Shown: positions 1 through 47,777 of the stretch, in pieces
Layout of the letters: the number at the start of each line of letters is the position of its first letter
How positions within the stretch are numbered: the first letter of the stretch is position 1
DNA from: SAR202 cluster bacterium
GTDB lineage: Bacteria; Chloroflexota; Dehalococcoidia; Lucifugimonadales; Lucifugimonadaceae
Assembly: GCA_009392215.1 (NCBI GenBank)
Contig: VFGZ01000037.1
Location: 1 to 47,777 of the forward strand
Direction: 5' to 3'
DNA length: 47,777 bases
Program-made: the position numbers and the translations under genes
Notes under the pieces: model-generated
Seen by the model: the letters and a program-made list of their open reading frames with translations, nothing else
Told to the model about the DNA's origin: nothing
Databases searched by the model: none

Positions 1-716
1 TCTTCATATTCAGGGCGAGCTTCTTCTGTTAGCGGGTAGTAACGCCTCAAATCCCCCCCAGATTCCAGCTTTTCTCTACTGAATTCTTCCCATTCAGCAT
101 GCTCTTGCCCACGTTCAGCCAACTGTTCAGCCAAGTGAATCGGAACAACTACTGCCCCATCATCATCCGCTATGATGATATCCCCAGGGGCAACGTAGGT
201 ACCAGAGCAATTTACTGGAACATTTACCGCGTACGGGAACATCTCTGTTTGAGTGTGAAAATTTGGGGTTACACCCTTAAGCCACAGGCCTAATCCAATA
301 TCTCTGCTTTCAGCATAATCACGAATACAGCCATCAACTATTGCACCTATACCACCAGCACCATGAAAATATGTGAGCATCATGTTTCCAAACACACCAC
401 TATCGAGACGGCCCATCGCATCCACAACTATAAGGTCACCTGGTTGGGTGTTGTACAGAGCATGGCGATGAAGTTGAGTTTCAGGTTCGACATACTCGCC
501 ATCCGGATAGATATCATCACGCTTTGGCATAAATTGCAGAGTTAGTGCGGGACCAACCACTTTCTTGCCGGGAGTAAAGGGTAATGGACCCTGTATAAAC
601 GCATTCCTTATGCCCAGTTTATTGAGATCTCCTGATGCCGTTGCGGCACTTACATGCTCATACAACGTAGCAATCAATTTTTTAGAAGGGCGCCTAATAT
701 CTTGAATCGGATCCAT
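1..716 (-). CDS. RraA-like / HMG-CHA class II aldolase family protein (partial, 3' end outside window)
   Basis: This minus-strand frame is open from an ATG at 714-716 to the window edge, giving at least 238 residues. A strong SD (GGAGGAG, from 721-729) lies just upstream. The protein resembles RraA-like proteins, a family that includes divalent-metal 4-hydroxy-4-methyl-2-oxoglutarate / 4-carboxy-4-hydroxy-2-oxoadipate aldolases. The glycine-rich segment near residues 119-127 leads into D128-G-C-I-R132-D133, which matches the family's metal and substrate-binding Arg-Asp motif. A conserved 'PGDIIIADDDG' stretch lies near 177-187. A catabolic aldolase is more likely than an RNase E regulator, because the tail is longer than in E. 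coli RraA and the neighbours are catabolic. The substrate is not known. The C-terminus is missing, so total length cannot be judged. Confidence 0.8.
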   Translation of the reverse strand, partial: MDPIQDIRRPSKKLIATLYEHVSAATASGDLNKLGIRNAFIQGPLPFTPGKKVVGPALTLQFMPKRDDIYPDGEYVEPETQLHRHALYNTQPGDLIVVDAMGRLDSGVFGNMMLTYFHGAGGIGAIVDGCIRDYAESRDIGLGLWLKGVTPNFHTQTEMFPYAVNVPVNCSGTYVAPGDIIIADDDGAVVVPIHLAEQLAERGQEHAEWEEFSREKLESGGDLRRYYPLTEEARPEYE

Positions 717-729
717 ATCACTCCTCCGG

Positions 730-1111
730 TAATGCGAAAATTTTGTAGGGTCATCAAACCGTACAGAACCCGTTAGTCAATGCAATAGCAACGAAACAAT
801 TATTAGAAAACAATCAACATTATTCATGTCTTTACAATCCAACACATGAACACTAAAGATTGTTTTTTTTCAACGCAAGCATCAAAACTAAATAAACACG
901 GGGCTATCAGATACCGGATTCCGAAATAAACCATTTTCTATGACTTTATGCTCTAAATCAGTCAGGAGTCTGAACTAATAACTTTGAATAGAACCCCACA
1001 ATCAACAAATAATGTTTATCATTGAGAGTGCATTCGACCTGCTAAGCGTGCGACTTCATCACGGAGATGTTGCCTTGCGATTACAAATAGGCAGAGTGCA
1101 TAAACAAAGAT
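730..1111. other. Intergenic region between divergent RraA-like and RRM genes
   Basis: This AT-rich stretch lies between the start regions of two divergent genes and must hold both promoters. It contains a T8 run near 863-870. I see no convincing ORF, tRNA or riboswitch in it. No promoter elements could be assigned with confidence. Confidence 0.5.
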
Positions 1112-1180
1112 CGTGGGACGATAACCGTACGGAACGGTGCTAAATATGCTCGAAAACGAGCAATTGATTGGATTCCCACG
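1112..1180 (+). promoter_or_regulatory. Structured 5' leader of the RRM protein gene (predicted three-way junction)
   Basis: A closing stem of 7 bp pairs CGTGGGA (1112-1118) with TCCCACG (1174-1180). It encloses two local hairpins: ACCGT (1124-1128) with ACGGT (1134-1138), and TGCTCG (1147-1152) with CGAGCA (1157-1162) around an AAAA loop. The structure ends 15 nt before the ATG, just upstream of the GAGG ribosome-binding site. Cold-responsive RNA-binding protein genes often carry structured leaders, so a thermo- or auto-regulatory role is plausible. That role is inference; the base pairing is seen directly. Confidence 0.45.
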
Positions 1181-1195
1181 TACGAGGCTTGATTT

Positions 1196-1516
1196 ATGGG
1201 TAAGAAGTTATTTGTTGGTAGCCTGGCCTGGGCGACAGATTCGTCCGGTCTACGAGCAGCTTTCGAGCGATTCGGGGACATTGAAGAGGCTCAGGTGATC
1301 AGCGACCGTGAGACCGGAAGGTCGCGCGGTTTCGGTTTTGTAACCTTCACTGAAGAAGGTTCAACACAACAGGCCATTTCAGAGATGAATGGTTCTGAGC
1401 TGGACGGTCGACCTATCGTTGTAAACGAAGCTCGCGACCAAGCACCCCGTGGTGGTGGTGGCGGTGGTGGATATCGCGGTGGTGGAGGTGGTGGCGGACG
1501 CCGAGAACGCTGGTAG
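1196..1516 (+). CDS. Glycine-rich RNA-binding protein with a single RRM domain
   Basis: This 106-residue protein has one RNA recognition motif at about residues 3-80 and a Gly/Arg-rich tail at about 85-106. RNP2 is visible as LFVGSL (5-10) and RNP1 as RGFGFVTF (44-51), with the aromatic residues that stack on RNA bases intact. Proteins with this layout in cyanobacteria and other bacteria bind single-stranded RNA and are often cold-induced. GAGG at about 1183-1186 precedes the ATG. A long structured leader lies upstream and a strong terminator follows, so the gene is probably a single transcription unit. The tail is almost entirely Gly with Arg/Tyr (RGG-like). The RRM call is secure; the cold-shock role is inferred. 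Confidence 0.93.
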   Translation: MGKKLFVGSLAWATDSSGLRAAFERFGDIEEAQVISDRETGRSRGFGFVTFTEEGSTQQAISEMNGSELDGRPIVVNEARDQAPRGGGGGGGYRGGGGGGGRRERW

Positions 1517-1542
1517 TCATATAAAGCTGCTAACCGAATTAT

Positions 1543-1574
1543 AAACGGGTGTAATCGAATGATTACACCCGTTT
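1543..1574. terminator. Rho-independent terminator after the RRM gene (possibly bidirectional)
   Basis: A perfect 14-bp inverted repeat, AAACGGGTGTAATC (1543-1556) and its complement (1561-1574), surrounds a GAAT loop. A short T run ends the right arm. It lies 27 nt after the RRM stop codon and 33 nt from the stop of the convergent ClpS gene. It could therefore serve both. Confidence 0.85.
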
Positions 1575-1607
1575 TGATTCTATAAACAAACCCCTCGAAG
1601 AATCCAA

Positions 1608-1859
1608 CTACCATCCAGGCTTAATGTCGCATCGAAGTTGAAGCACCAACAAAGCAGTACGATACCCCTCAGCTTCTGAAAGACCACACACCGTAACCAC
1701 ACCTTCACCAGTGTTATGAGCTTCAAGCATTATCAACGATGCTTCTGCCGTCGAAAGATGTGGCAACGTCTTCAACAACGCCCAAATCACATAATCCATT
1801 GAATGATGATTATCATCAAAAAGTACGACTGCCCACCTATCATGTTTCATGTTCAACAT
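1608..1859 (-). CDS. clpS: ATP-dependent Clp protease adaptor ClpS
   Basis: ClpS delivers N-degron substrates to the ClpA/C-ClpP protease. The core is recognisable: VVLFDDN near the N-terminus (the family's VVLxNDD motif), MDYVI, IMLEAHNTGEG and a C-terminal VCGLSEAEGYR helix. The ATG at 1857-1859 is a compromise start, because no ClpS-frame ATG here has a good SD. An overlapping reading frame just upstream (1840-1941) ends in PEIMDVEHET, which looks like the flexible N-terminal extension usual in ClpS. The gene may therefore be frameshifted or misassembled near 1843-1850. The catalytic partners are not in this window. The gene is convergent with the RRM gene. Confidence 0.8.
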   Translation of the reverse strand: MLNMKHDRWAVVLFDDNHHSMDYVIWALLKTLPHLSTAEASLIMLEAHNTGEGVVTVCGLSEAEGYRTALLVLQLRCDIKPGW

Positions 1860-2023
1860 CCATAATTTCAGGCATATGATAGGTACTCGTAACGGAGTCC
1901 TTCCCAATCAAGGTCCTAAGCAACCAATATTCATCACTCATTTCGGTCTTGACTAGATCCTCTATATGGAACACCCTGTCACGATAATTCGTTTCAACTA
2001 TTGATCGCAAAGGTTCATGATCT

Positions 2024-3175
2024 ATGAAGATTACTGATATCAAACCGTTTCCCGTCTGGGTGGGCACACGCAACCAAATGCTAGTAAAAGTTGAAACTGA
2101 CGAAGGCATATACGGATGGGGAGAATCGGGACTCTCTAGTCGAGAAATTGCAGTCAAAGGAATGGTCGAACATTATCGCGAATTTCTTATTGGGCGTGAT
2201 CCAATGCAGCGTGGATCACTTTGGCAAGAGATGTACCGCAGTCAATACTTTGAAGGCGGACGAACCATGACTGCCGCTATTTCCGCGATCGATATAGCTC
2301 TGTACGATATTGTCGGCAAAAAACTTAATGTGCCAGTTTACGAACTTTTAGGCGGTAAACACCGTAACTGGGTCCCAACATTCGCCAGTGGAACAGGTAG
2401 TACCCCAGAAGAAATGATCGACGTCGCTCAGCGAATAATTGCTCAAGGATTTGACTGTTTTCGCCTGCACCGATCATACAAGGCAGAGTCCAAAGGCGTT
2501 TTCGAACCGCGTGAAGCAATCGCCGAAACCGCAGAAGGGCTGATAAAGGCTCGTGAAGTGCTAGGACCCCGTCCAGTCATTGGAAATGATTTCCACCACC
2601 GTTTATCAGTTGCAGAAGCTGTTTCGTTCTGCCAAATGATGCCAGACCACACTCTGGATTTTCTTGAAGAACCCATCAGAGACGAAACACCCGAGGCCTA
2701 TGAAACATTACGGAGAATGACGTCGATGCCATTTGCTCTTGGCGAGGAGTTCGCTTCAAAGTGGCAATTTCTACCTTACATCGAACGCGGTCTTGCAAAC
2801 TACATACGCGTAGATATCTGCAATGTAGGAGGAATAACCGAAGCGATGAAGGTAGCAGGATGGGCAGAAGCACATTACATCGACCTCATGCCACACAACC
2901 CTCTAGGACCAATTTGTGTTGCTGCTACTTCACATATGGCTATGGCATCAGCCAATTTCTCATGGCTGGAAATAAGAGAGTCGGCCGGCGAAAGCACCGG
3001 ATTTTACTCAAAGGAAGTCTTCCCGGTACAACCAGAAGTTACCCCCGGACGGGTAACCGTGCTGGACAGGCCAGGTCTCGGAGTGGAAGTAGATGAAGAC
3101 TCTCTCACAGAACCATTCCGGTATTCAGAAATGCCACACCTCAAGCGAAATGATGGTTCGCATACCAACTGGTAG
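2024..3175 (+). CDS. Mandelate racemase/muconate lactonizing enzyme family protein (galactonate/mannonate dehydratase-like), copy 1
   Basis: This 383-residue enolase-superfamily enzyme has an N-terminal capping domain and a C-terminal barrel. Metal and catalytic residues match the acid-sugar dehydratase pattern: D189-F-H191, E215 (DFLEEP), E241 (LGEE) and H291 (MPHNPLGP). Such enzymes abstract the proton alpha to a carboxylate and eliminate water from sugar acids. The substrate cannot be read from sequence. The start ATG follows AAAGG at about 10 nt. A close paralogue lies 31 nt downstream in the same direction, so the two are probably co-transcribed. Paralogue expansion of this family is known from SAR202 Chloroflexota. 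The length is normal for the family. Confidence 0.9.
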   Translation: MKITDIKPFPVWVGTRNQMLVKVETDEGIYGWGESGLSSREIAVKGMVEHYREFLIGRDPMQRGSLWQEMYRSQYFEGGRTMTAAISAIDIALYDIVGKKLNVPVYELLGGKHRNWVPTFASGTGSTPEEMIDVAQRIIAQGFDCFRLHRSYKAESKGVFEPREAIAETAEGLIKAREVLGPRPVIGNDFHHRLSVAEAVSFCQMMPDHTLDFLEEPIRDETPEAYETLRRMTSMPFALGEEFASKWQFLPYIERGLANYIRVDICNVGGITEAMKVAGWAEAHYIDLMPHNPLGPICVAATSHMAMASANFSWLEIRESAGESTGFYSKEVFPVQPEVTPGRVTVLDRPGLGVEVDEDSLTEPFRYSEMPHLKRNDGSHTNW

Positions 3176-3206
3176 TTCAACTAATAGAAAACACGAAAGA
3201 TTCAAA

Positions 3207-4352
3207 ATGAAAATAACCGATATAAAACCATATGCCGTTTGGGTGGGTCGCCGAAACCAAATGCTCGTAAAAATTGAAACTGACGAAGGCATACACGGAT
3301 GGGGAGAATCTGGATTCTCCGGGCGCGAGCTTGGGGTGAAGGGAATTGTCGAACATTACCGAGAATTCCTAAAAGGCCAAGACCCCATGAAACGTGGAGC
3401 CTTATGGCAAGAAATGTATCGCAGCCAGTATTTCGAAGGCGGACGAACTCTTACCGCCGCTATTTCCGCAATCGACATTGCTCTCCACGATATCGTAGGT
3501 AAAAAACTTGGAGTGCCGGTGTACGAACTGCTAGGCGGAAAACATCGCCACACAGTGCCAGTATTCGCTACTACCCCTGGCCCCTACGGACAAGACATGA
3601 TTGACCAAGCAAGGGAGTTCATGGGTAGAGGGATAAATGCATTCCGCCTGTCGTATGACAATATGGACATTCAAAATAGTGGGTTGTTCGAACCGCGCGA
3701 GTCGATTGCCAATTCTGCTGAATGGCTAATCAAAGCCCGAGAACAACTTGGCAACCAGGCAATCATGGGGGTCGATTACCACCACCGCCTATCACCGGCT
3801 GAGACTGCCTCATTTTGTCAAATGATGCCCTCACACACATTAGATTTTCTAGAAGAGCCTATCCGTGACGAATCCCCTGAAGCATACGAAGCGCTGCGAA
3901 AAATCACAGATGTTCCTTTTGCTATAGGCGAAGAGTTTGCTTCAAAATGGCAATTCTTGCCGTATATCGAACGTGGAATTACCCAATATGCGAGGGTGGA
4001 TATATGCAATGTGGGCGGATTTACTGAGTCGATGAAGGTAGCCGGATGGGCAGAAGCACACTATATCGATCTTATGCCACACAATCCCCTTGGACCAATA
4101 TGTACTGCAGCATCCGTACATCTTGGAGCTGCCGTTCCGAATTTCGCATGGCTTGAAATCAATATGGAACGTGCCGAAAACCCTGACTTAAATATCTTCC
4201 CAGAACAGGTGGTGTTCGAAGGAAACGGCTATAAGGTCTCTGATAAGCCAGGTTTAGGAGTAGAGGTTGATGAAAGTAAGTTGACAGAACCATTTGCATT
4301 TTGGGAAGCCCCACATCCACATCGCGCTGATGGGTCACACACGAACTGGTAA
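3207..4352 (+). CDS. Mandelate racemase/muconate lactonizing enzyme family protein (galactonate/mannonate dehydratase-like), copy 2
   Basis: This 381-residue tandem paralogue of the preceding gene was aligned by eye. About 101 of the first 121 residues are identical, and long nucleotide stretches are shared. The start ATG at 3207 (MKITDIKPY) is chosen because it aligns exactly with copy 1. An in-frame upstream ATG at 3093 would overlap the end of copy 1 and is rejected. Metal and catalytic motifs are retained: VDYHH (D, H), DFLEEP, AIGEE and MPHNPLGP. Divergence is concentrated after the GGKHR motif and at the C-terminus, where substrate specificity could differ. A hairpin terminator follows at about 4383. 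The reaction is inferred to be sugar-acid dehydration or racemisation. Confidence 0.9.
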   Translation: MKITDIKPYAVWVGRRNQMLVKIETDEGIHGWGESGFSGRELGVKGIVEHYREFLKGQDPMKRGALWQEMYRSQYFEGGRTLTAAISAIDIALHDIVGKKLGVPVYELLGGKHRHTVPVFATTPGPYGQDMIDQAREFMGRGINAFRLSYDNMDIQNSGLFEPRESIANSAEWLIKAREQLGNQAIMGVDYHHRLSPAETASFCQMMPSHTLDFLEEPIRDESPEAYEALRKITDVPFAIGEEFASKWQFLPYIERGITQYARVDICNVGGFTESMKVAGWAEAHYIDLMPHNPLGPICTAASVHLGAAVPNFAWLEINMERAENPDLNIFPEQVVFEGNGYKVSDKPGLGVEVDESKLTEPFAFWEAPHPHRADGSHTNW

Positions 4353-4382
4353 AAAACAGATTAAATATAAGGACATTAGTTG

Positions 4383-4407
4383 GGCTGAATAAAATCAGCC
4401 AATTTTT
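4383..4407 (+). terminator. Probable Rho-independent terminator after the tandem enolases
   Basis: GGCTGA (4383-4388) pairs with TCAGCC (4395-4400) around an ATAAAA loop, followed by AATTTTT. It lies 30 nt after the copy 2 stop codon. Confidence 0.6.
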
Positions 4408-4470
4408 GTCCACTGGCTGCTACATTTGTTCTTATTAAAAAATGTGTAAAAAGAAAGCAACGTAACCCTA

Positions 4471-5250
4471 ATGGCTGTATCGATAGATTTCACTGGAAAG
4501 CGAGGCGTGGTATTCGGTGTCGCAAATCAGCGCAGCATCGCCTGGGCTATTTCAGAACGCTTGGCGGAGGCGGGAGCCGAACTAGCATTCACTTATCTGA
4601 ACGAACGCTTAAAAGAACCGGTTGAAAAGACGACGGCCAAACTTAATAATCCACTACTTCTGCAATGCGATGCCACGCATGACGATCAAGTAGAAGCCGT
4701 ATACGACCACATCAAAAACGAGTGGTCAGAAATCGACTTTGTAGTGCACTGCATCGCATACGCTGAACGAAACGACCTTGGAGGGGATTTTTCATCAACC
4801 AATATTCAAGGTTTCCGCACTGCCCTAGAAACCAGCGCTTACACCTTGATGCCTGTAGTAGGTAAGGCTGCGCCTTTGTTTGGTGAATCTGGAGGGTCGG
4901 TGATCACGCTTACTTTTGATGCCTCTCAGCGCGTGTATCCCGGTTATAACATCATGGGAACCGCTAAAGCTGCCTTAGAAAATGAAGTCCGACAGCTTGC
5001 CGTAGAATTTGGTGATCGCAACATCAGGGTAAATGCTATATCAGCCGGACCGTTACCCACTCTTGCTGCCCGCAGTATCCCGGGATTTCGAGATATGACC
5101 CGAGCTCATCGAGAACGATCTCCACTGCGACGAAATATCAATCATCAAGAAGTGGCTGATACAGCTCTATTTCTGCTAAGCCCTATGTCCAGTGGAATCA
5201 CCGGAGCTACAGTCCCGGTAGACGCTGGCTATGGAATCGTCGCCCTATAG
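4471..5250 (+). CDS. fabI: Enoyl-[acyl-carrier-protein] reductase (NADH), FabI/InhA type
   Basis: This 259-residue short-chain dehydrogenase should reduce trans-2-enoyl-ACP in the last step of fatty-acid elongation. The nucleotide-binding GVANQRSIAWAI segment (16-27) is the FabI signature. The catalytic pair is Y159-x6-K166 in the PGYNIMGTAK segment. The residue usually tyrosine (E. coli Y146) is F149 here, in a TFDAS context. Mycobacterial InhA also has Phe at this site, so the protein is InhA-like there. SAGPLPTLAA and the C-terminal GATVPVDAGYG are typical of FabI. No strong SD precedes the ATG. The gene may have its own promoter, because a terminator lies just upstream. Confidence 0.92.
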   Translation: MAVSIDFTGKRGVVFGVANQRSIAWAISERLAEAGAELAFTYLNERLKEPVEKTTAKLNNPLLLQCDATHDDQVEAVYDHIKNEWSEIDFVVHCIAYAERNDLGGDFSSTNIQGFRTALETSAYTLMPVVGKAAPLFGESGGSVITLTFDASQRVYPGYNIMGTAKAALENEVRQLAVEFGDRNIRVNAISAGPLPTLAARSIPGFRDMTRAHRERSPLRRNINHQEVADTALFLLSPMSSGITGATVPVDAGYGIVAL

Positions 5251-5395
5251 TTATACCCGGTCTTGAAACAACACTTTCAGCAACTACAAAAATAACCGTT
5301 CAGGACGACGCACCATAATTTCACTAGGTCACACCAAGCATTCAATATTTTTCAAGTCGCGCATTGAACCTCAATCTCACCGCACTGGATCATTT

Positions 5396-5411
5396 CTGTA
5401 TGAAAATACAG
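5396..5411 (+). other. Small hairpin with a GAAA tetraloop in the fabI-SnoaL gap
   Basis: CTGTAT (5396-5401) pairs perfectly with ATACAG (5406-5411) around GAAA, a stable GNRA loop, and is followed by TTTAG. It sits in the 229-nt gap, 68 nt before the SnoaL-like gene. Its role is unknown; it could be a weak terminator or a leader structure. Confidence 0.3.
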
Positions 5412-5479
5412 TTTAGAGTCAGCAAGGAAAAAGCAAACACGGCTTATGAGTTAGCTGAGTTGAAGGATATATTTACCCA

Positions 5480-5893
5480 ATGACTACAAAGTCAAACGAA
5501 ACACTGGTTCGTCGCTACGTCGAAGACGTATGGAACAAGGGGCAAATTGAGTTGGTAGATGAACTACTCACTCAAGATCACGTACGACATGATCCATTTT
5601 TAGAGCACGATATTGTAGGGATTGCTTCGGTAAAAAAACAAATAAAGTCCCTACGACTTGCACTTCCAGACCTACATTTTAATGCCCAGATTTATCCGGC
5701 CGCTGACGGTTTACATATAACCAGGAAATGGACCATGAGTGGAACACATAACGGCGAATGGATGGGAATCCCACCTACTGGGTCAAAGATCATTAACACG
5801 GGCATGGCCCTATCACGCATCTGCCATGGAAAGATTAGCGAAGAGTGGATACAACGTGATGATGTTGGCCTCAGGAGGCAAATTAGAAGTTAG
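5480..5893 (+). CDS. SnoaL-like / ester cyclase family protein
   Basis: This 137-residue protein has the NTF2-like fold pattern of SnoaL-like polyketide cyclases and ester cyclases. The N-terminal helix has the typical 'VRRYVEDVWNKGQIELVDELL' type signature. It is followed by 'HVRHDP', 'LALPDLHF' and the C-terminal 'KISEEWIQRDDVGL'. These proteins are small single-domain enzymes or binding proteins whose substrate cannot be deduced from sequence. The length fits the family. An AAGGA motif lies about 12 nt before the ATG. It stands alone between fabI and a convergent protease gene. Confidence 0.8.
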   Translation: MTTKSNETLVRRYVEDVWNKGQIELVDELLTQDHVRHDPFLEHDIVGIASVKKQIKSLRLALPDLHFNAQIYPAADGLHITRKWTMSGTHNGEWMGIPPTGSKIINTGMALSRICHGKISEEWIQRDDVGLRRQIRS

Positions 5894-5968
5894 AATCAAC
5901 CCAAGACAAGAGTCCAGCACACCGAACCCTGCAGCGAGCTCAACTCACCAATAGTAAATTACAACCAT

Positions 5969-7132
5969 TCACATCTGGTCTGTAGGCTGGGGGTTTTCCG
6001 TGGTGTAAGGAAATTCTCGCATTGCCTTGGTAATGACCTCACGGGTAACAATACCAGATACATACCCATCATCCATTACGACCAGTTGCATCACTCCATA
6101 TTGATCCATGGCATGAAGAGCATCACGACCCGAACTGAATCTTGAACAAAAGCGTAGGCTTTCAGATCGAGTTATGTCACCAACAACAAGTTTTCCCCTT
6201 TGCTCTACAGATATTCGTTCAAGATCAACAGGTGTAATAAAGCCCAGTAGTTCTCCTCCCTTGGACACAGGAATTGAACTCGTTAGGTGAGCTACCTCAA
6301 GATCAATCAATGCGTCTGAAATGAACTGATCGTGCTCTAACATCGGCGGCATAGGGGTAACGATATTTCCAATCCTAAAGGCCAACCGATCTCGTTCTGG
6401 CATGACTGAATTGGACTGTTCCTCTTGCTCATTGCGCGCTGAAGACATGAGAAACCAAGCAATAAGCCCTATCCATATTCCACCAACAACATCCCCATTA
6501 AAAATCTGCCATACCCCCCACCCAATCAACAGATAAAACACAACACGCCCAACGCGTAAGGCCACTTTTGATGCAAAGCGATCATTACCGGTGACCCCCC
6601 AGACAACGGATCGTAAAACTCTCCCACCATCCATCGGATACCCAGGGATTAGGTTAAATCCTGCCACCAAAATATTCATCCATCCTGTAAAAAAAATAAC
6701 CCCATGAAATGGTGTTATCAGATGCTCGTGAATCGGATGAAATTTTATCCACCAACCCATCAGTGTTAAACCAATAAGCAATGAAACGGCAGGCCCTGCA
6801 AACGCAATTAAAAACTCATTACGTGGGCGAGATGCTTTGCCCTGAATTCTAGACACACCACCGAATAACAAAAGTGTAATACCTCGCACCCTCAACCCCT
6901 GTGCCAATGCAACAAATGAATGACCCAACTCGTGCGCTAAAACAGATGCGAACAATAGGAACGTCGTGACAATCCCAGCAATCCAATATTGCTGGGACGA
7001 CCACATCTGAAAAAATACAGGATAAGCGCTAGTAGATAAAGACCAGGCGATTATTACAACTGCGACTAGCCACGTCGCATTGATATCAACTGGTATCCCA
7101 TAAATGGAAAATAACTTTAATGAACTGCGCAA
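5969..7132 (-). CDS. Site-2 protease family (M50) zinc metalloprotease with two CBS domains
   Basis: This 387-residue membrane protein is of the Rip3/SpoIVFB-like branch. The zinc-binding motif is H67-E68-L-G-H71 and the third ligand lies in NLIPGYPMDGG (D168). Several hydrophobic segments span residues about 20-215. The C-terminal part (about 253-375) holds a tandem CBS pair, ending in the second repeat with GIVTREVI. These proteases cut membrane-embedded substrates such as anti-sigma factors. The CBS pair probably binds adenine nucleotides and tunes activity. No obvious anti-sigma partner lies nearby. The start MRSSLKLFSIYGIPV is typical for the family. Confidence 0.92.
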   Translation of the reverse strand: MRSSLKLFSIYGIPVDINATWLVAVVIIAWSLSTSAYPVFFQMWSSQQYWIAGIVTTFLLFASVLAHELGHSFVALAQGLRVRGITLLLFGGVSRIQGKASRPRNEFLIAFAGPAVSLLIGLTLMGWWIKFHPIHEHLITPFHGVIFFTGWMNILVAGFNLIPGYPMDGGRVLRSVVWGVTGNDRFASKVALRVGRVVFYLLIGWGVWQIFNGDVVGGIWIGLIAWFLMSSARNEQEEQSNSVMPERDRLAFRIGNIVTPMPPMLEHDQFISDALIDLEVAHLTSSIPVSKGGELLGFITPVDLERISVEQRGKLVVGDITRSESLRFCSRFSSGRDALHAMDQYGVMQLVVMDDGYVSGIVTREVITKAMREFPYTTENPQPTDQM

Positions 7133-7283
7133 GTGTTAATTTTCTTCTTTCGAAAACCCATAAACCACTTTGTACCCCTGTTACCAACTATCATTCACAT
7201 AACTATTAAATCGCCACGGGTAACAGTAAATCCCACCGAAAAAAAATCTAAGTCACAATTAAGGATACTGAACTAATTTACAG

Positions 7284-8585
7284 ATGAAATTCTTTAAACA
7301 ACCATTTTATGGATGGTGGATAGTCACAGCCGGCGGTCTAGTTCAGTGGTACACCTCCGCCATTTTCTGGCGCGGATTTCAAGCATTCGTACCGCCCATT
7401 CTTAGTACATTCGGATGGAGCCATGGCGCTACGGCCACCGCCGTATCGCTCCAGCGCAGTGAAAGCGGAATGATCTCTCCTTTTGTAGGAGTGCTCCTAG
7501 ACAAATACGGACCGAGAAAGGTGATGGCGTTTGGTGTATTTGTGACGGGCAGCGGGTTCGTATTAATGAGCCAAATGCAAACCCTATGGCATTTCTACGT
7601 GACTATCGCATTGTTAACTCTTGGAATGTCATTTGGGACATACATTGTGTTTGTGGTCACAGTCGCTAATTGGTTTATAGAAAAACGTGCTAGAGCATTA
7701 GCCATACTAATGACATTTTCAGCTATTGCTGGACTCACTCTACCTTTGCTAGTGGCATCAATCGAACATTTCGGCTGGCGAGAAATGCTTATGGCTGGAG
7801 GAATAGGATTTTGGATAATTGGTTTCCCCGCAACTTTAGTCATGAAACGTCGGCCGGAAGACTATGGGCTGTTACCAGATGGGATATCAAACCACGGGAA
7901 CCAATTACATAAATCACAAAACAGTCGGCTCCAACGGGTGCGAGAACACGCGATAACTATGCGCCAGGCCGTCAAGTTACGATTTTTCTGGCAACTAGCA
8001 CTAGTGACAAGCCTAGGTCAATTGGTCAGTTCAACAAACCTTTTCCACTTCGCTGCTCTCTTAGAATATGGTTTAACAACTGCATTAGCCGCTACTGCTG
8101 CAGGCTCCGTGGCAATTGGCGACATTAGTGGCAGAGCCGGCATAGCTTTCCTCGGCGATAAATTTGACAAACGAAAATTGCTGACAACCGCTATGTTGAT
8201 GCAAACCGTCGGAGTGATGGGCCTTGCGGGAATCAACGCATCAATTTGGGGCGTTAATCTAGGGCTATGGCCATTACCTTTTTTCGTCGTCTTTTTTGGA
8301 TTAGGTTTCGGAGCTTCTATTCCACTTCGACTTGCAATACTCGGCGATTATTTCGGCCGTACAAGTTATGGATCCATCGTAGGTCTAACCAGTTCGGTAA
8401 ATGCTCTGTTTGGCGCAGCCGGTCCAGCAATAGTGGGATTTATATATGACTTTTCTGGCACATACAGAATCGGGTTCACAACCCTAGCTGTGGCGATATT
8501 GATATCTATCCCACTTACGTTATCTCTCGAACCCGCTGGACGGGTTGCGGCGAAAGCAAGAAGACTAACCAGTCGAAGGCATTAG
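7284..8585 (+). CDS. Major facilitator superfamily transporter
   Basis: This 433-residue polytopic protein has about 12 hydrophobic segments and the central loop (about residues 200-225) expected of the superfamily. The first segment starts with FYGWWIVTAGG, common in the oxalate/formate- and monocarboxylate-type MFS group. A motif-A-like loop, LLDKYGPRKVM, lies between segments 2 and 3, and LGDKFDKRKLL is its counterpart in the second half. Substrate is unknown; a small organic acid is a reasonable guess given the catabolic neighbourhood. The gene is divergent from the site-2 protease and convergent with the DUF5666-like gene, so it is probably monocistronic. Confidence 0.9.
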   Translation: MKFFKQPFYGWWIVTAGGLVQWYTSAIFWRGFQAFVPPILSTFGWSHGATATAVSLQRSESGMISPFVGVLLDKYGPRKVMAFGVFVTGSGFVLMSQMQTLWHFYVTIALLTLGMSFGTYIVFVVTVANWFIEKRARALAILMTFSAIAGLTLPLLVASIEHFGWREMLMAGGIGFWIIGFPATLVMKRRPEDYGLLPDGISNHGNQLHKSQNSRLQRVREHAITMRQAVKLRFFWQLALVTSLGQLVSSTNLFHFAALLEYGLTTALAATAAGSVAIGDISGRAGIAFLGDKFDKRKLLTTAMLMQTVGVMGLAGINASIWGVNLGLWPLPFFVVFFGLGFGASIPLRLAILGDYFGRTSYGSIVGLTSSVNALFGAAGPAIVGFIYDFSGTYRIGFTTLAVAILISIPLTLSLEPAGRVAAKARRLTSRRH

Positions 8586-8649
8586 ACAATAAATTAAATC
8601 TGACGAAAAACAAATCCATTTCAATAATCATGCTGAAATAAACCCGTTT

Positions 8650-11499
8650 TTAGTCACGAGTAGGACGCCCAAATACATTCACATCACGCGCTATAAACGT
8701 CCCCCCAGGGTTACTAACCAATAAAGCTTTTGCTACAAGCCCTACCTCAGGCTCTTCGCCGATGATATTTGTCGAGAAATTTACGATGAACACGTTGCCA
8801 TCGATTACCCATGTCTTCCCCCTTATCACTTCTATGACCCCAGACGCTTCCATCTCTACACCACTCCCATCAACTCCACCTGAATCATCATCAATCTTTA
8901 TTTGAAATTGAATCGAAATAATCACGCCTAAATGGGAATCCAATGAATCACGTATAAATAACACTTCGGGAACCATGGAGCCCCTATACCGTCGCTCAGT
9001 TCCAGGGTGATTCATCAGCTTGGCTACCGGAGACAACGAATCTATATGTGCACCATTCAGAGACATAATCGACTTGGGACCTATCCACAAATCAAATTGT
9101 TCTCCATTAACAAGCTTAACTTGAGCAAATCTCTGATTATCTGATATCGCGACTAAGCTCCCTCGGGATCGAATGTAGTTATCAGAAACAACCGAAAGTT
9201 TCTCAATCACACCTGTATCAATGGCATATAAAACAATATCTACCTGATTACCACGCTCTACCTCTGACAAAGATTGGATGGGTTGGCCATCTTTCAAAAA
9301 ATCCTCTCCAAGAGGCTGGTCTGGCATGATTAACTCTAGCTGTCGTGTATCGGACGATTTGCCCGACAGAACTGTTACTTCACCTAACACAGCATTAACT
9401 CTTGAGATAATGCCTGCAGCTCGCTCAACTCTAGGAGATTCAACCGAAACCATAGTTGCGACATTGTAAAAAGCACCGTTTGAACCGGCTACGGTGTATA
9501 CACCGCTAACTACCCTTAACCCTGTATGCAACTCTTCAAACTTAACGCGCTGTCCATCCAATATTGTCCAGGTTCCTTCAGTAACAAGAACATTTAATGA
9601 CTGTCCGTTTTCACCCGTTATCAACAAACGTGGAGGTTCTAACCCAATACCGGTAATTGACCCGGTAAACGCTACGTTCGATCTTGCTACTACCACTAAT
9701 CGAGTCAATAAATCCGACTCAACTCCAATACGTGTAGCATCTACTACAAGATCTCCTGACTTAATCGCCGACATTGTTACATTCAAGCCATTGCGAATAA
9801 CTGGCACTTCTCCAGTAATCTTCAAGTGTATTGGAGGGCCGTCAGTCGGACGAACTGTTATCTCGTTAGCTTCTAGGTCAAGTGCTTCCACAATACCCGA
9901 AATGTGATCCTCGCCTACTGGTGCTGATGACCGAGCTCTTATGGTGGTGGCCCATAAACGGCCCCCGTAAGAGGTGATATCACCAAGAGAATCAACCTCA
10001 GGAAATTCAAATTGCACGTCAACTTGCTGTCCTGTCATAAGCAACCCAATACTAGCTGCCTCACCATCAAGAGTTATTTGAGTTTCAGAGGTTATCTTGG
10101 CGGCAACTTTCGCTTCCTGGTTATTGTTAGTTGCGATAAGTACTCCCAGTGCTTTATCCAAAGTGTCATCTAACTCGACAAGAGTAATAACTCCATGGAA
10201 GGCACGCAGCGACTCATGGTTGAGAACTGCTTCCAGTTCATCAACAAGCCGTGGCTCCTTAACTTTTATTGAAATTGCAACTCGCTGATTCTCAAAAATC
10301 GAATACCTCACTTCGAGTTCGCTACCTGCTTCAATCAAGTGTTTGGTATCCGCCAACATTTGAGGGTTCTGAGCAGTTGGAGACAGAACGTTTAATAAGT
10401 CTTGAGGAAAATCGACGATTGTACGATCGGGGTCAAAAATAAAATCTACAGAAAATGGATCTGCCTCCTGCTCACCCAAGGGCACTACCGTAAATAACGA
10501 TCCTTTAATTTCATCGACAACCGCACCAGATATCTTCAATAGCGGAGCTTCTTCATTGCGCTCACGTGCAGTTTCTTCGTAGATTTGCTTAAGCTCTGTA
10601 AACCTTTTTTTTATTTCAACAATTTGCTGACTGGCTCTTTCACGAGTGGCCTCATCGGCTCGACCGGCATCAACTACCCTTTGAAGAGCCCGTGAAGCAC
10701 CGTCAAGAGCACTCAGGTGCATACTCCTTGCATCGATCGCTATTTGAGAAAGCCTCAAAGCATCAGCTTTGTCTAACGCCAACTGACTAGCAGTCTCAAT
10801 TCGCTCAACGGTAGTGCTGGTCAACTCAAAACCAATAGCTGTAAAAACACCGTTGGCGCGATCAAGTCGAGCCACCATAGTTATTCCATCACCAACCATT
10901 GGTTCGCCGATCCCAGCAGGAACGACGACATGAACAACATCCCCGTTTCGAGTCTGAATAGAGATATCTTCTCCAACATAACGAGTAACGATCCCAACAA
11001 CATGTTTGGTGACGGTTTGAGAATGCGCCAATCTGATGATGGTTTTTAAGGCTACAAGACCACCTGAAGAGTCGCGTTTAGCTGTAGATATAACGCGATC
11101 ACCTTCTGAAACATCAGTGATGAACCCTGACTCAGAACCAATCCTCATCTCAGAATTACTGTTAAAGCCAAGAGTGATCAATCCTTTGCTTGATGCAACG
11201 ACAATGGCATTAGGAGGACGCACCTCAACAGCCGTACCGAAAATTGCCTCAATATCACCCTCATACGCCCTCACAACACTAGCGCCATTGCCACCTGAGA
11301 TCGGTCCAAACGCCAAAAATAATCCTACTAAAACGATGATTATTTTGCTCACATTAACTCGATATAAGTCAGGAACACGTCCTTGCAAACTATGCTGTGC
11401 AGGTTTCCATAAACAACCTAATCGTTCAAAGCGAATGATCGGACTTTTAACTGTCCTAGGATTGGCATCTCGTGGAAATCCTATTAGCCAATTATTCAC
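8650..11499 (-). CDS. Large membrane-anchored protein with repeated DUF5666-like beta domains
   Basis: This 949-residue protein starts at a GTG that overlaps the stop of the upstream lipoprotein gene (GTGA). GGAG lies about 8 nt before it, so the two genes are probably translationally coupled. A hydrophobic segment at about residues 52-68 would act as an uncleaved anchor or late signal. An internal GTG near 11352 would place it at the N-terminus. The rest is mostly beta-strand-rich repeats of the 'G-x-V-x-x-I-x-x-x-x-x-x-V' type seen in DUF5666 domains. One central helical, coiled-coil-like segment lies at about 235-320. No catalytic motif is seen. An extracytoplasmic structural or binding role is inferred. 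Confidence 0.7.
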   Translation of the reverse strand: MNNWLIGFPRDANPRTVKSPIIRFERLGCLWKPAQHSLQGRVPDLYRVNVSKIIIVLVGLFLAFGPISGGNGASVVRAYEGDIEAIFGTAVEVRPPNAIVVASSKGLITLGFNSNSEMRIGSESGFITDVSEGDRVISTAKRDSSGGLVALKTIIRLAHSQTVTKHVVGIVTRYVGEDISIQTRNGDVVHVVVPAGIGEPMVGDGITMVARLDRANGVFTAIGFELTSTTVERIETASQLALDKADALRLSQIAIDARSMHLSALDGASRALQRVVDAGRADEATRERASQQIVEIKKRFTELKQIYEETARERNEEAPLLKISGAVVDEIKGSLFTVVPLGEQEADPFSVDFIFDPDRTIVDFPQDLLNVLSPTAQNPQMLADTKHLIEAGSELEVRYSIFENQRVAISIKVKEPRLVDELEAVLNHESLRAFHGVITLVELDDTLDKALGVLIATNNNQEAKVAAKITSETQITLDGEAASIGLLMTGQQVDVQFEFPEVDSLGDITSYGGRLWATTIRARSSAPVGEDHISGIVEALDLEANEITVRPTDGPPIHLKITGEVPVIRNGLNVTMSAIKSGDLVVDATRIGVESDLLTRLVVVARSNVAFTGSITGIGLEPPRLLITGENGQSLNVLVTEGTWTILDGQRVKFEELHTGLRVVSGVYTVAGSNGAFYNVATMVSVESPRVERAAGIISRVNAVLGEVTVLSGKSSDTRQLELIMPDQPLGEDFLKDGQPIQSLSEVERGNQVDIVLYAIDTGVIEKLSVVSDNYIRSRGSLVAISDNQRFAQVKLVNGEQFDLWIGPKSIMSLNGAHIDSLSPVAKLMNHPGTERRYRGSMVPEVLFIRDSLDSHLGVIISIQFQIKIDDDSGGVDGSGVEMEASGVIEVIRGKTWVIDGNVFIVNFSTNIIGEEPEVGLVAKALLVSNPGGTFIARDVNVFGRPTRD

Positions 11500-12089
11500 C
11501 CCGAATTCTCCGGGATGGAGATTATTGCAAGGGACGAATTAATCGAATTCCCCTCAAGATCACTTGCAACAATATCAACAATGTTTGGTCCGGGATCAAG
11601 AGGCAGCGTGAGCTCGAAAGTCCCATCAGGCTGAACTTCCAGTATGACTCCATTTACGCTAACAATCGCATCTGGAGATGTGACGCCATGTAATAAAACC
11701 CTATCGCTGCGAACCACGCTTTCATTGCCGATGCCTTCGAAATCCAATGAGAGATTAAATGTTCCAGAATTCGGTGTGGATTCAATAGGTACGTCAGACT
11801 CAATGATGGGAGTAATGATTGGGATAGGCGTGGGAATCGATACCGGAGTAGAAGTAGGGGTGATTGTGGCAGTAGGAATTGGAGTGGGAGTTTGAGGAAC
11901 TGGGGTAACTGAGGGTTGAGGAGTAGCGGTAGGATCCGGCAGCGCAGTCGGTTCAGGAGTCGGCTGTAAAGGCGCGAGAATAATCGTCGGCGTTGGCAAT
12001 GCGACAGTATGTCTTGGACGGGATTCGACACATCCGGCAAACGCGAAAATTACCAATCCCACCAAAATGAGGGGCACCTTAGCATTCAA
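11496..12089 (-). CDS. Pro/Thr-rich lipoprotein with C-terminal Ig-like domain
   Basis: This 197-residue protein has a signal peptide ending in a lipobox (AFAGC, Cys about 20), so it is predicted to be lipid-anchored outside the cytoplasm. A low-complexity linker rich in Pro, Thr, Ile and Val spans about residues 30-105. The C-terminal part (about 108-190) looks like a bacterial Ig-like or glucodextranase-B-type beta-sandwich, with 'LLHGVTSPDAIVSVNG', 'PDGTFELTLPL' and 'GPNIVDIVASD' repeats. The linker probably carries the domain away from the membrane. It overlaps the next gene by 3-4 nt and lies 38 nt after a histidine kinase gene. The function is otherwise unknown. Confidence 0.82.
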   Translation of the reverse strand: MNAKVPLILVGLVIFAFAGCVESRPRHTVALPTPTIILAPLQPTPEPTALPDPTATPQPSVTPVPQTPTPIPTATITPTSTPVSIPTPIPIITPIIESDVPIESTPNSGTFNLSLDFEGIGNESVVRSDRVLLHGVTSPDAIVSVNGVILEVQPDGTFELTLPLDPGPNIVDIVASDLEGNSINSSLAIISIPENSG

Positions 12090-12127
12090 AAATCTATGGA
12101 ATTGATGCAGGTCTATGATTCTCCAGC

Positions 12128-13090
12128 TTAAGATCGGTTATCCACAGGTAGTGATAACGTAAACCTAGTGTAAGCATTTTTGTTTTTATCATCGTTTGAC
12201 TGATAAGTATCGACGATCAAATCTCCACCGCAACGCTCCGCGAGCGTACTTGCGATAAACAATCCTAATCCAGAACTCTGCTTTTCACTTCTTGCAGATA
12301 ACTCAGGTGTCCATCCTCTGTCGAAGACATGCGCAAGATATGAATCGGCAATTCCAGGCCCATCATCTGAAACCCTTACCGAATAGAATTTATCCTCACG
12401 CGTCAGTTGTATCTCGATTTGATGTGCAGCAAATTTAGTCGCATTGTCCACTAAGTTAGTGACCACATGATCTAAAGCTGATCCATCACCATAAACGAGA
12501 CCAAATTCACTCGGCTCGCACCACCAAATCAGGTCTATACCACGCTCGCGAGCAATCGGTGAATATCGATCGGAAACATTACGAACAATTGCAGCGCTAT
12601 CCACCGGTTCGACAGCAGGAGTAGAGCTTTGATCCTCCAGATCAACCAACACTCGAACGTTTTCTATCATCAACCTAAAATTGGGTGCTTGATTTTCTAT
12701 TTCGTCAAGCAACTCTGCCACCATACGATGCGTGACTTCTCCCGTTTCATTAAGCAATGCCCGGGCTTCTCGTTGTTTCCCTAGTATCCTTCGTAAAGGT
12801 CGCCCCATATCATGGGCGAAGGTATCGAAATAATCCTGTGTAACCTGACTCCAAGTGCGACCATCAGATCTTCCTACTTGAGAATTGCGATTGAACTTAA
12901 AACTCATATACCCAACGATAGTCCCGAAAATAAAAAATCCACTACCAATATATGCAACGGGCTCAATCCACCAAAGCATATCTGGAGTGACAATTTCTCC
13001 TATCAGAGGGGATAGCAAAATCAATCCCAGGCCAAGTACAGCCAGAGATAATCCTGCATACTTCAATGTGCTAAATATTCTTTCGCTCAA
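12128..13090 (-). CDS. Two-component sensor histidine kinase, intramembrane-sensing layout
   Basis: This 320-residue protein has two transmembrane helices (about 10-30 and 42-65) joined by only about a dozen residues, so it lacks an external sensor domain. There is no obvious HAMP domain. The phospho-acceptor is H93 in TFAHDMGRPLRR. The ATPase domain has N216 (NLVDNATKF), the DDGPG box (242-246) and GLGLF (274-278), all intact. Membrane stress or a partner membrane protein is the likely signal, as in other intramembrane-sensing kinases. It follows its response regulator gene by 47 nt and precedes the lipoprotein gene. Regulation of the envelope genes downstream is a reasonable inference. Confidence 0.93.
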   Translation of the reverse strand: MSERIFSTLKYAGLSLAVLGLGLILLSPLIGEIVTPDMLWWIEPVAYIGSGFFIFGTIVGYMSFKFNRNSQVGRSDGRTWSQVTQDYFDTFAHDMGRPLRRILGKQREARALLNETGEVTHRMVAELLDEIENQAPNFRLMIENVRVLVDLEDQSSTPAVEPVDSAAIVRNVSDRYSPIARERGIDLIWWCEPSEFGLVYGDGSALDHVVTNLVDNATKFAAHQIEIQLTREDKFYSVRVSDDGPGIADSYLAHVFDRGWTPELSARSEKQSSGLGLFIASTLAERCGGDLIVDTYQSNDDKNKNAYTRFTLSLPVDNRS

Positions 13091-13137
13091 GTTGCCACTT
13101 TAATCGTTCAATCAAATGACCGGTTTTATTTATTTCA

Positions 13138-13938
13138 CTAATCGGTTGGCGGGACCAAACGATATCCTCTATTTCTAACATTGATTATCAGTTCAGTAGC
13201 ACCAAAATCTCTTGCAACAGCCTTCCCAAGTGATACTTTTAACTCTCGTATCCTAACCCTGAGAGAAGCGCGCGAATCTTCTCCGTCCGAAAATCGTTCA
13301 AGCCGTGAAAAAGGTACAACCTCGCCCTCAGATCGGTACATTGCAGACGCCAATTCATTAAGTATCGCTAGTTTCATTCCCTGAATTTCACGGATTATTT
13401 GATGACGACCATTGTTAACCGCGTAAACAACAGCATTTTCCGGTTCCAATTCAAATAAAGTCCCGATCTTTATAGTTTTAGGAGCACTGCCAATAAGTCT
13501 TCGAAGTCGTAAAACAACTTCTTCGGGACTGGCAAGCTTGTCAATAAAATCCACTGAAGCTCCCACACTGAGACTCCCTGTCACAGCAGTATCACGATAA
13601 GGACCTCTGGCATATTGAGTAAACATAAGTACAGGCATACTGTTATCACGCTCGATAATTTTTTTTAGTATCGATAATCCCTTGAATCTATCAGTGTCAT
13701 ACTCTCCAAACCTAACATCCAGTAACACCGCCACTGGAGATTCATTTTCTATCGCAAAAAGAGTATGCGTTTCGTAATCATCACCAGTCAAACGCGGCCC
13801 TTCTGGAACTACAGCAATGGGATTAAACCCTTCCGACTCCAACCGACGAAAAACCGAACGCATAAGATCGGACATGTGCTCGTCATCGACAACAAGTACT
13901 GTTTGTTTGGCACCCATGCTTTTTAAAGTCAATTTCAT
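13138..13938 (-). CDS. Response regulator with winged-helix DNA-binding domain
   Basis: This 266-residue protein has an N-terminal receiver domain with the acidic pair D18-D19, phospho-acceptor D74 (LLDVRF), T107 (MFTQ) and K134 (DFIDK). The C-terminal region (about 185-264) resembles the OmpR/PhoB-type winged helix, with ELKVSLG and a NRGYRL wing. The receiver is longer than usual, with insertions around residues 44-65 and 76-90. It is the first gene of a probable operon with the histidine kinase, lipoprotein and DUF5666-like genes. A GAGG touches the first ATG, so M8 (ATG at 13915-13917) remains an alternative start. Confidence 0.9.
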   Translation of the reverse strand: MKLTLKSMGAKQTVLVVDDEHMSDLMRSVFRRLESEGFNPIAVVPEGPRLTGDDYETHTLFAIENESPVAVLLDVRFGEYDTDRFKGLSILKKIIERDNSMPVLMFTQYARGPYRDTAVTGSLSVGASVDFIDKLASPEEVVLRLRRLIGSAPKTIKIGTLFELEPENAVVYAVNNGRHQIIREIQGMKLAILNELASAMYRSEGEVVPFSRLERFSDGEDSRASLRVRIRELKVSLGKAVARDFGATELIINVRNRGYRLVPPTD

Positions 13939-14196
13939 CCTCAGAGGTTATCTAGCGTCATGCAACATCCACCAAAGAAGCGAATAGATGCTGAGGCTAA
14001 CTCTATATGACCCTAACATGTACAAATAACAATCTGATAAATTTTATGCTCTTTTGCACCCGAGGTAGATATCCTCCATTTCGTTTGTGTTTGAAAATCG
14101 TAATACCGCGAGGATCCGTTAAAAAATCACATTAAAAAAACCTATCTTGAGGTCGTAAATCTGATAACAGGGTCGACTAGAAGTTGAGGGAAGGCT
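13939..14196. other. Divergent intergenic region between the response regulator and the dnaE leader
   Basis: About 258 nt of AT-rich DNA separates two divergent transcription units and must contain both promoters. I see no strong inverted repeat or ORF, and no promoter hexamers that I would assign with confidence. Confidence 0.4.
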
Positions 14197-14241
14197 ATGC
14201 TCCAATACCTATACTTACCATTCGATATTTTTAGAAATTAG
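14197..14241 (+). CDS. Predicted 14-residue leader peptide / minicistron upstream of dnaE
   Basis: An ATG at 14197 follows a strong SD region (GAGGG at 14186-14190, then AAGG). It opens a 14-codon frame ending with TAG at 14239-14241. The dnaE GTG start is only 3 nt later, and dnaE has no SD of its own. This layout suggests that ribosomes load on the minicistron and reinitiate at dnaE. The peptide is hydrophobic and aromatic (L, Y, F, I). It is short enough to be chance, so confidence is moderate. Confidence 0.4.
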   Translation: MLQYLYLPFDIFRN

Positions 14242-14244
14242 CCC

Positions 14245-17200
14245 GTGACAGACCAGTTCGTACATCTACATAACCACTCAGAGTATTCTCTCCTCGATGG
14301 TTTCAGCAGACTAAACGATATGGTCATTAGAGCAGTGGAATTGGAACAGCCGGCAATTGCCCTCACTGATCACGGGAATCTACATGGCGCTATAGACTTT
14401 TTTCAGGCTGCCAAAAAGAATGCAATAAAACCAATAATTGGAGTAGAAGGTTACGTAGCAGACGGACCGCGTGATGAACGAAACCCTCAAAAGCGATCTC
14501 CATTCCACCTAACGGTACTAGCCCAAAATCGCATCGGCTATCAAAACCTGCTCAAACTCGTAAGCGCATCACATATCGAGGGTTTTTACCAAAGACCGCG
14601 AATGGACCGAGAAATCCTCCAAAAATATTCGGAAGGTTTGATAATTCTGTCAGGCTGCCCGTCAAGCGAATTAGGGCGTCATATCAATAATGGGGATTTA
14701 GCTGCAGCACTGGAAACAGTCGAATGGTATGGGAATATATTTCAGGACCGCTATTACCTAGAGATGATGATGCATCAGCACGTTCCAGGACAAACTGACA
14801 TCAATAACGCCATTATTGAGATAAGCAAACAAACAGAATTGCCTATGGTTGTTACAAACGATTCACATTATGTTCGACGTGAGGATTTTGAAGCCCAAGA
14901 CATTCTAACTTGCATCCAGACAAACTCTAACGTAAAAGATCCCAAGCGATTTCGGATGGAAGATACTTCTTATTATTTGAAAAGCGCTAATGAAATGCGG
15001 GAGGAATGGGCCCACCTGCCTCAAGCTCTCGAAAATACATTAAAGATCGCCGAATCGTGTGATTTGGATCTAGAATTTGGTCAAACATTCATCCCGCGTT
15101 ACTCCACACCAAATAACAAATCCTCAATGGATTACCTAAGGGAGCTTTGTTACAAAGGCCTGAACAAGCGCTTCAGCAACCCAAATGAAGACGTACTTAA
15201 GCGTCTTGAACATGAGCTAGGAATCATTGAAGAAACCAAGTTCTCCGATTACTTCCTGGTCTGCTGGGACATATTTAATTTCGTAAATAAACGTGGGATT
15301 CTGTCGGCCGTACGCGGTTCCGCAGCTGCAAGTCTCGTACTCTACTGCCTTGAGGTTACACAGATAGACCCTGTGGAAGCAGACCTCTTTTTCGAACGAT
15401 TCCTAAACATCGAGCGGAGAGAGATGCCGGATATCGATATGGATTTCGCAGATAATCGGCGGGAAGAAGTTATCAAGTACTGTATAGATCATTATGGTCG
15501 AGAACACGTCGCACAAATTATTACCTTTGGAACACTTGGGGCCAAAGCAGCCATACGAGATACGGCACGCGCGCTAGCACTACCTCTCAGCTTGAGCGAC
15601 AAACTAGCGAAAATGATCCCTCCAACTCTGAATATTAAGCTGAAGGAAGCAATTGATGAATCTGGAGAATTAAGGAACGAAATTAAGCGTGATAATGACG
15701 CGCGTGACCTGATCAATATGGCACAAAGGGTTGAAGGCTCTGTGAGGCACGCAAGTACGCATGCCGCTGCTGTTGTCATCTCTGAAAAACCTCTAACTGA
15801 ACACGTTCCACTTCAACGTTCTACAAGTGGAAAAGATAACTCCAGCCCCACAACTCAATATTCCATGCACCCCGTTGCAGATGTCGGATTGCTAAAAATG
15901 GATTTCCTTGGTCTTGCAAACCTTGCGATTCTAGACCGCTGTGTAAAGCTGATTGCTGAGACGACCGGTGAGTATATGGGTGTTTACGACGTTCCAATCG
16001 ATGATGAAAAAACGTTCCAGGTTCTAGGTGAAGGAGAAACATTTGGAGTATTCCAGCTTGAATCAACTGGAATGCGCCGCAATATCAAAGAACTCAAACC
16101 CACGACAATCAATGACTTAGCGGCCATGATCGCTCTCTATCGTCCTGGGCCCATGGAACACATTAGCACTTTCATAGAGGCAAAACACGGAAGAGCGGCG
16201 ATTACGTATCCTCACGACGATCTACGTGATCTGCTGGAACCGACATATGGTGTGCTCGTTTACCAGGACCAAGTAATGCTGATAGCACAGGCATTTGGCG
16301 GTTATACATTAGGTGAAGCGGATATTCTGCGCAAAGCTATGGGAAAAAAAATCCCGTCCGTGATGGAAGCAGAGCATGAAAAATTCAATGCTGGAGCTTT
16401 GAAAAAAGGATATAGCAAGGAACAAGCAGACACAGTTTTCGAACTGATGGCCCCATTTGCTGGTTACGGATTCAACAAGGCACATGCGGTCTCCTACGCT
16501 TACATTGCATATTGGACAGCATATTTCAAGGCCAACTACTCAACGGAATACATTGCAGCTGTACTGGATTCGGCATCAGGCAATCCTGAAAAAGTCGGAG
16601 AAGCCATTCGTGAGGCAACAAGGCTCAACATCTCAGTAAAACCGCCAAGCATTAATCATTCTGGTTCAGGTTTTACTATAGAAATAGATAAGGATGGAAA
16701 TGACATCATCCGTTTTGGGCTGGCAGCTGTAAAAAACGTAGGAGCTTCTGCAGTAGACCCGATTGTGGAAGTTCGCGAAGCCGGTGGACCATTTAGAGAT
16801 ATAGAAGACATATGCCGACGTGTCGACTCAAGGTCATTAAATCGTCGCACACTGGAAAGTCTTATCCGAGTAGGTGCTTTCGACGAATTCGGGGGGCGAA
16901 GCAATTTATTGGAATCACTCGATCGGATCATCTCGACGATACAAAGACAAACTAAGTTGAGAGAATCCGGGCAAACATCAATGTTCGACATGCTTGGAGA
17001 ATCCGTACCAGCTCCAATGGCTCATATGGAAATATCCCATGATGATGACACAACAGATCAAGAGCGAGTGATCTGGGAACGAGACCTATTAGGTGTGGAA
17101 TTAACTCAAAGCCCATTTACCCGTGAAATGAGACAGCAACCCAATAACATAATTGTGTTCTCCTCAGATATCACCGCTGATCTAGCAGGTCAAAAACGTG

Positions 17201-17958
17201 CAGCACTTGGACAAGTAAATAACGTAAGAGAGCTAAACACCAAGAGAGGCGACAAGTTTCTTTCTTTAAACTTAACGCTATTGGACGGCGACATTGAATT
17301 AGTAGTGTGGCCTAATATACTCGAACGCGTACCTGACCTTTGGAAAAATGGGAATTTTGTATCGGTCACAGGAGAAGTACGAGAACGAATGGGGCGAGTA
17401 TCAATTTCTGTAGAGACGGCCCACGAATATCAGTTAAAAGCTGAGGGCCAAGCCGAGCAGGAATCAGAGTCTGCCAAATACGAACCTGCACCTATCAGTA
17501 AAGCTGGATTTAACGAAGCCAGCCAACCACGGGCCATATTGAATGATCCTATTCAAATCACACATACACCCATAGCAGTAAATCAAACTCAGCCACTATC
17601 CGTCAACTCAGATGAAATTACAGAATCCTCAGCAAGTAAACCAGCTAGTGGAGAAGCTTCAGGCGACATAACAGCCAACCTACCAACTGATACTGAACCA
17701 GATACCCATAACGGCCACTTCACAGTCCAAATAAAAGAGACTGGAGATATCGCCGATGACAGATACAGGTTATGGGATCTCATGCGACTGTTTAGAGAAT
17801 TTGATGGATCAGACCCTGTAATATTAGAGATTGATACCGGCAAGAAAGTTGTACGGCTGAAGATGCCTTTTAAGGTGCAATCTGGAACAAAACTGACTAA
17901 CCGATTAAATGAACTTCTTGGGACCGAAACAATCCATACCAGGACAACATCGCAGTAA
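14245..17958 (+). CDS. dnaE: DNA polymerase III subunit alpha
   Basis: This 1237-residue replicative polymerase starts at GTG 14245, since VTDQFVHLHNHSEYS matches the usual DnaE N-terminus. The PHP domain keeps the histidine-rich entry HLHNHSEYSLLDG, DHGNLHG, GCPSSEL and TNDSHY, so its metal site looks intact. It may act as the proofreading exonuclease, as in mycobacterial DnaE1. Polymerase carboxylates are D398 and D400 (PDIDMDF) and D553 (LKMDFLGL). Then come the helix-hairpin-helix region, an OB-fold (about residues 985-1065), a low-complexity acidic linker (about 1070-1165) and a small C-terminal domain. The SD is absent; coupling to the upstream minicistron is likely. Confidence 0.97.
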   Translation: MTDQFVHLHNHSEYSLLDGFSRLNDMVIRAVELEQPAIALTDHGNLHGAIDFFQAAKKNAIKPIIGVEGYVADGPRDERNPQKRSPFHLTVLAQNRIGYQNLLKLVSASHIEGFYQRPRMDREILQKYSEGLIILSGCPSSELGRHINNGDLAAALETVEWYGNIFQDRYYLEMMMHQHVPGQTDINNAIIEISKQTELPMVVTNDSHYVRREDFEAQDILTCIQTNSNVKDPKRFRMEDTSYYLKSANEMREEWAHLPQALENTLKIAESCDLDLEFGQTFIPRYSTPNNKSSMDYLRELCYKGLNKRFSNPNEDVLKRLEHELGIIEETKFSDYFLVCWDIFNFVNKRGILSAVRGSAAASLVLYCLEVTQIDPVEADLFFERFLNIERREMPDIDMDFADNRREEVIKYCIDHYGREHVAQIITFGTLGAKAAIRDTARALALPLSLSDKLAKMIPPTLNIKLKEAIDESGELRNEIKRDNDARDLINMAQRVEGSVRHASTHAAAVVISEKPLTEHVPLQRSTSGKDNSSPTTQYSMHPVADVGLLKMDFLGLANLAILDRCVKLIAETTGEYMGVYDVPIDDEKTFQVLGEGETFGVFQLESTGMRRNIKELKPTTINDLAAMIALYRPGPMEHISTFIEAKHGRAAITYPHDDLRDLLEPTYGVLVYQDQVMLIAQAFGGYTLGEADILRKAMGKKIPSVMEAEHEKFNAGALKKGYSKEQADTVFELMAPFAGYGFNKAHAVSYAYIAYWTAYFKANYSTEYIAAVLDSASGNPEKVGEAIREATRLNISVKPPSINHSGSGFTIEIDKDGNDIIRFGLAAVKNVGASAVDPIVEVREAGGPFRDIEDICRRVDSRSLNRRTLESLIRVGAFDEFGGRSNLLESLDRIISTIQRQTKLRESGQTSMFDMLGESVPAPMAHMEISHDDDTTDQERVIWERDLLGVELTQSPFTREMRQQPNNIIVFSSDITADLAGQKRAALGQVNNVRELNTKRGDKFLSLNLTLLDGDIELVVWPNILERVPDLWKNGNFVSVTGEVRERMGRVSISVETAHEYQLKAEGQAEQESESAKYEPAPISKAGFNEASQPRAILNDPIQITHTPIAVNQTQPLSVNSDEITESSASKPASGEASGDITANLPTDTEPDTHNGHFTVQIKETGDIADDRYRLWDLMRLFREFDGSDPVILEIDTGKKVVRLKMPFKVQSGTKLTNRLNELLGTETIHTRTTSQ

Positions 17959-17981
17959 ACACCAGCGACGCGATAATTCGT

Positions 17982-17989
17982 GAGGTGAT
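17982..17989 (+). promoter_or_regulatory. Shine-Dalgarno GAGGTGAT that sets a TTG start
   Basis: GAGGTGAT is a perfect match to the anti-SD and lies 7 nt before TTG 17997. The GTG at 17985 lies inside this SD and is therefore an unlikely start. Confidence 0.7.
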
Positions 17990-17996
17990 ACGAAAT

Positions 17997-18242
17997 TTGA
18001 AATGGGAAGTCTTTGCCACGGCACCTGATCAACTCACTGCTGAGTCTTGGCTTGGCCTAATGCGAAATGCAGGCATAGAGTGCAAGTTGCAACCAGGTGA
18101 CACAGTTGCGTTCCTCGGAGTGTCAGGACTTCCGACCCGGATTATGGCTAGATCTGATTATGTACAAGATGCACTAACAGTGCTTAACGCTTACCTCGCA
18201 GATAGTAATACCGTGCCGTCCGATGATGAAATTACCTGCTAG
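17997..18242 (+). CDS. Small DUF2007-like putative signal-transducing protein
   Basis: This 81-residue protein begins at TTG 17997, read as MKWEVFATAPDQL. The start is chosen because a perfect GAGGTGAT lies 7 nt upstream; an in-frame GTG at 17985 would overlap that SD. The pattern resembles DUF2007 proteins, small ferredoxin-like domains of unknown function: an N-terminal strand, the helix 'LTAESWLGLMRNAGIECKL', a short strand pair, then 'RIMARSDYVQDALTVLNAY'. It follows dnaE by 38 nt in the same direction, so co-transcription is likely. Its last 11 nt overlap the convergent ogt gene. The function is unknown. Confidence 0.72.
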   Translation: MKWEVFATAPDQLTAESWLGLMRNAGIECKLQPGDTVAFLGVSGLPTRIMARSDYVQDALTVLNAYLADSNTVPSDDEITC

Positions 18243-18747
18243 TCTCCAAATCAATAAGCTTAGATTTGAGCGAAAGTCCTGAACCTCCGAAACCACCTAA
18301 ATCCCCACTTGAAGCTATTACCCGATGACAAGGCACAAGTAGGGCAAGCTTATTCCTCGCCATCGCTTGACCGGCTCCTCGCGCAGCTCTTGAGTTCCCT
18401 GCGCGTTCAGCCAACCACTGATAACTGCGTGTTTCTCCAAAAGGAATAGAACGGCAGGCCTCCCATGCTTTTCGAAAAAATGGAGAGACGTCACGAGTAT
18501 CGATAGGCACCTGGGACAAATCAACAGACTCACCTCCGCAATACGCAGATAAAAGTACACGTGCAACTTGCAATTGCTCGGGAGCATGCAACGATTCTGC
18601 TATTTCAGGGCGCACCAACTCAAGTGCAGCTTCAGGAGAAGATTCTGGAAGGCTGGCTCTAACAATTCCGTTATCTCCGCCCACGATTGCGATCCAACCC
18701 ATTTCGGTTTGGAAAACGTCGTAACTTAACTTCGCACTAACGCCCAA
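18232..18747 (-). CDS. ogt: Methylated-DNA--protein-cysteine S-methyltransferase (Ogt type)
   Basis: This 171-residue suicide repair protein transfers alkyl groups from O6-alkylguanine to its active-site cysteine, C140, in the PCHRV motif. The preceding AARGAGQAMARN segment is the DNA-binding recognition-helix region with its conserved pattern. GGFGG, downstream of the active site, is also typical. The first residue is a TTG at 18745-18747 with a weak SD, so the N-terminus is uncertain by a few residues. The N-terminal ribonuclease-H-like domain (about 1-80) is present, giving the usual length. It overlaps the convergent DUF2007-like gene by 11 nt at the 3' ends. Confidence 0.93.
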   Translation of the reverse strand: MGVSAKLSYDVFQTEMGWIAIVGGDNGIVRASLPESSPEAALELVRPEIAESLHAPEQLQVARVLLSAYCGGESVDLSQVPIDTRDVSPFFRKAWEACRSIPFGETRSYQWLAERAGNSRAARGAGQAMARNKLALLVPCHRVIASSGDLGGFGGSGLSLKSKLIDLETSR

Positions 18748-18849
18748 CTCATTTGCCTAACTAATACTCAGATTTCCAAATTCCCAGCATTGACGGGTTG
18801 ATTTGATAATACAGCTGACAAAATATGAATCTTCAACTGAATCTACGTA

Positions 18850-19284
18850 CTAAGTTGAACCCACAGCATCAACGCATCGATCACAGATAATAAACAGATC
18901 AACACTGTGTCCTACGATCTGACCTTTTACTTCCCGACCCAGTGGCTTCAACATCAATTCCACATTGGAAAGTCGAATTTCTTGCACATCGGCGCAATTC
19001 ACGCAATAAGTATGGTGATGATGCTCAACTCTGGCACGAGTATAAATTGGAGCACCCAAAGGGGTATTCACCCGGCATATGGTTCCGCCATCCACCAAAA
19101 CTTTCAACGTACGAAATACAGTCGCACGACCTACTTCGGGAAGGCTTTCGCTGATCTCTTCAGCAGTAAAAGTTCCGCTACGACTTTCAATCTCAAGAGT
19201 CAAAGCCTTACGGGCTTTAGTAATTCGTAGCCCCTGATCTTGAAGAGCAGCAATAAGATCCGCTTGTATTGATTCAGGTTTCAT
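18850..19284 (-). CDS. Fur family transcriptional regulator
   Basis: This 144-residue metalloregulator has an N-terminal winged helix (about 15-70; VGRATVFRTLKVL is the recognition region). The C-terminal metal-binding dimerisation domain shows HHHH at 88-91 and two structural-zinc CxxC pairs, C94-x2-C97 and C134-x2-C137. The family controls iron, zinc or peroxide responses (Fur, Zur, PerR). The metal cannot be assigned from these residues alone. No canonical Fur box is seen upstream, although AACTTT and AAAGTT form a loose dyad before the start. The gene stands alone between ogt and a Gfo/Idh/MocA gene. Confidence 0.9.
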   Translation of the reverse strand: MKPESIQADLIAALQDQGLRITKARKALTLEIESRSGTFTAEEISESLPEVGRATVFRTLKVLVDGGTICRVNTPLGAPIYTRARVEHHHHTYCVNCADVQEIRLSNVELMLKPLGREVKGQIVGHSVDLFIICDRCVDAVGST

Positions 19285-19370
19285 AAAACTTTAATACTCA
19301 AATTGGTGCCCAAAGTTCAATTCTACCTACGGCAGCAGTACTATGCAGTTATCCGAGTAGGCGGAGATCA

Positions 19371-20459
19371 CTACGGTTTATCAATACTTGCAACAGTTAC
19401 CGGAGAATTTATCTGAGAAGATTTTTGAACAGCGCGTGCCACTTGCAAAACATACTTACCGTCCACCGCAGACAATGGTGCATGATTCCCGGCAATCATC
19501 GAGTCTACAAAATCAAACATACCGTCCCTGAATGAAGCACCCCAATCCCATTCAATCTCATCTAGACCGAGTTCTGTGCGTTTACCATCCGCGTAAATTA
19601 CAAGTGGAGGCATTTCAAGCGCCTTACCGGTACATCGATTCACCCAAATAAATCCTCGGGTACCTGACAACTCAAACCACTCATCCTCAGACCAGTAATC
19701 AGATTTAACAACCATCTCATCTGACGCCATTGCCTCCCAAGAACCCTGCCGATCGCCTTCCAAATGTACCCAACTTATATTTGCAGGTGCATCTCGCACC
19801 CATCCTTTTTGATTTTTCGATTCTCTGATCCATGCAAAAACCTGCTCAATCGGACCCAACATATGAACAGCAATCGCAAAAGCATGATAACCATAGTCAA
19901 AAACAACTCTCCCACCGCCGCTCTGTGCATCGTCAAATCTCCAAGAAAGCGTATTTGCAGGAACTTGCCAGCCATATTTCAGAGCACCTTGAACAGACTT
20001 GATTCTGATCGATACTGGATCACCAATAGCGCCCTCGCTAAGCAATTCTTTAGCCCTTACCAAAGGCGGGTAGTACCGAAAGTTCTCGAAAACGCGCAGA
20101 TGGCTTGATGAATTCGCCTCTGCCTGAATCATTTCATCACATTCAGCCTCAGATAAAGCCATAGGTTTTTGAACCGAGACATGTTTACCGGCCACCAAGG
20201 ATTCAACTGCCATCTGCCTGTGAAGGTTGTGAGGGGTGATGATATCCACGGCATCAATTTCCTGCATTTCGAGCAGGTCACGATAGTCAGTAAAGTATTT
20301 TTCGGCTCCCCACTCCGCAGCCCTTGATTCAGCGACATCAGCTCTATTATCAGCAACCGCAACGATACGAGCTTTAGGATGCTTTAAATATCCTGAGGCA
20401 TGAAGCTCAGAGATCTTGCCAGCACCGATAATCCCAATGTTCAAGCAATCATTAGCCAT
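19371..20459 (-). CDS. Gfo/Idh/MocA family oxidoreductase
   Basis: This 362-residue NAD(P)-dependent dehydrogenase has a Rossmann fold with GIIGAGKI (9-16). The conserved E-K-P motif appears as Q97-K98-P99 after GKHVSV, and the catalytic lysine is retained. The second domain contains DYGYHAF, matching the family's G-x-x-D/H region. Members oxidise or reduce sugars, inositols and related compounds; the substrate is unknown. AGGAG lies about 10 nt before the ATG. It is the last gene of a run of minus-strand genes, but a gap of about 78 nt separates it from the zinc-ribbon gene. Confidence 0.88.
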   Translation of the reverse strand: MANDCLNIGIIGAGKISELHASGYLKHPKARIVAVADNRADVAESRAAEWGAEKYFTDYRDLLEMQEIDAVDIITPHNLHRQMAVESLVAGKHVSVQKPMALSEAECDEMIQAEANSSSHLRVFENFRYYPPLVRAKELLSEGAIGDPVSIRIKSVQGALKYGWQVPANTLSWRFDDAQSGGGRVVFDYGYHAFAIAVHMLGPIEQVFAWIRESKNQKGWVRDAPANISWVHLEGDRQGSWEAMASDEMVVKSDYWSEDEWFELSGTRGFIWVNRCTGKALEMPPLVIYADGKRTELGLDEIEWDWGASFRDGMFDFVDSMIAGNHAPLSAVDGKYVLQVARAVQKSSQINSPVTVASIDKP

Positions 20460-20537
20460 ATTAAATTCACTCCTGAAAACTTAATCCCAACCTCGAACCA
20501 AGAACTAAACTGACGTCTCTAAAACATTACTTGCCAG

Positions 20538-20732
20538 TCAAGGTAAACCATGCGTTAGGTTTACTCCACATTGCCCACAGAATCGGGCGTCATGAGCAAT
20601 ACGCAACCCACAGCTAAAGCAAAATGAGATTTGATCTTCAACAGCCGTTCGTAGCTGTTGAAGATTTGCTCCACAACGGGCACAGTAAAGAGCATATTCG
20701 AGATTGCTAAAACTACAACTGAGGCAATCCAT
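20538..20732 (-). CDS. Small double zinc-ribbon protein
   Basis: This 64-residue protein starts at ATG 20732 (MDCLSCSFS). That ATG lies 19 nt after the stop of the DUF2339 gene, with AAGAGAG upstream. A longer in-frame start at 20783 would overlap that gene by 32 nt and is less likely. Four CxxC knuckles are visible: CLSC, CARCG, CFSCG and CGQCG. They form two zinc-ribbon modules, each ending in a G-x-N-L or G-L-x-I type turn. Such DZR modules are common protein-protein or nucleic-acid adaptors. The DUF2339 protein upstream also carries an N-terminal zinc ribbon, so a shared complex is possible. Confidence 0.75.
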   Translation of the reverse strand: MDCLSCSFSNLEYALYCARCGANLQQLRTAVEDQISFCFSCGLRIAHDARFCGQCGVNLTHGLP

Positions 20733-20751
20733 GACAACTCGCACTCTCTTG

Positions 20752-22680
20752 TTAGTCACCAGTTTTTTCCGTAAAAAAACCACGCACTCGAGATTGATAA
20801 CGCTGATACAACATCCCTGCAGTCAGCAAGAGGGTTCCAAGGACTATATAGGCCGCCACCCGGTAAAACTGTTCGAGATTAAAGGTGTCATGAACAAATA
20901 GCTTAATCACAGCCAAGGACATCAAAGCAAGTCCGCCAACACGTATAAATGAAGACCTCGCAATCACACCAGCAATTATTAACAGGGTTGAATAACACGC
21001 CCATAAAACGGTGATAGACAAGAACTTCCATTGATCTGCCGTATCAGCAGATGAAGCCTGTGATTCGATGAATCGACCAAACTCGATCGACAGCATCCAA
21101 ATTGACAGAAAATTACTCGATAGCAACAGAAATATTTGTGTTGTGTCATATGTAGTGACTCTGTAAAGCCAACGATAATTCCGATCCAGATCTTCTTGAC
21201 TGACAACCCATTCTGGGATCGCAGCTACCCGAAGTGAAAAACCGTCTTTATATTTGTTGTAGAAGATCAAACTTATGTACAACAGGAATATGAACCACAA
21301 CGTCGTCAGAGGCCTAACTGCATAATTTGAATCTACCGGGGTGATAGAAACCAAAGATACCACTGCAAAAATAAACGAAACTAAAGCGAGGAACTTCAAT
21401 TCATCGCTTTTTAAATACACGGAAAGCCCCAGCAAAAAGGCCGCGTTAGTGGACATCCCAATTAGTAGTGGATAACCATCAAATTGCATTGGAACACTAA
21501 TGAAAATACAAATTAGTCCAATGCCACCGAGCATCATTGCCATGACAGGTTGATTTTGATTGGTTCGGAACGACAAATAGGCAACTAACAGATGCGTAAG
21601 GCCCAATCCAAGTGTCGGTATCGCCCGCCAGTTTTCAAAATTCCCGGTGTCCTGATCGAGAACCCAAGTATAAGAAATTATCACGTACAAAAGTGCGTTC
21701 CATACCATGGGAGAAACATCTAGCGCTCTGGGCGATAAACGACGAATCAGATGAAATCCAGATACGGATAAGAACAGCAAGAAAAATAAAATCGTCAATG
21801 TAAACATCGCAAACCCAATGGAAAGGTTTAGATCTTCATATTCACCAAACCATAGTGCAAATCCCGCATAAGATCCGATTACTGATACTAATTTGAACCA
21901 TCGCCAGTTTTTGAATAGAGCTACCGCTATAACAGCAAGGTCTATCACCAGCACATAAATAATCAGAAAGTATTTTTGCCCGGCAAAAAGCTTGTCTATC
22001 TGAAAATCGGGATCTGTGATTCCGGCATACAAGAACGGCGCTAAAAGACCACCTGCAATTCCCAATAAAGCCAATGGCTGGGAATTTCTTTTAAACGCTA
22101 ACCCCACCGAAATCAAACTGACTAACAATAACAAACCTACTGCGATCCAAACATCAACCGTCCCGCGCGATAGAGCCGCCAACAACGATGAATAAAGAAG
22201 GGCTACTCCTCCTCCGCTCAATGCGTGCGCATAAATCGGGTAACGAAACCAAAGAAGTTCTCCAAGTACCAAAAATCCAATCCCCGAAATCATGCCAACA
22301 AAAACAAGTAATTCCTGGGTAAAAACATCTTCATCTATGGCCAACTTCATTAAGAAACTTATGCCAATGAAAATTGCAACTACACCGATTCTGACCAACC
22401 AATTACTGCCAAAAAGGTTTTCCAGATGATTCAGTCTGAGCCGTGACTGTAGAGGAATACTTTTGGGTATATCACTGCCATCACTTTTCTTTGAGACATC
22501 CTGACCTGCTTCGTCATTTTCAGTAACTCCTGCAATGGCCTCCATAGGCGGATCGACCCGTCGATCGGATTCGGTTTCCTGTAAAACTGGTTCAGATAAG
22601 CGAATCCCGCAATAAATACAAAATGAATTGGTGCGGAGATTCTGTCCGCTGCATCGTTGACAATTCATATGTTTGGCCAA
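20752..22680 (-). CDS. DUF2339 polytopic membrane protein with N-terminal zinc ribbon
   Basis: This protein of about 642 residues opens with a zinc ribbon (CQRC...CIYCG, about residues 7-25) and a short acidic linker. A long run of about 16-18 hydrophobic segments follows from residue 93 onward, starting LFGSNWLVRIGVVAIFIGIS. This matches DUF2339 membrane proteins, whose function is unknown. The first codon is TTG at 22678-22680; ATG at residue 5 is an equally possible start, and neither has a good SD. The gene lies 12 nt downstream of the DUF805 gene and is probably co-transcribed with it and with rmuC. Confidence 0.85.
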   Translation of the reverse strand: MAKHMNCQRCSGQNLRTNSFCIYCGIRLSEPVLQETESDRRVDPPMEAIAGVTENDEAGQDVSKKSDGSDIPKSIPLQSRLRLNHLENLFGSNWLVRIGVVAIFIGISFLMKLAIDEDVFTQELLVFVGMISGIGFLVLGELLWFRYPIYAHALSGGGVALLYSSLLAALSRGTVDVWIAVGLLLLVSLISVGLAFKRNSQPLALLGIAGGLLAPFLYAGITDPDFQIDKLFAGQKYFLIIYVLVIDLAVIAVALFKNWRWFKLVSVIGSYAGFALWFGEYEDLNLSIGFAMFTLTILFFLLFLSVSGFHLIRRLSPRALDVSPMVWNALLYVIISYTWVLDQDTGNFENWRAIPTLGLGLTHLLVAYLSFRTNQNQPVMAMMLGGIGLICIFISVPMQFDGYPLLIGMSTNAAFLLGLSVYLKSDELKFLALVSFIFAVVSLVSITPVDSNYAVRPLTTLWFIFLLYISLIFYNKYKDGFSLRVAAIPEWVVSQEDLDRNYRWLYRVTTYDTTQIFLLLSSNFLSIWMLSIEFGRFIESQASSADTADQWKFLSITVLWACYSTLLIIAGVIARSSFIRVGGLALMSLAVIKLFVHDTFNLEQFYRVAAYIVLGTLLLTAGMLYQRYQSRVRGFFTEKTGD

Positions 22681-22692
22681 TGTAATACCGTT

Positions 22693-23088
22693 CTATGATT
22701 CTATTGAGTGGTATTGAGGTCCATATTTGTTATCACCTTGATCACCCCGACGGGTGGCCCAATACAGAAGAAGCAAAATGGGAATGAACAAAAGCCAGAA
22801 GAATAGGAATGCAAATAACATCCACCACCCAGTCTTATTGATGTCATGTAAACGACGTACTCCAACGGCAATACCCGGAATCAAAGTAACCAAGCTAAAA
22901 ATACCTGAAATCAGACCCATTGTAGTATCGTCGTTATAAGTTCCGAAAAGAATACCGGCGTAAGAGAGAACAGCATCAGCAACAAGTACGAACAGAAACC
23001 ACCACCAGTATTCTGATCTACTAGAACGACCAGAAAAATCAAAATATCTTTGGAATCCTAAAACTATTGCGCCAGCAAAGCTAACCAT
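22693..23088 (-). CDS. DUF805 family small membrane protein
   Basis: This 131-residue protein starts at ATG 23088, chosen because AGGAGG lies 10 nt upstream. An in-frame ATG at 23175 would add 29 residues unlike the family. DUF805 hallmarks are visible: an aromatic RSEYWWWFLF segment near the N-terminus, then VGVRRLHDINKTGWW, and a final hydrophobic helix followed by RRGDQGDNKYG. Four transmembrane helices are expected. The biological role is unknown. The gene sits between rmuC (106 nt upstream) and the DUF2339 gene (12 nt downstream), in a row of four minus-strand genes. Confidence 0.88.
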   Translation of the reverse strand: MVSFAGAIVLGFQRYFDFSGRSSRSEYWWWFLFVLVADAVLSYAGILFGTYNDDTTMGLISGIFSLVTLIPGIAVGVRRLHDINKTGWWMLFAFLFFWLLFIPILLLLYWATRRGDQGDNKYGPQYHSIES

Positions 23089-23194
23089 CGATCCCAATCC
23101 TCCTGAACAAACGTTTAACAGGTAATTACAACGATTTATTCTAGACTCAACGCCCTCAAGTAACCCGACATACAAAAAGCAGGTAATTTGAAAT

Positions 23195-24445
23195 TTAGTT
23201 CAAACTACCGTTAGACCGCACATGTTCCTTGTCTTCTGGACCTTTAGCCTCTGGAGCCTGTAGTTCTCTAGGTGCCTGCTCAATATTTGTGATCGACAGT
23301 TCCGTATCAGAACCGACTTTGAGATCTGTAAACCGACGCGCCTGAGGTAATAGGCTACGCTCGAGCGAGCCGGTAGCATCATTGAAAGCCCGCACTGCCG
23401 AGCCCAAGCGGTTACCCACATTTGCAAAATGATCTATAAATCGCCCCACACGCTTATGAAGTTCTTTACCCAATTCAGCAATCTCGCGAGCATTTTCAGC
23501 GAGAGATTCCTCAGTCCAGCCAATTGCAACGGCCTTCAGTACTGTAATTAACGTAATTGGGGAAGCGATAAAAACATGACGCTCTGCTGCCCACTCAACC
23601 AGATTTGGATCCTTATCGAGAGCCGCCATAAATAAAGAATCTGCTGGAACAAACATCACCGCTAACTCTGGAGATGATTCAAACTGATCCCAATACTGCT
23701 TAGAACTGAGATTGGTGACATGAGCCCGCATCTGTTCAAGATGCACCCCTAGGGCCTGTTCTCTTAATTCCTCATCGTCTGTTTCAATTGAGTTCAAATA
23801 AGCGTCCAGCGGGGTTTTTGCGTCAACAACAATTTGCTTGCCCCCTGCGAGTTTAACGGTCATGTCAGGGCGTAATCTCTTATCTTCTGGACCTTCAACG
23901 GTAACCTGCTCAGCAAAATCACAGTACTCCGTCATCCCCGCTATCTCGACTACTCGACGAAGTTGCATCTCGCCCCATCTACCTCTGATCGCTGGACGCC
24001 TTAAAGCATTGGCAAGTTCGCCGGTTTGCTTAGAAAGATTCTCCACTTGAGACTTAAGTGAACTTTGATCAGTAATCCTCGATTTTTCTATCGACTGCAG
24101 GGTTTGACCAACTTCATTAAGTGACTGTTGAACCGGCTTCACAAGTTGTTCAAAAGAATCCTTTTTTTTATCTAAATCAGTTTTTGCCAGTTGCTGAAAC
24201 GTGCCTAGATTTTCTTTGGCGAGAGTAAGAAATGATTCCGAATTATTTTTTAATGATTCAGCTGCCAACGACTTAAACCGATCACTCATCTCAGATGCAT
24301 TCGCATTGATTAACTTCACGGCATCGCGTTCAACTTGCACTTCAGCTTTTACACTCGAAAGCTGAGATTTCCAACGCAGTGCCCCGATCAGAAGCCCTGT
24401 GATCACCCCTATCAACACACCTATAAACAAGTACGCAAATTCCAA
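23195..24445 (-). CDS. rmuC: DNA recombination protein RmuC
   Basis: This protein of about 416 residues has an N-terminal membrane anchor, a long coiled-coil region and a C-terminal restriction-endonuclease-like RmuC domain. Recognisable RmuC segments are GRWGEMQLRRVVE, the catalytic-fold motif VVDAKTPLDAYL and the FIASPITLI region. RmuC limits inversions and other DNA rearrangements in E. coli. TTG 24443-24445 is preferred because AGAGAG lies about 6 nt before it, and the anchor then begins at once (MEFAYLFIGV). An in-frame TTG at 24481 would add 12 residues. It heads the row DUF805, DUF2339 and zinc-ribbon genes. Confidence 0.92.
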   Translation of the reverse strand: MEFAYLFIGVLIGVITGLLIGALRWKSQLSSVKAEVQVERDAVKLINANASEMSDRFKSLAAESLKNNSESFLTLAKENLGTFQQLAKTDLDKKKDSFEQLVKPVQQSLNEVGQTLQSIEKSRITDQSSLKSQVENLSKQTGELANALRRPAIRGRWGEMQLRRVVEIAGMTEYCDFAEQVTVEGPEDKRLRPDMTVKLAGGKQIVVDAKTPLDAYLNSIETDDEELREQALGVHLEQMRAHVTNLSSKQYWDQFESSPELAVMFVPADSLFMAALDKDPNLVEWAAERHVFIASPITLITVLKAVAIGWTEESLAENAREIAELGKELHKRVGRFIDHFANVGNRLGSAVRAFNDATGSLERSLLPQARRFTDLKVGSDTELSITNIEQAPRELQAPEAKGPEDKEHVRSNGSLN

Positions 24446-24549
24446 AATATTCTCTCTTCGGAACGTCCCTATCTCGAACAAAAATAAATTTAATCTCTAG
24501 AAATCAAGTAATTAAATTGACGACCCATTATTCATGCGATCTCATTAAT

Positions 24550-25305
24550 TTAATTCCTTGGTGTCTCAAGAAGAACGGTCGCTCCCATTTCAATGTATTT
24601 CTCGCGCTGTGTATGATCATTATTACGGATCATCAATTTAATACCTGAGTCATTACAAGCTTTTAGTGCATACTCAATACAAAGTTCATCGGAGGCTGCC
24701 AACGGATGATTTGGGTGCGCCTCACGATCAAATGCTAGATCATTAGGACCCCAAGAAACGCAATCAACCCCAGGTTTCGCTAGTTTGGAAATATTTTCTA
24801 TAGCGTTAATCGATTCAACCTGAAGCATCAATACCCCAAAGTTGTTCCACCAATTAGCGTAACCGACACGATCGGAATCATCCGTAGGAAATTTTAAGTG
24901 GCGTTGATCTACACCAACTCTTGTGACCCCGCCCCAGCTTCGCTTTCCAACTTGCGGATAGTAAAAATAATCTACCGCATCTTGCGCAGTAGCCTCGGTC
25001 TCGGTTTGTGGAACCTCAATACTACTTGCCCCTAGATCTAACCAGTTACCAATCCGGTAAGTCATATTCGTATGTAATATCCGAAAATGAACCGGAATTG
25101 ATAAATCTTGTGCTGCAACAAATATGCTCGCTAACTGGGATTCAACCAGAGGGCTGTGTTGTGAATCTACAGCTATAAAATGGTACTCGTCGTCTCGACT
25201 CCAAATTTCTTCAATTAATGACTTGGTTGCATCCCATGGCACACTCACACCAATGGTGATATCTCCTGCCTTTATTCTCTGTTTTAAGTTCAGTTCTTCT
25301 ATCAA
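24550..25305 (-). CDS. HpcH/HpaI aldolase family protein (class II pyruvate aldolase-like)
   Basis: This 251-residue TIM-barrel protein resembles 2,4-dihydroxyhept-2-enedioate and related aldolases, which cleave or form C-C bonds using pyruvate or similar oxo-acids and a divalent metal. Motifs include AVDSQHSPL (family DxxH type), SIEVPQTE (E-x-P-Q), YYPQVGKRSWG (YPPxGxRG type), LQVES and the metal-binding region WGPNDLAF. The family's RGFG equivalent is replaced by RSWG. The apparent start is TTG 25303-25305 with only a weak A-rich SD, so the first residues are uncertain. It stands alone, with a 432-nt gap before the next gene. Confidence 0.82.
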   Translation of the reverse strand: MIEELNLKQRIKAGDITIGVSVPWDATKSLIEEIWSRDDEYHFIAVDSQHSPLVESQLASIFVAAQDLSIPVHFRILHTNMTYRIGNWLDLGASSIEVPQTETEATAQDAVDYFYYPQVGKRSWGGVTRVGVDQRHLKFPTDDSDRVGYANWWNNFGVLMLQVESINAIENISKLAKPGVDCVSWGPNDLAFDREAHPNHPLAASDELCIEYALKACNDSGIKLMIRNNDHTQREKYIEMGATVLLETPRN

Positions 25306-25737
25306 ATTAATGTTTTTCTACGGACTCATGTGGGTCAATAACAACATCATAGCTCATAACCATAAAACCCTAGACATCACACGTCACTGACATAGGTTGA
25401 CTGAATAACATCCACCAATACCAGATTCAACTACTTTCGTTAGCCTAGGTAATTAGCAATAAAGTCATCCGTAATGGAGAACCTACCCGTTTCTTTGATC
25501 CGTAAAAATTCAGAACTATATATTCTCTTTTTGAGGCCAAACATCTGGAACAATCAGCTTTCCTATGCACCCCCCATTTATATGGCAAACGAGTGATCCA
25601 ATCAAAACAAATAATTGCCTTACAGCTCCAAAGGCGAATAAGATACCGCAATATTTGAAAATTTCTGGTTCACATATCAATCGTTAGCTACCTGATTTTT
25701 TAATAAGGTTCTCTGAATATTACGGAAGGTCATTAGA
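25306..25737. other. 432-nt intergenic region upstream of the selenoprotein gene
   Basis: This divergent region separates the HpaI-like gene and the selenoprotein gene. I see no protein-like ORF, tRNA or recognisable riboswitch. GGAAGG near 25724-25729 serves as the SD for the ATG at 25738. Both promoters should lie here but were not assigned. Confidence 0.5.
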
Positions 25738-27408
25738 ATGCATTTACTCGAGGTAATAAATCCCGTTGCACAACAACGCGGAGTTATCAACTCTATGAAC
25801 GCTAGCCCACGACCAGCATCACTAGACGGAAAAACCGTCGGACTCCTATGGAGCGGAACACATGGTGGTGACATTGCACTCAAGCGTGCAGGAGAGATGC
25901 TCCAAGAACGGTTTGATGACGTAACCGTAAATTTCTACACGGGTGGGAACTACCCAGCACCACCCCCAATCGTTAAACAAGCAGGAGAGGAGTGTGACGT
26001 CGTAATCGGCGCCACAGCAGACTGAGGGACCTGTGCGTCGTGGATGGTCCACGACATGATTGAGCTCGAGAAAGTCGGGCGACCGGCCGTAGCGTTAGTC
26101 TCCGGTAGATTCGAAGAAGACGCTGTAGCCAGTTCACGTGCTTTTGGCATGCCGGATCTCCAGTGGGTAATTGTCCCAAGGATCTACCGCAACCTACAGC
26201 CGGAATTGTGCATATCTCAAACTGAAGAGGCTATTGATGACCTCATAGGGTGTCTTACCAGTTCGATATCTGAACGTAACTCTGGTATCGATACAGTAAA
26301 CACACGCGTTTATGAAGGTGAAGACCGCCATGACGCGATCCTTAAGATGAACGAAGATTTCATTCTGGAGGATCTTGGTGATGGTTTATTACTCCACCCA
26401 CCAACTCGTGAGGCTGTCGATCAAATGCTCGCCGGAACCTGCCTTCCAGCTGATCATGTAGTTTGTGATATGCCGCCTGGTTTTGGTTTAGCTACTGTAG
26501 AAAAGATTGCCATTAATGCGGTGATGGCTGGAGCAAAACCTGAACATCTGCCTGTTGTCATCGCTGCAGTAAAAGGCATGTCCAAACTGCATAAAGACGG
26601 CGGTAAATCGCTTTTGATGTCCACCAGTCCTGAGGCGCCACTGCTTGTCGTAAATGGCCCTATTGGTGAAAAGATTGGACTCAATCCAAAATCTGCATTA
26701 GGCCCCGGCAGAGACAACCAGGTCAACACTATCGTGGGACGAGCGTTCGCGCTGTGTTTCCGAAATATTGGTTATTGGTACCCGGGCTTGATGGATATGG
26801 ATACTATTGGGACTACTCGCAAGTTCATCCAATGCGTTTCTGAAAACGAAAAGATGAGTCCCTGGGACCCGCTACACGTTGATCAAGGTTTCGATGCTGA
26901 TGAAAGTACTGTGACCATTTTCGTTACCAACGGAGAACTTGACCTGCAAGATCAAGGGAATCACACAGCGGAAGGATTACTACGCACACTGGCTTATGGC
27001 TGTGTCTTTGGAACCCGTAGTTTGCAAGGCGGTAAAGTTGGTATACGCGGTGGAGCAGAACGTTTAATTTTCATGCCCCCTGACGTTGCCCAGCCTGTAG
27101 GTACCCAGGGATTTTCAAAGCAAGCTGCCAAGGAGTTTATACATGAGAACGCTGTAGGCAGTTTTGGACACATGATCGAATACATGCCATTTGAACAGGA
27201 TGGTGGTGTTCGGGAGTCACGAGTTAGTGAAGATTGGCGATGGCTTGAACAACTTACGCACAAACAGCGACAAGAAATAACTATGAACATTATGGATTCA
27301 GCGGAAAATTGCCACATCGTAGTAGTAGGTGCCGATCGAGCAAAAACTGCTTGCTTCCCATCCAGCGATGGTCCATACACAGAAGGAATAGACCAGTATT
27401 TACCTTAA
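25738..27408 (+). CDS. UGSC-family selenoprotein with in-frame UGA (selenocysteine 96)
   Basis: Read through the TGA at 26023-26025, this frame encodes 556 residues. The N-terminal 95 residues and the C-terminal 460 keep one frame, one style and family similarity on both sides. The UGA falls in U96-G97-T98-C99, a CxxC-like redox motif matching the U-G-S-C motif of UGSC (seleno)proteins. A perfect 8-bp hairpin begins 11 nt after the UGA, where a bacterial SECIS should lie. The N-terminal domain has a Rossmann-like TVGLLWSGTHGGD segment (33-45). The C-terminal part is a large domain of unknown function. The reaction is unknown; a thiol/selenol redox step is likely. An Ldh_2 dehydrogenase gene follows. 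Confidence 0.88.
26023..26025 (+). other. In-frame UGA read as selenocysteine (Sec96)
   Basis: TGA lies between GCA GAC and GGG ACC TGT, giving A-D-U-G-T-C. The frame stays open for 460 more codons. Several Cys-containing members of the family would be expected to have TGC or TGT here. Confidence 0.85.
26037..26055 (+). promoter_or_regulatory. Bacterial SECIS element candidate
   Basis: GTCGTGGA (26037-26044) pairs perfectly with TCCACGAC (26048-26055) around a TGG loop. Opening the last A-T pair gives the loop ATGGT. The stem begins 11 nt after the UGA, and the loop lies 19 nt after it. Position and apical G residues fit bacterial SECIS hairpins bound by SelB. Confidence 0.78.
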
Positions 27409-27561
27409 CCAATGGAGATTTGCTCAAGGTAGATGTTTCTCAAATCAAAATCAATTCGTCACAAGCAGGCTCTATAAAACGATTATCACGTTGGAATTGT
27501 CGTGCCTTATTGAGAATGCTTGCCATAACACGTCATAGGAAACGAAAGAACATACAACCTA

Positions 27562-28647
27562 ATGCTCAAACACTTTTTAGTGCCTGAAGAAGACCAGGTA
27601 TTAGTTTCTGAAAAAACCGCACGAGCTGGAACACAGGCGGTTTTCGAAAAAATGGGTTTACCGTCGGAGGAAGCCAAGTCATGTGCAGATGTTCTAATCA
27701 CCAGTGATCTAAGGGGATGTGAGAGCCACGGGATTTCAAATATGCTGCGCGCCTATGTTGAAAGTTACAGCAATGGGTCTTACAACGCTCGCCCAAGCGT
27801 TAAAACACTGAGGGAATCGTCTGTAACAGCAACTTGGGATGGAGATCAAGGACTCGGATTGCACCTTGGTCCAAACGCAATGAACCTGGCAATAGAAAAA
27901 GCCCGAGAACATGGCATGGGTGCTGTCGCAGTTAAAAATACTGCTCACTTCGGAATGCTCGCATATTATGTTTTGCAAGCGATACAACAAGACATGATTG
28001 GAATGGCAATGGTTTCGGCAGGTGGTGGAGCAATGTTGCCAGTACACGGTGCCGAACCGGCATTCGGAACCCAGCCTATCGCGTGGGGCGCACCAGCAAA
28101 CAAAATGCCTCCCTTCGTATTTGATGTAGCGACCACACAAGTTGCGGCAAACAAGTTATTACTGACGCGACGAATAGGTTCTAAAATCGAACCCGGATGG
28201 ATCGCTAACCTTGATGGATCACCAATCATGGAAGCAGTTGACGTGCCGGAATTCGGGCAGTTCAAGATGCTGCCATTTGGTGGGATCAGAGAAAACGGCG
28301 GACACAAAGGATACGGATTTGCAGCAATAGCCGACATCATGTCGGGCATATTGTCAGGCAATGGTCCCGGATTTATTGCTGATAGAAGTTATTCATTCTT
28401 TGTCATGGCATTCAATGTTGACGCTTTCATTGATGTCGACGATTTCAAAGACGACATGGATAAACTGCTGCACAAACTCGCTAACACCAAACCCGCTCCC
28501 GGTCACGAAAGGGTTTTCTATGCAGGGCTACCAGAACATGAAGAAACTGAAATTCGCCAGAAAAACGGAATCCCATATCATCGAGAAGTCGTTGACTGGT
28601 TTAACTCTATAAACTCGGAATTAAATCTAGGAATATCAATGCCTTGA
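27562..28647 (+). CDS. Ldh_2 family (malate/L-lactate/ureidoglycolate-type) NAD(P)-dependent dehydrogenase
   Basis: This 361-residue protein is of the Ldh_2 (YlbC/ComC/AllD) family, which oxidises 2-hydroxy-acids with NAD(P) and has a fold unlike classical lactate dehydrogenases. Motifs include LRGCESHGISN (R51, SHG 55-57), the catalytic-type TAHFG (H129), FGTQPIAWG and the C-terminal GGHKGYGFA region. The substrate is not predictable. It starts 153 nt after the selenoprotein gene in the same direction, so the two may form one unit. Small dyads follow its stop codon. Confidence 0.92.
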   Translation: MLKHFLVPEEDQVLVSEKTARAGTQAVFEKMGLPSEEAKSCADVLITSDLRGCESHGISNMLRAYVESYSNGSYNARPSVKTLRESSVTATWDGDQGLGLHLGPNAMNLAIEKAREHGMGAVAVKNTAHFGMLAYYVLQAIQQDMIGMAMVSAGGGAMLPVHGAEPAFGTQPIAWGAPANKMPPFVFDVATTQVAANKLLLTRRIGSKIEPGWIANLDGSPIMEAVDVPEFGQFKMLPFGGIRENGGHKGYGFAAIADIMSGILSGNGPGFIADRSYSFFVMAFNVDAFIDVDDFKDDMDKLLHKLANTKPAPGHERVFYAGLPEHEETEIRQKNGIPYHREVVDWFNSINSELNLGISMP

Positions 28648-28687
28648 GATAAATCAAGATACGGTCAGTAAAGAAATAAGGACCGTA
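28643..28687 (+). terminator. Two short dyads after the Ldh_2 gene (weak terminator or operator)
   Basis: CTTGA (28643-28647) pairs with TCAAG (28654-28658), overlapping the stop codon. TACGGTC (28660-28666) pairs with GACCGTA (28681-28687). No U-run follows, so the terminator assignment is weak. Confidence 0.3.
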
Positions 28688-28764
28688 ACTTGTCCGATCT
28701 TCAAAATTAATGATTATGCTTAGCCGCCAACCAGCCTGAATTAGACGATTAAAGGATTGAACTT

Positions 28765-29049
28765 ATGTATGGAACTATATTCAACTTGAACGTTAAACCT
28801 GGTCATGAAGAAGCGTTATTAAAACTTATGGATGGAAACACTCCGAAGGGAGGAGTCGCATGGTTCCTAATGAAACCTGACGAACCTAATTCGGACTTGA
28901 TAGGGGTCGCTGTGTTTGAAAGTAAAGAAGCACATATAGCTAACGCAAGCAGCCCTGAACAAAATGAATCGTTCAAGCAACTAATGGAGCATCTTGAATC
29001 GGAACCAACTTGGACAGATGGAGAGTACATCCAGGGCGTGGTGATTTAG
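28765..29049 (+). CDS. Antibiotic biosynthesis monooxygenase-like (dimeric alpha/beta barrel) protein
   Basis: This 94-residue single-domain protein matches the ABM-like / dimeric alpha-beta barrel pattern. It has an N-terminal strand YGTIFNLNVKPGHEEALLKLM, a middle VAVFESKEAHIANASSPEQNE helix region and a final strand. Such proteins act as cofactor-free monooxygenases or as small ligand-binding proteins. The substrate is unknown. AAAGGA (28751-28756) precedes the ATG by 8 nt. A large 15-bp inverted repeat follows the gene. Confidence 0.75.
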   Translation: MYGTIFNLNVKPGHEEALLKLMDGNTPKGGVAWFLMKPDEPNSDLIGVAVFESKEAHIANASSPEQNESFKQLMEHLESEPTWTDGEYIQGVVI

Positions 29050-29074
29050 ATTAATATTTCTCTTGTAAACACCT

Positions 29075-29125
29075 TTATGGGTATTACTTAATTACATGCA
29101 AATACATGCAAAGTAATACCCATAA
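29075..29125. repeat. 15-bp perfect inverted repeat with two ACATGCA repeats in its loop
   Basis: TTATGGGTATTACTT (29075-29089) is the exact reverse complement of 29111-29125. The 21-nt loop (29090-29110) holds two direct copies of ACATGCA separated by only AAT. Neither side is followed by a T run, so a standard Rho-independent terminator is unlikely. It lies between the ABM-like and MBL-fold genes. Confidence 0.7.
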
Positions 29126-29167
29126 GCTTCACCGTGATACAACAAAACACAAATTGATCAAGAACCT

Positions 29168-29998
29168 ATGACACAGTCACAAACAATCGGAACCTACGAG
29201 ATCACAACAGTAATAGACACGTTACCAAGCCCTCGAGATCCCGGTCAGGTTTTCCAATCTATTCCATCAGAAGCATGGGACCCTTATCGATCGTTTGCGC
29301 TGGATGCGGAGGGTATGTGGGTAACAGAGTTCAAAAGTCATCTCATTCGATCTACGAATAAGAGAGGCCCCGTCATCCTGGTAGACTCTGGATCAGGGCC
29401 TACCGATGATGGCCAGGGTAAGTTGCTAGACAATCTAAATGGCCTCGGAGTTCAAGCGGCAGACGTTGATGTGGTGGTCACTACACATTGCCATGGCGAT
29501 CACATAGGCTGGAATGTTAGTTATAAAGATGGAAAACCAGAACTAACTTTCCCAAATGCGAAGCACTGGGTAGCAAAGAACGACTGGGATCATCACACCC
29601 AGGAAGCCAACTCAGATCCTGGGTTCGATAACTCCGTAAGGCCCCTTGAAGATCTAGGCGCTTTAAAACTAGTCGATGGTGCAGAAACAATTGCGCCCGG
29701 CATATCGACTCTCCCCATGAATGGGCACACCCCAGGACATCAAAACGTGCTCATCGAATCCGAAGGCAGCACCGGAGTGATTATCGGAGACCTGTTTCAC
29801 AATGTCGCGCAGGTGACTGAACAAACGTGGTGCCCTGTTTTCGATTGGAACACTGATATGTCCACCGAGTGTAGGCAGAACTTGCTTGGTCGTGCCATGA
29901 ACGAGCAATGGATTGTTTTTGCAGGCCACCTTCCAACGGGATCAAGTATTGGCCGAGTGATTGACGACAATGGCACATCCACCTGGCAACCTGTTTAA
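29168..29998 (+). CDS. MBL-fold metallo-hydrolase
   Basis: This 276-residue metallo-beta-lactamase-fold protein has the zinc motif THCHGDHIGWN (H107, H109, D111, H112). It has a MNGHTPGHQNVLIES segment for the third ligand and IIGDLFH for the bridging Asp. A final FAGHLP supplies the last His. This resembles the group that includes quorum-quenching lactonases and other hydrolases, but the substrate is unknown. No signal peptide is seen. The length is normal. The region upstream contains the 15-bp dyad, which may regulate or separate it from the ABM-like gene. Confidence 0.9.
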   Translation: MTQSQTIGTYEITTVIDTLPSPRDPGQVFQSIPSEAWDPYRSFALDAEGMWVTEFKSHLIRSTNKRGPVILVDSGSGPTDDGQGKLLDNLNGLGVQAADVDVVVTTHCHGDHIGWNVSYKDGKPELTFPNAKHWVAKNDWDHHTQEANSDPGFDNSVRPLEDLGALKLVDGAETIAPGISTLPMNGHTPGHQNVLIESEGSTGVIIGDLFHNVAQVTEQTWCPVFDWNTDMSTECRQNLLGRAMNEQWIVFAGHLPTGSSIGRVIDDNGTSTWQPV

Positions 29999-30047
29999 CT
30001 GACATCCTTGAAGACAGTTCAACTAAAGCAGAATCTCGATTGCGTTA

Positions 30048-31007
30048 TCATGCATCCAAGGGCAATTCCTGTCCCAATCCCGCATCCATAGCTTTTCTGT
30101 AAACGAAATTTGCTGCTGCAACGTCGGTGATGGCAACACCTTGTGATTCAAACAAAGTGATTTCTTGATCGGATTCACGACCTGTTATATGCCCGCAAAC
30201 AACATCAGACAATTCCCGAATCGCACTCCACATAACCCGGCCTCGCTCAATCGGAAACAGCAGATCTCCTGACTCAATCTGTGCATCTTCAATACTGTCA
30301 GCAACAATTCGATCTGCTTTTCGAATCACATTATCATCAACTTCTTGACGGATCCAGTGATTACTGCCAGCCGCGTTGATGTGCTGCCCTTCTTTGAGCC
30401 AATCACCTAAAAGCACAGGGGTCCTAGCAGTGGTCATGGTGATTATTATGTCCACATCGGTAACCGCTTCTTCTGCAGAACCTGCAACTAACGTTTGAGC
30501 CCCCAAAGAGTCGCCAATCTCATCGGCCATCTTTTGTGCGTTTTCTTCACTGACATCAAAAATTTTGGCTGACACTATATCCCTTACAGCACATACGCCT
30601 TCAATTTGGCCACGACTTTGAAAACCTGCACCTATGATCCCAACGGTCGATGAGTTCGCACGAGACATATGCTTCGTAGCTACACCAGTAACAGCCCCTG
30701 TTCTCAATTGTCCTATCCTAGGTCCTTGGACCATAGCCAAAAGGTCACCGTTGTTCGAGTCATACAACATCGTGGTAAAACGCGTTCCAGATCTAAAACT
30801 CGTATATGTTTTGAGACCAAAAACTTCACTGCCTGCAAGATACGCTGCCATCAAGTGATGAAAACCCCTTGGCATGCGAATTCTTGACCGTGGACGATTC
30901 CATACTTTACCGTCACCTGCTTGGTTGAATGCATCTTCCATCACGTCAACGCAATCACTCATCGACATGAGGTATTTAACGTCTGCGTCATTCAAAAACA
31001 GAGGCAT
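30048..31007 (-). CDS. Ornithine cyclodeaminase / mu-crystallin family protein
   Basis: This 319-residue NAD(P)-binding protein has the Rossmann motif VGIIGAGFQ (123-130) and a substrate-side LKTYTS segment (K66). A conserved LRTGAVTGVATKHMSR stretch is also present. Family members include ornithine cyclodeaminase, alanine dehydrogenase (Archaeal type), ketimine reductases and tauropine-type enzymes, so the reaction cannot be fixed. AGGAGA precedes the ATG by 5-6 nt, a strong SD. It is convergent with the MBL-fold gene (about 50 nt) and divergent from the enoyl-CoA hydratase gene. Confidence 0.88.
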   Translation of the reverse strand: MPLFLNDADVKYLMSMSDCVDVMEDAFNQAGDGKVWNRPRSRIRMPRGFHHLMAAYLAGSEVFGLKTYTSFRSGTRFTTMLYDSNNGDLLAMVQGPRIGQLRTGAVTGVATKHMSRANSSTVGIIGAGFQSRGQIEGVCAVRDIVSAKIFDVSEENAQKMADEIGDSLGAQTLVAGSAEEAVTDVDIIITMTTARTPVLLGDWLKEGQHINAAGSNHWIRQEVDDNVIRKADRIVADSIEDAQIESGDLLFPIERGRVMWSAIRELSDVVCGHITGRESDQEITLFESQGVAITDVAAANFVYRKAMDAGLGQELPLDA

Positions 31008-31253
31008 ATTTTTCTCCTAGTAACGAAAAAAATCCACTAAAGGTAGTCAGTGTCCAAAGCAAGATTACTGGATATTCGAACAGGGATTTACGAAATCAAA
31101 ACAGATCTCATGATAGTTCTAAAATTGAACTGTCTTATTTAATCCAAAATACTGTTCAATATAAGCGCAATATGCCGTAAAAACGCTGTTTAAACGCCAA
31201 CAATTAGTATGATCGCAAAATCCTATTCTAAATTCCAAAACTAGAGGTTCAAG

Positions 31254-32174
31254 TTGCCTATCAAATTCGAAAAAAAGAACCACATCGCCTATATAACGAT
31301 AAACAATCCTGATAAAGCCAACATCATGGATCGCGACACGAATAACGAACTCGATGCCGCGTGGCGAGAAATCTGGGAAGATTTAGACATTCGTGCCACG
31401 ATCCTAACTGGAGCTGGGGAGAAATATTTCTGTGCAGGACATAACATCCAGGTAAATCCCGACGTTACAGATGAAGAGCGAGAATTTTTACGTGCAGAAG
31501 ATGTGTTCTGGCCGCTAGCTGGTACAAGTAACGGCCAACGCCTAGGTGTTCATGGACAAATGGGAGATCACTTCCCAAGAATCTACAAACCCGTCATTGC
31601 AGCTGTAAACGGCTGGGCTGCAGGTGCTGGTTTCTACACACTGCTATCAACGGCAGATATTCGCATAGCCTCGGAAGAAAACGCAAGATTCAAGTTCGCT
31701 TTGCTCTCCAACGGATGGGTGGGTGGAGGACCAGGGGCAACATTGCTCACCAGGCAGATTAACTATGCAGATGCAATGCGCATACTTCTCACGGACGAGC
31801 CTTTTGATGCTGCAGAAGCCCTTCGCATTGGACTGGTGAACGAAGTTGTCCCGCATGATCAACTGATGGCTCGAGCCGAGGAAACAGCCGAGTTAATTGT
31901 TGCTAAACCTCCACTTGCCACGCGCATGATGAAAGAGTTCGTCATACGGTTCGGTGACACCCCCACAGACGAAGCCTGGCGGGTACAAACGCTGATGAAC
32001 ACACTGCTCACGCAACTGACTACAGACGGAGAAGAAGGTAGATTGGCGTTCCAGGAAAAACGTAAGCCCAATTTCACGGGAGGACTACGCAAGAAGGGAG
32101 AAGCCTTCGAAGAACTGACTGCAGAGCAAAGAGAACGAATCGACTACCTGAAACGTACCGGTGGAGCTGGATGA
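31254..32174 (+). CDS. Enoyl-CoA hydratase/isomerase family protein
   Basis: This 306-residue crotonase-fold protein starts at TTG 31254, with AGAGG about 6 nt upstream. Oxyanion-hole elements are visible: TGAGEKYFCAGHN (near residues 53-65) and AVNGWAAGAGF. The rest has the ARFKFALLSNGWVGGGPGATLL segment typical of the family. Crotonases act on acyl-CoA thioesters, mostly by hydration, isomerisation or hydrolysis. The exact reaction is not readable here. The gene is followed 61 nt later by a large alpha/beta hydrolase gene in the same direction. Nearby acyl-CoA genes support a fatty- or aromatic-acid catabolic role. Confidence 0.9.
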   Translation: MPIKFEKKNHIAYITINNPDKANIMDRDTNNELDAAWREIWEDLDIRATILTGAGEKYFCAGHNIQVNPDVTDEEREFLRAEDVFWPLAGTSNGQRLGVHGQMGDHFPRIYKPVIAAVNGWAAGAGFYTLLSTADIRIASEENARFKFALLSNGWVGGGPGATLLTRQINYADAMRILLTDEPFDAAEALRIGLVNEVVPHDQLMARAEETAELIVAKPPLATRMMKEFVIRFGDTPTDEAWRVQTLMNTLLTQLTTDGEEGRLAFQEKRKPNFTGGLRKKGEAFEELTAEQRERIDYLKRTGGAG

Positions 32175-32235
32175 TCCCTGCTCTAAACTGGCAATATCAA
32201 ATTCCATTTAAAAAGCTATTCATCTGAGGTGAGTT

Positions 32236-34197
32236 GTGGCGGTCATAGATTTCCGTATAGATAAAAGATTTTCGTACGCAAACGGATACGAATTTGGCAA
32301 TGTAGGTGCTTACGAGCAGATCGATGGCACTCTAACTTTTGGTGTTATTCCATCCTTAGATGCCAACAAATCCATTGTCGACCTCGACCTGGCACCAACC
32401 GATCGAGACGGCAAAGTTATATTCACTTCGGACTTTTCGATAATCAAGCCCGTTGATCCTGGTCGAGGATCCCAGGGTTTACTTGTTGAACTGCCAAATC
32501 GAGGTCGCCGTGGATTGGGAATCTTGAATAGAAGTGGGTCTGAGCCAAGTGGCAGTCCTGATCCAGGCGACGGTTTCCTGTTTGAACGTGGATTAACAGT
32601 AGCCTCGATCGGATGGCAGTGGGATGTGTACCAGAGCGATGTATTGATGGGGTTGAACCCACCATCAGCGGATCTATCAAAGGAATCTGATGTCGGTCAA
32701 ACTGTAGTCGAGATCAGACCCAACGAGATGGCCACAACGTGGTTGTTAGCAGATCGAGTGCATAAACCTCTCAAGGCCAAAAACATTTCAGACCCTAATG
32801 CCATCCTTTATGTAAAGGACTTTGAGGATGGCGAAGAAACCGCCATACCACGCAAGAACTGGAAGTTCGCTAAAGAAACACCTGATGGCGTTATGCCTAG
32901 CGACGAACACATATATCTAAACGGTGGTTTCGAGCCAGGTAAGTTCTACCAGATAGTCTACGAGACCATTGATGCTCCGATTGCAGGAAGCGGTCTCATC
33001 GCCCTGAGAGATGTGACATCTTTTCTCAGATACGAATCCGAACAATTGTTACCAGGTCTTGGTAATTTTAATCATGCGATCGGCTATGGAGTTTCACAGA
33101 CCGGACGCATGCTCAGGCACTTCCTGTACCTAGGTTTAAATGTCGATGAATCAGGAAGAAAAGTCTTCGATGGACTTCTTCCTCACGTGGCTGGCGGAAG
33201 AGTCGGTGCGTTCAATCACAGATTTGCACAACCCTCAAATCAATCGTATCCAAGCTTTGGGCACCAATTCCCATTCCATGACGAAGAACTCAAAGACCCT
33301 TTCACAGAAAAAAGTGATGGGCTACTAAAGAAACTAGCTGATAGCCATTCGAGACCAAAGGTCATGTACACGAACAGCTCTGCAGAATACTGGCGAGGTG
33401 ACGGATCATTAATACACACGGACCCCTCGGGTCTGAACGATATAGAGCATGCGGCAGAATTTGTACGGGTTTACCATTTCGCTGGCACACAACATGGATC
33501 AGGAACTCTGCCCCAATCTAACGAACCGGGAGCGGAAGGTGCATTTCCTATGTTCGCGCCAAACGTAATTGACTACTCCCCACTTTTGAGAGCTGCTTTT
33601 GTCAACTTGCAAAAATGGATCACGGACGGAATAGAGCCGCCTGATAGTAAGCATCCAAGAATCGACGATGGAACTGCGGTGGAAAGAGATGATGTCCTAA
33701 ACGTGTTCGATCAACTGCCTGAGCAAGTTACACCTGACAGATCAAAGCTCTGGGTCATGAGATCAATGGATCTAGGTGGACGATCTGAAAATGGAATCGG
33801 AGTATATCCAACAAAGGAATATGAACGATACACATGTCTCGTCTCATCGGTCGATATGGATGGAAACGAGCTCAGCGGAATCCGGCTTCCTGATCTGACT
33901 CAACCCGTTGCCACCCATTCAGGCTGGAATCTACGCCACCCAAAAACAGGAGCCCCTGATCAGCCTGTACCGATGATCGGTTTTTCAAGATGGTTCCCGC
34001 CAACCGAAACTGACCGATCCAGTACCGATGATCCGAGAGCTTCTATTGAAACCAGATATCTCGATCGCGATACATACACTAACCTGGTCACACAAGACGC
34101 TCAACAACTTTCAGATGATGGATACATACTGGAAAGCGACATCGACATAGTGGTAAAAAACGCGGTTGATAGGTACGACGTTGCCATAAGACTGTGA
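32236..34197 (+). CDS. Large alpha/beta hydrolase domain-containing protein (Abhydrolase_10-like)
   Basis: This 653-residue protein starts at GTG 32236, overlapped closely by the SD GAGGTGAG. A serine-hydrolase nucleophile is probable at S287 in GYGVSQTGRMLR. The N-terminal half contains GSQGLLVELPNRGRRGLG and a GWQWD segment, usual in the uncharacterised 'alpha/beta hydrolase domain' family found in marine and soil bacteria. No signal peptide was seen. A histidine-containing HFAGTQHGSG segment could supply the catalytic His. The substrate is unknown. It is convergent with the fused CoA-transferase gene, with about 15 nt between their stops. Confidence 0.82.
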   Translation: MAVIDFRIDKRFSYANGYEFGNVGAYEQIDGTLTFGVIPSLDANKSIVDLDLAPTDRDGKVIFTSDFSIIKPVDPGRGSQGLLVELPNRGRRGLGILNRSGSEPSGSPDPGDGFLFERGLTVASIGWQWDVYQSDVLMGLNPPSADLSKESDVGQTVVEIRPNEMATTWLLADRVHKPLKAKNISDPNAILYVKDFEDGEETAIPRKNWKFAKETPDGVMPSDEHIYLNGGFEPGKFYQIVYETIDAPIAGSGLIALRDVTSFLRYESEQLLPGLGNFNHAIGYGVSQTGRMLRHFLYLGLNVDESGRKVFDGLLPHVAGGRVGAFNHRFAQPSNQSYPSFGHQFPFHDEELKDPFTEKSDGLLKKLADSHSRPKVMYTNSSAEYWRGDGSLIHTDPSGLNDIEHAAEFVRVYHFAGTQHGSGTLPQSNEPGAEGAFPMFAPNVIDYSPLLRAAFVNLQKWITDGIEPPDSKHPRIDDGTAVERDDVLNVFDQLPEQVTPDRSKLWVMRSMDLGGRSENGIGVYPTKEYERYTCLVSSVDMDGNELSGIRLPDLTQPVATHSGWNLRHPKTGAPDQPVPMIGFSRWFPPTETDRSSTDDPRASIETRYLDRDTYTNLVTQDAQQLSDDGYILESDIDIVVKNAVDRYDVAIRL

Positions 34198-34212
34198 CAT
34201 GAACTAGATAGC

Positions 34213-36594
34213 TTAAGTAAGAGCTCCGGCTTTTTCCATACGGTCAATATCCTCATCGGAATAACCGAGAATAGAACGCAGCACAAACCTGGTATCACCA
34301 CCAAGATCAGGTGGGCGTCCAAAGTTCAAAATAATGTCGCCATCCCAGTGCCACGGCAAGGTAGGCAAGAGTCTGCTTTCACCATTCCTGTCATGGAGCA
34401 TTTCGAAAAAGCCGCGTTCATTCAAATGCTCGTTGTACGTCAGTTGTTCACTGGTAAATGAAGCGCTGGCCGGGACACCAGCTTCCTGCAAAATCTCCAT
34501 TGCTTTTTCTGGGTTGATACTGGAGATCCAGGCATTAATCGATTCTTCTACCACCCGTGACCGCTGTCTGCGCTGCTCTGCATTCAAATCCATGAGATCT
34601 GCGGGGACACCAACTATTTTGGCAAGCCTTCTCCACTGATCTTGATCGGTGACAGCGATCGCAACCCAAGAATCATCTCCAAGGGCTTTAAACGCTCCAT
34701 GAGGATAAAAGTTTTCATCTGCGTTACCACTTCTTTCAGATAGATGGCCAGTCAACTGGTATTCGATGAGCGGTCCCGGCATTGTTGCCAGTACTGCCTC
34801 GACCATGGAGAAGTCAATATGGCTGCCTTCCGATGTATTCCGACTAGATCGTAAGGCTGCTACCGCTGCATGAGCCAGTAACATCCCGCATAAGGGATCT
34901 GCCCATGCCATGCCAATCGACGGTGGATTTTCCGGATATCCGTTCAATCCTGCAAATCCTGTGTATATCTGTAGAAGCGTCCCGTAAGCAGCATAGTGAC
35001 GGCTAGGGCCCGATTGCCCGGTACCTGACGCTGAGATCATCACCAGTTTGGGATTTATCTCCTTGAGAACATCCCAACCCAGCCCGAGCCTTTCCATCAC
35101 ACCAGGAGCAAAGTTTTCTACGATGATGTCACTTTTGGCCACAAGGGCCTTTATCGCAGCAAGGCCATCCTCAGACTTCAGGTTAAGAGTAATTCCTAAT
35201 TTGCCCTGTCCAAGTACATCGTGTAGTTGGCCTACGCGACCAGGATCCGGACGACTAGAAGTCTCAACCTTTACAACTTCAGCTCCCATAGACGCCAAGT
35301 AACGAGTACAAGTTGGTCCTGCTATTACCCAGCTAAGATCCGCAACTCTCACACCTTTTAGCGGGAGATAACCGCGTGAGGAATCACCAGCAGATTGATC
35401 ATTATTTGAAACTGACCGTTCCAGCCAGGAAATGTCGACAGACGATTCATGATCCACCTTTTTCTTACTGATCGTTGCGTTTGAATTAGCTTTGCTTATT
35501 CTGAACGGCCTACCCGGAACCTTAATCTCTGACTGCCTCTCGATCTCCACGAAATCAAAATAATCCCGTGCCGCCAGTTGTTCCGAGTCCAGATGTTCTG
35601 CAGGATTCATCATCGGAAAACATGGAATGTGATTCTCCTGCAAGAGATGAAATAACTCTAACTTGGGAGACTTTGAAGTCCACTCAGAAAGGAGGGCAAT
35701 AATTTCTTCTGCGTTTTCCTGTCGTAGCTTCCGATCAGCAAATTTAGGATCAGAACCCCAATCCGGACTACCTAGTAATTTGAGAAAGTTTTTCCACTGA
35801 CGTTCTTCCCGCGGAGATATCGCAATGTGTCCATCCGACGCAGGAAGTAGGGCAAGGTTCGGTCCTGGAACCGACTCAAGCTTTCGAGGTGGTCCGGGTT
35901 TACCGAAGGATCCCGCAGAAAGACCGGTTATGTCCATGAAGGCAAGAGCCTCCTGCATAGAAACATCAATGACGGCACCTTGCCCTATCTCTTCTTTCCT
36001 GAAGATTCCAAACATTGCTGAACATGCAGCTGCAACACCAGCTACGAATTCCGACTGTTCACCACTGGCCCTGACCGGTGGGGTTTTTTCAGGATTTTCT
36101 ACTGGGCCGATAAGACTTTTAGATAAGCCACTTGAATGAAAAATTACAAGATCAGATCCAAGGTATTCCGAAAAAGGTCCTGTAAGACCAAATGGAGTTA
36201 TATAAGTGATCACCAAATTGGGATTCAAACCCCTCAATGAATCCGCATCCAATGACAGTTTTTTCAAATCATTAAGGTGAAAGCCACTCAAAACCAGGTC
36301 AGCATCGACCGCTAATCGATTAAACGTATCCAAGCCATCACTGTCTTTAAGATCGAGATCAACAATACGCTTCCCAAGATGTTGAGAAGCAGATACGGCA
36401 ACAGCAACGCTTACGTCCTCGTGACCGTTTTGACCCACATCTGACGCTGAATTTTCGCCTGCCTGTTGTATTTTTATTACGTCGGCACCCAGTTCAGCAA
36501 AAAGGCGAGCAGATACTGAACTCGCCAATCGAGAACCAATTTCTAAAACCCTGAAACCTGTTAGGAACTCTTGTTGATTATGGGTCTTGGCCAT
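34213..36594 (-). CDS. Fused double-domain CaiB/BaiF CoA-transferase family protein
   Basis: This 793-residue protein carries two family III CoA-transferase modules in tandem, about 1-395 and 410-793, joined by a Ser-rich linker. A single CaiB/BaiF subunit is normally about 400 residues. The C-terminal copy keeps the Asp of the usual MAWADPLCG site (about residue 563). In the N-terminal copy the aligned position reads SEFVAG (about 180), so the nucleophile appears to be Glu. One half may thus be degenerate. The enzymes move CoA between acids. The gene is last in a minus-strand operon with MaoC-type and hydrolase genes, and the gap upstream is 41 nt. Confidence 0.88.
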   Translation of the reverse strand: MAKTHNQQEFLTGFRVLEIGSRLASSVSARLFAELGADVIKIQQAGENSASDVGQNGHEDVSVAVAVSASQHLGKRIVDLDLKDSDGLDTFNRLAVDADLVLSGFHLNDLKKLSLDADSLRGLNPNLVITYITPFGLTGPFSEYLGSDLVIFHSSGLSKSLIGPVENPEKTPPVRASGEQSEFVAGVAAACSAMFGIFRKEEIGQGAVIDVSMQEALAFMDITGLSAGSFGKPGPPRKLESVPGPNLALLPASDGHIAISPREERQWKNFLKLLGSPDWGSDPKFADRKLRQENAEEIIALLSEWTSKSPKLELFHLLQENHIPCFPMMNPAEHLDSEQLAARDYFDFVEIERQSEIKVPGRPFRISKANSNATISKKKVDHESSVDISWLERSVSNNDQSAGDSSRGYLPLKGVRVADLSWVIAGPTCTRYLASMGAEVVKVETSSRPDPGRVGQLHDVLGQGKLGITLNLKSEDGLAAIKALVAKSDIIVENFAPGVMERLGLGWDVLKEINPKLVMISASGTGQSGPSRHYAAYGTLLQIYTGFAGLNGYPENPPSIGMAWADPLCGMLLAHAAVAALRSSRNTSEGSHIDFSMVEAVLATMPGPLIEYQLTGHLSERSGNADENFYPHGAFKALGDDSWVAIAVTDQDQWRRLAKIVGVPADLMDLNAEQRRQRSRVVEESINAWISSINPEKAMEILQEAGVPASASFTSEQLTYNEHLNERGFFEMLHDRNGESRLLPTLPWHWDGDIILNFGRPPDLGGDTRFVLRSILGYSDEDIDRMEKAGALT

Positions 36595-36635
36595 TTCAGT
36601 AAACCGGTTTTTTATCTAAATATTTAATGTAAAGT

Positions 36636-37547
36636 TTAGACCCGTTCCAATAGCCAAGGTCGTATAACCCTTAAGAATCCAGCAGGGTTATCTCCCGGGA
36701 CGAGATGGCCCGATTCAAGAACTACTGCGCTTTCGGAAAATGGATTTCGAGAAGTCATTTCAGCAACCGTTTCACTGGTAAGCACATCGCTATTTCCACC
36801 GCGAATTATCAACGAAGGGCATTTCACAGATTCCCAGTAAGCCCATAGCTGGTCTTGTGAAGCAGCCTGCCTACGGTAGTTCGGATCACGTAATAATCGA
36901 TCGTATTTCCACGTCCATTTCCCATTTTCCATTTGTCGAATGTTGTTCAACAGTGAATTCCTTATCTGATCCAAAGACCTTTGCGGCACATAAAAATGAA
37001 CCCTTTCAACAAATTCTTCAAATGTGTCAAGTTCATCGGGCATAGTCACGAAGTTTCTAATCCGGCTGCGTCCTGATCGCATACCACTCGGTCCGGTATC
37101 AACAACCACCAGGTTAGAAATCAGATGAGGGTTTCTAGAAGCAAAAACATATGCGTTTCTGCCGCCCATGGATAATCCCACCAGATTAATTCCGCTGACT
37201 CCAAGGGATTTTATGAACTCATCAAGATCATTTTGCTGTGTTTCTAGTGAATAGTCACCGTCAGTTGCCCATTCGCTATCCCCATGACCACGCTGATCTA
37301 AGCTGATCAAGTGAAATCTGTCAGCAAGGCCCAAAGTGATGAGATCCCATGCATGTGAAGTCTGTGCAAAGCCATGCAACAAAACCACCGCTGGTAAACC
37401 TCGATCGCCCCATTCGGTGTAGCTGAGCCGCAATTCACTCGTATCAAAAGTTCGGGTAGTCGGGACAAACTCTTCAGAGAATTCAACGCCACGACCTCTG
37501 GCAGCCTTGTAAAGCGACTCGAGTGGTGCTCGCTGATTACTAGGCAT
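36636..37547 (-). CDS. Alpha/beta fold hydrolase
   Basis: This 303-residue protein has a classic alpha/beta hydrolase fold: oxyanion strand LLHGFAQTSHAWD (HG at 58-59), DQRGHGDS, nucleophile S126 in GLSMGGR, probable acid in GGNSDVLT and base His in ESGHLVPGDNP. It could be an esterase, lactonase or C-C bond hydrolase. The substrate is unknown. Its start overlaps the preceding MaoC-type gene by 8 nt, so translation is probably coupled. It is followed 41 nt later by the fused CoA-transferase gene. Confidence 0.9.
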   Translation of the reverse strand: MPSNQRAPLESLYKAARGRGVEFSEEFVPTTRTFDTSELRLSYTEWGDRGLPAVVLLHGFAQTSHAWDLITLGLADRFHLISLDQRGHGDSEWATDGDYSLETQQNDLDEFIKSLGVSGINLVGLSMGGRNAYVFASRNPHLISNLVVVDTGPSGMRSGRSRIRNFVTMPDELDTFEEFVERVHFYVPQRSLDQIRNSLLNNIRQMENGKWTWKYDRLLRDPNYRRQAASQDQLWAYWESVKCPSLIIRGGNSDVLTSETVAEMTSRNPFSESAVVLESGHLVPGDNPAGFLRVIRPWLLERV

Positions 37548-38013
37548 CAGGTACTATGGTTACCTCTGCAACTCCAACCAGTCGACCAGTTTTATCGATT
37601 CCCTCGATAGCAAAATCTACAAAGTTTTTCCCTTTTTCGCTGCGCTTACCAACTACCTCGCCCGTGAAAATAACCTCGTCGCCAGCACGGAATGGATTAA
37701 TACCTTTGTAGGTTAGAGTTCCACCGTTATAGAAGGATTCGGCTGGAAAACATGCTTCGATCATTTGGTTAACGTACGCCATGGTCATAACGCCTGCGTT
37801 AGCGGTTGTGCCAAAAAGAGATTTCTTAGCAAAATCCACATCGTTGTGCAGGTTTTTTCTCTCTTCGTGCGGCTTCATACCTCTAACTTGAGGGATCCTG
37901 GAATGCTCTGAAGGTACATCCATCGTTTCCTGGGTTTCTCCGATCTCGAACGGTGGCAGCTCGTCACCAACATTGATCGATTCAAAACTTTGATTCTTAC
38001 TCAACTGGGTCAT
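37540..38013 (-). CDS. MaoC-like / hot-dog fold dehydratase family protein (C-terminal-type half)
   Basis: This 157-residue protein matches hot-dog dehydratases of the MaoC/FAS1-like group. The H-x-D-x2-F-A-x5-G pattern (NLHNDVDFAKKSLFG) is the position of the catalytic Asp/His pair, and FRAGDEVIFTGEVVGKR follows as the family's substrate-side strand. These enzymes hydrate or dehydrate beta-hydroxyacyl thioesters. A second hot-dog protein is encoded just upstream, and the two are probably the halves of a heteromeric enzyme. It overlaps the downstream hydrolase gene by 8 nt. Confidence 0.82.
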   Translation of the reverse strand: MTQLSKNQSFESINVGDELPPFEIGETQETMDVPSEHSRIPQVRGMKPHEERKNLHNDVDFAKKSLFGTTANAGVMTMAYVNQMIEACFPAESFYNGGTLTYKGINPFRAGDEVIFTGEVVGKRSEKGKNFVDFAIEGIDKTGRLVGVAEVTIVPDA

Positions 38014-38052
38014 ATATCAGCATTCCTTCCGATCTATTTATACTGACAACTC

Positions 38053-38538
38053 TTAAGAAAGATTTTGACCTTTGATGTACTCGAAAATACATGTGTAGTC
38101 ATATTCAGCGACTTTGTCCTGATCCTGATTTGTCAACTCGACACGGAAGGTCACAAATTTGCTCCCCCTTTTTTCATATTTCTCCAAAACATGTGCATAA
38201 CTGGTGATCATGTCACCGACCTTTATGGGATTAAACCATCGAGCAGTACATTTGGCGAAAGGTGTTTGACGAGAATTTTCTTCAACTAACTCTAACGCGG
38301 TGTAGCCCGCAGACTGGGCCACGGAGTGTCTTCGAAGTGGACCTTCCCTGAATATAGTGGTGGGCATCGCAAGTTCACCTTCGGACGCATGAACATATCT
38401 GGGATTGAAGTTCCTGACGTCAATTGCGTATGTCGCAACAGTCTCGGAAGTAATTGCCAAGGTCAGTTCGTCGCCTTTGGTCCCCGGCTCTACAACATCC
38501 CATTCCCATCGTTTGTCATTGATTATGTAATCGCGCAA
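38053..38538 (-). CDS. FAS1-like / MaoC N-terminal-type dehydratase family protein
   Basis: This 161-residue hot-dog protein matches the MaoC N-terminal-like type. It includes the RNFNPRYVHASEG region, FREGPLRRHSVAQSAGYTALELV, and the KVGDMITSYAHVLEKYEKRGSKFVTF strand that repeats the pattern of the neighbour. It ends 39 nt before the partner hot-dog gene. Two-protein hydratases of this kind act on enoyl-CoA or related thioesters. The conserved catalytic residues seem to lie in the partner. It heads a four-gene minus-strand operon that ends with the fused CoA-transferase. Confidence 0.8.
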   Translation of the reverse strand: MRDYIINDKRWEWDVVEPGTKGDELTLAITSETVATYAIDVRNFNPRYVHASEGELAMPTTIFREGPLRRHSVAQSAGYTALELVEENSRQTPFAKCTARWFNPIKVGDMITSYAHVLEKYEKRGSKFVTFRVELTNQDQDKVAEYDYTCIFEYIKGQNLS

Positions 38539-38721
38539 TATTTATGACATCCTGATCTAATAATCAGCTAATTACCCATACGGGCCAACTTCGAATCTAC
38601 CATAGACTGAATTTCTTGTTCCGCTTAGTTCAGTTCCTAAAGTATCTCTCCAATTTGCTGACCCAGAGGCGGGACAGCACGATCGACAGAAAATTAATCT
38701 CCGAAACTTTTCGAGTCCCCA

Positions 38722-39576
38722 CTAACTTTGAGCTAGTTGAAATAAAGGTCGCCTGCCTCTAGCCTCATTTTTCAAGATGGCTTCTTCATCTGAATTGATT
38801 ACTGTAAAATTCTGAACCAATTCCACTGCCATTTTCCACAGTTCTGGGTCTCCTGGGGGTATCAGCGCTGTAACCGGCTGGGAGAGAGTCCATCGAAGAG
38901 CTAATTCCATCAATTCCCTGTCTTCAATTGGGGCGTACCAGCATTTTTCCCTAACCCTGTCCTGCCTATCTGATAAACCATGATGGGCAGCACCTTTAAG
39001 TGCCAGACGGTAGATCCCACGCCGCTCAGCTTCTGCCATTATTTGGGACCCAAAACCAGATTCATACCAAGTTGTGAAATTAACAGGGAATAACACTGAA
39101 TCAAATTCGAATCGGTTCATGAGTTCAAGAGCAACCTCAGCTGAATGAGCCGAAAACCCGAGATATCGTACCTTGCCAGCGTCCCTAGCGCGTAAAAGCA
39201 CTTCAAGTGCGCCCCCTGGTCCAGTTGCAATCTCAAGGTCTTCTTGGCTCGACATAGCGTGCAATTGATATAAGTCGAAGTGATCAGTGCGGAGCAGCCG
39301 AAGTGACTCTTCTAGTTCTGATTGCGCAGTAAATGCATCACGTTTATTAGTCTTACATGCCAAGAACACGTCTTTACGGTATGGCTCCAAGGCAGGCCCC
39401 AACATGTTCTGGGCATTGCCATAAGAGGGGGCTACATCAAAGTAATTAATCCCTTGATCTATCGCCCATGAGACATAGCGCTCTGAATCTTCAGAAGTTT
39501 CATTGCTTACGACTATCCCTGCAAAAGCGACGATAGAAAGCGCATCACCTGATGAACCATACTCTCTATACTCCAA
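38722..39576 (-). CDS. Aldo/keto reductase
   Basis: This 284-residue TIM-barrel reductase starts at TTG 39574-39576 and reads MEYREYGSSGDALS, the typical N-terminus of the family. AAGGAG lies 6 nt before it. An upstream ATG at 39624 would add 16 residues not seen in the family. The catalytic tetrad is D47, Y52 (DVAPSYGNA), K75 (LACKTNK) and H106 (YQLHAMSS). Aldo/keto reductases use NADPH to reduce carbonyls. The substrate is unknown. It is isolated by gaps of about 180 nt on both sides. Confidence 0.9.
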   Translation of the reverse strand: MEYREYGSSGDALSIVAFAGIVVSNETSEDSERYVSWAIDQGINYFDVAPSYGNAQNMLGPALEPYRKDVFLACKTNKRDAFTAQSELEESLRLLRTDHFDLYQLHAMSSQEDLEIATGPGGALEVLLRARDAGKVRYLGFSAHSAEVALELMNRFEFDSVLFPVNFTTWYESGFGSQIMAEAERRGIYRLALKGAAHHGLSDRQDRVREKCWYAPIEDRELMELALRWTLSQPVTALIPPGDPELWKMAVELVQNFTVINSDEEAILKNEARGRRPLFQLAQS

Positions 39577-39582
39577 TTTTTT

Positions 39583-39588
39583 CTCCTT
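39583..39588 (-). promoter_or_regulatory. Shine-Dalgarno AAGGAG that sets the aldo/keto reductase TTG start
   Basis: AAGGAG on the minus strand lies 6 nt before TTG 39576, which begins the family-typical MEYREYG. It therefore decides the start. Confidence 0.75.
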
Positions 39589-39745
39589 AATTTCTGGAAA
39601 GCCTATCAGTAGGCTACTAGCCAAATATCATCGTAAACCCGAACGATTAATGCCAACTATCAATCCATACTGAAAACGGAAAGGCACATTATGGCGATGA
39701 GCTTCCAAAAAAAGCCTTGGAGCACTATAAGACTCTGATACTCAC

Positions 39746-40858
39746 TCAGCTAACTGTGACCGTGGCTCCAACCGCAGCGTTGAACCGAGGTAATAACTCC
39801 CCAGTAAATAATTCCGTGCTGTGAAGCCATGCAAGACGGTCATCGTCATTAATCCAACCAAACTCCATCATCGACAAAGTACCGAAAGGACCAGTTTCCT
39901 CCCAAAGTTGCAATAATCTATCCAAGGCCGTGTCCACATCACCGACAATGACAAGTTCGTTGATGAAATAATCCACATCTACATCAGAATCAGCCATAGA
40001 TAAATCCCGTTTCATAACTCCCAAGCCTCCACGCCGTCCAATTGCCTTTCCAACGTATTCATAGGCAGTAGTGACAGCGTTACCGCGAGCACGTTTTTCA
40101 GCCTCTTTAGTGGTATCGGCCAAGAAAACTGTACGAGCAATATTCCAGTCTTCTCTTTTCGGCTTTAAACCCACGCCATCCGCAGTTAACTCGTATGTAT
40201 CCCATTGGTCTTTGAGAACATTACCCGGAATAATCGAGTGACTAAAAGGATGAAATCCGAGCAAGGCAGCAACCTTAACCGAACCCGAACCACGAGAGGT
40301 CACAGGTACTGAAATAGGCGGGTACGGACGTTGCAACGGCTTTTGAACCACACCAAAACCCATCTCATCACTATTGGATTCAAGTTTGACAGTCCAGTGA
40401 TCACCGACAAGCTCATATGGACCATCGGAAGTCCATATTTTCAGAATAATTCCTATCGCTTCAGAAAGACGAGACTGCATCTCGCTAGGCTCCTGACCAT
40501 ACATGGAAAAATCTGCAGGAGAGCCCCCATACCCGAAGGCAAGGTTCAGTCTTCCATGTGAAAAATGATCTAGGAATGCTAGTCGATGCGCCACCTGTGC
40601 AGGGTGATGAAGGTTCAGGAGCACGGGTGCAGGGCCAAGTCGCATTCGCTTGGTCTGACGAAACACGGCTGCAATGAACATCTCTGGACTAACAATAGGC
40701 TCCCAAGCCAGAGTGTGGTGCTCGCCAACCCAGAACTCATCATATCCAAGGTCTTCGGCACGCAAAGCCAGTTCCATATCCTCGTCGTGACACTGAGCTA
40801 AAGGCTTGTCAGGGGAATGAAACGGCATGATAAAAATGCCGCTTTTAACGCTTTGCAA
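39746..40858 (-). CDS. LLM-class flavin-dependent oxidoreductase
   Basis: This 370-residue protein starts at TTG 40856-40858, with GAGG 6 nt upstream. It then reads MQSVKSGIFIMPFHSPDKP, like bacterial luciferase-like (LLM) proteins. An ATG at 40963 would add 35 unrelated residues. Family motifs are DEFWVGEHHTLAW, LLNLHHPAQVAHRLAFLDH, GRLNLAFGYGGSP and the TSRGSGS segment for FMN phosphate. LLM enzymes are FMN- or F420-dependent monooxygenases or reductases. Expansions of these are characteristic of SAR202. The substrate is unknown. Confidence 0.92.
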   Translation of the reverse strand: MQSVKSGIFIMPFHSPDKPLAQCHDEDMELALRAEDLGYDEFWVGEHHTLAWEPIVSPEMFIAAVFRQTKRMRLGPAPVLLNLHHPAQVAHRLAFLDHFSHGRLNLAFGYGGSPADFSMYGQEPSEMQSRLSEAIGIILKIWTSDGPYELVGDHWTVKLESNSDEMGFGVVQKPLQRPYPPISVPVTSRGSGSVKVAALLGFHPFSHSIIPGNVLKDQWDTYELTADGVGLKPKREDWNIARTVFLADTTKEAEKRARGNAVTTAYEYVGKAIGRRGGLGVMKRDLSMADSDVDVDYFINELVIVGDVDTALDRLLQLWEETGPFGTLSMMEFGWINDDDRLAWLHSTELFTGELLPRFNAAVGATVTVS

Positions 40859-40864
40859 TGTATA

Positions 40865-40868
40865 CCTC
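40865..40868 (-). promoter_or_regulatory. Shine-Dalgarno GAGG that sets the LLM oxidoreductase TTG start
   Basis: GAGG on the minus strand lies 6 nt before TTG 40858, immediately before the first residue of the LLM core. Confidence 0.6.
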
Positions 40869-41061
40869 GACTCTGAATTTGAATATGCGCGGAGTTTAGT
40901 GGAGGTCACTACAAGAATCAATGGCCATGCCGACACATAGATCGACACAAAAAGTCCTCGCATTACTGCAAGGACTTTTCAATAACTTGTTTTCGAGGAA
41001 AATTACAGATTAATTTTTATGACACGCAATTACATCTGTATGGATTTTCCAATGAAATGAA

Positions 41062-41694
41062 TTATCCGAACGATCTTACAACCTCAAACAGAGCACGATT
41101 AAGTTGAGTGAAATTGCTTATCCACTCTCTTATGTCTTCAGCTACATCTGCAGGCCAGTCACCGGGGGATGCACTTATAAACTGCTCCGCGGCTTCCAGA
41201 GAAGGCAGTCCGACTCGATGGATAACACGATTCATCGGGACACCAGTCAACGGGCGTAATAAACTGGATGAAATCCCATTTTTCAGCTGATCAGGGCCAA
41301 TTTTGGCCTCTACCCTACGGGTAATCTCAACCAAATTTGCTACTGAACCAATCTTAACAGGACCGCCAGTCATTACCACATATTTGGTCTTACCCACTAA
41401 AGTGCGGTCTGGATCGTTAGTAACCTCCATGTTGAAGAAGCCCTGGTCAAGCAATTTTGGACTGCCGGCCCGGTCCATAAGCCCAGATTCCATAGCCTTT
41501 CTATTTTCTAGAGCCTGCACCTGCTGTTCAGCCAATGACTCATAAACGCCACCAACTATGATGAGAGAAGGCTTCGCAAGGTTTTGCCCCATTGCAACGT
41601 TTTTTCGATTGTGAGCATCGTTGTGTGCGTTGAGTGCTTCGATAAATTTTGACGGCTGGCTCGCCTCAAAACTTCTCATAAGAATTATTGACAC
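41062..41694 (-). CDS. Protein of unknown function, two alpha/beta repeats
   Basis: I do not recognise this 210-residue protein. It starts at GTG 41692-41694 with AGGAG 8 nt upstream, so it is very likely real. It has two similar halves, each a strand-helix-strand unit that recalls small dimeric alpha/beta-barrel domains such as ABM or NIPSNAP types. The halves are about 1-110 and 105-210, the second beginning KYVVMTGGPVKIG. No membrane segment, signal peptide or catalytic motif stands out. It lies between the flavin oxidoreductase gene and the divergent cupin gene. Confidence 0.65.
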   Translation of the reverse strand: MSIILMRSFEASQPSKFIEALNAHNDAHNRKNVAMGQNLAKPSLIIVGGVYESLAEQQVQALENRKAMESGLMDRAGSPKLLDQGFFNMEVTNDPDRTLVGKTKYVVMTGGPVKIGSVANLVEITRRVEAKIGPDQLKNGISSSLLRPLTGVPMNRVIHRVGLPSLEAAEQFISASPGDWPADVAEDIREWISNFTQLNRALFEVVRSFG

Positions 41695-41973
41695 TTATTT
41701 GACTCCTGTAGATTGGTAAAGTCCCCGACATGACACTAACTGAAAAAAGTATTTTTCACCTGAAAACTTTAAATTAGAAAAACTCATAAATATCAAAAAA
41801 CGTTATTTACTGTAAGCACATCTGCTTTCAATACACGCCATAGAATCTGCTTGCCGCTCGGCGAAAAAGCTAGCAGGCTTTCATAGATCGAAGGTCGGAT
41901 CCAAGAAAACTCTGATAATTACATTCCAGTAAGCAAGCTGTTAAAGCTAAAACCCAATTAGGAGACTTAACTT

Positions 41974-42342
41974 ATGGCCTCACTCGAAACACGATCATTC
42001 GAAAATCCTGACCAATCAATGGCGCCAGATAAAACAGACGCCAGGGTAATCAATTTCGGAAGCGTTGCGGCAGCAAAAGTAACCCTGCAACCAGGCTGGA
42101 GCTGGAGCAGTTGTATTAAACCGGCAGTGGGGACTGAAAGTTGTGAGACTGGACATATCGGGGTAGTTACGAAGGGGAAACTCCGCGTCAAGCACGATGA
42201 CGGAACAGAAGTCGTGATAGTTGCAGGCGAAGCATACTCACTAGCGCCCGGGCATGACGGTTGGGTCGAAGGAAACGAGACAGTTGAAGCTTATGAATTC
42301 AACAACACAGGCAAAACCTATGCAGTCTGGGATGAAGGTTAA
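41974..42342 (+). CDS. Cupin domain protein
   Basis: This 122-residue protein has the single-cupin beta barrel. The first motif is approximated by GWSWSSCIKP and GHIGVVTKGKLRVKHDDG, the second by GEAYSLAPGHDGWVEGNE. Fewer metal-binding His residues are seen than in classical cupins (the H at GHIG and at PGHDGW). It is therefore possibly a ligand-binding or weak-metal cupin. GGAGA precedes the ATG by about 8 nt. It may be co-transcribed with the RidA gene 130 nt downstream. The function is unknown. Confidence 0.82.
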   Translation: MASLETRSFENPDQSMAPDKTDARVINFGSVAAAKVTLQPGWSWSSCIKPAVGTESCETGHIGVVTKGKLRVKHDDGTEVVIVAGEAYSLAPGHDGWVEGNETVEAYEFNNTGKTYAVWDEG

Positions 42343-42472
42343 ACACGAACAGATTCGAGTGATACACATTTTTCTAAATAAACCCATCTCCTGTTCCTAA
42401 TAAGCTAAGAAGTCCTCCAGCCTTGCAGAATATTCCGACGTTTTAATCAGTGATATGTAGGAGTTCATCAAG

Positions 42473-42841
42473 ATGCCAAAAATTGAAAGCCCTGAGCCTT
42501 TTTACTCGATGTCACGTCGCGCCGGAGACATGCTCTTCCTTTCTGGATTCGGTCCGGTAAAGGACGGCGAAGTAATTGGTGCAAACATCGAAGAACAAAC
42601 AATTTTCACTATGGATGCTATGAAAGACGTCCTGGAGAGCGAAGGAGCCACATGGGATCACGCTATGCGGGTTAACGTGTTTCTCCTGAATATGCAGGAT
42701 AGGGATGGCTTCAACGCCACATACATGAACTACTTCAAAAAACGACAGCGCATGCCCACGCGTCGTCTCATCGGCGCGGGTGATATGTATCTGGGAATTT
42801 TAGTGGAAATAGATGCTGTCGCATATCTCGGCGATACTTAA
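42473..42841 (+). CDS. RidA family protein (enamine/imine deaminase type)
   Basis: This 122-residue protein matches RidA/YjgF/UK114. Conserved features are the SGFGP strand, the FTMDAMKDVLESEGATWDHAMRVNVFLLNM helix-strand and the PTRRLIG segment. R97 in PTR corresponds to the catalytic Arg of the family, and the final strand is LVEIDAVAYL. RidA proteins hydrolyse reactive 2-aminoacrylate and related enamines or imines. Its exact subgroup is unclear, as the usual SxxxP loop is changed. GGAG lies about 9 nt before the ATG. Confidence 0.88.
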   Translation: MPKIESPEPFYSMSRRAGDMLFLSGFGPVKDGEVIGANIEEQTIFTMDAMKDVLESEGATWDHAMRVNVFLLNMQDRDGFNATYMNYFKKRQRMPTRRLIGAGDMYLGILVEIDAVAYLGDT

Positions 42842-43166
42842 GATAGGTCTAAAAAACCGTAAGGTTTGTTACTGCGCCTCTCTCCAAAAAACGGAAATAT
42901 ATCGCACGATCTGTGATCGTCTTAGTACATAAATTTTTGTACTACACTCGATTCTTTTCATCGCCTGGACAGCAGAAGGCGCATCTGGGAACTTACGGTA
43001 CAGATACCGGATTTGTTTAAAGCATCTTCGTAGGCCTTTCAAACTGTGTGAACACTGGCCAATTAAATTGCTAACTCCACTACACCAACGTAATTATTCA
43101 TTACCACGGGTAGACTATCTTTATAGTGCTCAGATCAATGGCCAGTAAAAAGCTGACGAGGAACAT
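42842..43166. other. 325-nt intergenic region with two dyads
   Basis: The region lies between the RidA gene and a Gfo/Idh/MocA gene. It contains two inverted repeats close together (described separately at 42906-42944) and a weak AAACC/GGTTT hairpin just after the RidA stop. GAGG precedes the ATG at 43167. I see no further gene. Confidence 0.5.
42906..42944. promoter_or_regulatory. Pair of adjacent inverted repeats (possible operators)
   Basis: ACGATC (42906-42911) pairs with GATCGT (42915-42920) around TGT. TAGTACA (42923-42929) pairs with TGTACTA (42938-42944) around TAAATTTT. Two short dyads in 39 nt upstream of a gene suggest transcription-factor sites. No regulator can be named. Confidence 0.35.
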
Positions 43167-44423
43167 ATGACTATCAGACTCGGAATCGCAGGAGGTAACA
43201 GAGGAGGATCTTTCGAACGGTCGCTCGCTAGCCTCCAAGAGGAAATAGAGTTAGTCGCTGTTTGTGATCCATCTGATGAAGTCCTCCGTGGATGGATCGA
43301 TAAACGTTCAGGGCTTGAAGCTTTTTCAAATTTTGAAGATCTGATCGAAAGCCCAAACATAGATGCTGTTTTTGTTGCTACACCCATGCCCTTTCATGCA
43401 GCCCAATCGATGATGGCACTGAATGCAGGCAAGCATGTTCTTTCGGAAGTGATCGCCGCCACTACTTTGGATGAATGTTACGCATTAGTGGAAACGGTCG
43501 AACAAACCGGCATGACGTACATGATGGCGGAGAATTACTGCTACCGGCGAGAGGCCATGATGATCAAGAACATGACCGACTCTCAAACTTTCGGAGATCT
43601 AACTTACGCTGAAGGTGCGTATATTCATGATTGTAGAGACCTGATGTTTGACTCCAATCTTGCACGAACATGGAGGGGCGGATCATGGGGTAAAAGTGGA
43701 GATCAAAAAACCCACTCGTCTCGTGGAAACGGCTACCCAACACATTCTCTTGGACCGATAGCACAATGGCTGGGGATCAACCGAAGCGATCGATTAACAC
43801 TTACCACCACGTTTGTAACCAGTTCATTGGCAAGGCGAGACTGGGCTCTGTCCGTATTACCTGAAGGACACATTGATGCTACAGAAGATGCATGGTCAGA
43901 TTTCACTGATTCAGCTACGACGTTGATCCAAACTGAAAAAGGCAGAGTCATCTGCCTGAGGAAAGATTCCGCAAGCCCGAGGCCTCACAACATGGCACTT
44001 CACAGCTTGCAAGGTACAAAAGGTGCCTACATATCCGGCAGACATACTGATGAAGATCCATTGGTCTGGATAAACGGAATTTCATCTGGAGTAAGTCCCG
44101 CTAACTTCGGATATAAAGATATGGCTAGACCGCCTGAACTATCAGATGCTCGAGGCGCTGAATGGCAGCCATTATGGGAATTAAGCAACCAGTATGAACA
44201 CCCTTATTGGAAAGAGTACGGATCAGAAGCCACAGAGACTGGTCACGGTGGAGGAGACTATTTCATAATGCGCGATTTTGCCTTAGCGGTGTCCGGCAAA
44301 ATAGATCCTCCAATAGATGTATACGACGCCGCCACCTGGAGTAGTGTTTTCCCGATTTCTATGGAAAACGTTAACCGTATGGGAGAGCCCTTAAAAATCC
44401 CGGATTTCAGAAAAAACAGGTAA
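43167..44423 (+). CDS. Gfo/Idh/MocA family oxidoreductase (no canonical EKP motif)
   Basis: This 418-residue protein has an N-terminal Rossmann fold, with GIAGGNRGG (6-14). The usual EKP motif is replaced by SEVIAAT (93-99), so the catalytic lysine is absent at that point. FVATPMPFHAAQSMMALNAGKHVL precedes it, as in the family. The C-terminal domain keeps YPTHSLGPIAQWLG, typical of the group. It may be a dehydrogenase-like protein with altered chemistry or a binding protein. The substrate is unknown. SD GAGG lies about 6 nt before ATG 43167. Confidence 0.85.
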   Translation: MTIRLGIAGGNRGGSFERSLASLQEEIELVAVCDPSDEVLRGWIDKRSGLEAFSNFEDLIESPNIDAVFVATPMPFHAAQSMMALNAGKHVLSEVIAATTLDECYALVETVEQTGMTYMMAENYCYRREAMMIKNMTDSQTFGDLTYAEGAYIHDCRDLMFDSNLARTWRGGSWGKSGDQKTHSSRGNGYPTHSLGPIAQWLGINRSDRLTLTTTFVTSSLARRDWALSVLPEGHIDATEDAWSDFTDSATTLIQTEKGRVICLRKDSASPRPHNMALHSLQGTKGAYISGRHTDEDPLVWINGISSGVSPANFGYKDMARPPELSDARGAEWQPLWELSNQYEHPYWKEYGSEATETGHGGGDYFIMRDFALAVSGKIDPPIDVYDAATWSSVFPISMENVNRMGEPLKIPDFRKNR

Positions 44424-44461
44424 CCTGCAAAACAGTCTCACCGCCCTTATCAGGAAAACAG

Positions 44462-45406
44462 TTGAAGCAAAATAAATCATCTGAACTATTCCTTTCTAAC
44501 GCCCGTAGAGGATTAAATCGCTGGCCCAGATGGTTGTTAGGAATATTGCTGGTCCTCTTCATGTGGCAGGCAGTAGGCGCAATTCCGTTTTTCACCGTTT
44601 GCGAATACCTCCAAAACATAGAAATAACTCAATTCCAGTGTGATGGCACGCAGATAACGGGCGACTCAGTGTTACTTGACTACCTGTTAAGTAACTACAT
44701 GTTCATCATTGGCATAATCGGCGTATGGATAGCCGTAAGGGTATTACATAAGAAAACTCTGACTCAGGTGGTAACCGGTCGTAAGACCTTTGACTACAAC
44801 CGGGTTGTCTATGCGATATGGGTGGGATTTCTACTACATTCGGCATTGTTGATTTTGGATGTATTGTTCATAAATACCGAAATAACCTTCCGCTCACCCA
44901 GCTTTTCCGAATATATAACGTTCTTTTTATTCGCAGTAGTATTGACCACTTATCAGGCGGGCTTTGAGGAAATTTTCTTCAGGGGATACTTACTGCAAGG
45001 ACTATCGCTAATCGCCAGAAACAGAGTTGCCATCACAATCGTTTCCAGCGTTCTGTTCGTCTTACCACATCTAGCCAACCCAGAACCATTTGAATACGGA
45101 TTTGCACCATATGCTACTTCCCTATTCATGTTCGCTTTATTCATGACTGTCATTGTTCTTGTCGACGGTGGAATTGAACTGGCTATTGGATATCACGCAC
45201 TCAACAATCTCTGGATAGGCCTGATCGCCAACACTGAGGTTACGGCTTTACAAACCCCTTCATTGTTAATAGTCCCAATAGAACGTTATGCAATGTTCCC
45301 AGACGTTCCAGTACAGTTGATTGTATATATCGTGTTTCTAGCTATTCTCAACAAAAAATACAAGTGGTTCACATGGAAAACGCTGATGCCAGGAAATTCT
45401 AAATAG
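44462..45406 (+). CDS. CPBP family intramembrane glutamic endopeptidase (CAAX protease-like)
   Basis: This 314-residue multi-pass protein has the CPBP/Abi glutamic-protease motif E169-E170-x3-R174 (GFEEIFFRGYL), with FVLPHLANP and YHALNNL providing the other conserved regions. Homologues are CAAX prenyl endopeptidases and bacteriocin-immunity proteins. The substrate is unknown. The start is TTG 44462, with AGGA about 6 nt upstream. It lies 38 nt after the oxidoreductase gene, probably in the same unit. Confidence 0.9.
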   Translation: MKQNKSSELFLSNARRGLNRWPRWLLGILLVLFMWQAVGAIPFFTVCEYLQNIEITQFQCDGTQITGDSVLLDYLLSNYMFIIGIIGVWIAVRVLHKKTLTQVVTGRKTFDYNRVVYAIWVGFLLHSALLILDVLFINTEITFRSPSFSEYITFFLFAVVLTTYQAGFEEIFFRGYLLQGLSLIARNRVAITIVSSVLFVLPHLANPEPFEYGFAPYATSLFMFALFMTVIVLVDGGIELAIGYHALNNLWIGLIANTEVTALQTPSLLIVPIERYAMFPDVPVQLIVYIVFLAILNKKYKWFTWKTLMPGNSK

Positions 45407-45435
45407 AATCAGCAGAAACCAGTTAATAGCAACAG

Positions 45436-46368
45436 TTAAAACACGATTACACACCTGCCGCGTGTGCCGCCAGCCTCAAGCTTTTTATGCGCTTCGGCTG
45501 CTGCCTCAGCAGGAAATGTTTCTGCCACCCGTAATGTGAGAATTCCGTCTTCAACTTGTCGACTTAGCTGATCGAGAAGTTCAGCCCTATGAAAATAATC
45601 ACTGACTGACGTTTGGTGAAACTCGATCTCTCTCTCAGCAGTTCCCTCCCAATATCGTACGGACACGAAACTACCGCCATCTCGTACTGCGCCTAGGGAA
45701 AGATGATTTTGCACAGAGCCATCAGCAAGTCCATCAACCCCTTCTGGTACAACTTTTCTCATCTGCTGCGCTATATCGTCTCCTCTGGGAACCACGATAT
45801 CCGCTCCTAATTCCCTTACAAGATCTTCATCCTTAGGTGAAGCATCAGCTATAACACGAAGACCTTCGGACTTAGCTAGTTGAACCACGTATCCACCGTA
45901 ACAACCCGCTGCTCCAGTAACGCCAATGGTTTGCCCCTTGCTCAAATCAAGTTGATCTAGAGATTGACGGGCCGTGAGCCCGTTCATGGACAACGTAGAA
46001 GCTTCGACGATGGATACATTTTTAGGTACTGGTGAAACCGAATCAACGGGTAGCACAATGCTTTCACGGTACGCTCCCATGCCTTCTCGAGGAAGCACCA
46101 TCGCGATCACGGCATCCCCGACGCGAAAGTTGGTTTCAGTATTAGGTCCGACCTCATCAATATTTCCTGCTAAATCCATTCCGACAATAAATGGGGTGGG
46201 CTCATCAGTATCGAACTGTTTACTGACCCGCATCATCGTGTCCACGGGATTCACCGAGACCGCCCTAACTCTGATTCGAACCTCTTGGGGCCCTGCATGG
46301 ACCTCGGGAAGTTCGCAGATCCTAAAGACGTCTGGACCACCAGATTCCGTTATTCCTATCCCACGCAT
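45436..46368 (-). CDS. Zinc-independent quinone oxidoreductase / medium-chain dehydrogenase
   Basis: This 310-residue MDR-superfamily protein starts at ATG 46366-46368 (MRGIGITESGGPDVF). A perfect GAGGTGAT lies 6 nt upstream; an in-frame ATG at 46431 would add 21 residues not typical of the family. The N-terminal substrate domain contains SVNPVDTMMR and the nucleotide-binding motif is GVTGAAGCYGGYVVQLAK. Zinc ligands are not seen, so it is a QOR-like NADPH-dependent reductase. The substrate is unknown. It is convergent with the CPBP gene. Confidence 0.9.
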   Translation of the reverse strand: MRGIGITESGGPDVFRICELPEVHAGPQEVRIRVRAVSVNPVDTMMRVSKQFDTDEPTPFIVGMDLAGNIDEVGPNTETNFRVGDAVIAMVLPREGMGAYRESIVLPVDSVSPVPKNVSIVEASTLSMNGLTARQSLDQLDLSKGQTIGVTGAAGCYGGYVVQLAKSEGLRVIADASPKDEDLVRELGADIVVPRGDDIAQQMRKVVPEGVDGLADGSVQNHLSLGAVRDGGSFVSVRYWEGTAEREIEFHQTSVSDYFHRAELLDQLSRQVEDGILTLRVAETFPAEAAAEAHKKLEAGGTRGRCVIVF

Positions 46369-46374
46369 ACTAAT

Positions 46375-46382
46375 ATCACCTC
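46375..46382 (-). promoter_or_regulatory. Shine-Dalgarno GAGGTGAT that sets the quinone oxidoreductase start
   Basis: The minus strand reads GAGGTGAT, ending 6 nt before ATG 46368. It decides the start over an in-frame upstream ATG at 46431. Confidence 0.8.
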
Positions 46383-46460
46383 GATTTTGATTGTTTTCAC
46401 ACCCACCAGCGCTGTTGGGTTTGAGCTTCAAGTTTAAGGAAGAATAGCATTATGCATAAG

Positions 46461-47342
46461 CTACAAAAATCGACTTCCTGGTTTTAGAAAAACCACCTGC
46501 GATCCTCGCAGATAGCTCTCTGTCTGAACACGCCAATTACAGTATTTACCCAGGTCGTCAACTTTCCTGTCATCGCCGACAGCACTTTGCATCGGATGGA
46601 TGCCCGGATAATTCCGCCATACATAGGCGATTTTTTCATTCGATACATCGAAAGCATGGTAAAGAAAAGGCAAATTAAGCTGGGCGAAAGCTCCAACGCA
46701 TAGTCTTACGAATGCATCATCATTATCAAATATCATCGGCATAATCAGACGCAGCTTAGGTGGCTCCGCAACACCACTCTCAATTGCAGCCTTATAAAGG
46801 GCCGAATCGTCATTCCATGGCGCAAAGCTAAACAAATCTTCCAAATCTTGGGTCGGATGGCTACTGATCTCTCGTTCTGCAAGTTCCCACAGGATGCTGA
46901 ACTGCGATATTAGATCCACTCGATCACCATGTGGATCGCCAAACTCCTGAAGAACACGATCGCTCAAACCTGCTTCCAGAGCACTCAGAGCATGACCATT
47001 CATAAGTGATTCTTTAACCAGAGAAAGACGTGCCACGTAACTACGAGCTGCATCAGAAACATCAGTTGGCAAATACGACTCTTCCAAACCACGAAATTTA
47101 ACCCCAGATATCAAGCGAGAAATCGTCCGTTCAGAAATGGCATTCTCACGGTATTTGCTTTTCAGAATATTAGCGATTGCAGGGGCACCTACTGGCGTAC
47201 CTGAAGGGTATCCATCGCGCTTTAAATTTTTTACCTCATGCTTCTGTTTGTCCTGTATCGACAGAGTTTCATTGCCAATAGATTTAGTGGCGAACCAGTT
47301 ATATTCATATGGCGAATTATGATTATTTCTATGGCGAGTCAT
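46461..47342 (-). CDS. Hypothetical protein with possible N-terminal helix-turn-helix
   Basis: I do not recognise this 293-residue protein. The first ATG is at 47340-47342, where a GGGGGA run lies about 18 nt upstream, so the start may be further in. Residues about 45-85 (PVGAPAIANILKSKYRENAI and following) could form a helix-turn-helix. The middle is helical, ending in a hydrophobic-aromatic C-terminal half. No domain with known catalysis is seen. Three phased TGGCGA boxes lie inside its 5' coding end and five more upstream, which suggests a regulated, perhaps autoregulated gene. It is the outermost long gene at this end. Confidence 0.55.
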   Translation of the reverse strand: MTRHRNNHNSPYEYNWFATKSIGNETLSIQDKQKHEVKNLKRDGYPSGTPVGAPAIANILKSKYRENAISERTISRLISGVKFRGLEESYLPTDVSDAARSYVARLSLVKESLMNGHALSALEAGLSDRVLQEFGDPHGDRVDLISQFSILWELAEREISSHPTQDLEDLFSFAPWNDDSALYKAAIESGVAEPPKLRLIMPMIFDNDDAFVRLCVGAFAQLNLPFLYHAFDVSNEKIAYVWRNYPGIHPMQSAVGDDRKVDDLGKYCNWRVQTESYLRGSQVVFLKPGSRFL

Positions 47343-47551
47343 ACAAAAAGAGTATTAGATTTCCCCCATATTTACAATGCTTCAGATGTCCGGACCTAGA
47401 TGTTTTATCCAGTACAAAAGAGTGATTCCACAGAAAATCATTATGCAAAATTATCTGTGACACCTATCACGCACACACATATTGGCGAATCAGAGTGAGA
47501 TAATGGCGAGCTAATAGCGAATTTATGGCGACTACGATTATTTAATGGCGC
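47288..47551. repeat. Phased TGGCGA repeat cluster (eight boxes, 11/22-bp spacing)
   Basis: TGGCGA occurs at 47288, 47310, 47332, 47483, 47504 and 47526, with variants TAGCGA at 47515 and TGGCGC at 47546. Start-to-start distances are 22, 22, 151, 21, 11, 11 and 20 bp. All have the same orientation. Most lie close to one or two helical turns apart, as in binding arrays for response-regulator-type or iteron-binding proteins. Three boxes lie in the 5' coding end of the 293-aa gene; their 22-bp spacing is not a multiple of three, so this is a DNA signal and not a peptide repeat. Confidence 0.7.
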
Positions 47552-47633
47552 CGAATAAACCTTGAAAATCTTCAGTATCAAGTTCACACAGCAAAGTTAA
47601 ATTACCAACAGTCGCATAAATCGAGTAACTCAT
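47538..47633 (-). CDS. Tiny ORF, 31 residues, coupled to the upstream ORF
   Basis: The ATG at 47631-47633 overlaps the TGA stop of the preceding minus-strand ORF (ATGA). The frame runs 31 codons to TAA at 47538-47540. The peptide starts MSYSIYATVGN. It ends inside the TGGCGA array. Too short to classify; supported mainly by the coupling geometry. Confidence 0.35.
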   Translation of the reverse strand: MSYSIYATVGNLTLLCELDTEDFQGLFGAIK

Positions 47634-47776
47634 TCGAGTAGTAAAAATCCCGCTCGTTCACCAGTTGATGAATTCATCCCTACTTCATCCGATTCATAAA
47701 TTCGAATTTCAACATCTCGTTGGTTATAAAAGCCGTACCATACGCTCTCCACATCATGGAGCGTTTCAGCGGACAT
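47630..47776 (-). CDS. Short ORF, 48 residues in window, start at the window edge
   Basis: The frame opens at ATG 47774-47776 and stops at TGA 47630-47632. The start might lie further upstream outside the window. The sequence has balanced charge and aromatic content (EIRIYESDEVGMN), more like real protein than random frame. It overlaps the next tiny ORF by ATGA. The function is unknown. Confidence 0.4.
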   Translation of the reverse strand: MSAETLHDVESVWYGFYNQRDVEIRIYESDEVGMNSSTGERAGFLLLE

Positions 47777-47777
47777 T

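Follow-up and report, generated by a model that had tools for sequence, protein, structure and literature searches.

The UGA codon at 26023-26025 in a contig of SAR202, a lineage that abounds in deep ocean waters, is almost certainly decoded by SelB, with the hairpin at 26037-26055 acting as its bSECIS, so that a 556-residue selenoprotein with a Sec96/Cys99 pair would be made from what looks like two genes. Below, the window is the whole stretch of DNA that was analysed, 47,777 nucleotides long. The features needed to follow the argument are these:

24550-25305, opposite strand: HpcH/HpaI aldolase family gene, the upstream neighbour
25724-25729, forward strand: Shine-Dalgarno-like GGAAGG, 8 nt upstream of the start codon, read directly
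25738-27408, forward strand: selenoprotein gene, 556 residues, Sec at 96, one internal TGA; start ATG 25738 and stop TAA 27406-27408 read directly
25753-26259, forward strand: UGSC domain (Pfam PF24696), residues 6-174, modelled as five strand-helix units
26023-26025, forward strand: UGA read as Sec96, TGA in 40/40 homologous loci
26032-26034, forward strand: TGT for Cys99, putative resolving thiol of the U-G-T-C motif, TGT/TGC in 40/40 loci
26037-26055, forward strand: candidate bSECIS hairpin, 8-bp stem 26037-26044 / 26048-26055, loop TGG 26045-26047
26305-27405, forward strand: C-terminal domain (residues 190-556), outside any Pfam family, probable substrate-binding partner
27562-28647: Ldh_2 family dehydrogenase gene, next gene downstream

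Direct reading bears out the frame described in an earlier sequence-only reading of this DNA: 25738-27408 is open save for the TGA, which lies in the context A-D-U-G-T-C. The gene frame holds this one internal stop, compared with 13 to 40 in the five alternative frames. At seven places in the window a TGA separates two open runs of 60 codons or longer; the TGA at 26023-26025 is followed by 460 open codons, as against 60 to 168 at the other six. A GGAG-type site stands upstream of the start in most homologues. Plain ORF calling of 25738-27408 gives exactly two ORFs, one of 95 residues and one of 454 residues from ATG 26044, just the pair of truncated genes foreseen for a standard gene caller; it thereby splits the gene and loses the active site. 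The source assembly (G000) comprises 1.81 Mb in 69 contigs and is 84.8% complete. Elsewhere in the window we noted a 949-residue ORF without a Pfam match at E 0.001 (8650-11499, reverse strand), a 793-residue protein with two tandem CoA-transferase family III stretches (34213-36594, reverse strand) and two overlapping mandelate racemase/enolase-superfamily genes side by side (2024-4352, forward strand).

The strongest support for recoding comes from the homologues. A protein scan of GTDB species genomes with six peptide patterns yielded 40 relatives; one pattern (WMVHDMIE) overlaps the hairpin, so some bias toward that stretch is possible, and the other five lie outside it. Thirty-nine of the relatives are labelled Chloroflexi, Chloroflexota, Dehalococcoidia, SAR202 or Ca. 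Lucifugimonas marina, and one is a Deltaproteobacterium (L067). The nearest, from a SAR202 cluster bacterium, is 98% identical, in line with the taxon suggested in the sequence-only reading, and the homologues as a group are co-linear with the window protein at 50-98% identity, a few being cut by contig ends. Every one of the 40 loci, the complete chromosome CP046147 (Ca. Lucifugimonas marina) included, keeps one frame across the whole protein, or as far as the contig reaches, with TGA at residue 96 and TGY at 99, which upholds the original selenoprotein claim. The description of U-G-T-C as a variant of U-G-S-C was right as to threonine for serine, but the change is not peculiar to this gene, since all 40 loci of the subfamily have T. 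Among 14 plasmid-borne relatives fetched out of 24 plasmid records with a match, residue 96 is Cys in 11 (nine C-G-S-C, two C-S-T-C), TGA in two and Met in one, so that homologues with Cys at this position, a check proposed at the outset, do occur. The gene thus presents an in-frame UGA at a conserved redox position at which homologues carry UGA or Cys. The Met form, on a Sporomusa termitida plasmid, has lost both redox residues (M-G-T-S); it is a fused 574-residue homologue (L073, 4731-6455) flanked by genes for a LysR regulator and an FAD-dependent oxidoreductase. On the Acidovorax sp. T1 plasmid (L070, 5923-7311), the PLSDB gene table, which describes itself as incomplete, has an entry for the 96-residue part upstream of the TGA but none for the stretch past it.

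Selection acts on both sides of the codon: in nine pairwise comparisons with relatives, pN is far below pS before and after the TGA, and over residues 97-102 pN is zero in eight of the nine. A true stop, with a 95-residue protein followed by a 454-residue one re-initiating at ATG 26044, would agree with plain ORF calling, and residue 103 is ATG in 36/37 aligned genes. We nevertheless consider it very improbable. That ATG is part of the hairpin, has no obvious ribosome site upstream and is replaced by AGT in the Deltaproteobacterial L067; residues 97-102, between the stop and the ATG, are unchanged at the amino-acid level in 8/9 comparisons; Cys replaces the stop in distant relatives, Variovorax boronicumulans having a continuous 545-residue frame; and the genome has the Sec machinery. 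An error of sequencing or assembly at the TGA, or a gene decaying into a pseudogene, deserves almost no credence: single errors do occur in incomplete drafts such as the one to which this contig belongs, but the TGA is common to 40/40 loci from other assemblies and purifying selection is seen on both sides. We reject true stop, error and pseudogene alike on these last two grounds, and take the UGA to be a selenocysteine codon.

The perfect 8-bp hairpin with a TGG loop that had been predicted past the UGA is present at 26037-26055, with 11 nt separating the UGA from the stem and 19 nt separating it from the loop. Rules given for bSECIS elements in the available part of PMC13188914 ask for a loop of 3-9 nt, a stem of 4-16 bp, G in the first two loop positions, a distance of 16-37 nt from the UGA and an MFE at or below -7.5; the hairpin agrees with the four bSECIS rules of that paper, having a 3-nt UGG loop with G at position 2, 8 bp, 19 nt and -12.6 kcal/mol. 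This energy, that of the 23-nt core, has a z of -3.27 with 0/200 shuffles as good. Folded within 56 nt of context, the hairpin does not stand out energetically (z -0.37, 66/200 shuffles as good), and of six hairpin cores folded, that of L084 is no better than its shuffles. Folding energy alone is therefore no proof of the hairpin; conservation is. An Rfam scan of the window at gathering scores gave no hit.

Two lines of conservation evidence bear on the stem. The first is synonymous variation, which was scored in 37 aligned genes over 231 columns with a conserved residue, with expectation taken from codon usage and four of the 40 loci (L040, L064, L066, L068) left out as incomplete. The ratio of synonymous diversity to expectation is 0.46 over the eight scorable codons of 97-108, compared with a mean of 0.91 over the 231 columns, and 100,000 random draws gave no value that low. 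In the stem, codons A100, S101, H105 and D106 retain just 0.07-0.13 of expected diversity and G97 is also reduced (0.22); T98, C99 and I108 are not. The second is covariation among 63 sequences, 52 of them distinct, made up of the window, the 40 loci and 22 further Sec contexts chosen by motif and open frame rather than by hairpin, a filter under which 11/32 survey and plasmid loci yielded no Sec context. Standard stem pairs fill 93.0% of cells in the 52 distinct rows, against 84.2% in shuffles, and pairing falls to 17-45% when the partner strand is slid. Cells changed on both sides, which count sequences and not events, number 24 against 4.1 in shuffles, and the stem covariation score is 0.224 against 0.081. 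At 26043-26049, 39 rows have G-C and 12 have C-G. The outermost two pairs are each unpaired in 10/52 rows, the control slid by -3 also has five pairs changed on both sides, and 4/500 shuffles reach five. The nine C-G-S-C relatives keep 8, 4, 7, 7, 5, 4, 6, 2 and 4 of the eight pairs; hairpin loss in Cys forms is thus only partial and offers no clean argument. Agreement with the bSECIS rules, compensatory changes and suppressed synonymous variation together sustain the SECIS claim.

The machinery that the prediction demanded of a SAR202 host (selA, selB, selC and selD) is all in the same genome. selB scores 329.5 bits, selA 513.1 and selD 373.6, each over its family cut-off, and a tRNA-Sec with anticodon TCA is present. 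The selD gene (contig C22, locus L015) carries an in-frame TGA of its own (A-C-A-G-U-A-G-K), so the Sec machinery would itself depend on Sec. Across the phylum, 33 of 301 sampled genomes match our alignment, some in the C-terminal domain only. selB exceeds its cut-off in 31/33 genomes with a match and 8/20 without (Fisher P 2.9e-5; the genomes are not independent, and those without a match were taken from the top of the list, mostly from the same class, and not at random). The two matching drafts with selB below cut-off are G217 (86% complete) and G259 (89%); G259 carries a TGA-bearing UGSC gene yet has no selB over the cut-off, which counts against the explanation favoured here.

The kind of protein concerned is already known: the UGSC family and a UGSC fusion were published in 2008 (PMC2398784). 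In the accessible text of that paper UGSC is a major marine selenoprotein family, with 255 Sec and 21 Cys forms, and is supposed to have a Trx-like fold; the part of PMC9402790 available to us places it among the commonest marine selenoprotein families, at 8.2% of selenoprotein genes. The window protein matches PF24696 at 106.9 bits (cut-off 25), in keeping with the family named in the sequence-only reading, and scores 94.8 bits against a cut-off of 125 for the NCBIfam equivalog NF041046; judged by its sequence, it is a divergent UGSC subfamily. The 2008 data, from Global Ocean Sampling, include a UGSC fusion to an unnamed domain called Unknown_1 (PMC2398784, Fig. S1A, in the part seen), and the window gene is likely this UGSC/Unknown_1 fusion, with Unknown_1 corresponding to residues 190-556. 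The early description of a 556-residue redox protein therefore holds for the length, but it omitted both the family and fusion already in print and the separate domain that forms the C-terminal two-thirds. What is added here is a beta/alpha fold model, a possible distant tie to GrdB and PrdB (Sec-bearing subunits of glycine, betaine and D-proline reductases, with which anaerobic bacteria degrade glycine and proline), the partner domain and a thioredoxin reductase neighbourhood.

In an AlphaFold2 model built from 26 sequences (mean pLDDT 77.9), the UGSC domain consists of five successive strand-helix units, and Sec96 sits in the loop that joins strand 3 to helix 3. The predicted fold of the Sec domain is alternating beta/alpha and flavodoxin/Rossmann-like, not thioredoxin-like as PMC2398784 supposed. 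No thioredoxin fold surrounds the UxxC motif in the model, and none is found among the 50 listed of 1759 PDB matches. The Foldseek matches listed from the PDB include TIR domains and WrbA, at low TM-scores. Searched by sequence, the PDB has no match for the whole protein and, for the UGSC profile, only a weak one to cysteine synthase (E 0.019). No virus-borne copies turned up in one IMG/VR scan with two patterns.

The C-terminal domain has no Pfam match for residues 190-556 up to E 10, no PDB match by sequence up to E 1 and no viral match below E 1.6. Its AlphaFold2 model (pLDDT 78.6) has no PDB structure match at E 0.001 or better; the best Foldseek match, a Leishmania fumarate hydratase (E 0.04, rmsd 21), was not used. 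The distribution of this domain is more telling. In many relatives it and UGSC are encoded by separate adjoining genes, in either order, such split forms being seen in haloarchaea, Roseovarius, Arthrobacter and Variovorax SRS16. Fused forms also exist without Sec, in Variovorax boronicumulans (Cys, one continuous 545-residue frame) and in Sporomusa (neither residue). Since relatives have them adjoining or fused, the two domains probably work together as a single functional unit. On contig C40 of the window's own genome (locus L020), a 345-residue C-domain gene (420-1457) precedes a second UGSC gene (1480-2019) with its own in-frame TGA and a U-G-S-C motif, followed by a metal-dependent hydrolase-like and then a glyoxalase-like gene, both named by eye.

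A clue to the chemistry of the Sec domain came from the NCBIfam model for glycine reductase selenoprotein B (TIGR01917), which matched weakly around the motif (E 0.05 and 0.18) in two of five proteins scanned, both of them relatives and not the window protein. Because of these matches, PF07355 proteins of the same phylum were fetched. In all 16 Chloroflexota PF07355 proteins that reach the model end, a TGA stands right there, followed by about 80 more residues (L105-L112, L123-L125, L127, L128, L130, L132, L133). Their motifs are U-G-T-C (6), U-G-T-G (5), U-G-S-C (3) and, in the rest, U-G-T-A or U-G-S-G. PF07355 (GRDB) thus ends just before the Sec codon, and annotation by it misses the active site. 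It has no match in the window protein up to E 10 and none in the host genome; ending where it does, it would miss the matching part of the window protein anyway.

The profiles compared included 14 of the 16 GrdB-like loci (alignment A4; a 17th, L113, is cut short), six of nine short PrdB-like loci (A8; the other three have no continuation past a Sec motif), 12 of 15 PF09338 loci (A7) and 25/40 of the UGSC loci (A1, narrow); a further alignment, A5, holds 36/40. With hhalign, 10 UGSC domains align to the 14 GrdB-like proteins Sec on Sec with P 1.2e-5, over about 80 residues. The narrow alignment A1 gives a probability of 18% and P 0.0013 for the GrdB match. UGSC also aligns Sec on Sec with the PrdB-like six (P 6.1e-4); for scale, PrdB-like against GrdB-like gives 1.8e-29. 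The likeness could instead be convergence of unrelated proteins around U-G-T-C after a beta strand, which would fit an alignment of only some 80 columns that loses most of its significance on masking the motif. We think this unlikely, while giving it some weight. With the four motif columns masked, the alignment keeps its register with a score of 27.1 (P 0.0065), higher than 200 column-shuffled controls (at most 21.4) and a reversed alignment (17.0), these controls being run with the unmasked profile, and higher than the unrelated PF09338 set against the same UGSC profile (P 0.046, score 21.4). The same register recurs with a second family, the PrdB-like one, which is closely akin to GrdB. Short of proof, the sequence comparison makes the UGSC Sec domain look like a distant relative of the region of GrdB and PrdB that carries Sec. 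Compared with 12 proteins of PF09338, the family of the GrdB partner, the C-terminal domain gives no alignment (P 0.42), so that no pyruvoyl partner of the GrdE/PrdA type is indicated, and a PDB sequence search for GrdB-like proteins gave nothing useful.

Gene neighbourhoods in the relatives suggest where the reducing power may come from. In Arthrobacter ERGS1:01, trxB-trxA lies directly before the C-domain and UGSC genes, and in Roseovarius THAF8 the order is Cdomain-UGSC-trxB, both trxB genes scoring over the TIGR01292 cut-off. Weaker thioredoxin-reductase-like genes adjoin the module in two Neorhizobium and in Haloterrigena turkmenica, and in Variovorax boronicumulans one is a single gene removed; the Haloterrigena gene reaches 231 of 343 bits for TIGR01292, below cut-off, and the other weaker ones were found by tblastn alone. 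Such a gene is therefore close by in 6/14 fetched plasmid loci, only two passing TIGR01292, a count that omits the distant hits at L051, L054 and L072 as well as L104, which has one such gene near by. Survey loci and later plasmid loci carry flanks of 1.5 kb, so the neighbour scan covers near genes only. The fused SAR202 genes have no thioredoxin reductase within a gene or two, the hits at L051 and L054 being more than 3 kb off. Some relatives sit amid genes with a catabolic look, among them those for CoA transferase, CoA ester lyase, TRAP and TTT binding proteins and a member of the isocitrate lyase/PEP mutase family. A conserved SAR202 operon was considered as a substrate clue and discarded, as no cluster among 352 neighbour ORFs of 41 loci (the 40 relatives and the window) occurs in more than seven loci. 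An N-methyltryptophan oxidase/SoxA-like gene lies directly downstream in 4/41 loci and elsewhere in two more, the Ldh_2 gene recurs solely in the two closest relatives (3/41 loci), and an aldolase like that at 24550-25305 is found at varied places in 4/41.

The available part of PMC3091704 describes a model for PrdB in which a selenolate attacks the substrate, a selenoether forms, cysteine resolves it to a mixed selenide-sulphide and the enzyme is regenerated; the electrons for glycine reduction pass from NADPH through thioredoxin reductase to thioredoxin. By analogy, the N-terminal domain of the window protein would be a flavodoxin/Rossmann-like redox module, a putative distant homologue of the Sec part of GrdB and PrdB, and the C-terminal domain would bind a small organic substrate and offer it to the selenolate. 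Attack by the selenolate would lead to reductive cleavage or reduction, Cys99 would resolve the selenium adduct to a selenenyl-sulfide, and thioredoxin with NADPH-dependent thioredoxin reductase would restore the selenol/thiol pair. The second copy in the host genome would be the split, two-gene form of the same system. The explanation as a whole, selenoprotein decoding together with a GrdB-like selenol/thiol reductase that draws on thioredoxin and works on a small organic substrate, is the one we favour, with moderate confidence.

A selenoprotein of this kind might instead be a general thiol-disulfide or peroxide reductase with an antioxidant role, rather than a substrate reductase of the GrdB type. 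Many UxxC selenoproteins are thiol oxidoreductases and a Trx-like fold has been supposed for UGSC (PMC2398784, in the part seen), the lack of conserved neighbours in SAR202 is what a housekeeping redox protein would show, and a reference title in PMC3091704, itself seen in part, speaks of peroxidase activity of GrdB. Against this role, the modelled fold is not that of thioredoxin, and two features point to a specific substrate: the partner domain (about 370 residues), which is constant, and the catabolic-type settings of some relatives, with CoA transferase, CoA ester lyase and TTT/TRAP binding proteins. We regard an antioxidant function as rather unlikely on balance. Returning to the GrdB-like reductase, a tentative extension is that UGSC and its partner domain make up a third branch of the GrdB/PrdB type, a thioredoxin-fed reductase or cleaver of a small organic compound, built as one chain or from two genes. 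Such a branch might have spread beyond amino-acid-fermenting anaerobes to SAR202, with a Cys form in Proteobacteria, Actinobacteria and haloarchaea, and its putative substrate-binding domain would have a modelled fold without a confident PDB match.

Literature on UGSC selenoproteins, in the portions available, gives no function for the family and makes no mention of a tie to GrdB or PrdB; in the accessible parts of the open-licence literature SAR202 is not paired with selenoprotein or UGSC, a co-mention with selenocysteine aside. The combination of the putative GrdB/PrdB tie, the partner domain and the thioredoxin reductase neighbours gives an orphan family a candidate reaction type that can be put to the test.

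Among known systems, flavodoxin-like folds such as WrbA resemble the model, WrbA being a Foldseek match at E 6e-4 with low TM-scores (0.17 of the query and 0.39 of the target). Nothing in the UGSC protein points to flavin binding. With the UGSC family the window protein shares the UxxC motif, an in-frame UGA with a bSECIS and the existence of Cys forms, and it differs in having T for S and in its fusion to a domain of about 370 residues. Unlike GrdB and PrdB (PF07355, TIGR01917, TIGR04483), it lacks the N-terminal GrdB half; like them, it has a strand, U-x-x-C, and then a helix and G-x-P, in the stretch that aligns Sec on Sec.
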